NCBI GenBank assembly: GCA_945911015.1
Contig: CAMDZW010000016.1
Location: forward strand, 1 to 64,000
Length of the DNA stretch: 64,000 bases
Direction: 5' to 3'
Origin: an uncultured Propionibacteriaceae bacterium
Lineage (GTDB): Bacteria > Actinomycetota > Actinomycetes > Propionibacteriales > Propionibacteriaceae
The notes under the pieces were generated by a model. It was not told where the DNA came from. It worked only from the letters and a program-made list of their open reading frames with translations, and searched no databases. The translations under genes and the position numbers were made by a program. Positions 1 to 64,000 of this stretch are shown piece after piece; within the stretch, counting starts at the first letter, position 1, and each line of letters begins with the position of its first letter.

Positions 1-466
1 GCATGCGTGGGTTTGCCGGGTCACACAGGTCGCGCGCCGCCCCGCCGGCGGCACGGGTGGTCATGCCGGTCCACTTGGGGTAGTCCGGCGACGGCACCAG
101 AATCTCGTTGCCGGTGTCGATGAAGGTCTGCAGCACCAGCGAGATCATCTCGCTCACGCCGTTGCCGATGAAGACGTCATCGACCTCGGTGTCGGTCAGC
201 CCTCGCTGTTGGTAGTACTGCGCGACCGCGGTCCGGGCCGGCAGGATGCCGCGGGAGTCGCTGTAGCCCTGTGCATGGGGCAACTCGTGGACCATGGCGG
301 CCATCAGCTCCGGCGGGGCCTCGAAGCCGAACGGGGCAGGATTTCCGATGTTGAGCTTGAGGATCCGATGCCCCTGTGCCTCCAGACGCTCGGCCTCAAC
401 CAGAATGGGTCCGCGGACGTCGTAGCGGACATCCTTGAGCTTGCGGGACTGGGTGATCGGCTTCAT
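1..466 (-). CDS. Pyridoxal-phosphate aminotransferase, AlaA-like (partial)
   Basis: The 5' part of a class I/II aminotransferase gene is read on the minus strand and runs off the left edge, so only about 155 N-terminal residues are present. The translation starts MKPITQSRKLKDVRYDVRG and contains LNIGNPAPFGF, HAQGYSDSRGI, FIGNGVSEM and PSPDYPKW. These are family features of alanine/glutamate-pyruvate aminotransferases (AlaA, fold type I), which move an amino group between alanine and 2-oxoglutarate. The PLP-binding lysine lies outside the window. The start ATG at 466 has no clear ribosome site. The gene is divergent from the methyltransferase gene, leaving about 100 bp for promoters of both. 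Substrate is assigned by family resemblance only. Confidence 0.85.
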   Translation of the reverse strand, partial: MKPITQSRKLKDVRYDVRGPILVEAERLEAQGHRILKLNIGNPAPFGFEAPPELMAAMVHELPHAQGYSDSRGILPARTAVAQYYQQRGLTDTEVDDVFIGNGVSEMISLVLQTFIDTGNEILVPSPDYPKWTGMTTRAAGGAARDLCDPANPRM

Positions 467-539
467 GCAGAAAGCTTGCCATGGAGCGCCGCGTCGTCCT
501 CACCCGACCGGCTTTCGGTCGGTCCGGTCCTGCTGCTCG

Positions 540-562
540 ATGTCAGAGCCGACCGGTAGGCT
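540..562 (+). promoter_or_regulatory. Predicted DNA-damage (RecA-NDp/PafBC-type) promoter of the methyltransferase-dinB operon
   Basis: ATGTCAGAG (540-548), 8 nt, then TAGGCT (557-562), followed by 7 nt and the GTG start at 570. The mycobacterial LexA-independent damage promoter is TTGTCAGTG-N8-TAnnnT. This site matches 7 of 9 positions with exact spacing. The same layout occurs before uvrB, uvrA and uvrC in this window. Seven bases between the -10 and the start codon imply a leaderless transcript. Confidence 0.6.
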
Positions 563-569
563 CACCACC

Positions 570-1355
570 GTGAACCAGAACCGGAACCTGCCCGAGTCCA
601 CCGGCCCTGCCGCGGCCCCGCGACCTGCTTCCGGTGTGGGCTCGGTTGCCGGAGGCCGGTCGGTGCCGCAGGCGCAGCTGGCCCGGGTCCTCGAGTCCCA
701 GCTGGCCAGCTGGCAGCAGCGCACCGGCCGTCGGGAGGCCGCCATTGTCGACGTCGGCGGTGGGACCGGTGGGATGGCGACCCACCTTGCTGCCAGCGGA
801 CACACCCTCACCGTGATCGACCCCAGCCCCGATGCCCTCGCCTCACTCAGCCGTCGCGCCACTGAGGCCGAGGTCGCCGACCGGGTGACCGGCCGCCAGG
901 GCGATGCCGGTGATGTCAGTTCGTTGATGGGGGAGTCCAGCGTCGACGTCGTGCTGTGTCACCGTGTCCTCGACGTTGTCGACCAGCCAAGTGAGGCCCT
1001 CACCTCGATGGCGGCCGCACTACGCCCCGACGGTTTGATCAGTCTGCTGGTCCCGGGTCGCCGCGCTGCCGCGCTCGGTCACGCAATCAATGGCCAGATC
1101 GAGGCGGCCGATCAGGCCATGGACGATCCGCGTCGCTTTGACCTGGACCAGATTGTCGCTCTCTTCGACGCGGCCGGTCTCGAGCTCGTCGCCGAGCACG
1201 GCATTGCCGCCCTCGCGGATCTGGTCCCCGAGTCAGCCGTCGAATCGAGCGCCGCCCGGCAGCGACTGCTCGAGCTCGAGGTGCGACTCAGCACCGACCC
1301 GGTCTTCCGCGCCCTTGCGGCCCATCTCCACGTCACCGGCCGACCTCGACCATGA
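570..1355 (+). CDS. Class I SAM-dependent methyltransferase
   Basis: A 261-residue protein with a Rossmann methyltransferase core. The SAM-binding glycine loop VDVGGGTGG lies near residues 60-68 and the acidic ribose-binding residue near 84 (TVIDPS). A motif-IV-like stretch (VDVVLCHRVLDVV) and a post-core LRPDGLISLLVPG follow. The first 35 residues are low-complexity. The substrate cannot be told from sequence. GTG 570 was chosen because the similarity begins after it and a -10 hexamer sits 7 nt upstream. An upstream ATG at 435 would extend the frame into the divergent gene's start region. The stop overlaps the ribosome site of dinB, so the two are one operon. The shared damage promoter suggests a repair- or stress-linked role, which is inference. 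Confidence 0.85.
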   Translation: MNQNRNLPESTGPAAAPRPASGVGSVAGGRSVPQAQLARVLESQLASWQQRTGRREAAIVDVGGGTGGMATHLAASGHTLTVIDPSPDALASLSRRATEAEVADRVTGRQGDAGDVSSLMGESSVDVVLCHRVLDVVDQPSEALTSMAAALRPDGLISLLVPGRRAAALGHAINGQIEAADQAMDDPRRFDLDQIVALFDAAGLELVAEHGIAALADLVPESAVESSAARQRLLELEVRLSTDPVFRALAAHLHVTGRPRP

Positions 1356-1368
1356 GGAGCATCCGCCC

Positions 1369-2652
1369 GTGACCGACCCACCCGTGACTGACCCGCAGGC
1401 CGTGGGTGACATGCAGGCCGTGGGTGACATGCAGGCCGTGGGTGACATGCAGGCCGTGGGTGACCCTCAGACCGTGGGTGACACGGGCCGAGTGGTCCTG
1501 CATGTCGACATGGATGCGTTCTTCGCCTCGGTCGAGTTGCGGGACCACCCCGAGCTTCGCGGTCGCCCCATGATGGTCGGCGGTGCGGTACGAGGTGTTG
1601 TGGTCTCGGCGACCTATGAGGCCCGGGCCCACGGCGTACGATCCGGGATGCCGGTGGCCCAAGCACGACGGCTGAGCCCGACCGCAGTCGTGATTCCGCC
1701 GCGGCACGATGTTTACCGGGAGGTGTCGCGAGCGGTCTTCACCGTCTTCGACGATGTCACCCATCTGGTCGAAGCCGCCTCGGTGGATGAGGCCTTTCTC
1801 GACATCACTGCGACCATCCGTCGAGTGGGCACCCCGGCCACGATCGGCCAACAGCTCCGGTCCCGGATCGCGCGCGAACACGGCATCACCTGCTCGGTCG
1901 GGATCGCCCCGACCAAGCTCGTGGCCAAGATGGCCTCCACTTCGGCCAAACCTGATGGGTTGCGGATCGTGCCGCCCAGCCGGGTCCTGGAGTTTCTCCA
2001 CCCGATGCCGGTGGAGAAGCTGTGGGGTGTGGGGGAGGCGACCGCCACCCGGCTCCATCGCTTCGGCCTACGCACCATCGGCGAACTCGCCCAGACACCG
2101 CTGGACTCCCTGGTCCACACCTTCGGACCCCATCAGGGCCGTCACCTGTTCGATCTGGCCCGAGGCCACGATCCGCGGCCGGTCGTGGCCGGTGAACGGG
2201 AACGCAGCGTCGGTTCGTCGGAGACCTTCGGCGTCGACACCGATGATCGGTCGGTGATCGGCACCGAACTGCTCCGGATGGCAGACCGCACTGCCAGCCG
2301 GCTTCGCACCGCCGGCCTGATGGCCCGTACGGTCGCCGTCACCATCCGCTATGCCGACTTCACCACGATCACCCGGTCGATGACCCTGCCCACACCGACC
2401 GATTCCAGCTCTGACCTGCACCGGGCCGCGCTCACCCTGTTCGACCGCCTCGGTCCGCTGCCGCGAGCAGTCCGACTCGTCGGAGTGCGGGGGGAAAACC
2501 TCGTGGAAGCGTCCCGGGCCGAGATCCAACCCACCCTGGACGAACCGGACACCGGCTGGCGGGAAGCCGAAGCGGCCGTCGATGAGGCGATCGCCAAGTT
2601 CGGCACGGGGGCGGTCCATCGGGCCGTTCTGGGCCGGCGTCGCCGCCGTTGA
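1369..2652 (+). CDS. dinB: DNA polymerase IV (Y-family translesion polymerase)
   Basis: A 427-residue Y-family polymerase, which copies past damaged bases with low fidelity. The palm motif HVDMDAFFASVE holds the first metal-binding Asp (residue 47) and steric-gate Phe (52). SVDEAFLD near residue 140 supplies the other acidic residues. CSVGIAPTKLVAKMAS and KPDGLRIV complete the family pattern. GTG 1369 has a GAGGAG ribosome site 9 nt upstream. From that start the protein carries an extra roughly 38-residue N-terminus made of hexapeptide repeats, which ordinary DinB lacks. A later in-frame GTG at 1474 would give the usual length but has no comparable ribosome site. The gene lies 13 nt after the methyltransferase gene in one operon. 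Confidence 0.93.
   Translation: MTDPPVTDPQAVGDMQAVGDMQAVGDMQAVGDPQTVGDTGRVVLHVDMDAFFASVELRDHPELRGRPMMVGGAVRGVVVSATYEARAHGVRSGMPVAQARRLSPTAVVIPPRHDVYREVSRAVFTVFDDVTHLVEAASVDEAFLDITATIRRVGTPATIGQQLRSRIAREHGITCSVGIAPTKLVAKMASTSAKPDGLRIVPPSRVLEFLHPMPVEKLWGVGEATATRLHRFGLRTIGELAQTPLDSLVHTFGPHQGRHLFDLARGHDPRPVVAGERERSVGSSETFGVDTDDRSVIGTELLRMADRTASRLRTAGLMARTVAVTIRYADFTTITRSMTLPTPTDSSSDLHRAALTLFDRLGPLPRAVRLVGVRGENLVEASRAEIQPTLDEPDTGWREAEAAVDEAIAKFGTGAVHRAVLGRRRRR
1396..1485 (+). repeat. Five tandem 18-bp repeats in the 5' end of dinB
   Basis: Five consecutive 18-bp units start with CAGGCCGTGGGTGACATG. The first three are identical, and the fourth and fifth differ in the last codon and by one substitution. 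They encode QAVGDM-type hexapeptides in frame with dinB. Confidence 0.95.
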
Positions 2653-2769
2653 CGGCCGGGGTGCACCGATCCGGACGGGCCCGTGTTCCCAAGCTGGGTC
2701 CGGGCGCATAGACTTGCCGCACAACGACCAGTCGATGCCCGTTGCGGTATCGCGACCCAGGAGGTGACA

Positions 2770-3171
2770 GTGGCCCTTTCAGAGTCGGAGCGGCGGCTGT
2801 TGGACCAGATGGAGAAGGCGCTCGCCGCCGAAGATCCCAAGCTGGCCAAGACCTTCCGCGGTGGACCCCAGCCACGGCGCGTCCATCCGAAACGCGCCAC
2901 AGCAGCTGGTCTCGGTTTCGTTGCCGGGGTCGCCCTGCTCGTGGTCGGCATGATGACCTGGCCCGGACTGAGCGTGATCGGCTTCGTCGCCATGGTCGCG
3001 TGTGCGGTCATCGCACTCCAGTCGTGGCGTCCGGTGGTCGACGACGATGACATCACGGGGGGACCCGGACCGGACTCGCCCCGCAGCACCAGTCGTACGC
3101 CCGACCAGGACTCCGGATTCATGGACCGGATGGAGGAGCGCTGGCGTCGCCGGCGTGACGAAGACCTCTGA
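2770..3171 (+). CDS. DUF3040 family membrane protein
   Basis: A 133-residue small membrane protein of the actinobacterial DUF3040 family. It opens with the diagnostic LSESERRLLDQMEKAL and LAKTF. Two hydrophobic segments (about residues 45-63 and 66-83) are followed by a charged Asp/Arg-rich tail. GTG 2770 is preceded by an ideal AGGAGGTG ribosome site. Function is unknown. The family commonly sits near mraZ and the division cluster in Actinobacteria, as here. The gene converges on the transglutaminase gene with only 27 bp between stops. Confidence 0.88.
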   Translation: MALSESERRLLDQMEKALAAEDPKLAKTFRGGPQPRRVHPKRATAAGLGFVAGVALLVVGMMTWPGLSVIGFVAMVACAVIALQSWRPVVDDDDITGGPGPDSPRSTSRTPDQDSGFMDRMEERWRRRRDEDL

Positions 3172-3198
3172 GCTGAGGCCACCCTCTCCTGGCGCGGA

Positions 3199-5460
3199 TC
3201 AACCGGCGCGCCTACCTGATCGCGGCTTCATCAGCGACGGCGGCAGCAGGGCCATCCGGATCCGCTGCCCACGGCTGGCCGGTTCGGCCAGGGCGGTCCG
3301 GATGTCACTGACCAGCGTCACCAGCTCTGGTTGCCCGACGCTCCCCGGCGTCCGGGCATACCGGGCACGTTCCACCAACACCGCCAGTTCGGTGACCTGT
3401 GGCGCCGCAGTCGCGAGCAGCCCCGTGCTGAGTTGATCGCTGATCACCCGCGGTGAGCCCGACGGCCAACTGCCACGAGCATCGATCACGCTGTCGCGGA
3501 CCTCGGCCCAGGCGTCTTCGACGGACTCTCCCAGATCACCACCACCACTGAGCCGGCGGCGACGTCGGAGGGCCCGAAGGGTGCCGGGCAGCAGCAGAAC
3601 CGCGACCACCACGACCAGCCCCAACCCGGCTCCGATGGTCTGTGCCAGACCCCACCGAGCATCGGGCAACTCATTGGGGCCGAGCGGGTCGTCGCTGGGC
3701 TCGGCATTGGGATCCGACGGCTGCAGAGTCGGTTCGAAGGTCGGTTCTGCCTCGTCGGTCGGCTCGGTCGAGGTTGGTGGGGCAGTGGTTTCGTCTCCGC
3801 TCCCGGACCGCTGCAGGGTCCAGTCCGGTGGCACGGTCCCGTTGCCCGGCGTCGGCTCCCAGCGGGTCCACCCGATCCCTTCGAAGTACAGCTCCGGCCA
3901 GGCATGGAGATCGTGGGTGGTGACCTCCCAGGTGTCGCCGACCTTGTCACCGGGCAGGAAGCCGATCGCGACCCGAGACGGGATGCCCAGCACTCGCGCC
4001 ATCACCGCCATCGCGGCGGCGAACTGTTCGCAGTAGCCTCGTTGGTCCTCGAAGAGGAAGTTGGTCAACGCCTCGTAGCCTGATCCGGGCGCGGGCTCGG
4101 TCGAGTACTCGAAGGTGCCGCCGCGCAGATAGGCCTGCAGTGCAGCGGCCTTCAACGCATCGGTCGGGGCCTCCGCAGTGATCTCGAGGGCCAGTGCGAC
4201 GATCTCGTCGGGGAGGTCGGCAGGGAGGGTGCCGGTGATGTCGACATCGTCGGGACTGCCGCCACGAGCCACGCTGAGTCGTTCGCCGTCCGGATCCAGG
4301 TCGACGCTGTCCACCGAGTAGGTCAGATCCCGGGTGGCCCGGCCACGGTCACCGCTGGTCGCAATGTAGACCAGACTGAGCGGGTCATAACCCCACTCGC
4401 CGGGGACGATCAACTGCCGCGGGAAGTACGGCAAGGGAAGGTATTCGCTGTCGAAATCGCCGATCTGGATCTCGGTGTGGCGACGTTGCGGTGACTCGGC
4501 GTTCACTCCCGGAATCCGGCCGGGCTGGCCGGGCAGGACGTCGATGGCCGAGTTCTGCCAGCCGTTGGCATCCAGATATGGCAGCGAAGCGATCCGCAGG
4601 TAGACGCCCTCATCACGATCGTCGGCGTCGGCCGGAGCTGTGGTGGTGTAGGTCAGCACCGGGACGTCATCGGGACGGTTCAGATTGCGCCGCAGATCCA
4701 GAGTGGGATCGCTCAGCTGCAGCGGTCCGGCGCCGCCGTCGCCATGACCTCCGGGGACAAAACTGAGTGAGCCGGTCGGGATGGCCAACCAGGCGACCAG
4801 GGACAGCGCAATGGCCGGGACCACGACCACGGCCGCTGATCCCCACAGGACCGGACTCACGGACCGGGTCGGATGGGCCGGGTCGTCGATGACGCCGCGG
4901 CGCCACCGTTCCGTGCGGTTGATGCCCTCGGCGAGCAGGATCAGGCAGTAACCGGCGATGACCGCAACACCAGCAACCGGACTCAGGTCGTCGGCCAGGG
5001 CCAGCGCCGGGATCAGGAACAGGGTCAGTCCGGGGGCCAGGCCCCACGACGGGCGGGCCAGCACACTGACCAGCAGATCGGTCAGCACCAAGGTGGTGCC
5101 GACCGCGGTCACCATGAGCCAGACCACCGCGGGGCTGGCTTCCATCGGCGCGGACTGGCTCTCCAGGTGGTGCACCCCGGCCGCAGCAAGTTCCCGTACG
5201 GCCTCGACTGGGCCCAAGTCGTCGGCGAGAACAACCGCGAGCCCACCCGAGATGCCGATCAGCACGGCCAGCTCGCTGATGAGAGCCCCGGCCTCTCCGG
5301 CGACCGTTCGACGAACGAGCGCGGTCACCACCGACACCAGGGCCATCGCCCCCAACGACCACAGCACGAAGCTGCGGTCCTGGGTGATCGGAAACAGGGT
5401 CAGCATGGCCAGGGCCGTGGCGGCGAAACTGGCCAGCGACAACCGATCGGAGGCTCGCAT
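3199..5460 (-). CDS. TgpA-like membrane transglutaminase domain protein
   Basis: A 753-residue membrane protein. The N-terminal ~220 residues are mostly hydrophobic helices. A large extracytoplasmic part carries a transglutaminase-like fold with Cys477 in GYCEQFAAAM and His519 in DLHAWPEL. Next come a Thr/Pro/Glu-rich linker, another membrane helix and a cytoplasmic tail starting with a basic RRRRR stretch. The order matches the TgpA/DUF3488-DUF4129 family. It is last of a moxR-DUF58-transglutaminase operon, and its ATG shares one base with the DUF58 stop (TGATG), so translation is probably coupled. Role in peptide-bond or envelope processing is inferred from the family, and the substrate is unknown. 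Confidence 0.88.
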   Translation of the reverse strand: MRASDRLSLASFAATALAMLTLFPITQDRSFVLWSLGAMALVSVVTALVRRTVAGEAGALISELAVLIGISGGLAVVLADDLGPVEAVRELAAAGVHHLESQSAPMEASPAVVWLMVTAVGTTLVLTDLLVSVLARPSWGLAPGLTLFLIPALALADDLSPVAGVAVIAGYCLILLAEGINRTERWRRGVIDDPAHPTRSVSPVLWGSAAVVVVPAIALSLVAWLAIPTGSLSFVPGGHGDGGAGPLQLSDPTLDLRRNLNRPDDVPVLTYTTTAPADADDRDEGVYLRIASLPYLDANGWQNSAIDVLPGQPGRIPGVNAESPQRRHTEIQIGDFDSEYLPLPYFPRQLIVPGEWGYDPLSLVYIATSGDRGRATRDLTYSVDSVDLDPDGERLSVARGGSPDDVDITGTLPADLPDEIVALALEITAEAPTDALKAAALQAYLRGGTFEYSTEPAPGSGYEALTNFLFEDQRGYCEQFAAAMAVMARVLGIPSRVAIGFLPGDKVGDTWEVTTHDLHAWPELYFEGIGWTRWEPTPGNGTVPPDWTLQRSGSGDETTAPPTSTEPTDEAEPTFEPTLQPSDPNAEPSDDPLGPNELPDARWGLAQTIGAGLGLVVVVAVLLLPGTLRALRRRRRLSGGGDLGESVEDAWAEVRDSVIDARGSWPSGSPRVISDQLSTGLLATAAPQVTELAVLVERARYARTPGSVGQPELVTLVSDIRTALAEPASRGQRIRMALLPPSLMKPRSGRRAG

Positions 5461-6719
5461 CAGCTCACCCCCTGCGTGGCGGCGACCCGGGCCCAGACCT
5501 CGGCCACCGAGTCATCGGCGGCGGCGTGAACGACCAGCCACCGATTCGCCTCGAGGACGGCGGTGACCTCGCTGAGCTGGTCACCGTCGGCGCGACGTTC
5601 ATCGGCAGCGGTCCAGCTGTCCACATCCAGCAGGACCGCGATCCCCTGCGCACGGTGACGGCGGGCATCGGCCACCAGTGCCGCCTCCGCCGTCGTCAAC
5701 CGACCCAGTACGGCCACGACCAGTTGTCCCGAACTGTCGGACTGCAGGTCAGAGACTGCGTGGTTGAGTGATGGCTGTGGCCGCAGGGTGAGTTCGGCGA
5801 GCCCACGCAACATCACATGCCGTACGGCGTCACGGTGGGCTGACACATGGGCCAGATCCAGTCGGCCCTGCCCGTGGTGGATCTCGATTGAGTAGCCGTC
5901 GGCCAGGAAGTGGGCGCCGACCGAGGCTGCGAAGGAAACCGCCCATTCGAAGGAGCCGTGGATGTTGTCACCGGTTTGGGCGTTGCTGCGGTTGTCGACC
6001 AGGATCGCGCAAGTCGGATCCCAGGCCTGTTCCTCACGGCGGACCATCATCTCGCCGCGACGGGCAGTGGAGCGCCAGTGGATGCGACGGACGTCGTCAC
6101 CGTCGTGGTACTGCCGGACCAGCACATCGTCCTGGCCGGTGACGCCGATCCGGTGGGGGCGGTCGTCTCCGGTCTGGCCGCCGCCGCCGATGCCGGTCGG
6201 CTTGTCGAGCGGATGGACCTGGGGGGTCACCAGCAGTTCGGAGACGGTGGTGAAAGCTCGGTCGATGGTCACCAGCCCGAACGGGTCGGTCAGTCTGACC
6301 CGCAGCGGACCGGTGTGGAAGCGGCCCCGGTAGTGCCCGACCAAGGGGTACTGGACCCGGCGGTGCCAGTCCTGGGTGGCTTGGTCGACCATGAATCGGG
6401 GACGCTGACCAAGCTCGGGTGGGACATCGTCCTCCAACAGCAGGACCCCGACCGGGAGCCGGCTGCGGTGGACGATCAACAACTCGCCGGTGAGGCGTGC
6501 GCCGAGTTCGACCTCATTGGGGCGAACCGCCCGCTCATTGGTCAGGCGGAGCCTGGCCCGGCTCAGCACCACCGCAGCGACGACCGGGATGAACAGCAAC
6601 AACAGGCCGACCACCATCACGTCGCGCTCACCGATCAGGGCGAGGCTGATCGTGGCGAGCAGACCGATCAGCATCAGGGCTCGGCCCCGACCGGTCAGAC
6701 TCTGCCATGCCCGAATCAT
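5460..6719 (-). CDS. DUF58 domain protein (MoxR-associated)
   Basis: A 419-residue protein with two N-terminal membrane helices (residues ~10-50) and a C-terminal DUF58/von-Willebrand-like region. It carries the family signature VRRIHWRSTARRGEMMVRRE. DUF58 proteins partner with MoxR AAA+ ATPases and often with transglutaminase proteins, exactly the neighbours here. The start chosen is ATG 6719, 7 nt after the moxR stop. The same frame stays open upstream to 7022, but that extension lies inside moxR and has no family similarity. No strong ribosome site is visible, which suggests coupling to moxR. Confidence 0.88.
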   Translation of the reverse strand: MIRAWQSLTGRGRALMLIGLLATISLALIGERDVMVVGLLLLFIPVVAAVVLSRARLRLTNERAVRPNEVELGARLTGELLIVHRSRLPVGVLLLEDDVPPELGQRPRFMVDQATQDWHRRVQYPLVGHYRGRFHTGPLRVRLTDPFGLVTIDRAFTTVSELLVTPQVHPLDKPTGIGGGGQTGDDRPHRIGVTGQDDVLVRQYHDGDDVRRIHWRSTARRGEMMVRREEQAWDPTCAILVDNRSNAQTGDNIHGSFEWAVSFAASVGAHFLADGYSIEIHHGQGRLDLAHVSAHRDAVRHVMLRGLAELTLRPQPSLNHAVSDLQSDSSGQLVVAVLGRLTTAEAALVADARRHRAQGIAVLLDVDSWTAADERRADGDQLSEVTAVLEANRWLVVHAAADDSVAEVWARVAATQGVS

Positions 6720-6726
6720 GGGCGGT

Positions 6727-7701
<975 letters not shown>

Positions 7702-7843
7702 GAGATCCCTCCCAGATGGATCGGTGGTCCGCCGGGCCGACTCCGACGACCGGTCGGTGGTTCCGGGCACATCGTACGCAATCGGCCAGCGATGACGATC
7801 ATGCGGTGTCGGCGAGCAGCACATCAGCCGGTTTGGAGGCAAT

Positions 7844-7900
7844 GTGGGGCAGCTCTTGCGTAAAGTGGGGGATTGTGGAGTAAGGTGGAGTGCAGTGGAG
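7844..7900 (+). promoter_or_regulatory. MraZ-binding boxes upstream of mraZ
   Basis: Four GTGG(G/A)G hexamers lie exactly 10 bp apart (7865-7870, 7875-7880, 7885-7890, 7895-7900). A fifth GTGGGG is at 7844-7849. MraZ recognises such regularly spaced GTGG-type repeats in front of its own operon and autoregulates the dcw cluster. A possible -35 TTGCGT (7856-7861) and -10 TAAGGT (7881-7886) overlap the boxes, but their 19-bp spacing is poor. Confidence 0.75.
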
Positions 7901-7940
7901 CGGATGAGACCTCATCGGGAGCGAGGGGAAGGAGGCCGAG

Positions 7941-8387
7941 ATGTTTCTTGGCACCCACACCCCGAAGCTCGACGAGAAAGGCCGCATCTTCCTTCCGGCG
8001 AAGTTTCGCGATGAACTTTCTGCCGGGTTGGTCATCACCAGAGCACAGGACCGGTGTCTGGCGATCTACCCGCGGGAGACGTTCGTCGAGATGACCAAGT
8101 CGATGGTTGCTGCACCGACCAGCGTCAAGCAGGTCCGTGACTTCCAGCGCATGCTGGCGGCCTCGGCCTCGGACGAGGTCCCTGACAAGCAGGGGCGGAT
8201 CACGATCCCGCCGCAGCTGCGCAGTTATGCGGGGCTCGACGGGCCCTCCGGGACCGGAGGCGAATGCGTGGTGGTCGGGGCGATCAACCGGGTCGAGGTC
8301 TGGAGCCCCGCCGCGTGGGAGGAGTACTCAGCCGCCCAGGAGGACGTCTTCGCCGAGATGAACGAAGAGGTGTTCCCGGGCTTGTGA
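7941..8387 (+). CDS. mraZ: Transcriptional regulator MraZ
   Basis: A 148-residue MraZ with two AbrB-like half domains. Each carries the D-x-x-G-R-x-x-x-P motif ([12 protein letters not shown] near residue 12 and [12 protein letters not shown] near 82). Family members form rings that bind the spaced GTGG boxes just upstream and repress or tune the division and cell-wall cluster. The ATG has an AAGGAGG ribosome site 6 nt upstream. This is the first gene of the dcw cluster, with rsmH 164 bp downstream behind a structured leader. Confidence 0.96.
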
Positions 8388-8429
8388 GTTCTCCGTTCCG
8401 AGTCACCATCCGTACGGATGAGGCTTCGA

Positions 8430-8493
8430 CCCGGGGTCTGGCCACCTGACACGACTTCCCCTGTGTCAGGCGGAACTTCCCGCAGACCCCGGG
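8430..8493 (+). ncRNA. Structured RNA leader of rsmH, candidate mraW RNA motif
   Basis: Nested perfect inverted repeats lie between mraZ and rsmH. The outer stem is CCCGGGGTCTG (8430-8440) with CAGACCCCGGG (8483-8493). The inner stem is CCTGACAC (8445-8452) with GTGTCAGG (8463-8470). ACTTCCC occurs twice, in the inner loop (8454-8460) and 3' of the inner stem (8475-8481). An mraW RNA motif has been described upstream of mraW/rsmH in actinobacteria, and position and host fit. I could not run the covariance model, so identity is probable rather than proven. Confidence 0.65.
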
Positions 8494-8551
8494 CCGGGAC
8501 CCCGACGTACGGCAGGTGCACGGATCGGACCGCAGAACGGGGTGAGGACAC

Positions 8552-9556
8552 ATGTCGGGTGCCGCAGACGGTTCCGCGACGCCGTCGGTCACCGAGCCCT
8601 CCCACGTGCCGGTCATGCTCGACCGGATCATCGACCTTCTTGCCCCGGCCCTGCGCCATCCCGATGCCGTCCTGGTCGACTGCACCCTCGGACTGGCCGG
8701 CCATTCGGCAGCATTGTTGGAGGCCTGCCCCCGTGCCCGACTGATCGGGATCGACCGCGATGCCGAGGCCTTGGCGATTGCCGGTCAACGACTCGATCGA
8801 TTCGCTGATCGGGTCACTCTGGTGCAGGCGGTCTATGACGAGATCGGCCAGGTCGTGGCCGGCCAGGGGCTCGACTCGGTGTCCGCAGTGCTGATGGACC
8901 TCGGTCTCTCCTCCTTGCAGATCGACGACTCCGATCGGGGCTTTGCCTATGCGGTTGATGCGCCGCTCGACATGCGGATGGACCAGCAGTCGGCACTCAC
9001 CGCGGAGGTCGTGGTCAACACCTGGAGCGAGCAGGACCTGGTGAGGATCCTGCGCCGCTACGCAGAGGAGAAGTTTGCCGACCGGATCGTCCGGGCGATT
9101 GTCGCTGCTCGGGCCGTGGCCCCGATCACCAGTTCGGCCCACCTGGTCGAGATCGTCACCGAGGCGATGCCGGCCGCCGCTCGGTACGGCAAGAAGCAGG
9201 GGAAGCGTTCACATCCGGCCAAACGAACCTTCCAAGCGCTGCGGATCGCGGTCAACGACGAGCTGGCTGTCCTGGGTCGGGCCCTGCCGAGTGCGGTGGA
9301 GGTGCTCGGTCTCGGTGGTCGGATCGCGGTGCTGGCCTACCACTCCGGTGAGGACCGCCAGGTCAAGCAGGTGTTGGCCGCCGGAGCAGCCGATCGTGCA
9401 CCGCGGAACCTGCCGGTCGTGCCACTGGAGCTGCAGCCGGAACTGACGTTGTTGACCCGCGGTGCGGAGCTGCCCACCGCGGACGAGGTCGCTGACAATC
9501 CCCGGGCCGCTTCGGCGCGGCTGCGGGCAGCCGAACGGGTGAGGGAGGTCCGATGA
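8552..9556 (+). CDS. rsmH: 16S rRNA (cytosine1402-N4)-methyltransferase
   Basis: A 334-residue RsmH (MraW), which N4-methylates C1402 in the decoding centre of 16S rRNA using SAM. The N-terminal [13 protein letters not shown] and SAM loop [11 protein letters not shown] (~43-53) are present. So are [19 protein letters not shown] and [15 protein letters not shown]. The length is normal. The start ATG has GGTGAGGAC upstream. The last four bases overlap the ftsL start (ATGA), giving tight coupling. Confidence 0.96.
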
Positions 9557-10143
9557 GCGCGGTGCAGAAGCTGGATCCGGAACGGTCGAGCCGGACGACC
9601 CGTCCGCCACGGCCACTGACTCCGGTCCCCGAGACGGCCCCGCCACTGCGACGCCTGCCGTTTGCGGCACTGCTGGTCGCGATCCTCGGTGTCGGCATGT
9701 TGGGGTTGTTGGTGCTCAACACCTCACTGCAGGACCAGTCCTTCCGGCTGAGTGAGCTCCAGGCACAGGCAACCCGGTTGGCCTATGACGAGGACGCGCT
9801 GCGACACGAGCTGGATCTGGTCTCCTCGCCGTCGGCCCTGGTCTCACGGGCCACCGAGCTCGGCATGCGACCCTCGGTCGCCCCGGCCTTCATCGTGCTG
9901 CCTGACGGCAAGGTCGTCGGTGACCCGAAGGCCGCCACCGGCAAGGACTTCAAGTCGGCGCTGATCAAGAGTCCTGCACAGCTCGAAGCGGAGCGGAAGG
10001 CCGCCGAGGCCAAGAAGCGTGCCGAGGAAGCCAAGAAACGGGCCGAGGAGCAGCGCAAGGCCGACGAGAAGCGTGAGGCCGAGGAGAAGCGCAAGGCCGC
10101 CGAGGACGAGAAGAAGTCCGACGAGAAGAAGGAGGAGGACTGA
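9553..10143 (+). CDS. ftsL: FtsL-like division protein with long charged C-terminal tail
   Basis: A 196-residue bitopic membrane protein in the ftsL position between rsmH and ftsI. The cytoplasmic N-terminus is ~33 residues, one membrane helix follows (about 34-56) and then a short coiled-coil septum-formation region. FtsL forms a complex with FtsB/DivIC and FtsQ and controls FtsWI. Unusually, residues ~140-196 are almost only Lys, Glu, Ala and Arg (units like [10 protein letters not shown]), predicted as a single charged helix outside the membrane. This doubles the usual FtsL length. The start overlaps the rsmH stop (ATGA). The assignment rests on topology and position because FtsL sequences diverge strongly. 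Confidence 0.82.
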
Positions 10144-10145
10144 CG

Positions 10146-12275
10146 ATGGCTGACCGGCGTCCCCCACGCGATCGCGATGACCTGCCCCCACGCTCGCGAC
10201 CCTCCTCGTCGCGGTCCCGCTCCCGGTCCACCAGCTCCCGCAGCACCAGCAGGTCCACCGCCAGCAGGTCGAGCTCGAGCAGGCCCACCGCCAGCAGGTC
10301 CAGCTCGAGCAAGTCCAGCTCGAGCAAGTCCGGCGCCAGGAGGTCCAGCTCGAGCAGGACCTCGAGTCGTACCGGATCGACCCGGCCGAAGACTACGTCT
10401 TCTCGCACCACTGCCAAGTCTGCCCGTACGGGATCGTCTCGCGGCCCCAGATCGAAGCCGAAGAAGTTCGGGCTGACCGGGCGCAAGAAGGTCTACCGGG
10501 TGCCACTGCGGTGGAAGCGTGGCAACCAGTCAATGCGGATCGGGGCCGTCCTGGTCGCCATGGCGATGATCGTCTCCGCCTTCGGTGGGCGTCTGCTGCT
10601 CCTGCAGGCCTTCGACGTCGAGGGTGACGCCTCCGCCTCCCAGGATCGGGCAACCAACAGCCGGGTGCTGCCGGCCGATCGCGGCAACATCACCGATCGG
10701 CAGGGCCGGCCGATGGCGGTCACCGAGGAGGCATTCGCGATCACCGCCGACCCCACGATGACCAATCCGGTCGATGAGGACGGCATCCCGACCCGCAACA
10801 ACAAGGTGATCGCGATCGCGTCGATCATCGCCCGCCACCTCGGCGGCAAGATCGACGACTACCTGCCGGCGTTGACCAAGGGCGACGGAGTCCGGTTCGC
10901 CTATGTGGCTCGCAAGGTGCCGGCCGCCACCTACGCCCGGATCATCGACGATCTCAACGAGATCGGCGCCGTGGGCATCTTCCGCGAGAGCGACCCGCTG
11001 CGCAGCTACCCCAACGGGGCCCTGGCCGGGAACCTGATCGGCTTCATCAACCATGAGGGCAAGGGGGTGGCCGGGATCGAGTACTCGCTCAACGAACAAC
11101 TCACCGGCACCGCCGGCGAGGAGCGATGGATCGGCGCCCCCAATGGATCACGGATCCCGCTGGCCAACTCGGTCATCGATCCAGCCGTGGACGGCACCAA
11201 CTACCAGTTGACCCTGGATGCCGACATTCAGTTCATGGCCGAACAACGACTTCGTGCCGCGGCCAAGGAAGTCCAGGCCGAGTCCGGCATGGTCATCGTG
11301 ATGGACATCAAGTCCGGGCGGGTGCTGGCGATGGCCACCACCCCGGCCTACGACCCGAACGAGCCCGGCAGAGCCAAGGACGTCGACCGCGGCAACCGCC
11401 CGATCCAGATGGTCTACGAGCCGGGCTCGGTGCAGAAGATCCTCACCCTTGCGGCGGTGATCGATGCCGGCAAGGCCGACCAGCACACCCATGTGGTGGT
11501 CCCGCCGTACATGCAGACCGATGCCGGCATCGTCAAGGATGTCTGGGACCACGGCACCATCCACCTGACCACCCGCGGGATCGCGGCGAAGTCATCCAAC
11601 ATCGGCACCATCCAACTGGCTCGGGAATTGACCATCCAACAGCTGCACGACAAGCTGACGGACTTCGGGCTCGGTCAGCCGACCGGGATTGAGCTGCCCG
11701 GTGAGGCCGAGGGGCTGATGCCCGAGGCGGACATGCCCGGGTGGCGTCGCGACCAGATCGCGTTCGGGCAGGGCCTGTCGGTCACCGCGATCCAGGAGGC
11801 CGCCGCGATTGCAGGCATCCTCAACGGTGGCATCTACAACCCGCCGACCATCATCGACTCGGCGACCGATGCCGACGGCAACCCGGTCGATGTGCCGCGT
11901 CGTGAACCCCGCCGGGTCGTCTCCGAGCGCACCTCGCAAATCATGGCCGAGATGTTGGAAGGCATCCTCTACAGCGACGGGCAGGTCAAGAACCTCGGCC
12001 TGGAGGGATACCGCACCGGCGGCAAGACCGGCACTGCCCAGCGCTACAACGCTGATTGTGGCTGCTACTCCGGCCGTACCACCAGCTACGCCGGCTACGC
12101 CCCGGTCGAAGATCCCCAGCTGCTGACCTATGTCGTCCTCGACGACGTACGCAAGGGCAACACCGGTGGTGGTACGGCAGGCCCGGTCTTCCAAGACGTG
12201 ATGAACTTCGCCCTTCCGGTGCTGGGCATCCTGCCCTCGACCACCAAGCCCGAGCTTGGCGGCCTCGAATGGTGA
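10146..12275 (+). CDS. ftsI: Septal peptidoglycan transpeptidase (class B PBP, FtsI/PBP3)
   Basis: A 709-residue class B penicillin-binding protein that cross-links septal peptidoglycan, partnered with FtsW. Catalytic motifs are SVQK (nucleophile Ser428, Lys431), SSN (483-485) and KTG (627-629). A membrane helix lies near residues 131-152, followed by the dimerisation domain (DRQGRPMAVTEEAFAI). The first ~105 residues, cytoplasmic by topology, are an Arg/Ser-rich low-complexity region built from short DNA repeats, then a basic KPKKFGLTGRKK stretch. AAGGAGGA lies upstream of the ATG. It sits 2 nt after ftsL. Confidence 0.95.
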   Translation: MADRRPPRDRDDLPPRSRPSSSRSRSRSTSSRSTSRSTASRSSSSRPTASRSSSSKSSSSKSGARRSSSSRTSSRTGSTRPKTTSSRTTAKSARTGSSRGPRSKPKKFGLTGRKKVYRVPLRWKRGNQSMRIGAVLVAMAMIVSAFGGRLLLLQAFDVEGDASASQDRATNSRVLPADRGNITDRQGRPMAVTEEAFAITADPTMTNPVDEDGIPTRNNKVIAIASIIARHLGGKIDDYLPALTKGDGVRFAYVARKVPAATYARIIDDLNEIGAVGIFRESDPLRSYPNGALAGNLIGFINHEGKGVAGIEYSLNEQLTGTAGEERWIGAPNGSRIPLANSVIDPAVDGTNYQLTLDADIQFMAEQRLRAAAKEVQAESGMVIVMDIKSGRVLAMATTPAYDPNEPGRAKDVDRGNRPIQMVYEPGSVQKILTLAAVIDAGKADQHTHVVVPPYMQTDAGIVKDVWDHGTIHLTTRGIAAKSSNIGTIQLARELTIQQLHDKLTDFGLGQPTGIELPGEAEGLMPEADMPGWRRDQIAFGQGLSVTAIQEAAAIAGILNGGIYNPPTIIDSATDADGNPVDVPRREPRRVVSERTSQIMAEMLEGILYSDGQVKNLGLEGYRTGGKTGTAQRYNADCGCYSGRTTSYAGYAPVEDPQLLTYVVLDDVRKGNTGGGTAGPVFQDVMNFALPVLGILPSTTKPELGGLEW

Positions 12276-12283
12276 CTCTCCGG

Positions 12284-12289
12284 TAACGT
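12284..12289 (+). promoter_or_regulatory. Possible internal -10 for leaderless murE
   Basis: TAACGT lies 6 nt before the GTG start of murE, in the 20-nt ftsI-murE gap, the only early break in an otherwise overlapping gene series. There is no ribosome site. No good -35 is seen at 16-19 bp. Confidence 0.35.
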
Positions 12290-12295
12290 GCTGCC

Positions 12296-13902
12296 GTGAC
12301 CCAGCCCCCAGGAACAGAGTCGCCGGCGATCACCCTCGCCGCCCTGCGCGCCGCCGAACCAGCCGTGCGTCGTTCCGCCCTCGTCGGCGGCAGTGATGAG
12401 GACCGTACGGTCAGCTCCATCGTGCTCGACTCCCGCCGGGCCGTCCCCGGTGGCGTCTGGGCAGCACTGCCGGGCACCCGCACCCATGGCGCCCGGCATG
12501 CCGCCGGCCCGATCGAGGCCGGGGTCACCGCGATCCTCACCGACCCCGAGGGGGAGCGGCACCTCAGTTCGGCCCTGATCAGCCCCGACCACGGCCCGGT
12601 CGTGTACGTCTGTGACAACCCACGTGCGGTCATGGCACGCTGGGCCGCCGCACTGCACGGCCACCCGGCTGAGGCGATGACGACTTTTGCGGTCACCGGC
12701 ACCAACGGCAAGTCGACGACCACCTTCTTGCTGCAGGCCGCGCTGCGGGCGGTCGGGCACCGGACCGGGCTGATCGGGACCGTCGGGTTCCGCCTCGACG
12801 ACGCGCCCATCCCCGGGGCGGTCACCTCGACCGTCACCACCCCTGAGGCACCTGACCTGCAGGACACCCTCGCCAAGCTGGTCGCGGCCGGAGCCGACGC
12901 CCTGGCGATGGAGGTCTCCTCGCATGCCCTGGCACTGCACCGGGCCGACGGGATCATGTTCGACGTCGCCGGTTTCACCAACCTCGGTGTCGACCATCTC
13001 GATTTCCATGCCGATCTGGAGGACTACTTCGCCGCCAAGTCAAGGCTGTTCACCGCCGAGTCGAGCCGGGCCGTCGTGTTGCCGCTGGACGACCCGTACG
13101 GGCAGCGGCTGGTCGCACGGATCCGCGCCGAACGGCCGGATGCCCGGCTGGTCACCGTCAGTCTTGACCAGCGTGATCGGGCCGATGTCGTGGTCCAGGA
13201 ATGGTCACCGACCGCCTCGGGGACCCGGGTCAGATTCGGGATCGCGGACCGCAGCCTGACCGTGGAGGTGGGGCTGCCCGGACTGCACAATGTCCGCAAT
13301 GCGCTGCTGGCCCTGGGCATGTTGGTGGCGGGCCAGGTGGCTGACCTCGACACCGCTGCGGCCGGATTTGCCGACACGATCGTGCCGGGCCGGATGGAGC
13401 CGGTGGCACTGGCCGCGACCACGACCCACCCGAGCCCGCCCCGGGTCTTCGTCGACTTCGCCCACACCCCACAGGCCGTCCGTGCCGCGGGGGAGTCATT
13501 CGCCGACGCCGGCGGTCCGGTCGTCATCGTCGTCGGCTCGGGGGGTGATCGTGACCACGGCAAGCGGGCCCTGATTGGGGAGGCCGCTGCCCAGGGGGCC
13601 GATCTGGTCATGGTGACCGACGACAATCCGCGGTCGGAGGACCCAGCCCTCATCCGGGCCGAGATCGTGGCCGGTGCCCGAGCTGCCGACCGGGCCCGCG
13701 CCACCGAGGTCCACGACGCCGGTGACCGGCTCAGTGCGATCCGGGCCGCCCTCGAGCGGGCCGCCGTCATGGATCCGCCCGGCACCGTGCTGGTGCTCGG
13801 CCGTGGCCACGAGACCCATCAGCTCACCGGTGAGGGCCCGATCGCCTTCCACGACCCCACTGTCGTGCGTCAGCAATGGCACCTGCTGACCGGAGGGGAC
13901 CG

Positions 13903-13906
<4 letters not shown>
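12296..13906 (+). CDS. murE: UDP-MurNAc-L-Ala-D-Glu:diaminopimelate ligase
   Basis: A 536-residue Mur ligase that adds the third residue of the peptidoglycan stem peptide in the cytoplasm, using ATP. The ATP loop is GTNGKSTT (~135-142). The carbamylated-lysine region reads DYFAAKSRLF. The specificity motif DNPRSEDP (~443-450) is the DNPR type associated with diaminopimelate rather than lysine. Whether the isomer is LL- or meso-DAP cannot be read from sequence. GTG start at 12296. The murE stop overlaps the murF start (ATGA). Confidence 0.95.
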
Positions 13907-15380
<1,474 letters not shown>

Positions 15381-15384
<4 letters not shown>

Positions 15385-16481
15385 TCTCCATCGTGATTGC
15401 CGCCGTCGTCGCCCTGCTCGGCACCCTGATCGGGACCCGGCTCGCGATCCGGGTGCTGGTCCGCAAGGGCTACGGCCAGCTGATCCGTGACGACGGCCCC
15501 ACCACCCACCACGTCAAGCGAGGCACCCCGACCATGGGCGGCATCGTCATCGTGTTGGCGGTGCTGTTTGCCTATGCCGCGGCGCATCTGATCACCTGGA
15601 CCCCGCCGAAGGCATCGGGCGTGCTGGTGCTCTTCCTCACCGCCGGCCTCGGTCTGGTCGGTTTCCTCGACGACTGGATCAAGGTCGCCAAACAGCGGTC
15701 CCTCGGTCTGCGCAGCGGTGCCAAGTTGGCCGGCCAGATCTCGGTAGGACTGGCCTTCGCCGTGCTGAGCTTTCGGTTCCCCAATGGCCGCAGCGGCCCC
15801 TCCCAGTACGAGGCACTCGGCGGCATCACACCGGCCTCCCCGGCAATCTCCCTACTGCGCGACATCCCCTTTCTGGTGCTACCTATCGGGCTGGCCGTGG
15901 TGTGGATCCTGCTGCTGATTGCCGCCTCCAGCAACGGCATGAACCTCACCGACGGGGTCGACGGCCTTGCCGCCGGGGCCTCGGTGATGGTCTTCGGGGC
16001 CTACACCTTGGTCAACATCTGGCAGTACAACCAGTCCTGCTCCAATGTCCTGGTCGCCGGACCGACCTGTTACGAGGTACGGGATCCGCATGACCTGGCG
16101 GTGGTGGCGGTCGCGATTGCCGGGGCCTGTTTCGGCTTTCTGTGGTGGAACTGTCAGCCGGCCAAGATCTTCATGGGCGACACTGGCTCCCTCGCGCTCG
16201 GCGGTGCGATGGCAGCCATGGCCATCTACACCCGCACCGAACTTCTCCTGTTGTTGATCGGTGGCCTGTTCGTGGTGAACACCTTGTCGGTGATCCTGCA
16301 GGTCGGCTGGTTCCGGATCAGCGGCGGCAAACGGCTCTTTCCGATGGCACCCCTGCACCACACCTTCGAGCTGAAGGGGTGGGCCGAGTCGACGGTGGTG
16401 ATCCGGTTCTGGATCGTTGCCGGGATCTTCGTGGCCGTCGGTCTGGCGTTGTTCTATGCGGAATGGGTGAGTGGACTGTGA
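15381..16481 (+). CDS. mraY: Phospho-MurNAc-pentapeptide transferase
   Basis: A 366-residue polytopic enzyme that transfers phospho-MurNAc-pentapeptide to undecaprenyl phosphate, making lipid I at the inner membrane face. It carries [12 protein letters not shown], the Asp-rich [20 protein letters not shown] and the HHTFELKGW motif near the C-terminus. About ten membrane segments alternate with these loops. The GTG start overlaps the murF stop, and the stop overlaps the GTG of murD. Confidence 0.97.
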
Positions 16482-17980
16482 CCGATCTTCCTGACTTCCT
16501 GGCCGGCACCCGTCCCAGCGCCGACCGCGACTCGGACTGGTCGCAGGTCCACGCGGTGGTTGTCGGGCTCGGCGGCTCCGGTTTCGCCGCCGCTGATGCG
16601 CTGCTCGAGTTCGGTGCTGCCGTCACCGTCCTCGACGATGGGGAATCGACCACCCTCACTGAGCGCCGGACTCTGGTGGAGACCCTCGGGGGGACCGTAC
16701 GGCTGGGTCCCGGCTCAACAGCCCGGCTGCCCGGCGACACCCATCTGGTGGTGCCGTACCCCGGCCTGAACCCGACCCATCCGCTGCTCGCCGAGGCGGC
16801 GGCCCAGGGGATCCCGATCTGGGGCGAACCCGAGCTCGCCTGGCGACTCAGCGGCGGCAAGGACCGTCCCCGGCCGGCCTGGCTCGGGGTGACCGGCACG
16901 AACGGCAAGACCACCACTGTCCAGATGCTGCACGCCATGATGGAAGCAGCTGGTCTGCGATCGGCCCTGGTCGGCAACATCGGTCGCCCGGTGATGGAGA
17001 CTGTGTTGGACCGCGAGCCCCATGACGTCGTGGTGGTGGAGCTGTCCAGCTTCCAGTTGCACTGGTCCAACAGCATGGCCCTGCACTCGGCGGCCGTGCT
17101 CAACCTGCATCCCGACCATCTGGAGTGGTACGCCGCCTTCGACGACCCGATCGCCGCCTACGCCGCGGACAAGGCCCTGATCTACGAGCGGGTCACCCAT
17201 GCCTGCGTCTACAACGTTGCTGAATCGGCCACCGAGGACATGGTGGCCGAGGCCGATGTCACCGAAGGAGCTCGCGCGATCGGGTTCACCCTCGGCACTC
17301 CGGGCTTGTCGATGATCGGCGTCGTCGATGACCTGATCGTTGACCGCGCCTTCGTCGAACAGCGCCAGACCAGCGCCCTGGAGCTGGCGAGCCTCGGCGA
17401 CGTCCGGCCCCATGCGCCGCACAATGTGGCCAATGCGCTGGCGGCGGCTGCCCTGGCCCGGTCATTCGGGGTGCCGGCGACAGCGGTCAGGGACGGGCTG
17501 AGGCAGGTCGAACTCGGCGGGCACCGCATCGCCGAGGTGGCCAACCACGCCGGCATCACCTGGATCGATGACTCCAAGGCGACCAACCCGCATGCCGCCC
17601 AGAACTCGCTGCTCGCCCACGAGCACGTGGTCTGGGTCGCCGGCGGGCAGGCCAAGGGCGTCACCTTCGACGACCTGGTGGTGCGGGTCAAGGACGGTCT
17701 CCGCGCCGCCGTGCTGATCGGCATTGATCGCGAGATCGTCGCCGATGCACTGCGCCGACACGCGCCCGAGGTCCCGGTCCGGGTCATCGACTCGGCCGAG
17801 ACTGGGGCCATGGATGTGATGGACCGGGTCGTCGCGGCCGCTGCCGAGTTCGCCGAGCCTGGTGACGCCGTGCTGTTGGCACCCGGTTGCGCCAGCCTGG
17901 ACATGTGGCCTGGGTACGGCGCCCGCGGCGACGATTTCGCCGCCGCGGTCCGACGCCACCTGGAGGGGGACCTGGGATGA
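16478..17980 (+). CDS. murD: UDP-MurNAc-L-alanine:D-glutamate ligase
   Basis: A 500-residue Mur ligase that adds D-Glu to UDP-MurNAc-L-Ala. It has an N-terminal Rossmann-like [13 protein letters not shown], the ATP loop [18 protein letters not shown] and [11 protein letters not shown] near the C-terminal domain. GTG 16478 overlaps the mraY stop (GTGA). The open frame extends to 16142 inside mraY, but that part is shadow sequence. Confidence 0.96.
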
Positions 17981-19284
17981 GCACGGTCACCGATCCCACC
18001 CGACAGCGCACCGACCACCACGGTGTGCCGCTCACCGGACCGCGGGCCACCTTTGCCCAACTGCGGGCTGCGCTGGACCGCCCGATGGCCAGCCAGCACC
18101 TGGTGGTCGCCTCGGCCGGCTTGCTGCTCGGCCTCGGCCTGATGATGGTGCTGTCCTCATCGAGTGTGATGGCGGCCAACCTCTACGGCGACTCGTACTA
18201 CTTCGTGAAGCGACAGTTGGTCTTCCTGGCCGTTGGCCTGCCGATCGCCTGGCTCGTCTCGCGAATGCCCACCAAACTGCTGCACCTGATCGCTGTCCTC
18301 GCCCTGATCGGCTCGATCGGACTGCTGGCCCTGATCTTCGTGCCCGGCCTTGGCTCGTCGGCTGGCGGCAACGACAACTGGCTGGTGCTGGGCAGCTCGT
18401 CGTTCCTGCGGATCCAGCCTTCCGAGTTCGCCAAGATCGCGATCGTGCTGTGGGGGGCGAGCGTGCTGGCCAACAAGGAACGACGTCTCGATGAACCGTT
18501 CCAACTGGTCTTCCCCTATCTGCCGTTGATCGGTGTCATCGTCGGCATGGTCGTGTTGCAACGTGACCTCGGCACCGCGATGGTGATGGGTCTGATCGTG
18601 TTGGGCGTGATGTGGATGGCCGGAGCACCCAAACGCGTCTTCTTCAGCCTCGTTCTGTTTGTTGGAGCCGGCGTGAGTGTCATGGTGTTGCTCAGCCCGA
18701 ACCGGGTTGGACGCTTCCTGGCCTTCCTCAACCCCGGCACCGACGAACAGGGCGTCAACATGCAGTCCTCGGTCGGGCTTGATGCCATCGCCTCCGGTGG
18801 CTGGTGGGGTCGGGGTCTGGGCGGCAGTCTGGAGAAATGGGGCCGACTGTCGGCCGCCCACACCGACTTTGTCTTCGCAGTGATCGCCGAGGAGCTCGGC
18901 CTGATCGGGTCGCTCACCGTGCTGGCCCTGTTCCTGGTGCTCGGCTATGCCGGCCTGCGGATCGCGCTGCGTGCAGACCGTCCCTTCCACCGCTACCTGG
19001 CTGTCGGCATCACCACCTGGCTGCTCGGCCAGGCTCTGATCAACATCGCCGTCGTGATCCGGTGGGGGCCGGTGATGGGTGTGCCGTTGCCGATGGTCTC
19101 GTACGGCGGTTCGGCCCTGTTGGCGAACCTGATCGCGGTCGGCCTGCTCATCAACTGTGCGCGCAACGAACCAGATGCCCGAGAGCTGCTGACCGGCAAG
19201 CGGACTCGCCGTGCCCAGCCCCGGGTCAGCACCGTGGTGGCTGCGGACAGCACTGTGGCGGCCGCAGACAGGGAAGTGCGCTGA
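17977..19284 (+). CDS. ftsW: SEDS lipid II polymerase FtsW
   Basis: A 435-residue SEDS-family glycosyltransferase with about ten membrane helices, which polymerises lipid II at the septum together with FtsI. Family features include [48 protein letters not shown] and [12 protein letters not shown]. The N-terminal ~45 residues and the C-terminal ~40 are cytoplasmic extensions. The start ATG overlaps the murD stop (ATGA). Confidence 0.96.
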
Positions 19285-20381
19285 TGGCCTCTGTTGTCCT
19301 GGCCGGTGGCGGAAGCGCCGGCCACACCTCGCCCCTGATCGCCACTGCGGCCGCCCTGCGGGCCGTCGATCCCCAGATTGACCTGGTCGCGGTCGGCACC
19401 GCCCGGGGACTGGAGACCCGGGTGATCCCTGCGGCCGGTCTCGACCTCGAGCTGGTCGACCCGGTGCCGTTGCCCCGCCGTCCGGGGGCCGACCTGGCCA
19501 AGGTCCCGTTCCGGCTCCGGCGTGCGGTGAAGCAGGCCCGCGCCATCCTGGACAGCCACGCCGCAGATGTGGTCGTCGGCTTCGGGGGATATGTCTCGAT
19601 GCCGGTCTATCTGGCCGCGCGCGCCCGACGGACCCCGATCGTGGTGCACGAGCAGAACTCCGTGCCCGGGATCGCCAACAAGGTCGCCGCCCGGTTCGCC
19701 GCCAAGGTGCTGGTCTCGTTCCCCGACACCCCACTGCCCGGAGCCAAACTTGTCGGTCTGCCCGTCCGTCGCAACATCGCCGCGCTGGACCGGGCTGCGC
19801 GCCGGACAGCCGCGGCCGCGACTGTGGGCCTCGACCCGGACGGACCGGTCCTGCTCGTCTCGGGTGGTTCGCAGGGGGCGCGCAGCATCAACACCGCCGT
19901 CCTCGGCTGCCGCGATGCCCTGCTGGCAGCCGGCATCTCCGTGCTCCACGTCCTCGGACTGGGCAACATCACCGAAGCTGATGTGGACGTTGAAGACCCC
20001 GGGACCGGCGCCAAATATCGGCCGGTCGGATTCGTCGACGAGATGGCCGACGCCTATGCCGCTGCCGACCTGATGCTGTGCCGTTCGGGTGCCGGGACGG
20101 TGGTGGAGACCGCGGTCACCGGGCTGCCGGCCATCTTCGTCCCGCTGCCGCACGGCAATGGTGAGCAGGCCCGCAACGCCGACCCGTTGATGGCGGCCGG
20201 CGCCGGGGTGCTGATCCCCGACGCCGAGTGCACCGCGGCCCGGGTCAGCACCGAGGTCCGGGCCCTGCTCAAGGACCGACCACGGCTGACCCGGATGGGG
20301 GAGCTGGCCCGAGCGGCACTGCCCGGTGATGGCGACCAACGGGTGGCCGCTGCCATCCTCGACCTGATCCGGGACCGGTGA
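19284..20381 (+). CDS. murG: Lipid II synthase (GlcNAc transferase) MurG
   Basis: A 365-residue GT28-family enzyme that adds GlcNAc from UDP-GlcNAc to lipid I on the cytoplasmic membrane face. Motifs: N-terminal GGGSAGHTSPL, VGFGGYVSMPVYLAA, HEQNSVPGIAN, SGGSQGARSIN and CRSGAGTVVETA. The ATG shares one base with the ftsW stop (TGATG). An in-frame upstream extension into ftsW is not real. Confidence 0.97.
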   Translation: MASVVLAGGGSAGHTSPLIATAAALRAVDPQIDLVAVGTARGLETRVIPAAGLDLELVDPVPLPRRPGADLAKVPFRLRRAVKQARAILDSHAADVVVGFGGYVSMPVYLAARARRTPIVVHEQNSVPGIANKVAARFAAKVLVSFPDTPLPGAKLVGLPVRRNIAALDRAARRTAAAATVGLDPDGPVLLVSGGSQGARSINTAVLGCRDALLAAGISVLHVLGLGNITEADVDVEDPGTGAKYRPVGFVDEMADAYAAADLMLCRSGAGTVVETAVTGLPAIFVPLPHGNGEQARNADPLMAAGAGVLIPDAECTAARVSTEVRALLKDRPRLTRMGELARAALPGDGDQRVAAAILDLIRDR

Positions 20382-21811
20382 TGGCGCTCCTCGAACCCGT
20401 GCCGACCCCGCACCACAGCGAGCTCGGACATGTCCACTTCATCGGCATCGGTGGTGCGAGCATGTCCGGCATCGCCGAGATGATGGTCCGTCTGGGTCAC
20501 CCGGTCTCCGGTTCCGATGCCAACGACTCCACGGCGCTCACCCGACTCGCTGAGCTCGGCGTCGAGGTGCATGTCGGCCACAGCCCGGACTGGGTCGCGG
20601 GCGCGGATTCGGTGGTGGTCACCTCCGCGCTGCGGCCCGACAACCCCGAACTTCTCGCCGCCCGGGACCGTGGCCTGCCGGTGCTGCATCGCAGCGTAGC
20701 CCTGGCCAGCCTCACCACGCACCAGCGCAACACCGCCGTCATCGCCGTGACCGGGACCCACGGCAAGACCACCACCGCCGCCTGGACCGCGGTCGCCCTG
20801 GCCGCTCTCGGCCGCGACCCCTCGTACGTGATCGGAGCCCCGATCGCGGAGAGCGGGGTGCTTCCGGCCGACAGTTTCGCCCGGCTCGGTCGTGGCCCTG
20901 ACTTCGTCGTCGAGGCGGATGAGTCGGACGGCACCTTCCGGCAGTACCCAGCGCGGATCGTGGTGGTCACCAATGTGGAGGCCGACCATCTGGACAACTG
21001 GGGGACGCCGCAGCACTATGCGGCCGGCTTCGACCAGGTCGTCACCGGTGGGCAGGTCGAGGTCGCGTTGATCAATGCCGATGATCCCGGTGCCCGCGCC
21101 CTGGCCTCCCGGGTCGCCGGTCAGGTGCGGGTCGTCACCTACGGTGAGGCCGATGATGCTGATGTCCGGCTCAGCGAGATCGAGATCACCGACCGTCGCA
21201 GCACCGCGCGGATCAGCTTTGACCAGACCGGCGGGGTGTTCCGTACCCCACTGCTCGGCCGACACAACCTGGCCAATGCCGCCGCCGCCTATGCCGTCAG
21301 CCGCATCCTCGGCGTGGGAGACCCACAGGCCCGACTTGCGTTGGCGCGGTTCGCCGGGACCGCCCGCCGATTCCAGTTGATCGGTGAGGCCAATCAGGTC
21401 CGGGTCTATGACGACTATGCCCACAACCCGACCAAGGTCCGCTCTGCACTGCAGGGGGCCCGGATTGCGGCAGGCCGGGGACGACTCGTGGTCTGCTTCC
21501 AGCCGCACCTGTACAGCCGGACCCGTGACTTCGCCGCCCAGTTCGCCGAGGCGCTGTCCCTGGCCGATGAGGTCGTCGTCACCGACATCTTCCCGGCCCG
21601 GGAGGACCCGATCCCTGGTGTGAGCAGCGACCTGATTGCCGATCAGGTCCACACCGTACGAGGTCGCGCCGCCCATCGGGTGGGCGACCTGGCGGAGGCC
21701 GTACGGGTGACGGCCCGACTGGCTCGTCCCTGGGATGTCGTGATGACCGTCGGGGCCGGGTCAGTGACCACGATCGCGCCGAAGATTCTGGCGCTCCTGC
21801 AGGAGTCGTGA
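20381..21811 (+). CDS. murC: UDP-N-acetylmuramate:L-alanine ligase
   Basis: A 476-residue Mur ligase that adds the first amino acid, L-Ala, to UDP-MurNAc. Motifs: FIGIGGASMSGIAEM, GTHGKTTTAAW, EADESDGTF and DDYAHNPTKV. The junction with murG reads GTGATG, so GTG 20378 or ATG 20381 could start it. ATG 20381 gives the same TGATG coupling as ftsW-murG and better spacing from the purine-rich GGGA. Its own stop makes an identical GTGATG junction with ftsQ. Confidence 0.96.
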   Translation: MALLEPVPTPHHSELGHVHFIGIGGASMSGIAEMMVRLGHPVSGSDANDSTALTRLAELGVEVHVGHSPDWVAGADSVVVTSALRPDNPELLAARDRGLPVLHRSVALASLTTHQRNTAVIAVTGTHGKTTTAAWTAVALAALGRDPSYVIGAPIAESGVLPADSFARLGRGPDFVVEADESDGTFRQYPARIVVVTNVEADHLDNWGTPQHYAAGFDQVVTGGQVEVALINADDPGARALASRVAGQVRVVTYGEADDADVRLSEIEITDRRSTARISFDQTGGVFRTPLLGRHNLANAAAAYAVSRILGVGDPQARLALARFAGTARRFQLIGEANQVRVYDDYAHNPTKVRSALQGARIAAGRGRLVVCFQPHLYSRTRDFAAQFAEALSLADEVVVTDIFPAREDPIPGVSSDLIADQVHTVRGRAAHRVGDLAEAVRVTARLARPWDVVMTVGAGSVTTIAPKILALLQES

Positions 21812-22527
21812 TGCCACCGGTCAGCGATGCCACCCCACGGATCCGACACCGGCGACGTCGGTCGATCCGTCGTGCGGTGATCGGGTGGGTGGTCGGTGTG
21901 TTGGTGGTGGCACTGATCAGCGGTGCCGTGTGGTTGGTCGGCTTCTCCTCGGTGTTCGCCGCGGCCGAGGTCAGGATCACCGGGGTCGAGGTGCTGTCCA
22001 GCGAGGAGGTCGCTTCGGCAGCCGAGGTCCCGCTCGGGACTCCGATGGCACGGATCGACCTGGACCAGATCCGGGAGCGGGTCGCCGCACTGCCGCCGGT
22101 GCGTGAGGTCGAGGTCACCCGTCCCCTGCCCGACCTGATCGTCATCACCGTCACCGAACGGACCCCGGTCTATGCGGTGAAACAGAACGGGGCCGACGGC
22201 TACCTGCTGGTGGACGTCGAGGGTGTCGCCTACACCACCGTGACCAGTCCACCTCCCGAACTGCTGGTGGCGTCGGCAGCCAATGCTGACCTGCTCGCTG
22301 ACATTGCGGTGGTGGTCGCAGACCTCCCCGAGGAATTGCGGGACCTGGTCCGGTCGATCTCGGCCGAAACCAAGGACTCGATCGAGCTGGAACTCACCAA
22401 AGGGCGGACCGTGGTGTGGGGGAGCGCCGACCAAGGTCCGTTGAAGGCGCAGGTCCTGGCGGTGTTGCTGAAGGAGAAGGGCAGTGTGTACAACGTGTCC
22501 GCTCCGGAACGTCCTGCAGTGCGCTGA
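21811..22527 (+). CDS. ftsQ: Cell division protein FtsQ
   Basis: A 238-residue bitopic divisome protein. A basic N-terminus (RIRHRRRRSIRR) is followed by a membrane helix at about 25-48. A POTRA domain (VRITGVEVLSSEEV) and the FtsQ core (TERTPVYAVKQ and after) follow. FtsQ links early and late division proteins through FtsB/FtsL. ATG 21811 lies 5 nt from AGGAG and overlaps the murC stop by one base. The alternative GTG at 21808 is too close to that ribosome site. The 207-bp gap after it separates ftsQ from ftsZ. Confidence 0.93.
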   Translation: MPPVSDATPRIRHRRRRSIRRAVIGWVVGVLVVALISGAVWLVGFSSVFAAAEVRITGVEVLSSEEVASAAEVPLGTPMARIDLDQIRERVAALPPVREVEVTRPLPDLIVITVTERTPVYAVKQNGADGYLLVDVEGVAYTTVTSPPPELLVASAANADLLADIAVVVADLPEELRDLVRSISAETKDSIELELTKGRTVVWGSADQGPLKAQVLAVLLKEKGSVYNVSAPERPAVR

Positions 22528-22528
22528 A

Positions 22529-22568
22529 ACCGGTAAAGCCTGAAGTAGACCTGTAGACATTTACCGGT
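22529..22568. repeat. Perfect 9-bp inverted repeat after ftsQ
   Basis: ACCGGTAAA (22529-22537) and TTTACCGGT (22560-22568) flank 22 nt that contain GTAGAC twice. It starts one base after the ftsQ stop region. There is no T-run, so it could be an operator or a weak terminator. Function unknown. Confidence 0.6.
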
Positions 22569-22605
22569 GATTCGGCCCGAGTGTGGTTGACACGGTGCGT
22601 TCGTG

Positions 22606-22634
22606 TGGACACGCCTCACCGTCGCCCATAGCCT
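22606..22634 (+). promoter_or_regulatory. Predicted ftsZ promoter
   Basis: TGGACA (22606-22611), 17-bp spacer, TAGCCT (22629-22634). It is a good sigma-70-type match and would give a leader of roughly 95 nt. An isolated TTGACA at 22587-22592 has no matching -10. Confidence 0.55.
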
Positions 22635-22734
22635 GACTGCACCACGAGTTGATATTTGGTTGTTGCGCCGGTCGTAGCATCCTTCGGCTCTGGTCAGAGC
22701 TTTCAGTGCAGTCCCAGGAGAAGGAAGCGCTTCG

Positions 22735-24057
22735 GTGGTTACGGCATCACAGAACTACTTGGCCGTCATCAAGGTCGTCGGTGTCGGCGGCGGCGGTGTC
22801 AATGCGGTCAATCGGATGATCGACGCCGGTTTGCGCGGGGTCGAGTTCATCGCGGTGAACACCGACGCCCAGGCGTTGTTGATGAGCGATGCCGATGTCA
22901 AACTCGACATCGGTCGTGAGCTCACCCGCGGTCTCGGTGCCGGAGCGGACCCTGACAAGGGACGTCAGGCGGCCGAGGATCATTCGGACGAGATCGAAGA
23001 GGTGCTCAAGGGCGCCGACATGGTCTTCGTCACCGCCGGTGAGGGTGGCGGCACGGGCACCGGCGGTGCCCCGGTCGTGGCCCGGATCGCCCGGTCACTG
23101 GGTGCCCTGACCGTCGGCGTGGTGACGCGCCCGTTCGGCTTCGAGGGACGGCGTCGGTCGCAGCAGGCCGAGGAGGGGATCGCGCGGCTCCGCGAAGAGG
23201 TCGACACCCTGATCGTCATCCCCAATGACAAGCTGCTCGACATGATCGACCACCAGGTCGCGATCCTTGATGCGTTCAAGGCGGCCGACCAGGTGCTGAC
23301 CCAAGGTGTCTCGGGCATCACCGAACTGATCACCACCCCAGGTCTGATCAACCTTGACTTCGCTGACATCAACTCGGTCATGTCGAATGCGGGTTCGGCC
23401 CTGATGGGTATCGGCATGGGCCGCGGTGAGGACCGTGCTCGGGCAGCCGCCGAGGCTGCGGTCTCCTCACCACTGCTCGAAGCCTCCATCGAGGGAGCTC
23501 GTGGCGTGCTGTTGTCGATCGCCGGAGGCTCCGACCTCGGCCTGTTCGAGGTCTCGGCTGCCGCCAGTCTGATCCAGGCGGCGGCCCATGAGGATGCCAA
23601 CATCATCTTCGGTACGGTGATCGACGACGCCCTCGGCGACGAGGTGCGGGTCACGGTCATCGCTGCCGGTTTCGAAGGGGGAGAGCCGCCGCGACGCCAG
23701 CAGGGTGTCACCCGCAACCGCCCCCAGCAGCCTGCTCAACAGCAGCAGCCTGTCCAGCAGCAGTCTGTCCAGCAACGGCCGGCACAGCAGGGTGCCCCTC
23801 AGCAGGGCGTACCTCAGCAGGGTGCGCCTCAGCAGGGAGCACCGCAGCAGGGTGCGCCTCAGCAGGGAGCTCCCCAGCAGGGTGCACCGCAGCAGCGTCC
23901 CGCCCCGGGACAGCAGGGGATGCCGCCGGCCCAGGGGCGGCCGCAGTCGGACGAACCGATCCACACCCGCCCGGCCAACCCGTTCCACAGCCGCCCGGCC
24001 CAGGGTCAGAATGCGCCGGCCGATGACGACCTGGACATCCCCGACTTCTTGAAGTGA
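22735..24057 (+). CDS. ftsZ: Cell division GTPase FtsZ
   Basis: A 440-residue tubulin homologue that forms the Z ring. N-terminal [18 protein letters not shown], the tubulin signature [10 protein letters not shown] and the T7 loop [11 protein letters not shown] are intact. After about residue 320 there is a Gln/Pro-rich linker with seven QQG(A/V)P repeats. The conserved C-terminal peptide DLDIPDFLK, which binds SepF and other partners, ends the protein. GTG start, with AAGGA about 9 nt upstream. The promoter lies in the ftsQ-ftsZ gap. No ftsA is present, as usual in Actinobacteria, where SepF acts as membrane tether. Confidence 0.98.
23785..23889 (+). repeat. Seven tandem 15-bp repeats in the ftsZ linker
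   Basis: Seven 15-bp units of the CAGCAGGGTGCGCCT type encode QQG(A/V)P. An eighth, diverged unit follows (23890-23904). Units alternate between GGTGCG/C and GGAGC variants, so the array probably grew in two-unit steps. Confidence 0.95.
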
Positions 24058-24086
24058 TGTCGATCCGTCGAGGTTGAAGGGGCGTC

Positions 24087-24854
24087 GTGTTCGTCCACCG
24101 CGAAGGATGGGATCGCGTCGGCGTGGCTTTCACCGACCGTCACGGGGGAGTGAGTGCTGCCCCGTACGACACCCTCAATCTGGGGCGCAGTGACGCTGAC
24201 AACCCGGCATCGGTGGCGGAGAATCTGCGCCGGGTGCGGACCGCGCTTGCGCTGCCCCTGGTGGCCACCGTACGGCAGGAACACACCGCCGACGTCGTCG
24301 TGGTCGACGATGCCTTCCTCGATGGCTGGGACGACCGCGCCACCGTCGGGGACGCGCTGGGTGGCGCTCGGCTCAGACGGGCCGATGCCATGGTGACCGT
24401 ACGAGCAGGGGTCGGGCTCGCCGTCCGGGTGGCTGACTGTCTGCCCGTCATGGTGGCCGACCCGACGGCTCGTGTGGTCGCCGCGATCCATGGTGGCCGC
24501 CCGGGGCTGGCGGCGCAGATCATTCCCCGGACCTTGGCGCTGATGACCCGTCACGGGGCTGACCCCGCGGCCTCTCGCGCCTGGATCGGGCCGCATGTGT
24601 GCGGCGGCTGTTACGAGGTGCCAGCGGCCCTGCGCGACGAGGTGGCCGCACTGGTTCCCGACGTGGCGGCCACCACCTCATGGGGGACACCGGCGCTCGA
24701 TCTGGCGGCGGGTGCACGGGCCCAACTGGAGACTGCCGGCGTCAGCGTGACCACAGTCGGTGGCTGCACCCGGACCGATCCGGATCTCTATTCGTACCGC
24801 CGCGACGGCCACGATGCCGGGCGACTCGCCGGACTGGTCTGGTTGTCGCCATGA
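24087..24854 (+). CDS. pgeF: PgeF/YfiH family protein (peptidoglycan editing factor, laccase domain)
   Basis: A 255-residue protein of the multicopper-like YfiH/DUF152 family, found after ftsZ in many bacteria. E. coli PgeF (YfiH) removes wrong amino acids from UDP-MurNAc precursors. Start-side AFTDRHGGVSAAPYDTLNLG, QEHTADVVVVD, ADCLPVMVAD and WIGPHVCGGCYEV fit the family. The usual H-A-G-W-R-G loop is HGGRPG here, so the tryptophan is missing while the metal-ligand histidine stays. GTG 24087 has AAGGGG about 6 nt upstream. It is 29 bp after ftsZ and likely cotranscribed. Confidence 0.85.
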   Translation: MFVHREGWDRVGVAFTDRHGGVSAAPYDTLNLGRSDADNPASVAENLRRVRTALALPLVATVRQEHTADVVVVDDAFLDGWDDRATVGDALGGARLRRADAMVTVRAGVGLAVRVADCLPVMVADPTARVVAAIHGGRPGLAAQIIPRTLALMTRHGADPAASRAWIGPHVCGGCYEVPAALRDEVAALVPDVAATTSWGTPALDLAAGARAQLETAGVSVTTVGGCTRTDPDLYSYRRDGHDAGRLAGLVWLSP

Positions 24855-24989
24855 ATCGGGCTCTCCTCGGCGTGCCACGCCGCCCCCCGTGCCGTTGGGA
24901 CACTACTGTCATGCTTGGGTGTGGTAGCACCAGTACTGGTGGGTCCTGGACGGGCCTGACCCCCGTTCTGATCAGGAGAGGACACGTCG

Positions 24990-25574
24990 ATGGCTGAACG
25001 ACTCCGGAGGGCCGCCGCCTGGCTCGGGTTGGTGGCCGATGACCGGTACCGCGACGACGAGCTGACCGAAGGCGTCGATCTGGACGAGCTGTCCGAGCCG
25101 ATCGAGAACACCGAGGGCACCGACACCGGTCAGATTGCGGCCGAACGGCACCGTGGCGAGGAGGCGAGTGTCACCGAGCTCCAGCCGCGTCGACGCACCG
25201 CAACCGCCGAGCGCCCCCGTGGCCGCACCGGTGACACCGCTGGGCCGGCCGCTGCGCCAGTGGCCACGGCCGAGGTGACCGAGACCCGGACGGCGGACCT
25301 GTCGCGGATCATCACCGTCCACCCCCGGACCTACAACGAGGCCCGTGCCATCGGCGAACACTTCCGCGACGGCGTGCCGGTCATCATGAACCTCTCCGAG
25401 ATGGAGGGGCCGGACGCCAAACGTCTGGTGGACTTCGCAGCTGGCTTGATCTTTGGACTGCGTGGCAGCATGGAACGTGTGACCAGCCGGGTCTTCCTGC
25501 TGTCACCCCCGGGGGTCAGCGTGACTGCCGAGGACAAGCAACGGATCGCCGGAGAGTTCTTCAACCAGAGCTGA
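24990..25574 (+). CDS. sepF: Cell division protein SepF
   Basis: A 194-residue SepF, the membrane anchor and positive regulator of FtsZ in Actinobacteria. It has an N-terminal amphipathic helix ([14 protein letters not shown]) and a variable acidic and Arg/Ala-rich linker. The C-terminal SepF domain includes [19 protein letters not shown] and [21 protein letters not shown] precedes the ATG. The 135-bp gap before it lacks the yggS gene that many relatives carry between pgeF and sepF. Confidence 0.95.
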
Positions 25575-25602
25575 TTGCGGCGAGCGGGATGGAGTCACCC
25601 AC

Positions 25603-25896
25603 GTGTGGATCGTCGGCCAGGTCATCGGCATTGCGCTGAACCTGTACTTCTTCGTGTTGATCGCCCGGATGATCCTGTCGTGGGTGCCGGTGTTGGTGCC
25701 CGGCTGGGAACCCAAGGGGCCATTTCTTGTCGTGGCCGAGGTGGTCTACTCACTCACCGATCCGCCGTTGAAGTTCCTGCGCAAGTTCCTGCCACCGGTC
25801 CAGGTCGGCACGATCGCCTTCGATCTGGGATTCCTCGCGCTGATGGTGGCGATCAGCGTTGCCATGTGGCTCAATGCCCTCATTTTTCTGAGATGA
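25603..25896 (+). CDS. YggT family membrane protein
   Basis: A 97-residue protein with two membrane segments (about residues 3-24 and 68-92) and a family-typical Pro-rich loop (LTDPPLKFLRKFLPPV). The YggT family usually lies between sepF and divIVA, as here. In some bacteria it is linked to osmotic tolerance or division, but its function is not settled. GTG start 28 bp after sepF. Confidence 0.9.
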   Translation: MWIVGQVIGIALNLYFFVLIARMILSWVPVLVPGWEPKGPFLVVAEVVYSLTDPPLKFLRKFLPPVQVGTIAFDLGFLALMVAISVAMWLNALIFLR

Positions 25897-25920
25897 TCAC
25901 TGGCGCGCCGTGGGGGCAAA

Positions 25921-25951
25921 TTGACCATTGCGTGACCAATGACGGTATCGT
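25921..25951 (+). promoter_or_regulatory. Possible divIVA promoter
   Basis: TTGACC (25921-25926) and TATCGT (25946-25951) are separated by 19 bp in the 201-bp yggT-divIVA gap. Spacing is longer than ideal. No structured element is evident in the rest of the gap. Confidence 0.4.
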
Positions 25952-26097
25952 GACCGCTGCCGTGCCGACCGGGGACTCGCAATGAGACCTCGTGGCGGGT
26001 ACGGTGACAACGGATCGGTCCGCCGGTCCGGATCAGTCCGCATAACCGTAGTGGCGGTTGCCCCCAGAGGTCTGTCACTCAAGTCGTGAGGTGAACG

Positions 26098-26925
26098 ATG
26101 ACGCTGACGCTGGACGATGTGCGCAACATGAAGTTCCGCATTGCCCGACGGTCTGGCTACGAGGTACTCGACGTCGACCAGTTCGTCGACCGCGTCGAAG
26201 AGGCCTTTGCCCAGTTGACGGAGGAGAACCAGCAGCTCAAGCGTCAGGTCGCTGACCTGACGGCAGCAGCCGAGGCTGCTTCCCGCGCCAGTGAGGACCG
26301 CGCGCCTGAGCCGCCCACCTGGTCGGCCCCAGAACCCGAGCCTGAGCCCGCCCCGTCGCCGGCCACTGCACCGACGAGCCCTGCCTCGTCGGCCGGTGAC
26401 GCCGAGAAGATTGTGGTGACCACCGCAGACGAGGCCAGCCCGGCCGTCGTCCGGCTGGTGCAGTTGGCCACCGAGCAGGCCGAGCAGGTCGTCAGCGATG
26501 CCCGCGAGGAATCGGCGGCCATCCTGCAGAAGGCACAGGTCGAGGCGACCGGCGTGACCAGCCAGGCAGTGGCCCAGGCCGAGCGCGTCGAATCCGACGC
26601 CCGGCTCGCTGCTGACCGTCTGCGCAATGAGTCCGAGGCCAAGGCCCGCGCCTTCGAGGAGGAGCTCAAGGTCCGTCGCCGCGATGCCTTCTCGGCGATG
26701 GAGACCGAGCGGGACCAGCTCAAGGCGGCCGTCGGTGAGCTGCGCAGCTTCGAGAAGACCTACCGCTCGAACCTGACCGATCACCTCAGGTCGCAGATCA
26801 GTGGACTGGAGAACGCCACTCTCGAGCCCAAGGACACCCCGGGCCTGCTGTCCTCGGCACCGGCTGAGCAGAGCAACTCCGACACCCCCCGGCTGGACGC
26901 CCTGCTGGGCGGCGACAGCAACTGA
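26098..26925 (+). CDS. divIVA: DivIVA/Wag31 polar growth coiled-coil protein
   Basis: A 275-residue DivIVA family protein that marks curved membrane at poles and septum and directs wall growth in Actinobacteria. The N-terminal membrane-binding domain (TLTLDDVRNMKF, GYEVLDVDQFVDRVEEAF) is followed by a coiled coil. An acidic Pro/Glu-rich spacer lies at ~65-100 and a long second coiled coil at ~105-230. GAGGTG precedes the ATG. A strong hairpin terminator follows, ending the division-linked region. Confidence 0.93.
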   Translation: MTLTLDDVRNMKFRIARRSGYEVLDVDQFVDRVEEAFAQLTEENQQLKRQVADLTAAAEAASRASEDRAPEPPTWSAPEPEPEPAPSPATAPTSPASSAGDAEKIVVTTADEASPAVVRLVQLATEQAEQVVSDAREESAAILQKAQVEATGVTSQAVAQAERVESDARLAADRLRNESEAKARAFEEELKVRRRDAFSAMETERDQLKAAVGELRSFEKTYRSNLTDHLRSQISGLENATLEPKDTPGLLSSAPAEQSNSDTPRLDALLGGDSN

Positions 26926-26937
26926 GTCACCACCGCA

Positions 26938-26973
26938 CATCGGGCCGATTCCCTTGGGGGAGTCGGCCCGATG
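26938..26973 (+). terminator. Terminator after divIVA
   Basis: A 16-bp stem (CATCGGGCCGA start, TCGGCCCGATG end, one G-T wobble) closes on the 4-nt loop TTGG. There is no T-run, as is common for actinobacterial terminators. Confidence 0.85.
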
Positions 26974-26994
26974 TCGACTCCGGGGTGTGTGTGG

Positions 26995-27023
26995 TTGCAA
27001 CCGTGCCCGACAACGGCTACGTT
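26995..27023 (+). promoter_or_regulatory. Predicted promoter of the DksA-like gene
   Basis: TTGCAA (26995-27000), 17-bp spacer, TACGTT (27018-27023), placed just after the divIVA terminator and 66 bp before the ATG. Confidence 0.55.
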
Positions 27024-27089
27024 CTGCGCCAACATCAGATCCGACGTCAGCCCGATCGGTCTGCCACCACCGGGCCCTGAGGAGCGACA

Positions 27090-27716
27090 ATGGCTGTCAG
27101 GAAGACCGCGGCAAAGGCTGCAACCAAGAAGACTGCACCGAAGAAGACCGCAGCACCCAAGACCGCGCCGAAGAAGGCGGCACCGAAGAAGGCCGCAGCA
27201 CAGAAGACCGCACCGAAGAAGACAGCAACCAAGAAGACAGCAACAAAGAAGACAACCGCCCCCCCAGCCGGGACCGAGACAGGTACGACAGCAGTGACAC
27301 AGAACGACACCGTCGCCACGCTCAACGAGGCGACTCTGGTTGTGGGGGCCGGCGAGGACCCCTGGACCGCAGAAGAACTGGCCGAGATCAGGGCCGAGCT
27401 GGCCGACGACCTGGAGCGACAGCGCAGACAGGTGGCCGCGGTGAGCGAGGACCTGGACGAGATGCGCAAGACCGGCGAACCCAGCGGTGATGCCGCCGAT
27501 GTGGGCACCTCGAACTTCGAACGTGACCAAGAACTTGCGCTGGCTGCCCATGCTCACGAGGCGGTACAGCAGACCGAACTCGCCCTGGATCGGATCGCTG
27601 CCGGGACCTGGGGTGTGTGCGAGAACTGCGGTGAGCCGATCGGGAAGGGACGCCTCCAGGTGTACCCCCGTGCCACACTGTGCATGACATGCAAGAAGCG
27701 AGAGGAAAGACGCTGA
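27090..27716 (+). CDS. TraR/DksA-type zinc-finger protein with H1-like N-terminal tail
   Basis: A 208-residue protein. Residues ~3-56 are Lys/Ala/Pro/Thr repeats (KKTAPKKTAA style) like histone H1 tails. The middle is acidic and helical (EELAEIRAELADDLERQRRQ). The C-terminus is a DksA/TraR C4 zinc finger with C177, C180, C198 and C201 (CENC, CMTC). Such proteins can bind RNA polymerase through the secondary channel, but this role is unproven for actinobacterial members. It precedes lspA and the rluD-like gene in an apparent operon. The ileS gene often seen next to it in relatives is absent. TGAGGAG lies upstream of the ATG. Confidence 0.85.
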   Translation: MAVRKTAAKAATKKTAPKKTAAPKTAPKKAAPKKAAAQKTAPKKTATKKTATKKTTAPPAGTETGTTAVTQNDTVATLNEATLVVGAGEDPWTAEELAEIRAELADDLERQRRQVAAVSEDLDEMRKTGEPSGDAADVGTSNFERDQELALAAHAHEAVQQTELALDRIAAGTWGVCENCGEPIGKGRLQVYPRATLCMTCKKREERR

Positions 27717-28324
27717 GCGAGCAGAGCTCCGACCAACACCCGCACACCGACAGGGGCATCGACCGTCGCCTGTTGTGGGCACTGGTGGCGGTTGTCATGT
27801 GGGCGATCGACCAACTCACCAAACATCTGGCCCTCACCCGCCTGGAGCCGTACGAATCGGTACCGGTCATCGGGCCGATCCTGCAGTTCCGGCTGGTCTT
27901 CAACGACGGTGCTGCCTTCAGCCTCGGCGGTGGTGGTGCCTTCACTGCCGTCTTCACCACCTTCTCGACCCTGGCCGGGATCGTGGTCACGGTCTATGTG
28001 ATGACCCGGCTACGACACCGAGGCTGGGCGGTGATCCTCGGCCTGCTCGCCGCCGGGATCTTCGGCAACCTCACCGACCGGCTGTTCCGTGATCCGGGAT
28101 TCCCGGTCGGCCATGTGGTCGACTTCCTCCAGCTGCCCTACTGGCCGATCTTCAACGTTGCCGACATCTGCGTCACCTCGGCCGCGGTCGGGATCATCTG
28201 GCTGGCGGTGATCAAGGACATCGCTCCGGGTGGGCGCAAGGAGCCCACATCAGACCAGCCGGGCCAGTCCGATGTGGCCCAGTCCGAGGTCGGCGAGTCC
28301 GACGACAGCACGGTGGAGTCGTGA
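27680..28324 (+). CDS. lspA: Lipoprotein signal peptidase (SPase II)
   Basis: A polytopic aspartic protease that cleaves prolipoprotein signal peptides. Catalytic aspartates sit in [10 protein letters not shown] and [10 protein letters not shown]. Four membrane helices are evident. The C-terminus has an acidic Ser/Gln-rich tail. The ATG at 27680 overlaps the upstream gene by 37 bp and has no clear ribosome site. An in-frame CTG at 27713, overlapping the upstream stop and preceded by GAGAGGA, is a good alternative that would give 203 residues. The stop overlaps the next start (GTGA). Confidence 0.92.
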
Positions 28325-29247
28325 GTACGCCGCGGATCGTGCTGGTGCCCGACGGCCTGGACGGTCTCCGCGTCGACCAGGCGGTCAGTCGCATCACCGG
28401 GCTGTCGCGGAGTCGGGTCAGTGATCTCGCCGACGACGGTCACATCGTGATGGACGGCAAGGTGCTCAGCCGCTCGGACCGGGCTCGCAGCGGTGCCCTG
28501 CTGGAGATCACCATCGGTGACGAGCCGGTCGGGGTCCAAGTCGTCCCGCAGGAGGTCGAGGGCATCGGCATCATCCACGACGACGACGACATCGTGGTGG
28601 TCGACAAACCCGTTGGCGTTGCCGCACATCCCAGCCTGGGCTGGGAGGGACCGTCGGTGGTGGAACACCTGGCGGCCGCCGGGTTCCGAATCTCCACCTC
28701 CGGTGCACCGGAGCGGCAGGGGATCGTGCAACGACTTGATGTCGGCACCTCCGGGGTGATGGTGGTGGCCAAGAGCGAGTACGCCTACACCGTCCTCAAG
28801 CGCGCCTTCCGCAATCGGCAGGTCGACAAGACCTACCACGCCCTCGTCCAGGGACATCCCGACCCCTCGGTCGGCACCGTCGACGCCCCCATCGGGCGCC
28901 ATCCCGGCCATGACTGGAAGATGGCGGTCACCTCGGGTGGACGGCACAGCATCACCCACTACCGGGTGAGCGAGATGTTCATCGGGGCGAGCTTGCTGGA
29001 GATCCAGTTGGAGACCGGTCGCACCCATCAGATCCGGGTCCACATGTCGGCTGTCCGCCATCCCTGCGTCGGTGATCCGCTCTACGGGTCCGATCCGGTG
29101 ATGGCCAGACGCCTCGGTCTGGAGCGGCAGTGGCTGCATGCGGTCGAGCTCGGTCTGCTGCATCCAGGAACCGGTGAACCGGTCGTCTTCCACAGCGAAT
29201 ATCCGGCCGATCTGCAGCATGCGCTCGACGTCCTCCGCGACATCTGA
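28321..29247 (+). CDS. RluA/RluD-family rRNA pseudouridine synthase
   Basis: A 308-residue pseudouridine synthase that isomerises uridines, likely in 23S rRNA. An N-terminal S4 RNA-binding domain ([19 protein letters not shown]) precedes the catalytic core. The catalytic Asp140 is in RLDVGTSG, where most relatives have RLDKDTSG. The family motif [10 protein letters not shown] is present. lspA-rluD is a classic gene pair. The GTG start overlaps the lspA stop. Confidence 0.92.
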
Positions 29248-29292
29248 CGGACCAGTCCGCCACTGGTAGCGTTTCGGGCCTCCCGTGTTCGG

Positions 29293-29298
29293 TAGTGT
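29293..29298 (+). promoter_or_regulatory. Possible -10 for leaderless pyk
   Basis: TAGTGT lies 7 nt before the GTG start at 29306. There is no ribosome site. The -35 region is poor (TTTCGG at 29272-29277). Confidence 0.4.
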
Positions 29299-29305
29299 CA
29301 CAGGG

Positions 29306-30721
29306 GTGCGGAGAGCAAAGATTGTGTGCACCCTTGGCCCTGCGACCTCGTCAGTGGGGCGTCTGACCGAGCTGGTTTCAGCTGGGATGGACGTCGCCCG
29401 CCTGAACATGAGTCACGGGGACCATTCCGACCATGAGCAGAACCTTGCAGCGGTACGCCGGGCCGCCGAGGCGGTGGGGCGTCCGGTGGCGGTGCTGGCC
29501 GACCTCCAGGGTCCCAAAATCCGGCTGGGTCGATTTGCGGCCGGTCAGGAGACCCTGATCGAGGGCGCCCTGTTCACCATCACCACCGAGGACTGCGAAG
29601 GCACCGCCGAGCGCTGCTCGACCACCTACTTGGGTCTGCCCGGCGACGTCAGCCCGGGGGACCGGATCCTGATCGACGACGGACGACTGATGGTCGAGGC
29701 TGTCGAGGTCCAGGGCAATGACGTCGTCACCAAGGTGGTCGTCGGCGGTCCGGTGTCCAACAACAAGGGCATCAACCTGCCCGGTGTCGCGGTCAGTGTG
29801 CCGGCGATGAGCGAGAAGGACGTGGCAGATCTGCGTTGGGCACTGCGCAACGGTGCCGACCTGATCGCGCTCAGCTTCGTTCGGTCGGCCAAGGACGCCG
29901 AGGCGGTGCACGAGATCATGGACGAGGAGGGCCGCACGGTCCCGATCGTGGCCAAGATCGAGAAGCCACAGGCCGTGGATAACCTGGACGAGATCATCGA
30001 TGCCTTCGATGCCTTCATGGTCGCCCGAGGTGACCTCGGTGTGGAACTCCCGCTCGAGGAGGTCCCGCTGGTCCAGAAGCGGATCGTGACCGCTGCCCGT
30101 ACGTGGGCGAAGCCGGTGATCGTGGCCACCCAGATGCTGGAGTCGATGATCAGTGCGCCGCGCCCGACCCGGGCCGAGGCTTCTGACGTCGCCAATGCCA
30201 TCCTCGACGGTGCAGACGCGGTCATGCTGTCCGGCGAGACCAGTGTCGGGCAGTATCCGGTGCAGGCCGTGGAGACCATGGCCCGCATCGTCGACAACAC
30301 CGAGGAACACGGCTTGGCCCAGATCGAGCACATCGACTGGGAGCCCCACACCACCAGCGGTGTGATCGCCAAGGCTGCGGTCGAGATCGCCGAGCGGACC
30401 GAGGCCAAGTATCTGGTGGCCTTCACCCAGTCGGGCGACTCGGCTCGGCGACTGTCCCGGCTACGCAGTCGGATCCCGATGATTGCCTTCACTCCGCTGG
30501 AGTCCACTCGTCAGGAACTGGTGCTGTCCTGGGGACTGGAGACCTTCCTGGTCCCGACCGTGGACCACACCGACGGCATGATCCGTCAGGTCGACAAGGC
30601 CTTGTCCGAGCTCGGCCGGGTCAAGGAAGGCGACCGCGTGGTGATCATTGCCGGTTCGCCTCCCGGCGTTGCCGGCACGACCAACATGGTCCGGGTCCGT
30701 CGGGTCGGTCTGCCGCTGTAG
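29306..30721 (+). CDS. pyk: Pyruvate kinase
   Basis: A 471-residue glycolytic enzyme converting phosphoenolpyruvate and ADP to pyruvate and ATP. It starts VRRAKIVCTLGPATSS and contains MSHGDHSDH, KIEKPQAVDNLDEI, the metal/substrate motif MVARGDLGVELPLEEV and MLSGETSVGQYP. GTG 29306 matches the family start. An upstream in-frame GTG (29285) would add seven residues with no similarity. It is followed by a strong terminator shared with the tRNA on the other strand. Confidence 0.95.
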   Translation: MRRAKIVCTLGPATSSVGRLTELVSAGMDVARLNMSHGDHSDHEQNLAAVRRAAEAVGRPVAVLADLQGPKIRLGRFAAGQETLIEGALFTITTEDCEGTAERCSTTYLGLPGDVSPGDRILIDDGRLMVEAVEVQGNDVVTKVVVGGPVSNNKGINLPGVAVSVPAMSEKDVADLRWALRNGADLIALSFVRSAKDAEAVHEIMDEEGRTVPIVAKIEKPQAVDNLDEIIDAFDAFMVARGDLGVELPLEEVPLVQKRIVTAARTWAKPVIVATQMLESMISAPRPTRAEASDVANAILDGADAVMLSGETSVGQYPVQAVETMARIVDNTEEHGLAQIEHIDWEPHTTSGVIAKAAVEIAERTEAKYLVAFTQSGDSARRLSRLRSRIPMIAFTPLESTRQELVLSWGLETFLVPTVDHTDGMIRQVDKALSELGRVKEGDRVVIIAGSPPGVAGTTNMVRVRRVGLPL

Positions 30722-30732
30722 GGGAAAGGAAA

Positions 30733-30756
30733 GGGCCCCGGACGGTTCCGGGGCCC
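30733..30756. terminator. Bidirectional terminator between pyk and tRNA-Leu
   Basis: A perfect 10-bp stem, GGGCCCCGGA with TCCGGGGCCC, and a CGGT loop. On the minus strand it is followed by TTTCCTTTCC, so it should end the tRNA transcript. On the plus strand it ends pyk. Confidence 0.85.
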
Positions 30757-30766
30757 GATCAATCTG

Positions 30767-30850
30767 TACCGGGGAGGGGACTCGAACCCCCAGATCCTTT
30801 CGGACAGACGATTTTGAGTCGCCCGCGTCTACCAATTCCGCCACCCCGGC
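30767..30850 (-). tRNA. tRNA-Leu (anticodon CAA)
   Basis: An 84-nt class II tRNA on the minus strand. The acceptor stem is GCCGGGG with CCCCGGT, and the discriminator base is A. The D-arm region is GGCGGAATTGGTAGACGC. The anticodon loop is CTCAAAA, giving anticodon CAA for UUG codons. A long variable arm and a GGTTCGAGTCC T-loop follow. The 3' CCA is not encoded. A possible -10, TACAGT, lies 18 nt upstream on the same strand (30874-30869). Confidence 0.96.
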
Positions 30851-31016
30851 GCGAATGCAGCGGGTGCAACTGTAGCAGGATCTTCGGCGTCGGTCCCATC
30901 TGGGCAGGCACCGTCCATCTGCAGGCTTTCCTGTAGTGCATTACCATGAGGAGGTCGTGGCCGGCCCTCCGCTGCACAGCCGCCACACACCGAACTTCAT
31001 CAATGAAAGGTTTGAA

Positions 31017-31676
31017 ATGACTGACTCCCCGGCGACGGAGCCCACCGTCGATCCCGACCTGCCCGTCCGCCGCGTTCTGGTGGCCGAGGACGAGGTCCTG
31101 ATCCGTCGCGACCTGGTCGAGATGCTGACCGCCGAGGGGTACGAGGTCGTGGGCGAGGCCGGGGACGGCGAGCAGGCACTCGAGAAGGCCCGCGAGCTCG
31201 ACCCCGACCTGGTCGTCATGGATGTCCAGATGCCCAAGATGGACGGCATCGCCGCGGCAGAGATCATCGCCAACGAGCGGATCGCGCCGGTGGTCATGCT
31301 GACCGCCTTCAGCCAGCGTGAGCTGGTCGAGCGGGCCCGTGAGGCCGGCGCCATGGCCTACGTGGTCAAGCCTTTCGACCGCTCCGACGTCATCCCCGCC
31401 ATCGAGATCGCCATCGCCCGGTTCGCCGAGATCCGCGCGGTCGAGGCCGAGGTCGCCGATCTGGAGGAGCGGCTCGCCTCTCGCAAGGCCGTCGACCAGG
31501 CCAAGGCGCTGCTGCAGGCCGGTCTGGGACTCAGCGAGGCCGAGGCCTTCCGGTGGATCCAGAAGACCGCCATGGACCTGCGCAAGTCGATGCGCGAAGT
31601 CGCCGACGGGGTCATCGAGAACTCCAACAAGGTCAAGAAGGAAGGCAAGGCCGCGAAGCGGACGCGTCGGGACTGA
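31017..31676 (+). CDS. pdtaR: Response regulator with ANTAR RNA-binding domain (PdtaR-like)
   Basis: A 219-residue two-domain regulator. The receiver domain has the acidic pocket AEDE, phospho-acceptor Asp69 (VVMDVQMPKMDG), Thr96 and Lys118 (VVKPF). The C-terminal ANTAR domain (ASRKAVDQAKALLQ, FRWIQKTAMDLRKSM) binds paired hexanucleotide hairpins in mRNA leaders and causes antitermination. In mycobacteria PdtaR pairs with the kinase PdtaS and regulates, among others, ethanolamine or stress genes. No kinase gene lies in the window. ATG 31017 has AAAGG upstream. An earlier in-frame start at 30936 adds unconserved residues. Confidence 0.9.
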   Translation: MTDSPATEPTVDPDLPVRRVLVAEDEVLIRRDLVEMLTAEGYEVVGEAGDGEQALEKARELDPDLVVMDVQMPKMDGIAAAEIIANERIAPVVMLTAFSQRELVERAREAGAMAYVVKPFDRSDVIPAIEIAIARFAEIRAVEAEVADLEERLASRKAVDQAKALLQAGLGLSEAEAFRWIQKTAMDLRKSMREVADGVIENSNKVKKEGKAAKRTRRD

Positions 31677-31684
31677 CGGTCCGA

Positions 31685-32092
31685 TCAGGCCGCAGGGTTG
31701 GTCACGGCCTGGCAGGTGACCCGTGCCGTGCACAGCCGCTCGCCGACGTCGTCGACCAGCACCACCTCGTAACTCAGCACCGTACGGCCCAGGCGGAGTG
31801 CGGTCGCCGTCCCGGTGACCCACCCCGTGCGGGCTGGGCGGTGGTGGGTGGCGTTGATGTCGACGCCGACCGCGACCCGATCCGGCAGCACCGCAGCTGC
31901 CGCCCCGATCGAGGCCAGGGATTCGGCGAGCACGCAGGAAGCGCCGCCGTGCCACATCCCGATCGGCTGGGTGTTCCCCTCGACCGGCATCCGGCCGACC
32001 ACCTTCTCCGGGCTCACCTCCAACAGCTCGAGGCCCATCGTGGTGTCGAGGGCTGAGGTGAAGTTCCTCACCCAGTCGGGCAAACCGGTCAT
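31685..32092 (-). CDS. Hotdog-fold thioesterase (PaaI/YdiI-like)
   Basis: A 135-residue single hotdog-domain protein, probably an acyl-CoA thioesterase. Family features include MPVEGNTQPIGMWHGGASCVLAESLAS around the substrate tunnel and catalytic acid, and VGVDINATHHRPAR. ATG 32092 has AGGAGA 7 nt upstream. The frame continues open for another 1.5 kb against polA, but that is antisense shadow. It is divergent from polA across 39 bp and converges on pdtaR with 8 bp between stops. Confidence 0.88.
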   Translation of the reverse strand: MTGLPDWVRNFTSALDTTMGLELLEVSPEKVVGRMPVEGNTQPIGMWHGGASCVLAESLASIGAAAAVLPDRVAVGVDINATHHRPARTGWVTGTATALRLGRTVLSYEVVLVDDVGERLCTARVTCQAVTNPAA

Positions 32093-32119
32093 CGCTGTCT
32101 CCTCTCGGTCAGCGCAGTC

Positions 32120-32125
32120 TAGAGT
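32120..32125 (+). promoter_or_regulatory. Possible -10 for leaderless polA
   Basis: TAGAGT lies 6 nt before the polA GTG, inside the 39-bp divergent gap, with no ribosome site. The -35 is not convincing. Confidence 0.45.
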
Positions 32126-32131
32126 CTTGGT

Positions 32132-34831
32132 GTGACCACTCCTGCACGTCTGCTGCTGATCGACGGCCACTCCGTGGCCTACCGGGCCTTCTTCGCTCTG
32201 CCGGTGGAGAACTTCGCGACCAGTTCCGGTCAACACACCAACGGGGTGTTCGGTTTCACCTCGATGCTGATCAATGTGCTGCGCGACGAGCAACCCACCC
32301 ATGTGGCGGTTGCCTTCGACCGGTCCCGGATCACCTTTCGGACCGAGCTGTACACCGAGTACAAGGCGCAACGCTCCGCCTCGCCCGACGAGTTCAAGGG
32401 GCAGGTCAACCTGATCAAGGAAGTCCTGGACGCACTCTCGGTGCCGTGGCTGGACCTGGCCGGTTACGAGGCCGATGACATCATCGCCACCTGGGCGACC
32501 CGGGCCGTGACCGAGGACGGGATCGACGAGGTGCTGATCTGCACCGGTGACCGGGATGCCCTGCAGCTGGTCTCTGATCGCGTCACCGTGCTCTATCCGC
32601 GCAAGGGTGTCTCCGACCTGGCTCGGATGACCCCGGCTGCGGTCGAGGAGAAGTATGGGGTCTCCCCGCAGCGATATCCCGAACTTGCTGCTCTGGTCGG
32701 GGAGAGCAGCGACAACCTGCCCGGTGTGCCCGGGGTCGGCCCGAAGACTGCCGCCAAGTGGTTGGCTGCCCACGACGGCCTGGACAATGTGGTGGCCCAT
32801 GCGCCGTCGATCAAGGGCAAGGTCGGGGAGAAGCTGCGGGACCACCTCGACGACGTCATCCGCAACCGTCAGGTCAACGCGCTGGTGCGTGATCTCGATC
32901 TTGACCTTGTTCCGGCCGACATGGCCCGGCAACCGTGGGACCGGGAGAAGGTCCACACCCTGTTCGATGCGCTCGAATTCCGCGTGCTGCGGGACCGCCT
33001 GCTGGAGACCCAGTCCGAGAGCGCCGAACCCGAGGGTGGTTTCGAGGTCGAGGGCGAGACCCTCACCGGCGCCGATGTCGTCCGGTGGTTGGGCGAGCAC
33101 ACCAGCGGCGCGCGCACCGGTCTCGATGTCACCGGTCACTGGGGTTCGGGCACCGGGGACATCACCGCCTTTTCCTTCGCCGCAGAAGACGGTTCCGCGG
33201 CCTGGCTGGACGTCGCCGAGCTCGACGCCGAGGCCGACCAGGTGTTGGCCGACTGGCTCGCCGATGCCGACCATCCCAAAGCCCTCCACGAGGCGAAGGG
33301 GCCGTTGCTGGCCGCCTGGGCCCGAGGCTGGGACATCCACGGGATCAGCGCTGACACCCAGCTGGCGGCCTATCTCGTCCGCCCCGACCAGCGCACCTTT
33401 GACCTGGCCGACCTGACAGCCCGCTATCTCAAGCGGGAGCTGCGGATCGAGGCCCCACCGGTCGAGGCACAACCGGCCCTGCAGGATGCCTTCGACTTTG
33501 GCGACGAACAGACCGATGATGTGGTCCAGCAGGCCGCCATGGTCCGGGCGCGGGCGGTGATCGACCTGGCCGCCGCGCTCGACACCGAGGTGGCCGAGCG
33601 GGGCGGCACCAGCCTGCACCACGATGTCGAGCTGCCGCTGGAGCGCACCCTGGCCCGGATGGAACAGATCGGGATCGCCATCGACACCGACCTGCTCGCC
33701 GAGCTGGAGTCAGACTTCGACCGGCAGGTGAGCGATGCCGCCGAGGCCGCCTATGCGGTGCTCGGCAAACAGATCAACCTGGGCTCTCCGAAACAGCTCC
33801 AGGGTGTGCTCTTCGACGATCTCGCGATGCCGAAGACCCGGCGCACGAAATCGGGGTGGACCACCGATGCCGATGCCCTGCAGAGCCTGTTCGAGAAGAC
33901 CGAGCATCCCTTCCTGGCGCATCTGTTGGCCCATCGCGACGCGATCCGGCTGCGGCAGACCGTGGAAGGGCTGCTCAAGGCGGTCGCCTCGGACGGCCGG
34001 ATCCACACGACCTATGGCCAGACGGTGGCCGCCACCGGACGGCTGTCCTCGACCGATCCCAACCTGCAGAACATCCCGATCCGCACCGAGGCGGGCCGAC
34101 GGATCCGTGAGGCCTTTGTGGTCGGCGCGGGCTTCTCTTCGCTGATGAGTGCCGACTACTCCCAGATCGAGATGCGGATCATGGCCCACGCCAGTGGGGA
34201 GGAAGCTTTGATCGAGGCCTTCCGGACCGGTGAGGACTTCCACACCATCACCGCGTCGCGGGTCTTCCAGGTTGCCCACGACGAGGTCGACCAGGCCCAG
34301 CGCGCCAAGATCAAGGCCATGAACTACGGCCTCGCCTATGGGTTGAGTGCCTACGGGTTGAGCCAGCAGCTGCGGATCTCGACCGGGGAGGCCAAGGAGC
34401 TGATGGAGGAGTACTTCGAGCGCTTCGGTGGCGTCCGGGACTACCTCCAGGATGTCGTGGCCCAGGCCCGTCGGGACGGCTGGACCCAGACCATCCTGGG
34501 CCGGCGGCGGTATCTGCCCGATCTGACCAGCTCCAACCGGCAACGTCGTGAGATGGCCGAACGGATGGCACTCAACGCCCCGATCCAGGGATCGGCCGCC
34601 GACATCATCAAGATCGCGATGCTCGATGTCGAGCGGGCCCTGACCGAGGCCGGTCTGTCCAGCCGCATGCTGCTGCAGGTCCACGACGAACTCGTTCTCG
34701 AGGTCGCCCCCGGCGAACAGGAACTGGTCGCCGAACTGGTCCGGGCCAGGATGGGCGGCGCGGTCGAACTCGAGGTGCCCCTGGACGTGTCGATCGGCAA
34801 CGGAGAGAACTGGCACGACGCGGCGCACTGA
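32132..34831 (+). CDS. polA: DNA polymerase I
   Basis: An 899-residue family A polymerase for Okazaki fragment processing and repair synthesis. The 5'-nuclease domain covers residues 1-290 (LLIDGHSVAYRAFFAL, GVPGVGPKTAAKWL). The 3'-5' exonuclease-like domain (~310-470) reads GLDVTGHW where active enzymes have D-x-E, and HEAKGP replaces the second motif, so proofreading is probably lost. The polymerase domain has motif A SADYSQIEMRIMAHASG, motif B RAKIKAMNYGLAYGLSAYG and motif C QVHDELVLEV. GTG start, apparently leaderless. Confidence 0.97.
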   Translation: MTTPARLLLIDGHSVAYRAFFALPVENFATSSGQHTNGVFGFTSMLINVLRDEQPTHVAVAFDRSRITFRTELYTEYKAQRSASPDEFKGQVNLIKEVLDALSVPWLDLAGYEADDIIATWATRAVTEDGIDEVLICTGDRDALQLVSDRVTVLYPRKGVSDLARMTPAAVEEKYGVSPQRYPELAALVGESSDNLPGVPGVGPKTAAKWLAAHDGLDNVVAHAPSIKGKVGEKLRDHLDDVIRNRQVNALVRDLDLDLVPADMARQPWDREKVHTLFDALEFRVLRDRLLETQSESAEPEGGFEVEGETLTGADVVRWLGEHTSGARTGLDVTGHWGSGTGDITAFSFAAEDGSAAWLDVAELDAEADQVLADWLADADHPKALHEAKGPLLAAWARGWDIHGISADTQLAAYLVRPDQRTFDLADLTARYLKRELRIEAPPVEAQPALQDAFDFGDEQTDDVVQQAAMVRARAVIDLAAALDTEVAERGGTSLHHDVELPLERTLARMEQIGIAIDTDLLAELESDFDRQVSDAAEAAYAVLGKQINLGSPKQLQGVLFDDLAMPKTRRTKSGWTTDADALQSLFEKTEHPFLAHLLAHRDAIRLRQTVEGLLKAVASDGRIHTTYGQTVAATGRLSSTDPNLQNIPIRTEAGRRIREAFVVGAGFSSLMSADYSQIEMRIMAHASGEEALIEAFRTGEDFHTITASRVFQVAHDEVDQAQRAKIKAMNYGLAYGLSAYGLSQQLRISTGEAKELMEEYFERFGGVRDYLQDVVAQARRDGWTQTILGRRRYLPDLTSSNRQRREMAERMALNAPIQGSAADIIKIAMLDVERALTEAGLSSRMLLQVHDELVLEVAPGEQELVAELVRARMGGAVELEVPLDVSIGNGENWHDAAH

Positions 34832-34863
34832 CCGCACTTGTCCGGTGCGGCAGACTGGCTCGC

Positions 34864-35565
34864 GTGACTACGTGGGAAGAACGGTTGAACGCGGCGGTCG
34901 ACCAGGCCCTTGCCGTGGCTGACGGAGTGGCAGACCGGAGGTTGGCCGCAATCCGCGCCGCCCGGCCCGGGATCACTCCGGCCCAGGCGACGCGGCTGTT
35001 GGAGCGCGAGTTCGCCGGGCTGACGGTCACCACCGGGGCCGGTACGGGACTGGCTGCAGCGGTGCCGGTGGTCGGTCTGCCCGGAGCGATCGGGTTGGCC
35101 GGTGTCGACCTGGTCACCTTCCTGACGGCGGCTGCGGCCCATTCTCTGGCGGTGGCCCGGGTGCACGGGCAGGACTTCCGGTCGATCGAGCGACAGCGCG
35201 CGCTGGTGTTGGCCGTCCTGGTCGGCAATGCCGGCGGCAAGGTCGTGCTCAACACGGTCGGGCGGACCGGGGTCCGCTGGGGGCAGTCGCTGGCGGCCAC
35301 CTTGCCGTTGCAGCTGTTGAAGCGGCTCAACACCCTGCTCGGTGGCATGTTGGTCCGCAAGTTCGGCCCCAAGGCGGGCCTGGTCGCGGTCGTGAAGACC
35401 ATCCCGCTCGGTCTGGGGGCCGTGATCGGTGGCACCGGCAACTTTGTGCTCGGCCGCGAGGTCATCCACTCCACCCGCGAGGCCTTCGGCGAACCGCCGG
35501 CCCGATTCCCTGCCGACGGTGACGAGGATCCCTTTGACCCGGATGGGGACGGGCCGGTAGTCTGA
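34864..35565 (+). CDS. Hypothetical membrane-associated protein (EcsC-like)
   Basis: A 233-residue Ala/Gly-rich protein that I do not recognise firmly. It has a hydrophobic glycine-rich segment near 58-90 (GTGLAAAVPVVGLPGAIGL) and a second near 110-130. A third segment (GLVAVVKTIPLGLGAVIGG) lies near 180-200. The C-terminus is acidic (DGDEDPFDPDGDG). The pattern resembles EcsC-family proteins. GTG start, 33 bp after polA. The rpsA promoter lies inside its last codons. Function unknown. Confidence 0.75.
   Translation: MTTWEERLNAAVDQALAVADGVADRRLAAIRAARPGITPAQATRLLEREFAGLTVTTGAGTGLAAAVPVVGLPGAIGLAGVDLVTFLTAAAAHSLAVARVHGQDFRSIERQRALVLAVLVGNAGGKVVLNTVGRTGVRWGQSLAATLPLQLLKRLNTLLGGMLVRKFGPKAGLVAVVKTIPLGLGAVIGGTGNFVLGREVIHSTREAFGEPPARFPADGDEDPFDPDGDGPVV
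35534..35563 (+). promoter_or_regulatory. Predicted rpsA promoter inside the upstream gene
   Basis: TTGACC (35534-35539), 18-bp spacer, TAGTCT (35558-35563), overlapping the 3' end of the preceding coding region. It would give an rpsA leader of about 130 nt. Confidence 0.65.
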
Positions 35566-35700
35566 GGCGTCGCTGTGCTCTGCCTGCCCTCGTACGGAGT
35601 GGGGTGGGCTGGCCCGGATCGAGATCGAGCGATCGGATCCGACGGGTCGAGGACACGGTGCGCCCAACTCAACATCCAGTCCACATCGGAGCCCTACTAC

Positions 35701-37158
35701 ATGACCTCATCTCTCGAGGCTGCCCCTCAGGTGGCCATCGACGACTTCGAGTCTCCGGAAGCTTTTCTGGAGGCCGTCGACGCCACCATCAAGTACTTCA
35801 ACGACGGCGACATCGTCGCCGGCACCGTGGTCAAGGTTGATCGGGACGAAGTCCTGCTCGACATCGGCTACAAGACCGAAGGCGTCATTCCCTCCAAGGA
35901 ACTGTCGATCAAGCACGATGTCGATCCGTTCGACGTTGTCAAGGTCGGTGACGAGGTGGAAGCCCTCGTCCAGCAGAAGGAGGACAAGGAAGGCCGCCTG
36001 ATCCTGTCCAAGAAGCGTGCTCAGTACGAGCGCGCCTGGGGCACGATCGAGAAGATCAAGGAAGAGGACGGTGTCGTCACCGGTTCGGTGATCGAGGTCG
36101 TCAAGGGTGGTCTGATCATCGACATCGGCCTGCGCGGCTTCCTGCCCGCCTCGCTGGTCGAGATGCGTCGGGTCCGCGACCTCCAGCCGTACGTCGGCCA
36201 GGAGCTTGAGGCCAAGATCATCGAGCTGGACAAGAACCGCAACAACGTTGTCCTGTCGCGCCGCGCGTGGCTGGAACAGACCCAGTCGGAGGTTCGCCAG
36301 AACTTCCTCACCCAGCTGCAGAAGGGCCAGATCCGCAAGGGCGTCGTGTCCTCGATCGTCAACTTCGGTGCCTTCGTGGACCTGGGCGGCGTCGACGGTC
36401 TGGTGCACGTCTCGGAGCTGTCCTGGAAGCACATCGACCACCCGAGCGAGGTCGTCGCGGTCGGCGACCCGGTCACCGTCGAGGTGCTGGACGTCGACAT
36501 GGACCGCGAGCGTGTCTCGCTGTCGTTGAAGGCGACCCAGGAAGATCCGTGGCAGGCCTTCGCCCGTACTCACCAGATCGGTCAGATCGTGCCGGGCAAG
36601 GTCACCAAGCTGGTGCCGTTTGGTGCCTTCGTCCGCGTCGAGGACGGCATCGAGGGACTTGTTCACGTCTCGGAGCTCGCCGTGCGTCACGTCGAGATCC
36701 CCGAACAGGTCGTCACGGTCAACGACGACGTCATGGTCAAGATCATCGACATCGATCTCGACCGTCGTCGGATCTCGCTGTCGCTCAAGCAGGCCAACGA
36801 GAACATCGATGTCAACGCCGAGGACTTCGATCCGACGCTGTACGGCATGACTGCCTCGTACGACGAGCAGGGCAACTACCTCTACCCGGAGGGCTTCGAC
36901 CCGGAGACCGGCGAATGGCTCGAGGGTTACGAGGAGCAGCGGGGGGCATGGGAGCAGCAGTACGCTGAGGCCCACGCCCGCTGGGAAGCGCACAAGAAGC
37001 AGGTCGAGGAGGCCGAGGTTGCCGAGGTCACCGCTGCCGCAGAGCCGCCCGCCGGCTCGGCCAGCTTCGGTGGCGAAACCGAGGCCGCACCGAGCGAGGG
37101 TTCGCTCGCCTCGGATGAGGCACTGCAGGCGCTGCGCGACAAGCTCACCGGCGGCTGA
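35701..37158 (+). CDS. rpsA: 30S ribosomal protein S1
   Basis: A 485-residue S1 with four S1 RNA-binding repeats (about residues 35-105, 120-187, 205-275 and 290-360), the usual actinobacterial number. Repeats 3 and 4 carry GAFVDLGGVDGLVHVSELS and FVRVEDGIEGLVHVSEL. A Glu/Gln-rich tail of about 110 residues follows. S1 helps mRNAs bind the 30S subunit. ATG 35701 has CGGAG about 10 nt upstream. The earlier in-frame start at 35575 is rejected because its extension is unlike S1. It is followed by a strong terminator. Confidence 0.97.
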   Translation: MTSSLEAAPQVAIDDFESPEAFLEAVDATIKYFNDGDIVAGTVVKVDRDEVLLDIGYKTEGVIPSKELSIKHDVDPFDVVKVGDEVEALVQQKEDKEGRLILSKKRAQYERAWGTIEKIKEEDGVVTGSVIEVVKGGLIIDIGLRGFLPASLVEMRRVRDLQPYVGQELEAKIIELDKNRNNVVLSRRAWLEQTQSEVRQNFLTQLQKGQIRKGVVSSIVNFGAFVDLGGVDGLVHVSELSWKHIDHPSEVVAVGDPVTVEVLDVDMDRERVSLSLKATQEDPWQAFARTHQIGQIVPGKVTKLVPFGAFVRVEDGIEGLVHVSELAVRHVEIPEQVVTVNDDVMVKIIDIDLDRRRISLSLKQANENIDVNAEDFDPTLYGMTASYDEQGNYLYPEGFDPETGEWLEGYEEQRGAWEQQYAEAHARWEAHKKQVEEAEVAEVTAAAEPPAGSASFGGETEAAPSEGSLASDEALQALRDKLTGG

Positions 37159-37188
37159 CCGTCTCTGGTGCACGCCGATTGGCCGTGT

Positions 37189-37219
37189 GAAGGCCCCGAG
37201 GAATTTCCTCGGGGCCTTC
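37189..37219 (+). terminator. Terminator after rpsA
   Basis: A perfect 15-bp inverted repeat, GAAGGCCCCGAGGAA with TTCCTCGGGGCCTTC around one T. The true loop will open by a few bases. It is followed by CGCCCATTTTC, which contains a short T-run. Confidence 0.9.
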
Positions 37220-37327
37220 GCCCATTTTCGGGGCCGGTACGGCACAATGATCGGATCAGTTGAGCCCTTTGACGCGCACCCTTGTCCAAGGCGTTCACAT
37301 CACATCGCACTTGAGGAGGAGCACGTC

Positions 37328-38689
37328 GTGACCTGTCCGCACTGTCAGGCCGGCGTCCCCGACGTCGCGCACTTCTGCCACCGCTGTGGACAGGACCTGC
37401 GTACCGGGGACGACCTGTCGCGCCGCAGGAGCTTTGCGGTCAAACCGGATGAGCCGGTCGCATCCTTTGCGATCCTGTCCACGGTGATGCCGCGAGGTGC
37501 CGGACAGCGACCGTCCACCTATCGACTGGCGCTGGTCATTGGTCTGACTGCCGCGCTGCTGTCGGTGATCTTCGGCAGCCTGCCCAGCGCCATCCTGGTG
37601 GCTGTGGTGACAGTGCCGCTGACCTACATCGTCTACCTCTATGACACGAACCTGTGGGACGACCAGCCGGTCAAGGTGACCGGCATCGCCTTCGGGGCGG
37701 TGTTCATTGCTGCCCTGGCCTTCACGATCGTGTGGACCAGGATCGGCGGGGCGGCCGATCCGTTCGCCGGCTACCCGTTCGGCCGGACCCTGCTGTTCGT
37801 CCTCGCGGTGCCGATCATCGGCGAGATCATCCGTCAGATCGGCCCGGTCGTGCTGGCCAGCCGTCCACAGTTCGACGACCTGCTCGACGGCCTGACCTTC
37901 GGCGTGGTCGCCGGCGTCGCCTACAGTGCGGCCGAGACGCTGGTCATGTACTGGCCCGCCGTCGTGGGCGGCGCCTCGGACAGCGACGGGATCGCGACCT
38001 GGGTGTCGGTGATCTTCCTGCACGGCTTCATCAAGCCTGTGATCCTGGGAACCGCCAGTGGTATTGCCGGGGCAGAGTTCTCCGGTCTGGGCAAGGGGTA
38101 CGACGGGTTCACCCGTCGCTATCTGCGCGGTGTGCTGATCGCTGTCGGATCGGTCGTCGTGTTCAACCTCGGCCTCAGCCTGCTCGGCGTGATCAACGAC
38201 GCGACCATCTCGATCACCCTGTCGGTGTTCTGGGGCCTGGTCGTGGCCGGTGCGCTCATCCTCATGCTGCGCAGTGCACTGCACACCGGCCTGCTCGAGG
38301 CGGCCCTCGAGTCCGCGGCCCGCGATGGTGGGGTCGGCAGTGGCGACGGGTTGGAGTTCTGTCGCCAGTGTGAGATGCCGCTGCTGATGGGGTCGCAGTT
38401 CTGCACCGCCTGTGGCGCCAGCATCGGTGCCCAACATCGCCGGCCCGTGCTGGCCGAACGCACTGCTCCTGCGCTGGTCGGCGTGGGTGAGGTTGACGAT
38501 GAACCGACCGTGGCGATCCAGCTCGACCCCGATACCGGTCCGCCACCGGCCCAGCCGACCGAGATGATCGCTCACCCGCTCGACCAGGGCGAATGGACCG
38601 ATGGTGACGCCGGGGACTCCGATGCAGTGTGGGAGGTGGGGCCGGACACCGACCCCGCAGGCAAGGACGGGAAGGAGGACCAGTCGTGA
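37328..38689 (+). CDS. Zinc-ribbon PrsW-like membrane protein
   Basis: A 453-residue protein with an N-terminal zinc ribbon (C3, C6, C17, C20) and about eight membrane helices (~60-310). A second zinc ribbon lies near 345-365 (CRQC, CTAC), with an acidic tail after it. The membrane part resembles PrsW intramembrane metalloproteases: FDDLLDGLTFGVVAGVAYSAAETL and FLHGFIKPVILGTASGIAGA carry the expected Glu and His. The canonical first EExxK motif is only GEIIRQ, so activity is uncertain. PrsW proteases cut single-pass anti-sigma factors. The next gene, coupled by GTGA, encodes a single-pass membrane protein. GTG 37328 follows a GAGGAGG ribosome site. Confidence 0.72.
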   Translation: MTCPHCQAGVPDVAHFCHRCGQDLRTGDDLSRRRSFAVKPDEPVASFAILSTVMPRGAGQRPSTYRLALVIGLTAALLSVIFGSLPSAILVAVVTVPLTYIVYLYDTNLWDDQPVKVTGIAFGAVFIAALAFTIVWTRIGGAADPFAGYPFGRTLLFVLAVPIIGEIIRQIGPVVLASRPQFDDLLDGLTFGVVAGVAYSAAETLVMYWPAVVGGASDSDGIATWVSVIFLHGFIKPVILGTASGIAGAEFSGLGKGYDGFTRRYLRGVLIAVGSVVVFNLGLSLLGVINDATISITLSVFWGLVVAGALILMLRSALHTGLLEAALESAARDGGVGSGDGLEFCRQCEMPLLMGSQFCTACGASIGAQHRRPVLAERTAPALVGVGEVDDEPTVAIQLDPDTGPPPAQPTEMIAHPLDQGEWTDGDAGDSDAVWEVGPDTDPAGKDGKEDQS

Positions 38690-39720
38690 GCCAGTGGCCC
38701 AGCAACCAGCCAGGACAGTTCCCCGGTCAGTCCGGTGGTGGCTACGAGCAGCCACCGGCCGCTCCACCCCAGGGATACCGACAACAGCAGCCCCGGTACG
38801 GACAACAGCAGCCCCCGTACGGACAACAGCAGGCCCCGTACGGACAGCAGGCCCAATACGGTCAGCAGGCCCAGTACGGTCAGCAGGCCCAGTACGGTCA
38901 GCAGGCCCAGTACGGTCAGCAGCAGCCCCAGTACGGGCAACAGCAGGCCCCGTACGGGCAGCAGGGCTACGGCGGAGGCGGCGGTGGACTGCCGCCGCAG
39001 AGCGGGTACGGTCAGCCCGCACCCAAGAAGTCCAACGGCCTGATCATCGGTCTGATCGTCGGTGGTGTCGTGCTGGCGTTGATCATCGGGTTGTTGGTCC
39101 TGGTGCTCACCCGGGACAGCAAGTCTGGGCAGACGCCGGTCCAGCCGTCGACCTCGACCACCCCGAGCGAGGCGCAGCCGTCCGATCCGCCGACAGACCA
39201 GCCGAGCACCGAGCCGCCGGCCCCACCGACCACCCAACCGCCGACGACCGAGGCTCCACCGCCCAATCCGGACGGCAAGCAGATCGACTACAAGGGGCTG
39301 AGCTTCACCCTGCCTGATGGTTGGACCGAGGTCACCCGGGACAGTGCGCTGGTGCTCGAGACCTCCTCGGGCAACCGGATCCAGCTGCAGGTCGGCGCGC
39401 TGAGCGAGGGCGGGATCTTGGCGACCATCGACTCCTTCCATGCGAACCTGAGCAAGCAGCTCACCAACCCGAAGGTCCACCAGGAGGCCCGCAACTTCGA
39501 CCTCGGCATCTCGGGTGTCACCGCGGGTGAAGCGTTGCTGGGCGGCACGCTGACGACCAACTCCGGTTCGCAGGCGATGACCTTCGACACCCTCGGTGCG
39601 GCCCGTGAGGGAGCCTCCGATGGTTTCCTGCTGACGCTGGCCAGGTCCGGTGACCTGTCCCGGTCGGAAGCCCAGGTCGTGCTCGCCGTCTTCAAGGAAC
39701 TGGCGGCGAGCCTCCCATGA
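38686..39720 (+). CDS. Single-pass membrane protein with Gln/Tyr/Gly repeat N-terminus
   Basis: A 344-residue protein with three parts. The cytoplasmic N-terminus (1-115) is built of QQAQYG and QQQAPYG repeats. One membrane helix follows (LIIGLIVGGVVLALIIGLLV, ~120-142). Outside are a Pro/Thr/Ser-rich linker (~150-200) and a C-terminal globular domain (YKGLSFTLPDGWTEVT and after). No enzyme motif is recognisable. Its GTG overlaps the stop of the PrsW-like gene, so the two are translationally coupled and probably act together. A role as substrate or sensor is inference. Confidence 0.78.
   Translation: MSQWPSNQPGQFPGQSGGGYEQPPAAPPQGYRQQQPRYGQQQPPYGQQQAPYGQQAQYGQQAQYGQQAQYGQQAQYGQQQPQYGQQQAPYGQQGYGGGGGGLPPQSGYGQPAPKKSNGLIIGLIVGGVVLALIIGLLVLVLTRDSKSGQTPVQPSTSTTPSEAQPSDPPTDQPSTEPPAPPTTQPPTTEAPPPNPDGKQIDYKGLSFTLPDGWTEVTRDSALVLETSSGNRIQLQVGALSEGGILATIDSFHANLSKQLTNPKVHQEARNFDLGISGVTAGEALLGGTLTTNSGSQAMTFDTLGAAREGASDGFLLTLARSGDLSRSEAQVVLAVFKELAASLP
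38784..38966 (+). repeat. Tandem repeats encoding QQxxYG units
   Basis: About ten in-frame units of 18 or 21 bp. The core is four consecutive near-identical 18-bp units (type CAGTACGGTCAGCAGGCC). They encode a Gln/Tyr/Gly-rich, prion-like low-complexity segment. The edges are approximate. Confidence 0.85.
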
Positions 39721-39724
39721 TCCG

Positions 39725-40747
39725 TTGACTGCCCCACGACGACCGGGACGGATTGCCGACCTTGCGCCGGGCTACTTCGCCCTGGTGATGGCCACCGGCA
39801 TCGTCTCGGTCGGGTTCCACGAGGCCGGCTGGGTGTTCGTCTCCGATGTCGGGCTGGGCATCGCGGCGGCTGCCTATGCCGTGCTCGCCGTGCTCTACGT
39901 GGTTCGCTTCGTGCGGCACCGGGATCGGGTCCGAGCAGACCTGCGCGATCCGGAGGTCGCTTTCGGCTACTTCACCATTGTCGCCGCCAGTGATGTCCTC
40001 GCCGTCGGTCTGTTGACCCGGGGGTGGGCGGCGCCGGCGTCAGCGCTGCTGGTCGTGGCGGCGGCGGTGTGGCTGGTGCTGGGCTATCTCTTGCCCTGGC
40101 AGGTGCTGATGGCCCGGGACGGCTCACCGATCCTGCAACGGGTCAACGGCAGTTGGTTCATCTGGTCGGTCGCCTCCCAGTCCCTCGCGGTCGGGTTGTC
40201 CGCGGTCGAGGTCAGCTCTCCACAGCTGTCGGCCCTGTTGGGCATCTGCACCGTGATGGCCTGGTCGGTCGGCACCTTCCTCTATGCCGCCACCGCGATC
40301 GTGGTGGTGCTGCGCATCGTGCACCACGGCATCACTCCGCAGCAGTTCGAACCGAGCTACTGGGTCTCGATGGGCGCCCTGGCGATCGCCGTGGTCGCTG
40401 GTGCCGGCATCGTCGAGATGCCGTCGGTGCCGGTGGTTGACGCCGCCCGAGGTCTGATCGGCGGCACCGTGGTGATCGTGTGGTGCTTCGCGGCGTGGCT
40501 GGTGCCGATGCTGCTCGGCGCGGGTGCCTGGCGGCACTTCGTCCACCGGGTCCCGCTGCAGTACCTCCCGTCGTTGTGGTCGATGGTCTTCCCGATGGGC
40601 ATGCTGGCCATGGCGTCGATGCGGCTGGGCCGGGTGGAGAGCCTGGCCGCGATCCGTACCTTCGGGGGCGGTTTCCTGGTCGTGGCGGTGGTGGCCTGGC
40701 TGCTGGTCGGTGCCGGTCTGGTCGTCTCGCTGACAAGGCGGCGCTGA
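39725..40747 (+). CDS. TDT/TehA-SLAC1 family transporter
   Basis: A roughly 340-residue membrane protein with about ten helices, of the tellurite-resistance/dicarboxylate transporter (TDT) family. The opening [21 protein letters not shown], read across the first helix, is typical of it, as is [21 protein letters not shown]. Related proteins move anions such as C4-dicarboxylates, sulfite or chloride, and the substrate here is unknown. No ATG fits the family start. A TTG at 39725, 4 nt after the upstream stop, is the likeliest start. The next gene, uvrB, has its own promoter overlapping the sequence just after the stop. Confidence 0.82.
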
Positions 40748-40770
40748 CCCCGAGCAATTCCGGACCAGAA

Positions 40771-40793
40771 CTGTCAGCAGGGCGCCGTACGCT
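40771..40793 (+). promoter_or_regulatory. Predicted DNA-damage (RecA-NDp/PafBC-type) promoter of uvrB
   Basis: CTGTCAGCA (40771-40779), 8 nt, TACGCT (40788-40793), then 6 nt to the ATG at 40800. The spacing equals that before uvrA and uvrC and the known mycobacterial damage promoter. No ribosome site is present. Confidence 0.65.
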
Positions 40794-40799
40794 GTCTTC

Positions 40800-42878
40800 A
40801 TGCGCCCACTCGATGAACTGCAACGCCAGGTCGCCCCGCTCGCGGTGGAGAGCGACTTTGAGCCGGCAGGGGACCAGCCGGCCGCCATCGACGAGCTCGA
40901 ACAACGGATCCGCGCCGGAGAACAGGACATCGTCCTGCTCGGCGCGACCGGCACCGGCAAGACCGCGACCATCGCCTGGTTGGCCGAGCGGCTGCAGCGA
41001 CCGATGTTGGTGATGCAACCCAACAAGACCCTGGCCGCCCAGTTCGCCAACGAGCTGCGCCAGTTCTTCCCCCGCAATGCCGTCGAGTACTTCGTCTCCT
41101 ACTACGACTACTACCAGCCGGAGGCGTACATCCCGCAGACCGACACCTACATCGAGAAGGACTCCTCCCTCAACGAGGAGGTGGAGCGACTGCGTCACAA
41201 GGCGACCTATTCGCTGCTGACTCGCCGTGACACGATCGTCGTGGCGACGGTGTCGGCCATCTACGGTCTGGGCACACCGGAGGAGTACCTCGACCGCAAG
41301 ATCACCTTGCGGGTGGGGGAGGAACATGATCGCGACCAGCTGCTGCGACGTCTGGTCGACATCCAGTACGCCCGCAACGACATCGCCGGCACGCGCGGCA
41401 CCTTCCGGGTCCGTGGTGACACCCTCGAGGTCTTTCCGATGTACGAGGAGCTCGCTTGGCGGGTCGAGTTCTTCGGTGACGAGATCGAGGGCCTGTCCAC
41501 CCTGCAGCCGTTGACCGGCGATGTGGTCACCCATGACGACGAGCTGTCCATCTTCCCGGCCACCCACTACACCGCCGGACCCGAGCGGATGGAGCGTGCG
41601 ATCACCGGGATCGAGGCCGAGCTCGGCGAGCGGCTTGCTGAGCTGGAGTCCCAGCAGAAGTTGCTCGAGGCCCAGCGACTGCGGATGCGGACCACGTACG
41701 ACATCGAGATGATGCGCCAGATCGGCAGCTGCAGCGGTATCGAGAACTACTCCCGTCACATCGACGGGCGTGGCCCCGGAACACCACCGAGCTGCCTGCT
41801 CGACTACTTCCCCGAGGACTTCGTGCTGGTCATCGACGAGTCTCACGTCACGGTGCCGCAGATCGGCGGCATGTACGAGGGCGACATGTCCCGCAAACGG
41901 ACACTGGTCGACCACGGCTTCCGTCTGCCCTCGGCCACGGACAACCGTCCGTTGCGGTGGGAGGAGTTCGTGCCCCGGATCGGTCAGACCGTCTATCTGT
42001 CGGCCACCCCCGGCTCGTACGAGACCGCACGCAGCGAAGGCGTGGTCGAGCAGATCATCAGGCCGACCGGGCTGGTGGACCCCGAGGTGGTCGTGAAGCC
42101 GACCAAGGGGCAGATCGACGACCTGATGGCCGAGATCAACGACCGGGTCGGTCGCAACGAGCGGGTATTGGTCACCACCCTCACCAAGAAGATGGCCGAG
42201 GACCTCACCGACTACCTCCTGGAGCACCAGATCCGCACGCGCTACCTGCACAGCGAGGTGGACACCCTGCGGCGGATCGAGTTGCTGCGTGAGCTGCGGA
42301 TGGGCGAGTACGACGTGTTGGTCGGCATCAATCTCCTTCGGGAGGGCCTCGACCTGCCCGAGGTGTCGCTGGTGGCGATCCTTGATGCGGACAAGGAAGG
42401 CTTCCTGCGCAGCGATCGATCCTTGATCCAGACCATCGGTCGCGCCGCCCGCAATGTCAACGGGCAGGTCCACATGTACGCCGACAAGATCACCCGGTCG
42501 ATGGCAGCGGCGATCGACGAGACCAACCGTCGCCGCGACATCCAGATTGCGTGGAACACCGAGAACGGTGTCGACCCGCAGCCGCTGCAGAAGCGGATCG
42601 CCGACATCACTGACATGCTGGCACGGGAGGATGCCGACACCGCCGAGCTACTGGGGTCGACCGGTTCGCGGAAGTCGCCGGTGCCACGTGAGGTGGGCCA
42701 GCACACCCGTGACCTCGCCCAGTTGCCGTCGCAGGACCTGGCCAGCCTGGTCCAGGAACTCACCGAGCAGATGCACGCAGCGGCTGCCGAGCTGCAGTTC
42801 GAGGTGGCGGCCAGGCTGCGGGACGAGATCTCGGAGCTGAAGAAGGAGTTGCGGCAGATGCTCGAGGCGACGAAGTGA
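40800..42878 (+). CDS. uvrB: Excinuclease ABC subunit UvrB
   Basis: A 692-residue damage-verifying helicase-like subunit of nucleotide excision repair. Walker [10 protein letters not shown] (~48-55) and the DNA-clamping beta-hairpin region [20 protein letters not shown] are intact. Helicase motifs include VIDESHV and [11 protein letters not shown]-terminal UVR motif ([18 protein letters not shown]) binds UvrC. It is transcribed from its own predicted damage promoter as a leaderless mRNA. Confidence 0.98.
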
Positions 42879-42900
42879 CCCGACTCGGCTCTCGCTGATT

Positions 42901-42916
42901 GGGGCCGATCGGCCCC
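42901..42916 (+). terminator. Hairpin after uvrB
   Basis: GGGGCC-GATC-GGCCCC, 22 bp after the uvrB stop. It is a short stem with no T-run, possibly a terminator. It also overlaps the region where a terC -35 would lie. Confidence 0.5.
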
Positions 42917-42923
42917 GATGCCG

Positions 42924-42929
42924 TACTCT
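42924..42929 (+). promoter_or_regulatory. Possible -10 of the terC transcript
   Basis: TACTCT lies just before the riboswitch aptamer. The best -35 is TTGGGG (42899-42904) at 19 bp. Its position suits a transcript that begins at the aptamer. Confidence 0.4.
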
Positions 42930-42930
42930 G

Positions 42931-43040
42931 GAGAGCTGGAGGGGAGTATTCCCTACGAGGCGTCATCGTCATCACGGCACCGTGTCCGCACGGCCCGGTG
43001 GCGCCTGTCACACTGATGGCGGAAGAGACCTCCGAGCTCG
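42931..43040 (+). ncRNA. yybP-ykoY (manganese) riboswitch upstream of terC
   Basis: The conserved GGGGAGTA core is at 42941-42948. The basal stem pairs GAGCT-GGAGG (42933-42942) with CCTCC-G-AGCTC (43029-43039). AAGAGACCTCC ends the aptamer. The interior GGCGTCATCGTCA and GGTGGCGCC stretches supply the middle helices. yybP-ykoY aptamers sense Mn2+ and very often control TerC/MntP-type exporters, and the next gene is terC. A small hairpin (CGACC/GGTCG, 43047-43059) downstream may be the expression platform. I could not run the covariance model. Confidence 0.82.
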
Positions 43041-43090
43041 TCCCATGCGACCGCCGGTCGTACCGTGTCTCGGAAAGGTTCCCACTCCCT

Positions 43091-44116
43091 GTGAACGTGC
43101 ACCTCTATGCCTGGATCATCACGCTTGCCGTGACCATCGTGATTCTCCTGGTCGATGTCTTGGTCATCGGTCGCCGTCCCCACGAGCCCTCGATGAAGGA
43201 AGCCGGTACGTTCATCGGCATCTACGTTGCGCTGGCGATTCTGTTCGGCGTCGGCGTCTGGGTGATCTCCGGCGCCACCTACGGAAAGGAGTTCTTCGCC
43301 GGTTGGCTCACCGAGTACAGCCTGTCCATCGACAACCTGTTCATCTTCATCATCATCATGACGAAGATGAAGGTGCCTCGGAAATACCAACAGTTCGCGC
43401 TGATGGTCGGCATCATCCTGGCCCTGATCTTCCGAGCAGCGTTCATCGCACTGGGTGCCGCAATGATCGACCGCTTCGCCGCCGTGTTCTTCCTCTTCGG
43501 CGCCTACTTGATCTACACCGCGATCAAGCTCTTCATCGAGTACGTCAGGGGTGAGGACGAGGGCGCGGACGCCAAGGAGGGGCTGTTCATCCGCCTGGCT
43601 CGCAGGGCCTTCCCTTCGACCAAGGACTACCGCGGCGTGAAGCTGACGGTGAACGACGACGGCAAGCGACTGTTGACCCCGATGTTCTTCGTGATCGTCG
43701 CGCTCGGCACCACGGACCTGATGTTCGCGCTCGACTCGATCCCGGCCATCTATGGCCTCACCCAGGAGCCCTTCCTGGTCCTGACCGCCAACATCTTCGC
43801 CCTGATGGGGTTGCGTCAGCTGTACTTCCTGATCGGGGGTCTGTTGGAGCGGCTGGTCTACCTGTCGGTCGGTCTGTCCATCATCCTCGTCTTCATCGGT
43901 GTGAAGCTGCTGCTCCACGCCTTCCACGAGACGCACGTGTTGTCCTGGGTGGGTTACGACGGCCCAATCCCCGAGGTCAGCACCGAGGTGTCCCTGGGGG
44001 TCATCGTGGCGACTCTGGTCGTCACGACCGTGGCCAGTCTGATCAGCACCCGTGGCAAGACGACCGAGAAGAAGGCGTCCGCCGAGTTCCCTGGCTACGA
44101 CGCACCCGAGGACTGA
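43091..44116 (+). CDS. TerC family membrane protein (probable manganese exporter)
   Basis: A 341-residue polytopic TerC protein with eight or nine helices. The two family motifs with membrane aspartates are YSLSIDNLFIFIIIMTK and GTTDLMFALDSIPAIYGL. TerC/Alx proteins export Mn2+ or metallate exported proteins. The upstream Mn2+ riboswitch supports that job here. The start is GTG 43091 (or GTG 43097). The frame opens at 42899, but that part is riboswitch leader. A GGAAAGG lies 14 nt upstream and is a weak ribosome site. Confidence 0.9.
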   Translation: MNVHLYAWIITLAVTIVILLVDVLVIGRRPHEPSMKEAGTFIGIYVALAILFGVGVWVISGATYGKEFFAGWLTEYSLSIDNLFIFIIIMTKMKVPRKYQQFALMVGIILALIFRAAFIALGAAMIDRFAAVFFLFGAYLIYTAIKLFIEYVRGEDEGADAKEGLFIRLARRAFPSTKDYRGVKLTVNDDGKRLLTPMFFVIVALGTTDLMFALDSIPAIYGLTQEPFLVLTANIFALMGLRQLYFLIGGLLERLVYLSVGLSIILVFIGVKLLLHAFHETHVLSWVGYDGPIPEVSTEVSLGVIVATLVVTTVASLISTRGKTTEKKASAEFPGYDAPED

Positions 44117-44127
44117 CCTCCGCCAGC

Positions 44128-44149
44128 CGGCCGGATGACAGGACGGCCG
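44128..44149 (+). terminator. Hairpin after terC
   Basis: CGGCCG, 10-nt loop, CGGCCG, just after the terC stop. There is no T-run, so it is a modest terminator candidate. Confidence 0.4.
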
Positions 44150-44185
44150 CCGGTTACGCAGGCGTTTGCACTAGTCTGCTCATGC

Positions 44186-44203
44186 CGGGCCGGCGAAGGC
44201 CCG
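44186..44203 (+). other. Small hairpin in the oxidoreductase leader
   Basis: CGGGCC-GGCGAA-GGCCCG lies 19 nt before the GTG and just upstream of the AGGAGGA ribosome site. A possible -10 TAGTCT is at 44172-44177. The hairpin could modulate mRNA stability or translation, but no known motif is recognised. Confidence 0.4.
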
Positions 44204-44222
44204 AACACAGGAGGAACTCACA

Positions 44223-45200
44223 GTGAGTCGAAAGACGGCCCTGATTGGATGCGGCGACATCTCCCGACGACACCTGCAGGTGCTCGAGGAGATCGGCGCT
44301 GATCTGGTTGCAGTTTGTGACACCGACGCCGAGCGTCTGGCCGCAGCTGCCCCCGAACTCGATCTGATCCGCGTCCAGGATCACCGCGAGCTGCTCTCGA
44401 TCGTCGGCCTGGAGGTCGTCCACGTGACGACGCCCCACGACCAGCACGTACCGGTGGCCGTCGACTTCCTCGAAGCAGGGATTCCCGTCCTCACCGAGAA
44501 GCCGATTGCAGCGTCACTGGCCGAGGCAGAGCGACTGATCGAGACCGCGAAGCGGACCGGTGTCAAGGTTGGCGTCAGTTTCCAGAACCGCTACAACGCC
44601 GAGGCACAGGCCCTCAAGGAGATCCTGGACTCGGGCAAGTACGGCAAGGTCCTCGGTGGACACGGCTCGGTGCTGTGGCAGCGCACCCCGGAGTACTACG
44701 CCAACCGTCCGTGGCGCGGCAGCCGGGAGCACAGTGGTGGTGGTCTGCTGATCAACCAGGCCATCCACACCATCGACATGCTGCAGTGGCTGATCGGCGA
44801 TGTCTCCGAGGTCACCGGTCACGCCGGCACCTACGGGCTGGCCGATTACATCGAGGTCGAGGACACCGCCACGGTGGTCATGACCCACGGTGAAGGTGTG
44901 CGTAGCGTGCTCACCGCGACCAACATCAACGTCGCCACTGAGCCGGTCGTGGTCAAGATCAGGACCGAGGGTGCCCTGCTCACCATGGGGGCTGATCTGC
45001 AGATCGACCGGGAGGACGGCACCTCGGAGACGATCCAGGGCGGGGCGAAGGCGACCGGCCCCCGCTCGTACTGGGGCAATGCCCACCTGCTGCTGATCGA
45101 CGACTTCCACAAGACGCTCGACGACCCCGAGCCCTTCTGGATCGACGCGGCCGAGGGCTACAAGGCGCTGTGGATCCTCAAGCAGGTTCTCGGTTACTGA
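44223..45200 (+). CDS. Gfo/Idh/MocA family oxidoreductase
   Basis: A 325-residue NAD(P)-dependent oxidoreductase. The N-terminal Rossmann fold is ALIGCGDISRRHLQVLEEIG. TTPHDQHVPVAVDFLEAG and EKPIAAS, with the catalytic Lys, follow. The C-terminal domain contains GGGLLINQAIHTIDMLQWL. Such enzymes act on sugars, inositols or related compounds, and the substrate cannot be named. It stands alone with its own leader, a strong AGGAGGA ribosome site and a GTG start. It converges on the MBL hydrolase gene. Confidence 0.92.
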   Translation: MSRKTALIGCGDISRRHLQVLEEIGADLVAVCDTDAERLAAAAPELDLIRVQDHRELLSIVGLEVVHVTTPHDQHVPVAVDFLEAGIPVLTEKPIAASLAEAERLIETAKRTGVKVGVSFQNRYNAEAQALKEILDSGKYGKVLGGHGSVLWQRTPEYYANRPWRGSREHSGGGLLINQAIHTIDMLQWLIGDVSEVTGHAGTYGLADYIEVEDTATVVMTHGEGVRSVLTATNINVATEPVVVKIRTEGALLTMGADLQIDREDGTSETIQGGAKATGPRSYWGNAHLLLIDDFHKTLDDPEPFWIDAAEGYKALWILKQVLGY

Positions 45201-45231
45201 GGGTGTGAACAGGTCGGCACATCAACGTGCG

Positions 45232-45301
45232 GGCCAGCATTGCCCCGTGCGGCTCAGCATGCGTACGGGGCCTTGCTGTCCCACACCAGAATGTGCTGGC
45301 C
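45232..45301. terminator. Nested inverted repeat between convergent genes
   Basis: The inner stem is GCCCCGT (45242-45248) with ACGGGGC (45265-45271). The outer stem is GGCCAGCA (45232-45239) with TGCTGGCC (45294-45301). It probably acts as a bidirectional terminator for the oxidoreductase and MBL genes. Confidence 0.55.
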
Positions 45302-45343
45302 TCTCAGATTCCAGGTTCCAGGCCGGGGCGGGAGCGGTCCGGT

Positions 45344-45994
45344 TCACCAACCGCGCTTGCGCCACTCGGGCAGGTGCGGTCGCTCCGTACCGAGGGTGGT
45401 CGAGTCACCGTGACCCGGGTGGACGGCGACGTCATCGCCGTACGGGGTGAAGATCTTGGTCTCGAGGTCGTCCATCAGCGAGGTGAAGTCCTCGGGTGAG
45501 CCCGTCTTGCCCGGACCGCCGGGAAAGAGGCTGTCCCCGGTGAACAGCAGTGTGTTCTGCCAGGCGAGGGCGATCGAGCCCGGCGTGTGACCCACCAGAC
45601 CGATCACCCGCAACAGGATCGGCCCGCAGGAGATGCGGTCACCGTCCCAGACCTCGGTGATCGGGCCGACGCCGGTCGCCTCGCTGATTGCAGCGACATC
45701 GGGGGCTCCGGCGAACAGCCGCGGCCGGCGGGCGGCAGCGACGTCGGCCAGTGCACCGACGTGATCGTGGTGGCGGTGGGTGGTGATGACCACATCCGGG
45801 CCGTAGCCCTCGGTGAGTTCGAGCAGGCGTTCGGCATCGGCGGCCGCATCGATCAACACCAGGTTGTCGCCGTCGTGAAGCAGATAGACGTTGTTGTCCA
45901 TTGGGCCGACTGAGACCTTCGAGATGCTGAGTCGGCCGTCGCGGTGGATGACGACGGGGTCGCCGCCGGGGGTGACATGGTGGGTTCGGGACAT
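45344..45994 (-). CDS. MBL-fold metallo-hydrolase (glyoxalase II-like)
   Basis: A 216-residue metallo-beta-lactamase-fold hydrolase. The metal site THRHHDHVG is the H-x-H-x-D-H motif. Later ligands are in VGHTPGSIAL, FTGDSLFPGGPGKTG and HPGHGDST. It resembles hydroxyacylglutathione-hydrolase-like proteins that split thioesters, but Actinobacteria lack glutathione, so the natural substrate is uncertain. ATG 45994 follows GAGGAGAG. It is divergent from uvrA with 64 bp between starts. Confidence 0.9.
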   Translation of the reverse strand: MSRTHHVTPGGDPVVIHRDGRLSISKVSVGPMDNNVYLLHDGDNLVLIDAAADAERLLELTEGYGPDVVITTHRHHDHVGALADVAAARRPRLFAGAPDVAAISEATGVGPITEVWDGDRISCGPILLRVIGLVGHTPGSIALAWQNTLLFTGDSLFPGGPGKTGSPEDFTSLMDDLETKIFTPYGDDVAVHPGHGDSTTLGTERPHLPEWRKRGW

Positions 45995-46028
45995 GTGGCT
46001 CTCCTCGGATGGCACATCGTGACCGTAC

Positions 46029-46051
46029 TTGTCAGTGGGGCCGCCTAAGCT
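46029..46051 (+). promoter_or_regulatory. Predicted DNA-damage (RecA-NDp/PafBC-type) promoter of uvrA
   Basis: TTGTCAGTG (46029-46037), 8 nt, TAAGCT (46046-46051), then 7 nt to GTG 46059. It is identical to the mycobacterial consensus TTGTCAGTG-N8-TAnnnT, the best match of the four such sites in the window. Confidence 0.78.
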
Positions 46052-46058
46052 GTCGCGA

Positions 46059-49000
46059 GTGAATGATCGTGAAGACCAGCTCGTCGTTCGTGGCGCCCGC
46101 GAGCACAACCTACGCAATGTGTCACTCGACCTGCCCCGCGACTCCCTCATCGTCTTCACCGGCCTGTCCGGATCGGGCAAGTCCTCGCTCGCCTTCGACA
46201 CGATCTTCGCCGAGGGGCAGCGTCGCTATGTCGAGTCGTTGTCGGCCTATGCCCGGCAGTTCCTCGGTCAGATGGACAAGCCCGATGTCGACTTCATCGA
46301 GGGCCTGTCCCCGGCGGTGTCGATCGATCAGAAGTCGACCAGCCGGAACCCACGCTCGACGGTCGGCACGATCACCGAGGTCCACGACTACCTCCGTCTG
46401 CTCTATGCCCGCGCGGGACGACCGCACTGTCCGGTCTGTGGCGAGCCGATCACTCAGCAGTCGCCGCAGCAGATCGTCGATCGGCTGCTGGCTCTGCCCG
46501 AAGGCACGCGATTCCAGGTGCTCGCGCCGATCGTGCGTGGTCGCAAGGGCGAGTACGGCGACCTGTTCGGTCAACTGGCCGGACAGGGATTCGCCCGTGC
46601 CCGGGTGGACGGTGAGGTGCACAGCCTGACCTCCCCGCCGACGCTGGACAAGAAGCTCAAACACGACATCGACGTCGTTGTCGACCGGATCGCGGTCCGG
46701 GCCAGCGCCAAACAGCGGCTGACCGACTCGGTCGAGACCGCCCTGGGTCTGGCCCACGGGATCGTCGGGGTCGAGTTCGTCGATCTCCCGGCCGATGATC
46801 CGGGGCGGGAGCGTCGGTTCTCGGAGAAACTGGCCTGCCCCAACGAACATGACATCGCCATGGAGGAGCTGGAGCCGCGACAGTTCTCCTTCAACGGGCC
46901 GTGGGGGGCCTGCCCTCAGTGTTCGGGGCTGGGGACTCGGATGGAGGTCGACGAGCAGCTCGTCGTGCCCGATGACTCGTTGAGTCTGGATGACGGTGCC
47001 ATCGCCCCGTGGTCCTCGGCCCACGTCGCCGACTACTTCCACCGGGTGATCGCCTCGCTCGCTGAGGAACACGGCTTCTCCACCACTGTGCCGTGGCGGG
47101 ACCTCTCGGCCACCGACCGCCAGTTGCTGCTCCGGGGACTGCCCGGTCAGGTCCGGGTGTCGTACCGCAACCGTTATGGCCGGACCCGCAGCTACAGCAC
47201 CAAGTTCGAGGGCGTGGTCAACTACATCGAGCGCCGACACGGCGAGGCCGAGACCGACACCTCACGGGAACGATTCGCCGGCTACATGCGGGAGGTGCCC
47301 TGCACCACCTGCCAGGGGGCGCGGCTGAAGCCGTCGTCGCTGGCGGTGACCGTGGGGGACCGCAACATTGCCGAGGTGTCGGCGATGTCGATCGCCGAGA
47401 CCGCAGAGTTCCTGGCCGGTCTCGAGCTCAGTGAACGTGAGGCGCAGATTGCCGAGCGGGTGGTCAAGGAGATCCAGGAACGGCTGCGCTTCCTGCTCGA
47501 TGTCGGGCTGGACTACCTGACCCTGTCGCGACCAGCCGGCAGCCTCTCCGGCGGTGAGGCCCAGCGGATCCGGCTCGCCACCCAGATCGGGTCCGGACTG
47601 GTCGGCGTGCTCTACGTGCTGGACGAGCCGAGCATCGGTCTGCACCAGCGCGACAACCGACGTCTGATCGACACCCTGGTCCGGCTTCGCGACCTCGGCA
47701 ACACCTTGATCGTGGTCGAGCATGACGAGGACACCATCCATGCCGCCGACTGGATCGTTGACATCGGCCCCGGTGCCGGGGAGCACGGTGGCCATGTCGT
47801 CGTCTCCGGCACCGTCGACCAGTTGGTCGCCTCGGAGAAGTCACTGACCGGTCAGTACCTGTCGGGTCGCCGACAGATCGCCCTGCCACCGTCCCGCCGG
47901 GCCGGCAACGGGAAGGTCGTCACCGTCCACGACGCTGTCGAGAACAATCTCCGTGGGGTGACCGTCGACTTCCCCCTCGGCAAGTTGATCGCAGTCACCG
48001 GGGTGTCCGGGTCGGGCAAGTCGACCCTGGTCAACGGGATCCTCCACACCGCACTGGCCAAGAAGCTCTACAACGCCCGTGAAGTGCCCGGTCGGCACCG
48101 TTCGATCAGCGGGGTCGAGCACATCGACAAGGTGATCCACGTCGACCAGTCGCCGATCGGTCGGACCCCGCGGTCCAACCCGGCGACCTACACCGGCGTC
48201 TTCGACCACATCCGACGCCTCTTCGCCGAGACCCCCGAGGCCAAGGTCCGCGGTTACCAGCCGGGACGGTTCTCGTTCAACGTCAAGGGCGGTCGCTGCG
48301 AGAACTGCTCCGGTGACGGCACCATCAAGATCGAGATGAACTTCCTGCCCGACGTCTACGTCCCCTGCGAGGTCTGTCACGGAGCTCGCTACAACCGGGA
48401 GACCCTCGAAGTCCGCTACAAGGGCCGCAGCATCGGCGAGATCCTCGACATGCCGATCGAGGAGGCGGTCGAGTTCTTCGCCGCCATCCCGGCCATTGCT
48501 CGGCACATGCGGACCCTGGTCGACGTCGGCCTGGGATATGTCCGTCTCGGGCAGCCCGCCACCACCTTGTCCGGTGGTGAGGCACAGCGAGTGAAGCTGG
48601 CCAGTGAACTGCAGAAGCGATCCACCGGCCGGACGCTCTACGTGCTTGACGAGCCGACCACCGGCCTGCACTTCGAGGACATCAACAAGCTGCTCGTGGT
48701 GTTGGGGCGGCTGGTCGACGCCGGTAACTCGGTGGTCGTGATTGAGCACAACCTCGACGTCATCAAGACCGCTGACTGGTTGATCGATCTCGGCCCCGAG
48801 GGGGGTTCCGGCGGCGGTGAGGTTCTCGTCGAAGGCACCCCTGAGGTGGTCGCCGCGACCGCGGGGTCCTACACCGGGTCCTTCCTGGCCCCCATCCTGG
48901 AAGGGACCTCGGTCCCGGTCGACGAGCTGAGCCTGGTTGATGAGCCAGGTCCACCGCGCAAGGGCGCCAAGAAAACGCCTGCCAAGAAGACGCCTGCCAA

Positions 49001-49133
49001 GAAGACGCCTGCCAAGAAGACGCCTGCGAAGAAGACGCCTGCGAGAAAGACTGCGGCCACCAAGAAGACGGCTGCAGCCAAGAAGGCGCCAGCCAAGAGG
49101 ACGACAACGGCCAAGAAGTCGGCGCGCACGTAG
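46059..49133 (+). CDS. uvrA: Excinuclease ABC subunit UvrA with Lys/Ala/Pro tail
   Basis: A 1024-residue damage-recognition ATPase of excision repair. It has two ABC modules: Walker [20 protein letters not shown] and [15 protein letters not shown], signatures [13 protein letters not shown] and [13 protein letters not shown]. Zinc modules include CPVCGEPI and CENCSGDG with CEVC. The core ends near residue 950. A tail of about 60 residues of KKTPA repeats and related Lys/Ala/Thr sequence follows, not part of standard UvrA. GTG 46059 is chosen from the promoter 7 nt upstream and the family start. An in-frame start at 46029 would lie in the promoter. Confidence 0.97.
48966..49040 (+). repeat. Five tandem 15-bp repeats in the uvrA 3' end
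   Basis: Five units of the GCCAAGAAGACGCCT type encode AKKTP in frame. They continue into degenerate Lys/Ala codons up to the stop. Confidence 0.95.
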
Positions 49134-49170
49134 GCTTGGCGCGTTGTCTTCGCCCGCCCAAGGAGGCCCC

Positions 49171-49563
49171 ATGTCGTACGACCGTCGTACCGTCCTGCTC
49201 ACCGCCAGTCTCGCGGCGGCCGCAGTCGGGCTGGGGTCATGCCGCAGCGGTCCCGACGGGCCCGACCCGGATGCGGCGCCGGCCACGGTGTCACTCGACG
49301 AGATCCCGGTCGGTGGCGCGCTGATCCTGCCCGATGCGCCGTACGTGGTGTCCCAGCCGACAGCTGGTGAGGTCAAGGCCTTCACCAACCTGTGCACCCA
49401 CCAACACTGTCCGGTGTCGCGGATCGATGGTGCCGACATCGTCTGCGACTGTCACGGCAGTCGGTTCTCCATCGACGACGGCTCGGTGGTGAACGGCCCC
49501 GCCAGCGAACCGCTCACCACCTACCCGGCCAGCCTCGACGGGGACACCGTCACGGTGAACTGA
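49171..49563 (+). CDS. Exported Rieske [2Fe-2S] protein
   Basis: A 130-residue protein. The N-terminus has a twin-arginine-like DRRTVLL, a hydrophobic stretch and a lipobox-like VGLGSC (Cys ~24), suggesting a Tat-exported lipoprotein. The Rieske cluster ligands are in CTHQHC and CDCHGSRF (Cys-x-His and Cys-x2-His), with the extra pair of cysteines of high-potential Rieske proteins. The redox partner is unknown. Similar small Rieske lipoproteins are common in Actinobacteria. AGGAGG precedes the ATG, 37 bp after uvrA. Confidence 0.9.
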   Translation: MSYDRRTVLLTASLAAAAVGLGSCRSGPDGPDPDAAPATVSLDEIPVGGALILPDAPYVVSQPTAGEVKAFTNLCTHQHCPVSRIDGADIVCDCHGSRFSIDDGSVVNGPASEPLTTYPASLDGDTVTVN

Positions 49564-49566
49564 GGC

Positions 49567-49589
49567 CTGTCAGGGGCGGGGCCTACGCT
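49567..49589 (+). promoter_or_regulatory. Predicted DNA-damage (RecA-NDp/PafBC-type) promoter of uvrC
   Basis: CTGTCAGGG (49567-49575), 8 nt, TACGCT (49584-49589), then 7 nt to ATG 49597. It begins 3 nt after the Rieske gene's stop. Confidence 0.65.
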
Positions 49590-49596
49590 TGGACCC

Positions 49597-51624
49597 ATGG
49601 CTGACCCGTCGACCTACCGCCCACCCACGGGGTCGATCCCGGTCCAGCCCGGGGTGTACCGGTTCTCCGACAAGGACGGTCGGGTCATCTACGTCGGCAA
49701 GGCCAAGAGCCTGCGCTCCCGTCTGAACAGCTATTTTGCCGATCCGGCCGGGCTGCATCCCCGTACCCACACGATGGTGCACACCGCCGCGCGGGTGGAC
49801 TGGACCGTGGTGCGGACCGAGGTCGAGGCGCTCGCCCTCGAGTTTTCCTGGATCAAGGAGTTCGACCCGCGATTCAACATCAAGTACCGCGACGACAAGT
49901 CCTATCCGTGGCTGGCGATCTCCTTGGGCGACGAGTACCCCAGGGTCCATGTCGGGCGCGGCAGGAAGAAACGCGGCACCCGCTACTTCGGGCCCTACGC
50001 CCACGCCTGGGCGATCCGTGAAACCGTCGATGCGCTGCTCCGGGTGTTCCCGATGCGGTCCTGCACCACCGGTGTGTTCAACAACGCCAGGGCCAGCGGT
50101 CGACCCTGTCTGCTGGGCTACATCGACAAATGCTCGGCCCCCTGTGTGGAGCGGATCAGTCAGGCCGACCACCACGCCATCGCCGAGGACTTCGCCGCCT
50201 TCATGGGCGGCCACGCCAACCCGATGATCAAACGGCTCGAGCGGCAGATGGCCGATCATGCCGAGGCGATGGAGTACGAACAGGCCGCACGAGCCCGCGA
50301 CGACCTCACCGCACTGCGCCGTGCCATGGAGGCCAATGCGATCGTCCTCGGTGACGGTACCGACGCCGATGTGGTGGCCATTGCCGAGGATCCGCTCGAG
50401 GTCGCGGTCCAGATCTTCCACGTACGCTCCGGACGGGTGCGAGGTGAGCGCGGTTGGGTCGCGGACCGGACCGACGAATCCGACACCGCAGACCTGGTCG
50501 TCGGCTTCCTCGGACAGCTCTACGAGGACCAGCTCAGCGGGGAGGAACCGGATCCGGACCTGCTGCCACGGGAGATCCTGGTGCCAGCGGTCAACGAGGA
50601 CACTGCAGCCCTGGCCGATCTGCTCCGGGCACGTCGTGGCTCGGCGGTGTCGATCCGGGTGCCACAGCGAGGGGACAAGAAGACTCTGATGGAGACGGTG
50701 GCCCGCAACGCTGCCGAAACCCTGATCCGGCACAAGACCAGACGGGCCGGGGACCTGTCGACCCGCAACCGGGCCCTGGAGGAGATCCAGGAAGCGCTCG
50801 GGCTCGACGAGGTGCCGTTGCGGATCGAGTGCTACGACATCTCCAACCTGCAGGGCACCGAGGTGGTGGCCAGCATGGTGGTCTTCGAGGACGGTCTGCC
50901 CCGCAAGAGTGAGTACCGACGGTTCGTGGTCCGCGGTGACGGCGACCCTGACGGTCCCGGGCAGAACGATGTCGCCGCCATGCACGAGGTCATCACCCGG
51001 CGCTTCCGCCGGCTCCTCGACGACCGACGGGCCCAGCAGGAGGCCAGCGCCGACGACGCCACCGACGCCGATCGGCCCCAACTGGTCGATCCGACCACGG
51101 GGGTGCCGCGACGCTTCGCCTACACCCCTGGGCTGGTGGTCGTCGACGGTGGTCAACCCCAGGTTGCTGCAGCCCAACGGGCGCTGGACGAGCTCGGCAT
51201 CACCGACATCGCGCTGTGTGGACTGGCCAAACGTCTCGAGGAGGTCTGGCTGCCCGAGACCGATGACCCGGTGATCCTGCCGCGCACCAGCGAAGGGCTC
51301 TATCTGCTGCAGCGGATCCGGGACGAGGCCCACCGCTTCGCCATCACCCACCACCGGGGTCGCCGCAGCAAGTCGATGGTCGAGTCCGTGCTGGACGACG
51401 TCCCCGGGCTGGGGGAGGTCCGCCGCAAGACCTTGATGTCCCATTTCGGGTCACTGCGCAAACTGCGGGCAGCCCGGCTCGAGGAGATTGCCGCACTGCC
51501 CGGATTCGGGCCCCGTACGGCCGAAGCAGTGGTGCTGGCACTGGCCCGGACCGAGGAGCCGGCAGCGGTCAATGCCAGCACCGGAGAGGTCGTGATCCCC
51601 GCAGAAGCCGAGCACCAGCCATAA
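49597..51624 (+). CDS. uvrC: Excinuclease ABC subunit UvrC
   Basis: A 675-residue dual-incision nuclease of excision repair. The N-terminal GIY-YIG domain ([21 protein letters not shown]) makes the 3' cut. A UVR motif near 210-240 binds UvrB. The RNase H-like domain ([28 protein letters not shown]) makes the 5' cut. Helix-hairpin-helix motifs ([15 protein letters not shown]) end the protein. ATG 49597 has no ribosome site but a -10 seven bases before it. Confidence 0.98.
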
Positions 51625-51625
51625 T
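51620..51625 (+). promoter_or_regulatory. Possible -10 for rapZ
   Basis: CATAAT (51620-51625) ends 8 nt before the rapZ ATG and overlaps the uvrC stop. An alternative register, TAATGG, ends 6 nt before. There is no ribosome site, so a leaderless mRNA is possible. Confidence 0.4.
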
Positions 51626-51633
51626 GGGCGGCA

Positions 51634-52509
51634 ATGAACATCCAGACAGCGCCGACCGGCTTCCGCGTGGCCGTGGTCACCGGCATGACCGGGGCCGGCC
51701 GGACGACGGCGGCCAACACCCTTGAGGACCTCGGGTGGTACGTGGTGGACAACCTGCCGCCACGGCTGGTGCCAACGCTGTGCGCGCTGGTGGAACGCTC
51801 CGAGATGCCACGGCTGGCGGTGGTCGTCGACTGCCGCAGCAAGCGTTTCTTCGAACAGCTGCCGACGATGTTCACCGAGCTCAACGAGGCGGGCTACCGC
51901 CACGACATCCTCTACGTCGAGGCCAACGACGAGATCATCGTGCGACGTCAGGAGTCGGTGCGTCGTCCGCACCCACTCCAAGGTGACGGCCGCCTGCTCG
52001 ACGGGATCATCGCCGAGCGGGAGGTTCTGGCCCCCGTACGGGCCTCGGCCGATCTGGTCATCGACACCACTGCGCTCAATGTGCACCAGCTGCGAGACCG
52101 GGTCGCCCATGCCTTCGAGGGAGACAGCCTCGACCAGCTCCGGGTGACGGTGTTGTCCTTCGGGTTCAAACATGGCATCCCGGTCGATGCCGATCTGACC
52201 CTCGACGTCCGTTTCCTGCCGAATCCGCACTGGATCCCCGAGCTGCGACCGCATTCGGGCCAGGACGCCCCCGTCGCCGAGCATGTGCTTGCCGAACCGG
52301 CCGCCCAGGATTTCCTCGACCACCTGGTCTCCCTGGTGCAGGTGATGAAGGAGGGCTACCTCCGCGAAGGCAAACGGTTCGCCACGGTCGCGATCGGCTG
52401 CACCGGAGGCCGCCATCGCAGTGTGGCGATCGCCGAGGCCTTCGCCCAGCGGCTGTCCGGCACCGGCATCGTCACCCGTGTGATGCACCGCGACATCGAC
52501 CGGGCCTGA
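51634..52509 (+). CDS. rapZ: RapZ/YvcJ family nucleotide-binding protein
   Basis: A 291-residue P-loop protein. The Walker A is GMTGAGRTTAAN, with Arg in place of the usual Lys, a variant common in this family. Walker B-like VVVDCRS and the C-terminal CTGGRHRSV are family hallmarks. E. coli RapZ is an RNase adapter sensing glucosamine-6-phosphate. In Actinobacteria the role is less clear. It sits in the conserved uvrC-rapZ-yvcK-whiA order. Confidence 0.93.
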   Translation: MNIQTAPTGFRVAVVTGMTGAGRTTAANTLEDLGWYVVDNLPPRLVPTLCALVERSEMPRLAVVVDCRSKRFFEQLPTMFTELNEAGYRHDILYVEANDEIIVRRQESVRRPHPLQGDGRLLDGIIAEREVLAPVRASADLVIDTTALNVHQLRDRVAHAFEGDSLDQLRVTVLSFGFKHGIPVDADLTLDVRFLPNPHWIPELRPHSGQDAPVAEHVLAEPAAQDFLDHLVSLVQVMKEGYLREGKRFATVAIGCTGGRHRSVAIAEAFAQRLSGTGIVTRVMHRDIDRA

Positions 52510-52520
52510 GGGGGCAGGCG

Positions 52521-53519
52521 ATGCGGTACGAGACACCGGGCGGCTTCGACACCCTGCCTTCGGTCGTCGTCCTCGGCGGGGGCCATGGCCTGTCGGCCAA
52601 TCTGACGGCCCTGCGACGGGTCACCGATCGACTCACCGCGGTCGTCACGGTCGCCGATGACGGCGGTTCCTCGGGGCGCCTGCGCGACGAGCTCGCCTGT
52701 CTGCCTCCGGGTGACCTGCGGATGGCACTGGCGGCCCTGTGTGGTGATCACCCCGAAGGTCGACGCTGGGCCGAGGTGCTGCAGTACCGGTTCGACTCCG
52801 GCGGTGAGCTGTCCGGGCATCCGATCGGCAACCTGATGATGGCCGGGATCTGGCAGCAGGTCGGCGATCCGGTGGCCGGGCTCGACCTGCTCGGTGACCT
52901 GATCGGGGCCCGGGGACGGGTGCTTCCGATGGCTTCCTCACCCCTTGAGATCGAGGCCGACATCGTGGGTCACGATCCGGCCCGGCCAGAGGAGAATGTG
53001 CCTGTACGGGGACAGGTCGCGGTCGCGTCCACCTCGGGGTGGATCCAGTCGATCCGGCTGCTGCCCAGTCGCCCGATCGCCTGTCCGGAGGCGATCCTGG
53101 CCGTCCGGGACGCCGACTGGGTGATCCTCGGGCCGGGCTCATGGTTCACCTCGGTGCTGCCGCACCTGATGGTGCCCGAACTGGCCGAGGCCCTCGTCGA
53201 GACCCGCGCCAAGCGGGTCCTGACCCTGAACATCACTCCGGGGGTCGACGAGACCACCGATTTCACTGCGGCCCGCCACATCGAGCTGGTCGCCGAACAC
53301 GAGCCGCGGATGCGGTTCGACGTGGTGTTGGCCGACGAGGCCTTCGCCGAAGGGGACAAGGCCCTCGGTTCCTATGCTGCCTCGCTCGGGGCGACGCTGT
53401 GGACCCAGGACCTGATCATGCGGGATGGCACGGCCCGTCACCACCCGCTGCGGTTGGCCTCGGCCTATTCCGAGATCATGACGGGCGAGGTGAGTGGGAG
53501 GATGTCGCCATGGCGATGA
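52521..53519 (+). CDS. YvcK/CofD-family gluconeogenesis factor
   Basis: A 332-residue protein of the CofD-like YvcK group. Motifs: [44 protein letters not shown] and [13 protein letters not shown]. In Bacillus and mycobacteria it binds UDP-sugars and influences wall synthesis and growth on gluconeogenic carbon. ATG start. It overlaps the whiA start by 10 bp. Confidence 0.92.
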
Positions 53520-54491
53520 CAGCACAGGTGAAGGCGGAACTGGCGACGATCACGGTCACCAAGCCGTGTTGTCGACGAGCTGAACTGGCGTCGATGCTGC
53601 GGTTCTCCGGAGGGCTCCATCTGGTGAGCGGCAAGATCGTGATCGAGTCCGAGCTCGACACCGGCGCGGCTGCCCGCCGGATGCGGGCCAGCATCACCGA
53701 GCTGTTCGGCCACGAGTCCGAGTTGCTCACCGTGGCGAGCTCGGGGCTGCGTCGCGGCACCCGCTACCTGATCCGGGTGCTGCGTCACGGCGAGGCCCTG
53801 GCCCGGCAGACCGGGCTGGTTGATTCCAAGGGTCGGCCCACCCGGGGTCTGCCACCCCAGATCGTGGCCGGGGGGACCTGTGACTGTGAGGCGGCCTGGC
53901 GTGGTGCCTTTCTGGCCCACGGTTCGCTCACCGAACCGGGCCGGTCGATGTCGTTGGAGATCACCTGCCCCGGACCGGAGTCTGCGCTGGCCCTGGTCGG
54001 TGCCGCCCGCCGGCTGTCCATTCCCGCCAAGGCGCGAGAGGTCCGCAATGTCGACCGAGTGGTGATCCGTGACGGTGATGCGATCGCTGCCATGCTGACC
54101 CGTCTGGGCGCCCACGACACCATGCTCCAGTGGGAGGAACGCCGGATGCGGCGCGAGGTGCGTGCCTCGGCCAACCGGCTGGCCAACTTCGACGACGCCA
54201 ACCTTCGCCGCTCCGCCCGCGCCGCGGTCGCCGCCGGGGCCCGGGTGGAGCGGGCGCTGGAGATCCTGGGCAGCGAGGTGCCAGAACATCTGGAGAAGGC
54301 CGGTCGGCTCCGGGTCCAACACAAGCAGGCATCCCTGGAGGAACTGGGTCAGCTCCATCAGCCACCCCTGACCAAGGACGCCATCGCCGGCCGGATCCGG
54401 CGGTTGCTGGCCACGGCGGACAAACGGGCCCGGGAACTCGACATCCCTGACACCGAGGCCGGTATCTCACAGGATCTGCTCGACGACGCCT

Positions 54492-54493
<2 letters not shown>
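53510..54493 (+). CDS. whiA: Sporulation/division regulator WhiA
   Basis: A 327-residue DNA-binding protein with an N-terminal LAGLIDADG-like fold ([42 protein letters not shown]). A C-terminal helix-turn-helix follows ([36 protein letters not shown]). In Streptomyces WhiA with WhiB activates ftsZ, ftsW and sporulation genes. Non-sporulating Actinobacteria keep it as a division regulator. ATG 53510 has GGGAGGA upstream. The larger upstream frame inside the previous gene is shadow. Confidence 0.95.
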
Positions 54494-55681
<1,188 letters not shown>

Positions 55682-55704
55682 TCCTGCTGCACCATCATCG
55701 GGTG

Positions 55705-55737
55705 ACGCCGCCGGCCCAGTTGAGGGTCCGGCGGCGT
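55705..55737 (+). terminator. Hairpin between gap and pgk
   Basis: ACGCCGCCGG (55705-55714) pairs with CCGGCGGCGT (55728-55737). An inner CCC/GGG extends the stem past a one-base bulge. It may be a partial terminator or processing site that sets gap above pgk expression. Confidence 0.6.
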
Positions 55738-55778
55738 TCCCGCCCCCATCCACCCCTTTGTTGAGAGGACTGCCCGAG

Positions 55779-56966
55779 ATGACGTCGATCGATGGCCTGG
55801 GAGATCTGCGCGGCAAGCGCGTCCTGGTGCGTTGTGACCTGAACGTCCCGCTGGACGGCACCACGATCACCGACGACGGACGGATCCGAGCGTCCCTGCC
55901 CACCCTGACCCAGCTGCGCGAGGCCGGTGCCCGGGTCGTCGTGCTGGCCCACCTCGGACGCCCGAAGGGTCAGGTCCGACCGGAGTTTTCGCTGGCCCCT
56001 GCGGCGCAGCGGCTCGGCGAGCTGCTGGGCACTGAGGTCACTCTGGCCAGTGATGTGGTGGGCGACTCGGCCCGTACGGTCGTCGCGGGCCTGGCCGACG
56101 GCGACGTCGCCATGCTCGAGAATGTCCGCTTCGAGCCGGGCGAGGAGTCCAAGGACGATGCCGCACGTGGTGCCCTGGCCGACCGCTACGCCGCACTCGG
56201 CGATGTCTTCGTCTCCGACGGGTTCGGTGTGGTCCATCGCAAGCAGGCCTCGGTCTATGACCTGGCCTCCCGGTTGCCCAACGCTGCCGGCCAGCTCGTC
56301 CAGGCAGAGGTGAATGTCCTCGAGCGGCTCACCACGAACCCGGCCCGCCCGTACGCGGTGGTCCTCGGTGGGGCCAAAGTCTCCGACAAGCTCAAGGTGA
56401 TCGAGAACCTGCTCGCCCACGCCGACACCGTCCTGATCGGTGGCGGCATGGTCTTCACCTTCCTCGCCGCCCAGGGCCACGCCATCGGCACCAGCCTGGT
56501 CGAGACCGACCAGATTCGGGTGGTCAAGGCGCTGTTGGACGACCCGGCCACCGGCCCGCGGATCGTGCTGCCGACCGACATCGTCGTGGCGCCCGAGTTC
56601 AGCGCCGATGCCCCGCCCAGTGTCGTGGCCGCCGCAGCGATCCCGGACGACCAGATGGGTCTCGACATCGGTCCCGAGTCCGGCAAGGCCTTCGCCGAGG
56701 CCATCCGCGGCGCGCACACCGTTTTCTGGAACGGCCCGATGGGCGTGGCCGAGTTCGAGGCCTTCTCCCACGGCACCCGTGCGGTCGCGCAGGCCCTCAC
56801 CGAGGTCGACGGCCTGTCGGTCGTCGGTGGCGGTGACTCCGCGGCAGCGGTACGCGACCTCGGTTTCGCCGACGACGACTTCGGTCACATCTCCACCGGT
56901 GGTGGGGCCAGCCTCGAGTTCCTGGAGGGCAAGGAATTGCCGGGTCTCCAGGTGCTGGCAGACTGA
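55779..56966 (+). CDS. pgk: Phosphoglycerate kinase
   Basis: A 395-residue glycolytic kinase converting 1,3-bisphosphoglycerate and ADP to 3-phosphoglycerate and ATP. N-terminal [17 protein letters not shown] and [10 protein letters not shown] bind the sugar phosphate. [13 protein letters not shown] and the C-terminal [15 protein letters not shown] with [13 protein letters not shown] form the nucleotide half. ATG 55779 has GAGAGGA upstream. Confidence 0.97.
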
Positions 56967-57008
56967 CCCCATCGGGTACGACAACGACGAGCAGAAGGAA
57001 CACCTGCG

Positions 57009-57803
57009 ATGGCCCAGGGACGCACCCCGCTGATGGCGGGCAACTGGAAGATGAACCTCAACCACATGGAAGGGGTTGCTCTGGTCCAGAAGCTGGCCTG
57101 GACGCTGAAGGACAAGCACTTCGATCCACAGACCTGTGAGGTCGTCGTGCTGCCTCCGTTCACCGACATCCGCGGTGTGCAGTCCTTGGTCACCTCGGAC
57201 AAGCTGGAGATCGGGTACGGCGCTCAGGACGTCTCCGCGCAGGAGTCGGGCGCCTACACCGGTGAGATCTCGGCGGCCATGTTGGCCAAGCTCGGCTGCT
57301 CGTACGTGGCGGTGGGACATTCCGAGCGTCGGGAGTACCACGGTGAGGACGATGCCCTGGTCAACGCCAAGGCCCGCAAGGTGCTGGAGCACCAGATGTC
57401 GCCGATCATCTGTGTCGGCGAGGGACTGGAGGTCCGCCAGGCGGGCAACCATGTGGCGCACACCTTGGCCCAGGTCGACGGCGCATTGTCCGGGCTGACC
57501 CCGGAGCAGGCCGTGGCCTGTGTCATCGCCTACGAACCGGTCTGGGCGATCGGCACCGGCGAGGTGGCCACCCCGGAGGACGCCCAGGAGGTTTGCGCAG
57601 CGATCCGTGGCCGTTTGGTCGAGCTGTACGACGACGGGCTCGCCGACAACGTCCGCGTGCTGTACGGCGGCTCGGTCAAGTCCGGAAACGTCGCCCAGAT
57701 CATGGCGCAGCCCGATGTGGACGGTGCCCTGGTCGGGGGAGCGAGCCTGGTGGTGGACGAGTTCGCCGCCATCGCACGTTTCCGCGACCTTCCTGTTCTC
57801 TGA
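57009..57803 (+). CDS. tpiA: Triosephosphate isomerase
   Basis: A 264-residue TIM-barrel enzyme interconverting dihydroxyacetone phosphate and glyceraldehyde-3-phosphate. The catalytic Lys is in GNWKMN, His in VGHSERREY and Glu in [11 protein letters not shown]. The phosphate loop is YGGSVKSGN. Its last four codons and stop form the first copy of a downstream 16-bp tandem repeat. 42 bp after pgk. Confidence 0.97.
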
Positions 57804-57872
57804 CGGGCCTGTTCTCTGACGGGCCTGTTCTCTGACGGGCCTGTTCTCTGACTGGACCTGTTCACTGACTGG
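57792..57872 (+). repeat. Five 16-bp tandem repeats at the end of tpiA
   Basis: CCTGTTCTCTGACGGG is repeated three times without change (57792-57839). A fourth copy ends in TGG (57840-57855). A fifth has one more change (57857-57872). The first copy holds the tpiA stop codon, so a TGA recurs in every unit. Confidence 0.95.
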
Positions 57873-57883
57873 CCCCGACACGC

Positions 57884-57889
57884 TAGGAT
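57884..57889 (+). promoter_or_regulatory. Possible -10 for leaderless secG
   Basis: TAGGAT lies 7 nt before the secG ATG. There is no ribosome site. The -35 is unclear because the repeat array occupies that area. Confidence 0.45.
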
Positions 57890-57896
57890 TCATCCC

Positions 57897-58139
57897 ATGA
57901 GCATCCCGATCCTCGTCTTCAGCCTGCTGCTGGTGCTGACCAGCCTGCTCCTGGGCGTCATGGTGCTGTTGCACAAGGGTCGTGGTGGCGGCATGTCCGA
58001 CCTGTTCGGCGGTGGCATGTCCACCTCGATGGGCGGCGCGTCGATGGCCGAACGTCGCCTCGACCGGATGACGGTGATCGTCGGCGTGGTCTGGACCGCG
58101 TCGATCGTCGCCCTGGGCCTGCTCTACCGCGTCAGCTGA
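57897..58139 (+). CDS. secG: Protein translocase subunit SecG
   Basis: An 80-residue SecYEG accessory subunit with two membrane helices (about 3-23 and 56-77). The Gly-rich loop contains HKGRGGGMSDLFGGG. It assists SecA-driven export. The position after tpiA is standard in Actinobacteria. 19 bp separate it from rbpA. Confidence 0.95.
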   Translation: MSIPILVFSLLLVLTSLLLGVMVLLHKGRGGGMSDLFGGGMSTSMGGASMAERRLDRMTVIVGVVWTASIVALGLLYRVS

Positions 58140-58158
58140 ACCCCACCGAAGGACACCC

Positions 58159-58518
58159 ATGGCCAATGGCGAAGGCGCCATCCGAGGAAGCCGCATGGGC
58201 GGCGGACCAGGTTTCGAGGTGGAGCGGGGAGATAGTGCTCCACGGCTGCGGGTGGCCTACTACTGTTCCAACGCCCATGTGACCCGTCCGGCTTTCGCGA
58301 TGGATGCGGAGCCGCCCCAGATCTGGGACTGCCCTCGTTGTGGCAATCCTGCGGGCACGGACGCGCAGAACCCGCCGCCACCGGAGCGGACAGTCCCGTA
58401 CAAGACTCACCTCGGCTACGCCAAGGAACGGCGTTCTGACGCCGACGCTGCTGCGCTTCTCGCTGAAGCAGTGGCCGATCTTCGTGCCCGTCGCGAGCGA
58501 GGCGAGCAGGTATATTGA
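58159..58518 (+). CDS. rbpA: RNA polymerase-binding protein RbpA
   Basis: A 119-residue actinobacterial transcription factor that binds RNA polymerase and the principal sigma factor and stabilises open promoter complexes. The core zinc-ribbon-like domain holds YYCSNAH and WDCPRCGNPAG. Basic-linker and sigma-interacting residues follow (VPYKTHLGYAKERRS, then the C-terminal helix). Length is normal. It lies after secG, and the region to its right is atypically AT-rich. Confidence 0.95.
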   Translation: MANGEGAIRGSRMGGGPGFEVERGDSAPRLRVAYYCSNAHVTRPAFAMDAEPPQIWDCPRCGNPAGTDAQNPPPPERTVPYKTHLGYAKERRSDADAAALLAEAVADLRARRERGEQVY

Positions 58519-58568
58519 TGATGTCCTATATTCAATAAGGTTGCGCCCGTATATCGATCCTGTTTCAT

Positions 58569-58586
58569 TGTGCAAACGGGTGCACA
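58569..58586. promoter_or_regulatory. Inverted repeat, possible operator for the ABC permease operon
   Basis: TGTGCA-AACGGG-TGCACA, a perfect 6-bp inverted repeat about 94 bp before the permease start, in the AT-rich gap after rbpA. TTGCGC (58541-58546) and TTGACG (58594-58599) are nearby -35-like hexamers, but neither has a good -10. A sugar-responsive regulator site is a guess. Confidence 0.45.
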
Positions 58587-58679
58587 GGTCATCTTGACGG
58601 GGCGCCTCGGTGGGTGTGAGGCTGTCCGCTGGAGGAGCCGCCGTGCCGAGCGGTAATCAGAGTCGACGAGAGGATGTGG

Positions 58680-59669
58680 ATGAGCGCCACTGCCACGGCT
58701 GAGCCCGAGGTGTCAACGACACCTGTGGGGCCGGTCAGTTCGAAGTCCACCAAGACCTTCATGCAAAAGCTGAGGCGTGACTGGGGACTGTTGCTCTTCG
58801 CCTTGCCCGGCGTGCTGGTCATCCTGTGCTTCCAGTACATCCCGCTGCTCGGCAACGTGATTGCGTTCAAGGACTACCAGCCGTTCATCGGGATCCTGGA
58901 TTCGGACTGGGTGGCCTTCGACAACTTCTCGATCCTGTTCAACGGTGACCCGGCGTTCCTGAACGCGCTGAAGAACACGATGATCATCACGTTCCTGCAG
59001 CTGCTGTTCACCTTCCCGGTGCCGATCGTTCTGGCGCTGCTGATGAACAGCCTGATCTCGAACGGGTTCAAGCGCGCGGTCCAGTCGATCCTGTACCTGC
59101 CGCACTTCCTGTCCTGGGTGGTCGTGGTGGCGCTGTTCCAGCACGTGCTGGGTTACAACGGTCCGCTGGAGAACTTCATGGCCGCGATCGGGGGCCCGGC
59201 GCCGGAGATCATCGGCAACCCGGGCTTCTTCAAGCCGCTGCTGGTCCTGCAGGACATCTGGAAGAACGCCGGTTGGGGCACCATCTTGTTCCTGGCCGCA
59301 CTGTCGGGCATCGACCAGAACCTGTACGAGGCTGCTGCCGTGGACGGAGCGTCGCGGTGGCGTCAGCTCTGGCACGTGACCCTGCCCGGCATCCGGCCGG
59401 TGGTCATCCTGATCCTCATCCTGCGCATCGGTGACATCTTGTCGGTGGGCTTCGAACAGATCGTGCTCCAGCAGCCGGCCGTCGGCCTGGAAGCATCGGA
59501 GGTTCTCGACACCTACGTCTACAACAACGGCATCATCGGCGGCGAATGGGGCATATCCGCAGCGGTCGGCCTGGTCAAGGGCGTGATCGGCGTGATCCTT
59601 GTCCTCGGGGCGAACAAGTTGGCCCACATGTTCGGTGAAGCCGGTATCTACCAGGGGGCAGCCAAGTGA
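58680..59669 (+). CDS. Carbohydrate ABC transporter permease (LplB-like)
   Basis: A 329-residue permease with six membrane helices, of the LplB/polysaccharide type in the MalF position. The ATPase-contact EAA loop is YEAAAVDGASRWRQLWHVTL. The N-terminal WGLLLFALPGVLVILCFQYI is typical. The likely start is ATG 58680, 6 nt after GAGAGG. ATG 58674 overlaps that ribosome site. The stop overlaps the next permease start (GTGA). The substrate is probably an oligosaccharide. No binding protein or ATPase gene is nearby. Confidence 0.92.
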   Translation: MSATATAEPEVSTTPVGPVSSKSTKTFMQKLRRDWGLLLFALPGVLVILCFQYIPLLGNVIAFKDYQPFIGILDSDWVAFDNFSILFNGDPAFLNALKNTMIITFLQLLFTFPVPIVLALLMNSLISNGFKRAVQSILYLPHFLSWVVVVALFQHVLGYNGPLENFMAAIGGPAPEIIGNPGFFKPLLVLQDIWKNAGWGTILFLAALSGIDQNLYEAAAVDGASRWRQLWHVTLPGIRPVVILILILRIGDILSVGFEQIVLQQPAVGLEASEVLDTYVYNNGIIGGEWGISAAVGLVKGVIGVILVLGANKLAHMFGEAGIYQGAAK

Positions 59670-60613
59670 CCGCGAACGCACATCTGGTCAGTGAAGAGGT
59701 CGAAGAGCTCCACAACCGGGAGCCGAAGGGCAAGTCCCTCTACGTCGGCCACAAGGCACCGTGGCACATCGAGGCCATCAAGGTCGTGATCCTGGGGATC
59801 TGTTGCCTCGCGGTGATCGGTCCCTTCGTCATGGTTCTGTCAACCTCGTTCGCCGATCCGGTCCAGATCGGCCGCGGTGGTGGCCTGGTCCTGTGGCCGG
59901 AGAACCCGTCGTGGGAGGCCTACCGGGCGATCTTTGCCGGCGGGCAGGTGACCCGGGCCCTGCTGATCTCGGTCTTCGTCACCGTGGTCGGTACGTTCGT
60001 GTCCCTGATGGTCACGGCGATGCTGGCCTACGCCCTGTCCCGCAAGCAGATGCTCTTCAACAAGATCATCCTGATGGGTCTGTTGCTCACCATGCTGTTC
60101 TCGGCCGGCATGATCCCGCTGTACCTGACGGTCAAGGGATTCGGTCTGTTGGACTCGCTGTGGTCGCTGATCATTCCGGTGGCCGTGTCGGCGTTCAACA
60201 CGATCGTGATGCGGCAGTTCTTCCAGAACCTGCCCGATGACCTCACCGAGGCCGCTTCGATCGACGGTGCGAGCGAGATGCGGATCTTCTTCTCGATCAT
60301 CTTGCCGCTGTCGAAGCCGATCCTGGCTGCCATCGGCCTGTTCTACGCAGTGAACTACTGGAACACCTTCTTCTCGGCCCTGCTCTACATCAACGACCAG
60401 GAGAAGTACCCGATCCAGCTGGTGCTGCGCCAGTACCTGATCAACAACCAGGCCATCGGGGTCGACATCGACCTGATGGGTGAGCTGCCGCCGCCGCAGC
60501 CGGCCCTGCAGATGGCGATCCTGGTGGTCTCGTTGGTCCCGATCGCCTGTGTCTATCCGTTCCTGCAGAAGCACTTCACCAAGGGCATGCTGACCGGTGC
60601 GGTGAAGGGCTGA
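59666..60613 (+). CDS. Carbohydrate ABC transporter permease (MalG/LplC-like)
   Basis: A 315-residue second permease with six helices. The EAA loop is TEAASIDGASEMRIFFSIIL. The N-terminal PFVMVLSTSFADP and the C-terminal LQKHFTKGMLTGAVKG are characteristic of the LplC/YtcP group. It pairs with the preceding gene to form the membrane channel. Its GTG start overlaps the previous stop, and the esterase gene begins 1 nt after its stop. Confidence 0.92.
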   Translation: MTANAHLVSEEVEELHNREPKGKSLYVGHKAPWHIEAIKVVILGICCLAVIGPFVMVLSTSFADPVQIGRGGGLVLWPENPSWEAYRAIFAGGQVTRALLISVFVTVVGTFVSLMVTAMLAYALSRKQMLFNKIILMGLLLTMLFSAGMIPLYLTVKGFGLLDSLWSLIIPVAVSAFNTIVMRQFFQNLPDDLTEAASIDGASEMRIFFSIILPLSKPILAAIGLFYAVNYWNTFFSALLYINDQEKYPIQLVLRQYLINNQAIGVDIDLMGELPPPQPALQMAILVVSLVPIACVYPFLQKHFTKGMLTGAVKG

Positions 60614-60614
60614 C

Positions 60615-61343
60615 ATGCGCGCCATCCCTCATCCGGGTCGGACGGTCGACCTACAGACGATCGATCTGTACGACCCGGAGGGGGACGCCAGTGCGCTGGC
60701 GGTGCTCTTCGTCCACGGAGGCGGCTGGTACGGCGGCGACCGCAGCCATATGGCCGACTGGGCCAGATTCGCAGCCTCGCTCGGACATCCGGTCGGATCG
60801 ACCGGATACCGGTTGGCCGACGACACCGGCTTCGACGACAAGATCGCCGATGTGATCACCGGTTGGCGGATGCTGGCCGAGCAGTTTCCCGATGCAGAGT
60901 CGGTCTGTCTGGTCGGCTCCTCGGCCGGGGCCCATCTGGTCACCGCATTGACCCTGTCGGATCCGGACCTGGTGGCGGAGCTGCCGATCTCGGCCGTGTT
61001 GTCCTTCAACGGCCCTGGTTCAGTCCGTCGGGACCGACTGGCCCGCCCGGAGTGCTGGACCAGAATCAACCAGCTCGGGATGTCGCAGGCCCAGTTCGAC
61101 CTGCTGGACGGGCCGACCAGCGTGCGCCCGGTCAGTTGGTCCTTCGTCCATGCCGAGGACGAGAACTGGTTTCCCCACACCCATGTCGCCGACCTGGTGA
61201 GCCGGTTGGAAGCTGCCGGCCACCGCACCGAGACCACGATGGTTCCCGGCACCAGTCATGGCTTCTGCTACGGCATCCTGGCCAAGGGTGGCGAGCAGGC
61301 CGAGATCTCCATGGCTGCCGCGCGGCGGCTGTGGGGCGACTGA
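60615..61343 (+). CDS. Alpha/beta hydrolase (esterase/lipase-like)
   Basis: A 242-residue serine hydrolase. The oxyanion motif HGGGWYGGD and nucleophile elbow GSSAGAH place it near acetyl-esterase/BD-FAE-type enzymes. The catalytic acid is probably in HAEDENWFP and the His in GTSHGFCYG. There is no signal peptide, so it acts in the cytoplasm. It is tightly linked to the two permeases, suggesting that it deacylates the imported sugar, which is inference. Confidence 0.88.
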   Translation: MRAIPHPGRTVDLQTIDLYDPEGDASALAVLFVHGGGWYGGDRSHMADWARFAASLGHPVGSTGYRLADDTGFDDKIADVITGWRMLAEQFPDAESVCLVGSSAGAHLVTALTLSDPDLVAELPISAVLSFNGPGSVRRDRLARPECWTRINQLGMSQAQFDLLDGPTSVRPVSWSFVHAEDENWFPHTHVADLVSRLEAAGHRTETTMVPGTSHGFCYGILAKGGEQAEISMAAARRLWGD

Positions 61344-61413
61344 GGCGCCACCTGCACCCTCACCTCGGATCTTTTTTTCCCGAGGTCGGTCGGTCGACCG
61401 ATTTTTCCGCTCA

Positions 61414-61435
61414 ATTCACCGAGTTTTCATCCAGT
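61414..61435 (+). promoter_or_regulatory. Candidate PHO box upstream of phoD
   Basis: Two adjacent 11-bp units, ATTCACCGAGT and TTTCATCCAGT. Streptomyces PhoP sites are direct 11-bp repeats of GTTCACC plus four bases, and the units match 6/7 and 5/7. A -10-like TATAGT (61451-61456) follows 15 bp later. The downstream gene encodes a phosphatase of a phosphate-regulated family. Confidence 0.5.
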
Positions 61436-61491
61436 CATGGAATTTTTTCATATAGTGTCTTAATCCTTGTCGATGACCGATGGAGGATCTG

Positions 61492-63054
61492 ATGGTGACC
61501 AGGCTCAACTCGAGGCGCCTGTTTCTCGGTGCGACCGGCGCCGGAGCAGCAGCGGTGATGCTGGGGACGGGCCGGTGGGCCACCACTGATGCGTGGTCGG
61601 CTCCGGTCTCTGACTACCCGTTCACCCTGGGCGTCGCCTCGGGCGATCCACTGCCTGACGGCGTCGTGCTGTGGACACGGCTGGCGACCGACCCGTTGGC
61701 CGAGGACGGCCACGGGGGGATGGGCCTGCGCAAGGTGCCGGTGCGATACCAGGTGGCCGAGGACGAAGCGTTCAGCACAGTTGTCCGGTCCGGGGTCGTC
61801 ACGGCCACGCCCGAACTGGGCCATTCGGTCCACCCTGAGGTGGACGGACTGAAGCCCGATCGCGAGTACTTCTACCGGTTCTCCTCCGGGGGCGAGATCT
61901 CCCCGGTGGGTCGGACCCGTACCGCCCCCGCCCGCAATGCCGACCTCGACGATCTGAGGTTCGCTTTTGCCTCTTGTCAGAGCTACGAGGGTGGTCAGTA
62001 CACCGCGTACCAGCACATGGCGGCCGACGATTTGGACCTGGTGGTGCACCTGGGTGACTACATCTACGAGGAGTCCTACGTCGCTGACCCGCAGTTCCAT
62101 GACGGGGGAGCTCTGCCGGACCATCTGCTCACCGAGTGCCTGACCCTGGAGCGCTACCGGACTCAGTACTCGCTGTACAAGCTGGATGAGCATCTGCAGG
62201 CCGCTCACCAGCAGTTCCCGTGGCTGTTCACCTTCGACGACCACGAGGTGCACAACAACTGGCAGGGCGGCAATGACCCCACCGACGAAGAGTCCGCCCG
62301 TCCTGCTGCGGCCTTCCAGGCGATGTACGAGAACCTGCCGTTGCGCAGCACCCAACGCCCGGACGGGCCCGACATCCAGATCTACCGCAAGCTGCACTAC
62401 GGCAGACTGGCCGACTTCACACTGCTCGACTCGCACAGCTTCCGCAATGCCTCGAGTCAGGCAGAGCGTTTCGACCCGGACCGGACCAATCTGGGCTTCG
62501 AACAGCGTGACTGGCTGATTGACTCCTTCTCCGACTCGACGGCCCAGTGGCAGATCATCGGCAACCAGCAGCCGATGGCCGAGTCCGACCGTGATCCCGA
62601 CCCGGAGGTGAAGCGATTGGTCGCCTCATGGGACCTCTACGCGCGCGAACGCAACCTGATTCTGCAGGCAGCCCACGACCGCGAGGTCGACAACCTCGTG
62701 GTCCTCAGCGGAGACCGTCACACCAATCAGGTGCAGGACCTGCTCACCGACTACGACAATCTCGATGAGGCCGAGTTGGTGGGTGCCGAGTTCGTGGGGA
62801 CCTCGCTGAGCAGCAACGGCGACGGTGCCGACACCTCGCCGGTGGGGGAGGCGCTGATGGAGTGCAATCCTCACATGAAGTTCTACAACTACCAGCGCGG
62901 CTACAGCCGTGTCACTGTCGACCGGGATCGTCTGGCCAACGAGTTCTTGGTGCTGCCCTATGTTTCCGAGCCGGGCTCCCCGATCGAACTGCGTGCACGG
63001 TACGTGGTTGAGGACGGCGTACCCGGCGCCGTCGAGGACATCGTCAACCGCTGA
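61492..63054 (+). CDS. phoD: PhoD-family alkaline phosphatase, Tat-exported
   Basis: A 520-residue secreted metallophosphoesterase. The N-terminal NSRRLFLGATGAGAAAVML is a twin-arginine signal. A PhoD N-terminal domain (FTLGVASGDPLPDGVVLWTRL) precedes the metal-binding domain (FASCQSYEGG, VHLGDYIYE, FDDHEVHNNW, LSGDRHTNQ). It releases phosphate from esters outside the cell. ATG 61492 has GGAGG 5 nt upstream. ATG 61480 lies before that site. The 3' end overlaps the convergent pgl gene by 11 bp. Confidence 0.93.
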   Translation: MVTRLNSRRLFLGATGAGAAAVMLGTGRWATTDAWSAPVSDYPFTLGVASGDPLPDGVVLWTRLATDPLAEDGHGGMGLRKVPVRYQVAEDEAFSTVVRSGVVTATPELGHSVHPEVDGLKPDREYFYRFSSGGEISPVGRTRTAPARNADLDDLRFAFASCQSYEGGQYTAYQHMAADDLDLVVHLGDYIYEESYVADPQFHDGGALPDHLLTECLTLERYRTQYSLYKLDEHLQAAHQQFPWLFTFDDHEVHNNWQGGNDPTDEESARPAAAFQAMYENLPLRSTQRPDGPDIQIYRKLHYGRLADFTLLDSHSFRNASSQAERFDPDRTNLGFEQRDWLIDSFSDSTAQWQIIGNQQPMAESDRDPDPEVKRLVASWDLYARERNLILQAAHDREVDNLVVLSGDRHTNQVQDLLTDYDNLDEAELVGAEFVGTSLSSNGDGADTSPVGEALMECNPHMKFYNYQRGYSRVTVDRDRLANEFLVLPYVSEPGSPIELRARYVVEDGVPGAVEDIVNR

Positions 63055-63727
63055 CGGCGGCGGATGCGTCGACGCGCCACACGGTGGCACTGCGGCCGCG
63101 GACGCGGGCCGCGGGAAGGGTGCTGCCCACCGTACGGGCCGAGGTGACCGCCTCGGCTTTGTCGGCGCCGGAGACCACGAACCACACCTGCGCGGACTCG
63201 TTGATCACCGCGTGGGTCAGGCTGATCCGCTCCGGTGGCGGCTTGGGGGAGTTGCGGACCCCGATCACCCGTCCCGGTGCCTCGAGGCCGGGATGATCCG
63301 GGAACAGCGAGGCCACATGCGCGTCGGGGCCAACTCCCAACAGGCACAGGTCGAAGCGGGTGTCACCGAGCTCGGCAGCGTACGCCGATGCGGCCGCGTC
63401 CAGCTCGTGGCCGGAGTCCGAGGCCGGCATCGGGTGACGGATCGTACGATCCCAGATCGGCCCGAACGCTGCTTGCGCCTGGCCGTCATTGCGGTCGGCA
63501 TGTCCGGCCGGAACCCAGCGTTCGTCCCCCCACCACAGATGGACCCGGGACCAGTCCACGGCATCGAGCGCCGTCGCACCGAGATGTCGGTACAGCTGTG
63601 CTGCGATCGTCCCGCCGGTGAGGCACAGATGGGCCTGGCGCTGATCGGCGATCCGCGCAGCGAGCAGGTCGACCAGTGCGGTGGCGGTGGTGGAGACCAG
63701 CTCCTCAGGGGTGGGGGAGACCAACAT
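63044..63727 (-). CDS. pgl: 6-phosphogluconolactonase
   Basis: A 227-residue oxidative pentose-phosphate enzyme hydrolysing 6-phosphogluconolactone. Motifs: CLTGGTIAAQLYRHL, VHLWWGDERWVP, LCLLGVGPDAHVASLFP and RISLTHAVINES. The first motif reads GGT where many relatives have GGS/GGN. ATG 63727 lies 3 nt after the opcA stop, so both are in one operon, presumably with zwf beyond the window. It overlaps the phoD end by 11 bp on the opposite strand. Confidence 0.94.
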   Translation of the reverse strand: MLVSPTPEELVSTTATALVDLLAARIADQRQAHLCLTGGTIAAQLYRHLGATALDAVDWSRVHLWWGDERWVPAGHADRNDGQAQAAFGPIWDRTIRHPMPASDSGHELDAAASAYAAELGDTRFDLCLLGVGPDAHVASLFPDHPGLEAPGRVIGVRNSPKPPPERISLTHAVINESAQVWFVVSGADKAEAVTSARTVGSTLPAARVRGRSATVWRVDASAAVSG

Positions 63728-63730
63728 GGT

Positions 63731-64000
63731 TCACGGTGCCTTTCCCTCCGGAGCCGGAAGGGCCCGGATCGTTTCATGGAAGATGTCATCGGCGTCCATC
63801 CGACGCAGTTCCTCCGACATCAGGTCGGCCACCGCACGCCGTTTGAGGGCGACCAGCCGTTGGGGCTGGCCCGGCACCGCATAGGTGGCCAGGCGGCCGT
63901 CACCCCGCACGATGGCGATGTCGCCGGCGGCGGTCTGCAGGGAGGCTCGGGTGATGCCGGGGCCGTCGCTGACCTCACGCTCGACCCGGATGCCGAGGCG
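63731..64000 (-). CDS. opcA: Glucose-6-phosphate dehydrogenase assembly protein OpcA (partial)
   Basis: Only the last ~89 residues are present, read leftward from the right edge. They begin RLGIRVEREVSDGPGITR and contain GRLATYAVPGQPQRLVALKR and LMSEELRRMDADDIF, typical of the OpcA C-terminus. OpcA promotes assembly and redox control of glucose-6-phosphate dehydrogenase in Actinobacteria and cyanobacteria. The stop (TGA at 63733-63731) lies 3 nt before the pgl start. Confidence 0.88.
   Translation of the reverse strand, partial: RLGIRVEREVSDGPGITRASLQTAAGDIAIVRGDGRLATYAVPGQPQRLVALKRRAVADLMSEELRRMDADDIFHETIRALPAPEGKAP

Follow-up and report, generated by a model that had tools for sequence, protein, structure and literature searches.

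A promoter of the PafBC type very probably drives an operon of a methyltransferase gene and dinB at the start of the window, as the whole 64,000-nucleotide stretch of DNA analysed here is called. DinB is an error-prone (translesion) DNA polymerase, and its damage-induced production would be the main selected effect of the arrangement, with the methyltransferase as a co-induced passenger. We put the probability of this reading at roughly two in three. Upon DNA damage, PafBC activated by single-stranded DNA would enable the sigma-A RNA polymerase to use an element at positions 541–562. The transcript would start at or beside the GTG at position 570, leaderless, and carry both genes. Since the promoter stands before its gene in this genus, the methyltransferase, which has a CmoM-like fold, would be induced along with DinB. 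On the sequence evidence, propionibacteria too would make use of the PafBC response, which has been studied mostly in mycobacteria, and would include a translesion polymerase in it. The link between PafBC and dinB bears on LexA-independent mutation-making under stress in these bacteria.

Promoter element and operon

PafBC-type promoters are turned on by actinobacteria upon DNA damage. Those of mycobacteria, also named RecA-NDp promoters, were reportedly treated by Gamulin in 2004 and by Muller in 2018. All window features given here lie on the forward strand. Positions 541–562 read TGTCAGAG-CCGACCGG-TAGGCT (full string TGTCAGAGCCGACCGGTAGGCT), that is, TGTCAG-N10-TAGGCT. Based on pattern counts and the published consensus, TGTCAG (541–546) was assigned as the −26 element of a PafBC (RecA-NDp) promoter; TAGGCT (557–562), 10 nt past the hexamer, was assigned as the −10 element (TANNNT) from the sequence and the genome pattern counts. 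The whole fits the PafBC motif as published, TGTCGG/TGTCAG-10N-TA-3N-T (PMC8151990). A gap of 7 nt (563–569) separates TAGGCT from the GTG of the methyltransferase gene. The preliminary description of this DNA had placed a damage-type element 7 nt before this GTG, and a check of the sequence found both the coordinates and the description to be right. By eye, no −35-like hexamer was present at the usual place (534–539, TGCTCG). No SOS box (TCGAAC-N4-GTTCGA, at most one mismatch) was found in the window within 300 nt upstream of the methyltransferase gene or dinB, and LexA control of the operon was rejected on this ground.

Transcription is predicted to start at 569–570, based on the 7-nt spacing seen at many other matches of the motif. 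The motif, this shared spacing, the excess of genome matches (34 against 6, see below) and the presence of PafB and PafC make it very probable that 541–562 is a PafBC promoter yielding a leaderless bicistronic mRNA. A promoter inside the methyltransferase gene or a separate dinB start may exist as well.

The methyltransferase (570–1355, 261 amino acids) was recognised as a class I SAM methyltransferase from its open reading frame, domain and fold matches. The next gene, dinB (1369–2652), encodes DNA polymerase IV. It begins with a GTG 13 nt past the methyltransferase stop, with GGAG at 1355–1358, in agreement with the operon proposed earlier. In domain searches PF00817, PF11798, PF11799 and NF003015 scored over cut-off, covering the IMS catalytic, HhH and little-finger domains (IMS, IMS_HHH, IMS_C), and the catalytic motifs HVDMD and SVDEA are present. 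At the start of dinB a repeat search revealed an in-frame tandem repeat of 18 bp (1395–1483, 4.9 copies, 92% matches), which encodes QAVGDM units at the N-terminus of DinB. Because of this repeat the true start of dinB is uncertain. It is possibly a slippage-prone site in a slippage-prone polymerase.

Elsewhere in the genome a distant relative of DinB (29% identical; C1:98929–99534), which we take by guess to be ImuB-like, lies near a LexA-like box (C1:100303). In this genome LexA may control one set of mutagenesis genes, and PafBC may control dinB. In Streptomyces venezuelae, dnaE2-dinP is LexA-controlled (PMC9380542). That operon resembles the one in the window in that a dinB-family gene stands within a damage-controlled operon (here predicted), but its control is LexA repression, whereas PafBC activation is predicted here.

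PafBC and its predicted regulon

PafB and PafC are encoded in the genome as an overlapping pair (C48:1446–2453 and 2450–3433), matching the M. smegmatis PafB and PafC chains at 1e-50 and 3e-39 and followed by Tat-like ORFs, as judged by eye. PafBC activated by ssDNA lets sigma-A RNA polymerase use promoters bearing the −26 element (PMC11804915). In mycobacteria UvrABC are PafBC targets (PMC8223512), and Rv1955 of M. tuberculosis, which has a RecA-NDp promoter, is induced by mitomycin (PMC2897130).

The pattern TGTCRGNG-N8-TANNNT occurs three times in the window against 0.05 expected. Besides the methyltransferase gene, it precedes uvrA (46030–46051, GTG 7 nt on) and uvrC (49568–49589, ATG 7 nt on). 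Before uvrB (40772–40793, ATG 6 nt on) the core TGTCAG-N10-TACGCT is present without the NG extension. The sharing of the element with uvrA, uvrB and uvrC, noticed before, therefore holds for all three genes at a distance of 6–7 nt, with uvrB in the core form.

Genome-wide, TGTCRG-N10-TANNNT gave 34 matches against 6 for the reversed control pattern. An earlier pattern with variable spacing and TAGNNT had shown no excess (18 against 17 for the control); the excess emerged with the spacing fixed at 10 nt and the −10 box loosened to TANNNT. About half of the 34 matches lie 6–9 nt before a start codon, with 7 nt by far the commonest distance, which is the layout of leaderless mRNAs. The genes behind the matches mostly concern replication and repair. 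By Pfam these include exonuclease V gamma, a UvrD-type helicase, DciA, a PriA domain protein, dnaX, dnaE, dnaB, YbaB and a DEAD-box helicase (recG by eye); radA and recA, the latter with a 54-nt leader, were added by eye. Genes with no known repair role also follow the element, namely those for a glutamate dehydrogenase, UbiE, a rhomboid protein and an ABC transporter (Pfam). Since the regulon includes such genes, membership alone is no proof of a repair role. The element stands 6–7 nt before the genes of the UbiE-type methyltransferase (C6:54899, L007), the NAD-type glutamate dehydrogenase (C20:5543, L056) and the rhomboid protease (C6:89666, L008).

The resemblance to mycobacterial PafBC promoters thus extends from the motif and the missing −35 hexamer to the presence of PafB and PafC and a regulon with UvrABC and RecA. 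It differs in that the predicted promoter stands before a methyltransferase–dinB operon of a propionibacterial genome. Among the papers searched, none treated PafBC with methyltransferase–dinB as its target, or with such a methyltransferase. Very probably this promoter is an added member of the known PafBC regulon. Element, PafB/PafC, the replication and repair regulon and the fixed position in a congener (below) all bear out the LexA/RecA-independent promoter type named in the preliminary description.

Conservation among relatives

In the congener G197, beside which no further genome of the genus was found, TGTCGGTCCGGGCCGGTAGGCT (TGTCGG-N10-TAGGCT) is separated by 8 nt from the same VNQNR start, which it precedes, and the methyltransferases of the two genomes are 67–71% identical. 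The motif directly before this gene was therefore seen in two genomes of one genus. In a global alignment of the two spacers the region was gapped differently and the hexamers did not fall opposite one another, so their correspondence rests on the register to the start codon. The next closest relative, G199, was left out of the motif comparison because its contig ends too near the methyltransferase gene. A search for the motif in other Propionibacteriales had been proposed; among the genomes compared, it is kept in the congener but lacking in most other genera. None of 80 distant named methyltransferase orthologues had a PafBC motif within 300 nt upstream; orthologues elsewhere have −10-like TAGGNT boxes near the start without TGTCRG. 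PafBC and LexA sites 150–300 nt upstream of the methyltransferase gene in several related genera were rejected as proof of a methyltransferase promoter, since they are part of a distinct structured RNA, found 1–5 kb away in other genomes.

The adjacency of methyltransferase and dinB is frequent in Propionibacteriaceae, Nocardioides and Nonomuraea and is kept as well in Kineococcus, Arsenicicoccus and one Micrococcales MAG. The Kribbella and Streptomyces loci fetched retain the methyltransferase with dinB not adjacent. A PafBC motif of its own lies within about 100 nt of the dinB core in G042, G099, G036, four Actinoplanes-type genomes and a Geodermatophilaceae MAG, with no match of the reversed pattern in the same upstream windows. 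A LexA box precedes dinB in G217, and in some genomes both kinds of site occur together before it. Such damage sites of dinB were also found in lineages lacking the methyltransferase. Loci with an own PafBC and/or LexA site upstream of dinB are L069/L244 (G042), L253, L245, L158, L170, L183, L184 and L191. Together, the sites of dinB elsewhere, the absence of the motif before the 80 orthologues and the methyltransferases without dinB suggest that damage control recurs at dinB and that the methyltransferase largely comes along with it in this genus.

From the promoter it had been suggested that the methyltransferase is part of a mutagenesis or repair response. The promoter type, the regulon and the position in the congener speak for the promoter itself, but the step from promoter to role is not well supported, given the same conservation pattern and the non-repair genes in the regulon. 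In its full form the idea gives the methyltransferase a dedicated damage role, for instance the modification of tRNA, of DinB or of a damaged nucleotide while translesion synthesis is under way, with the operon selected for joint induction. The conserved adjacency in several actinobacterial lineages and the placement of the promoter before the methyltransferase gene rather than before dinB in this genus would fit. Such a role is nevertheless doubtful in view of the 0 of 80 count, the Kribbella and Streptomyces loci and the dinB genes retained with their own damage sites where the methyltransferase is missing.

An unlikely alternative is a constitutive sigma-A promoter, with a hexamer that arose by chance or no longer responds, and an operon that is not damage-induced. 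The TAGGNT boxes of the orthologues and the presence of the element before genes without a known repair role would suit such a promoter; the 34 matches against 6, the hexamer and −10 box kept in G197 and the lack of a −35 hexamer argue against it.

Nature of the methyltransferase

Only generic class I Methyltransf domains scored over cut-off in Pfam, and no DNA-methylase domain of the restriction or Dam/Dcm type did. The best NCBIfam model was CmoM, at 83.5 bits against a cut-off of 366. CmoM is the tRNA cmo5U34 (wobble-uridine) methyltransferase of E. coli. For the predicted structure (pLDDT 92), CmoM structures were the best matches by both Foldseek and VIA-align, the latter with Z of 29.3 and 27.9 and 24.8 for the next. 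A profile of the methyltransferase family matched CmoM at 4e-40 and other chains at 5e-12 or weaker. The likeness to CmoM (PDB 4htf, 8joz) covers the class I SAM fold and a full-length alignment in which D73, H119 and H249 are kept.

CmoM reads cmo5U via R26, W124, Y247 and R209, and its helix alpha-1 is essential (PMC10516636). In the window's protein R26, W124, Y150, R209, R246 and Y247 are replaced by P, V, P, A, A and H respectively, whereas most distant orthologues retain R26 and R209. The N-terminal helix alpha-1 has no counterpart within the aligned part, and CmoB was not found in the genome (best 20.9 bits, cut-off 275). That the protein is a true CmoM, methylating tRNA cmo5U34 and linking decoding to the damage response, is most improbable: the best sequence and fold match over the full length stands against the low model score, the lost recognition residues and the missing CmoB, and the identification was rejected.

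The preferred reading, of a passenger co-induced with DinB, is thus combined with an enzyme on a CmoM-like scaffold that is not CmoM, as follows from the fold match, the lost residues and the lack of CmoB. Most likely it would act on RNA or a nucleotide-like substrate and have a housekeeping job in other actinobacteria. The promoter brings this actinobacteria-wide methyltransferase within reach of a simple test.

A structured RNA near the operon in relatives

In several relatives a structured RNA lies between a damage promoter and the methyltransferase gene. It contains a conserved CUUGGGGAAG element and a long hairpin whose loop is of the CUCGACCCC type. A LexA box stands where the RNA is predicted to start, and many relatives also have a PafBC element 31–32 nt upstream. 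The RNA was found 0.1–5 kb upstream of methyltransferase–dinB, or of dinB alone, in Propionibacteriales relatives (L064, L066, L069, L072, L076, L080, L081, L109–L119, L122 and L124). Covariance model R1 also located it in the window's genome (C3:4772–4882, reverse strand, E 2.7e-12; L129/L116), where it adjoins rplU and the PafBC part is not recognisable. Weak R1 matches in Nocardioidaceae lie upstream of the methyltransferase gene in the same orientation.

RNA, methyltransferase and dinB might form one ancestral damage-response neighbourhood of the Propionibacteriales, whose RNA and methyltransferase would tune translesion synthesis or post-damage decoding; the genus of the window would then have put the PafBC promoter directly on methyltransferase–dinB and split off the RNA. 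This is a speculative and distinctly unlikely scenario.

By eye, CUUGGGGAAG occurs in differing reading frames after the LexA box and is therefore unlikely to be coding. The RNA shows covariation: in the hairpin 14 of 17 pairs were changed on both sides (over 18 rows, including one antisense match), a figure favoured by an alignment that was fitted to the covariance model; none of 500 shuffles reached the observed values. Rfam gave no credible match and the literature search no SOS-regulated small RNA of such a kind for actinobacteria, and the structured RNA is possibly a more novel finding than the methyltransferase–dinB promoter.
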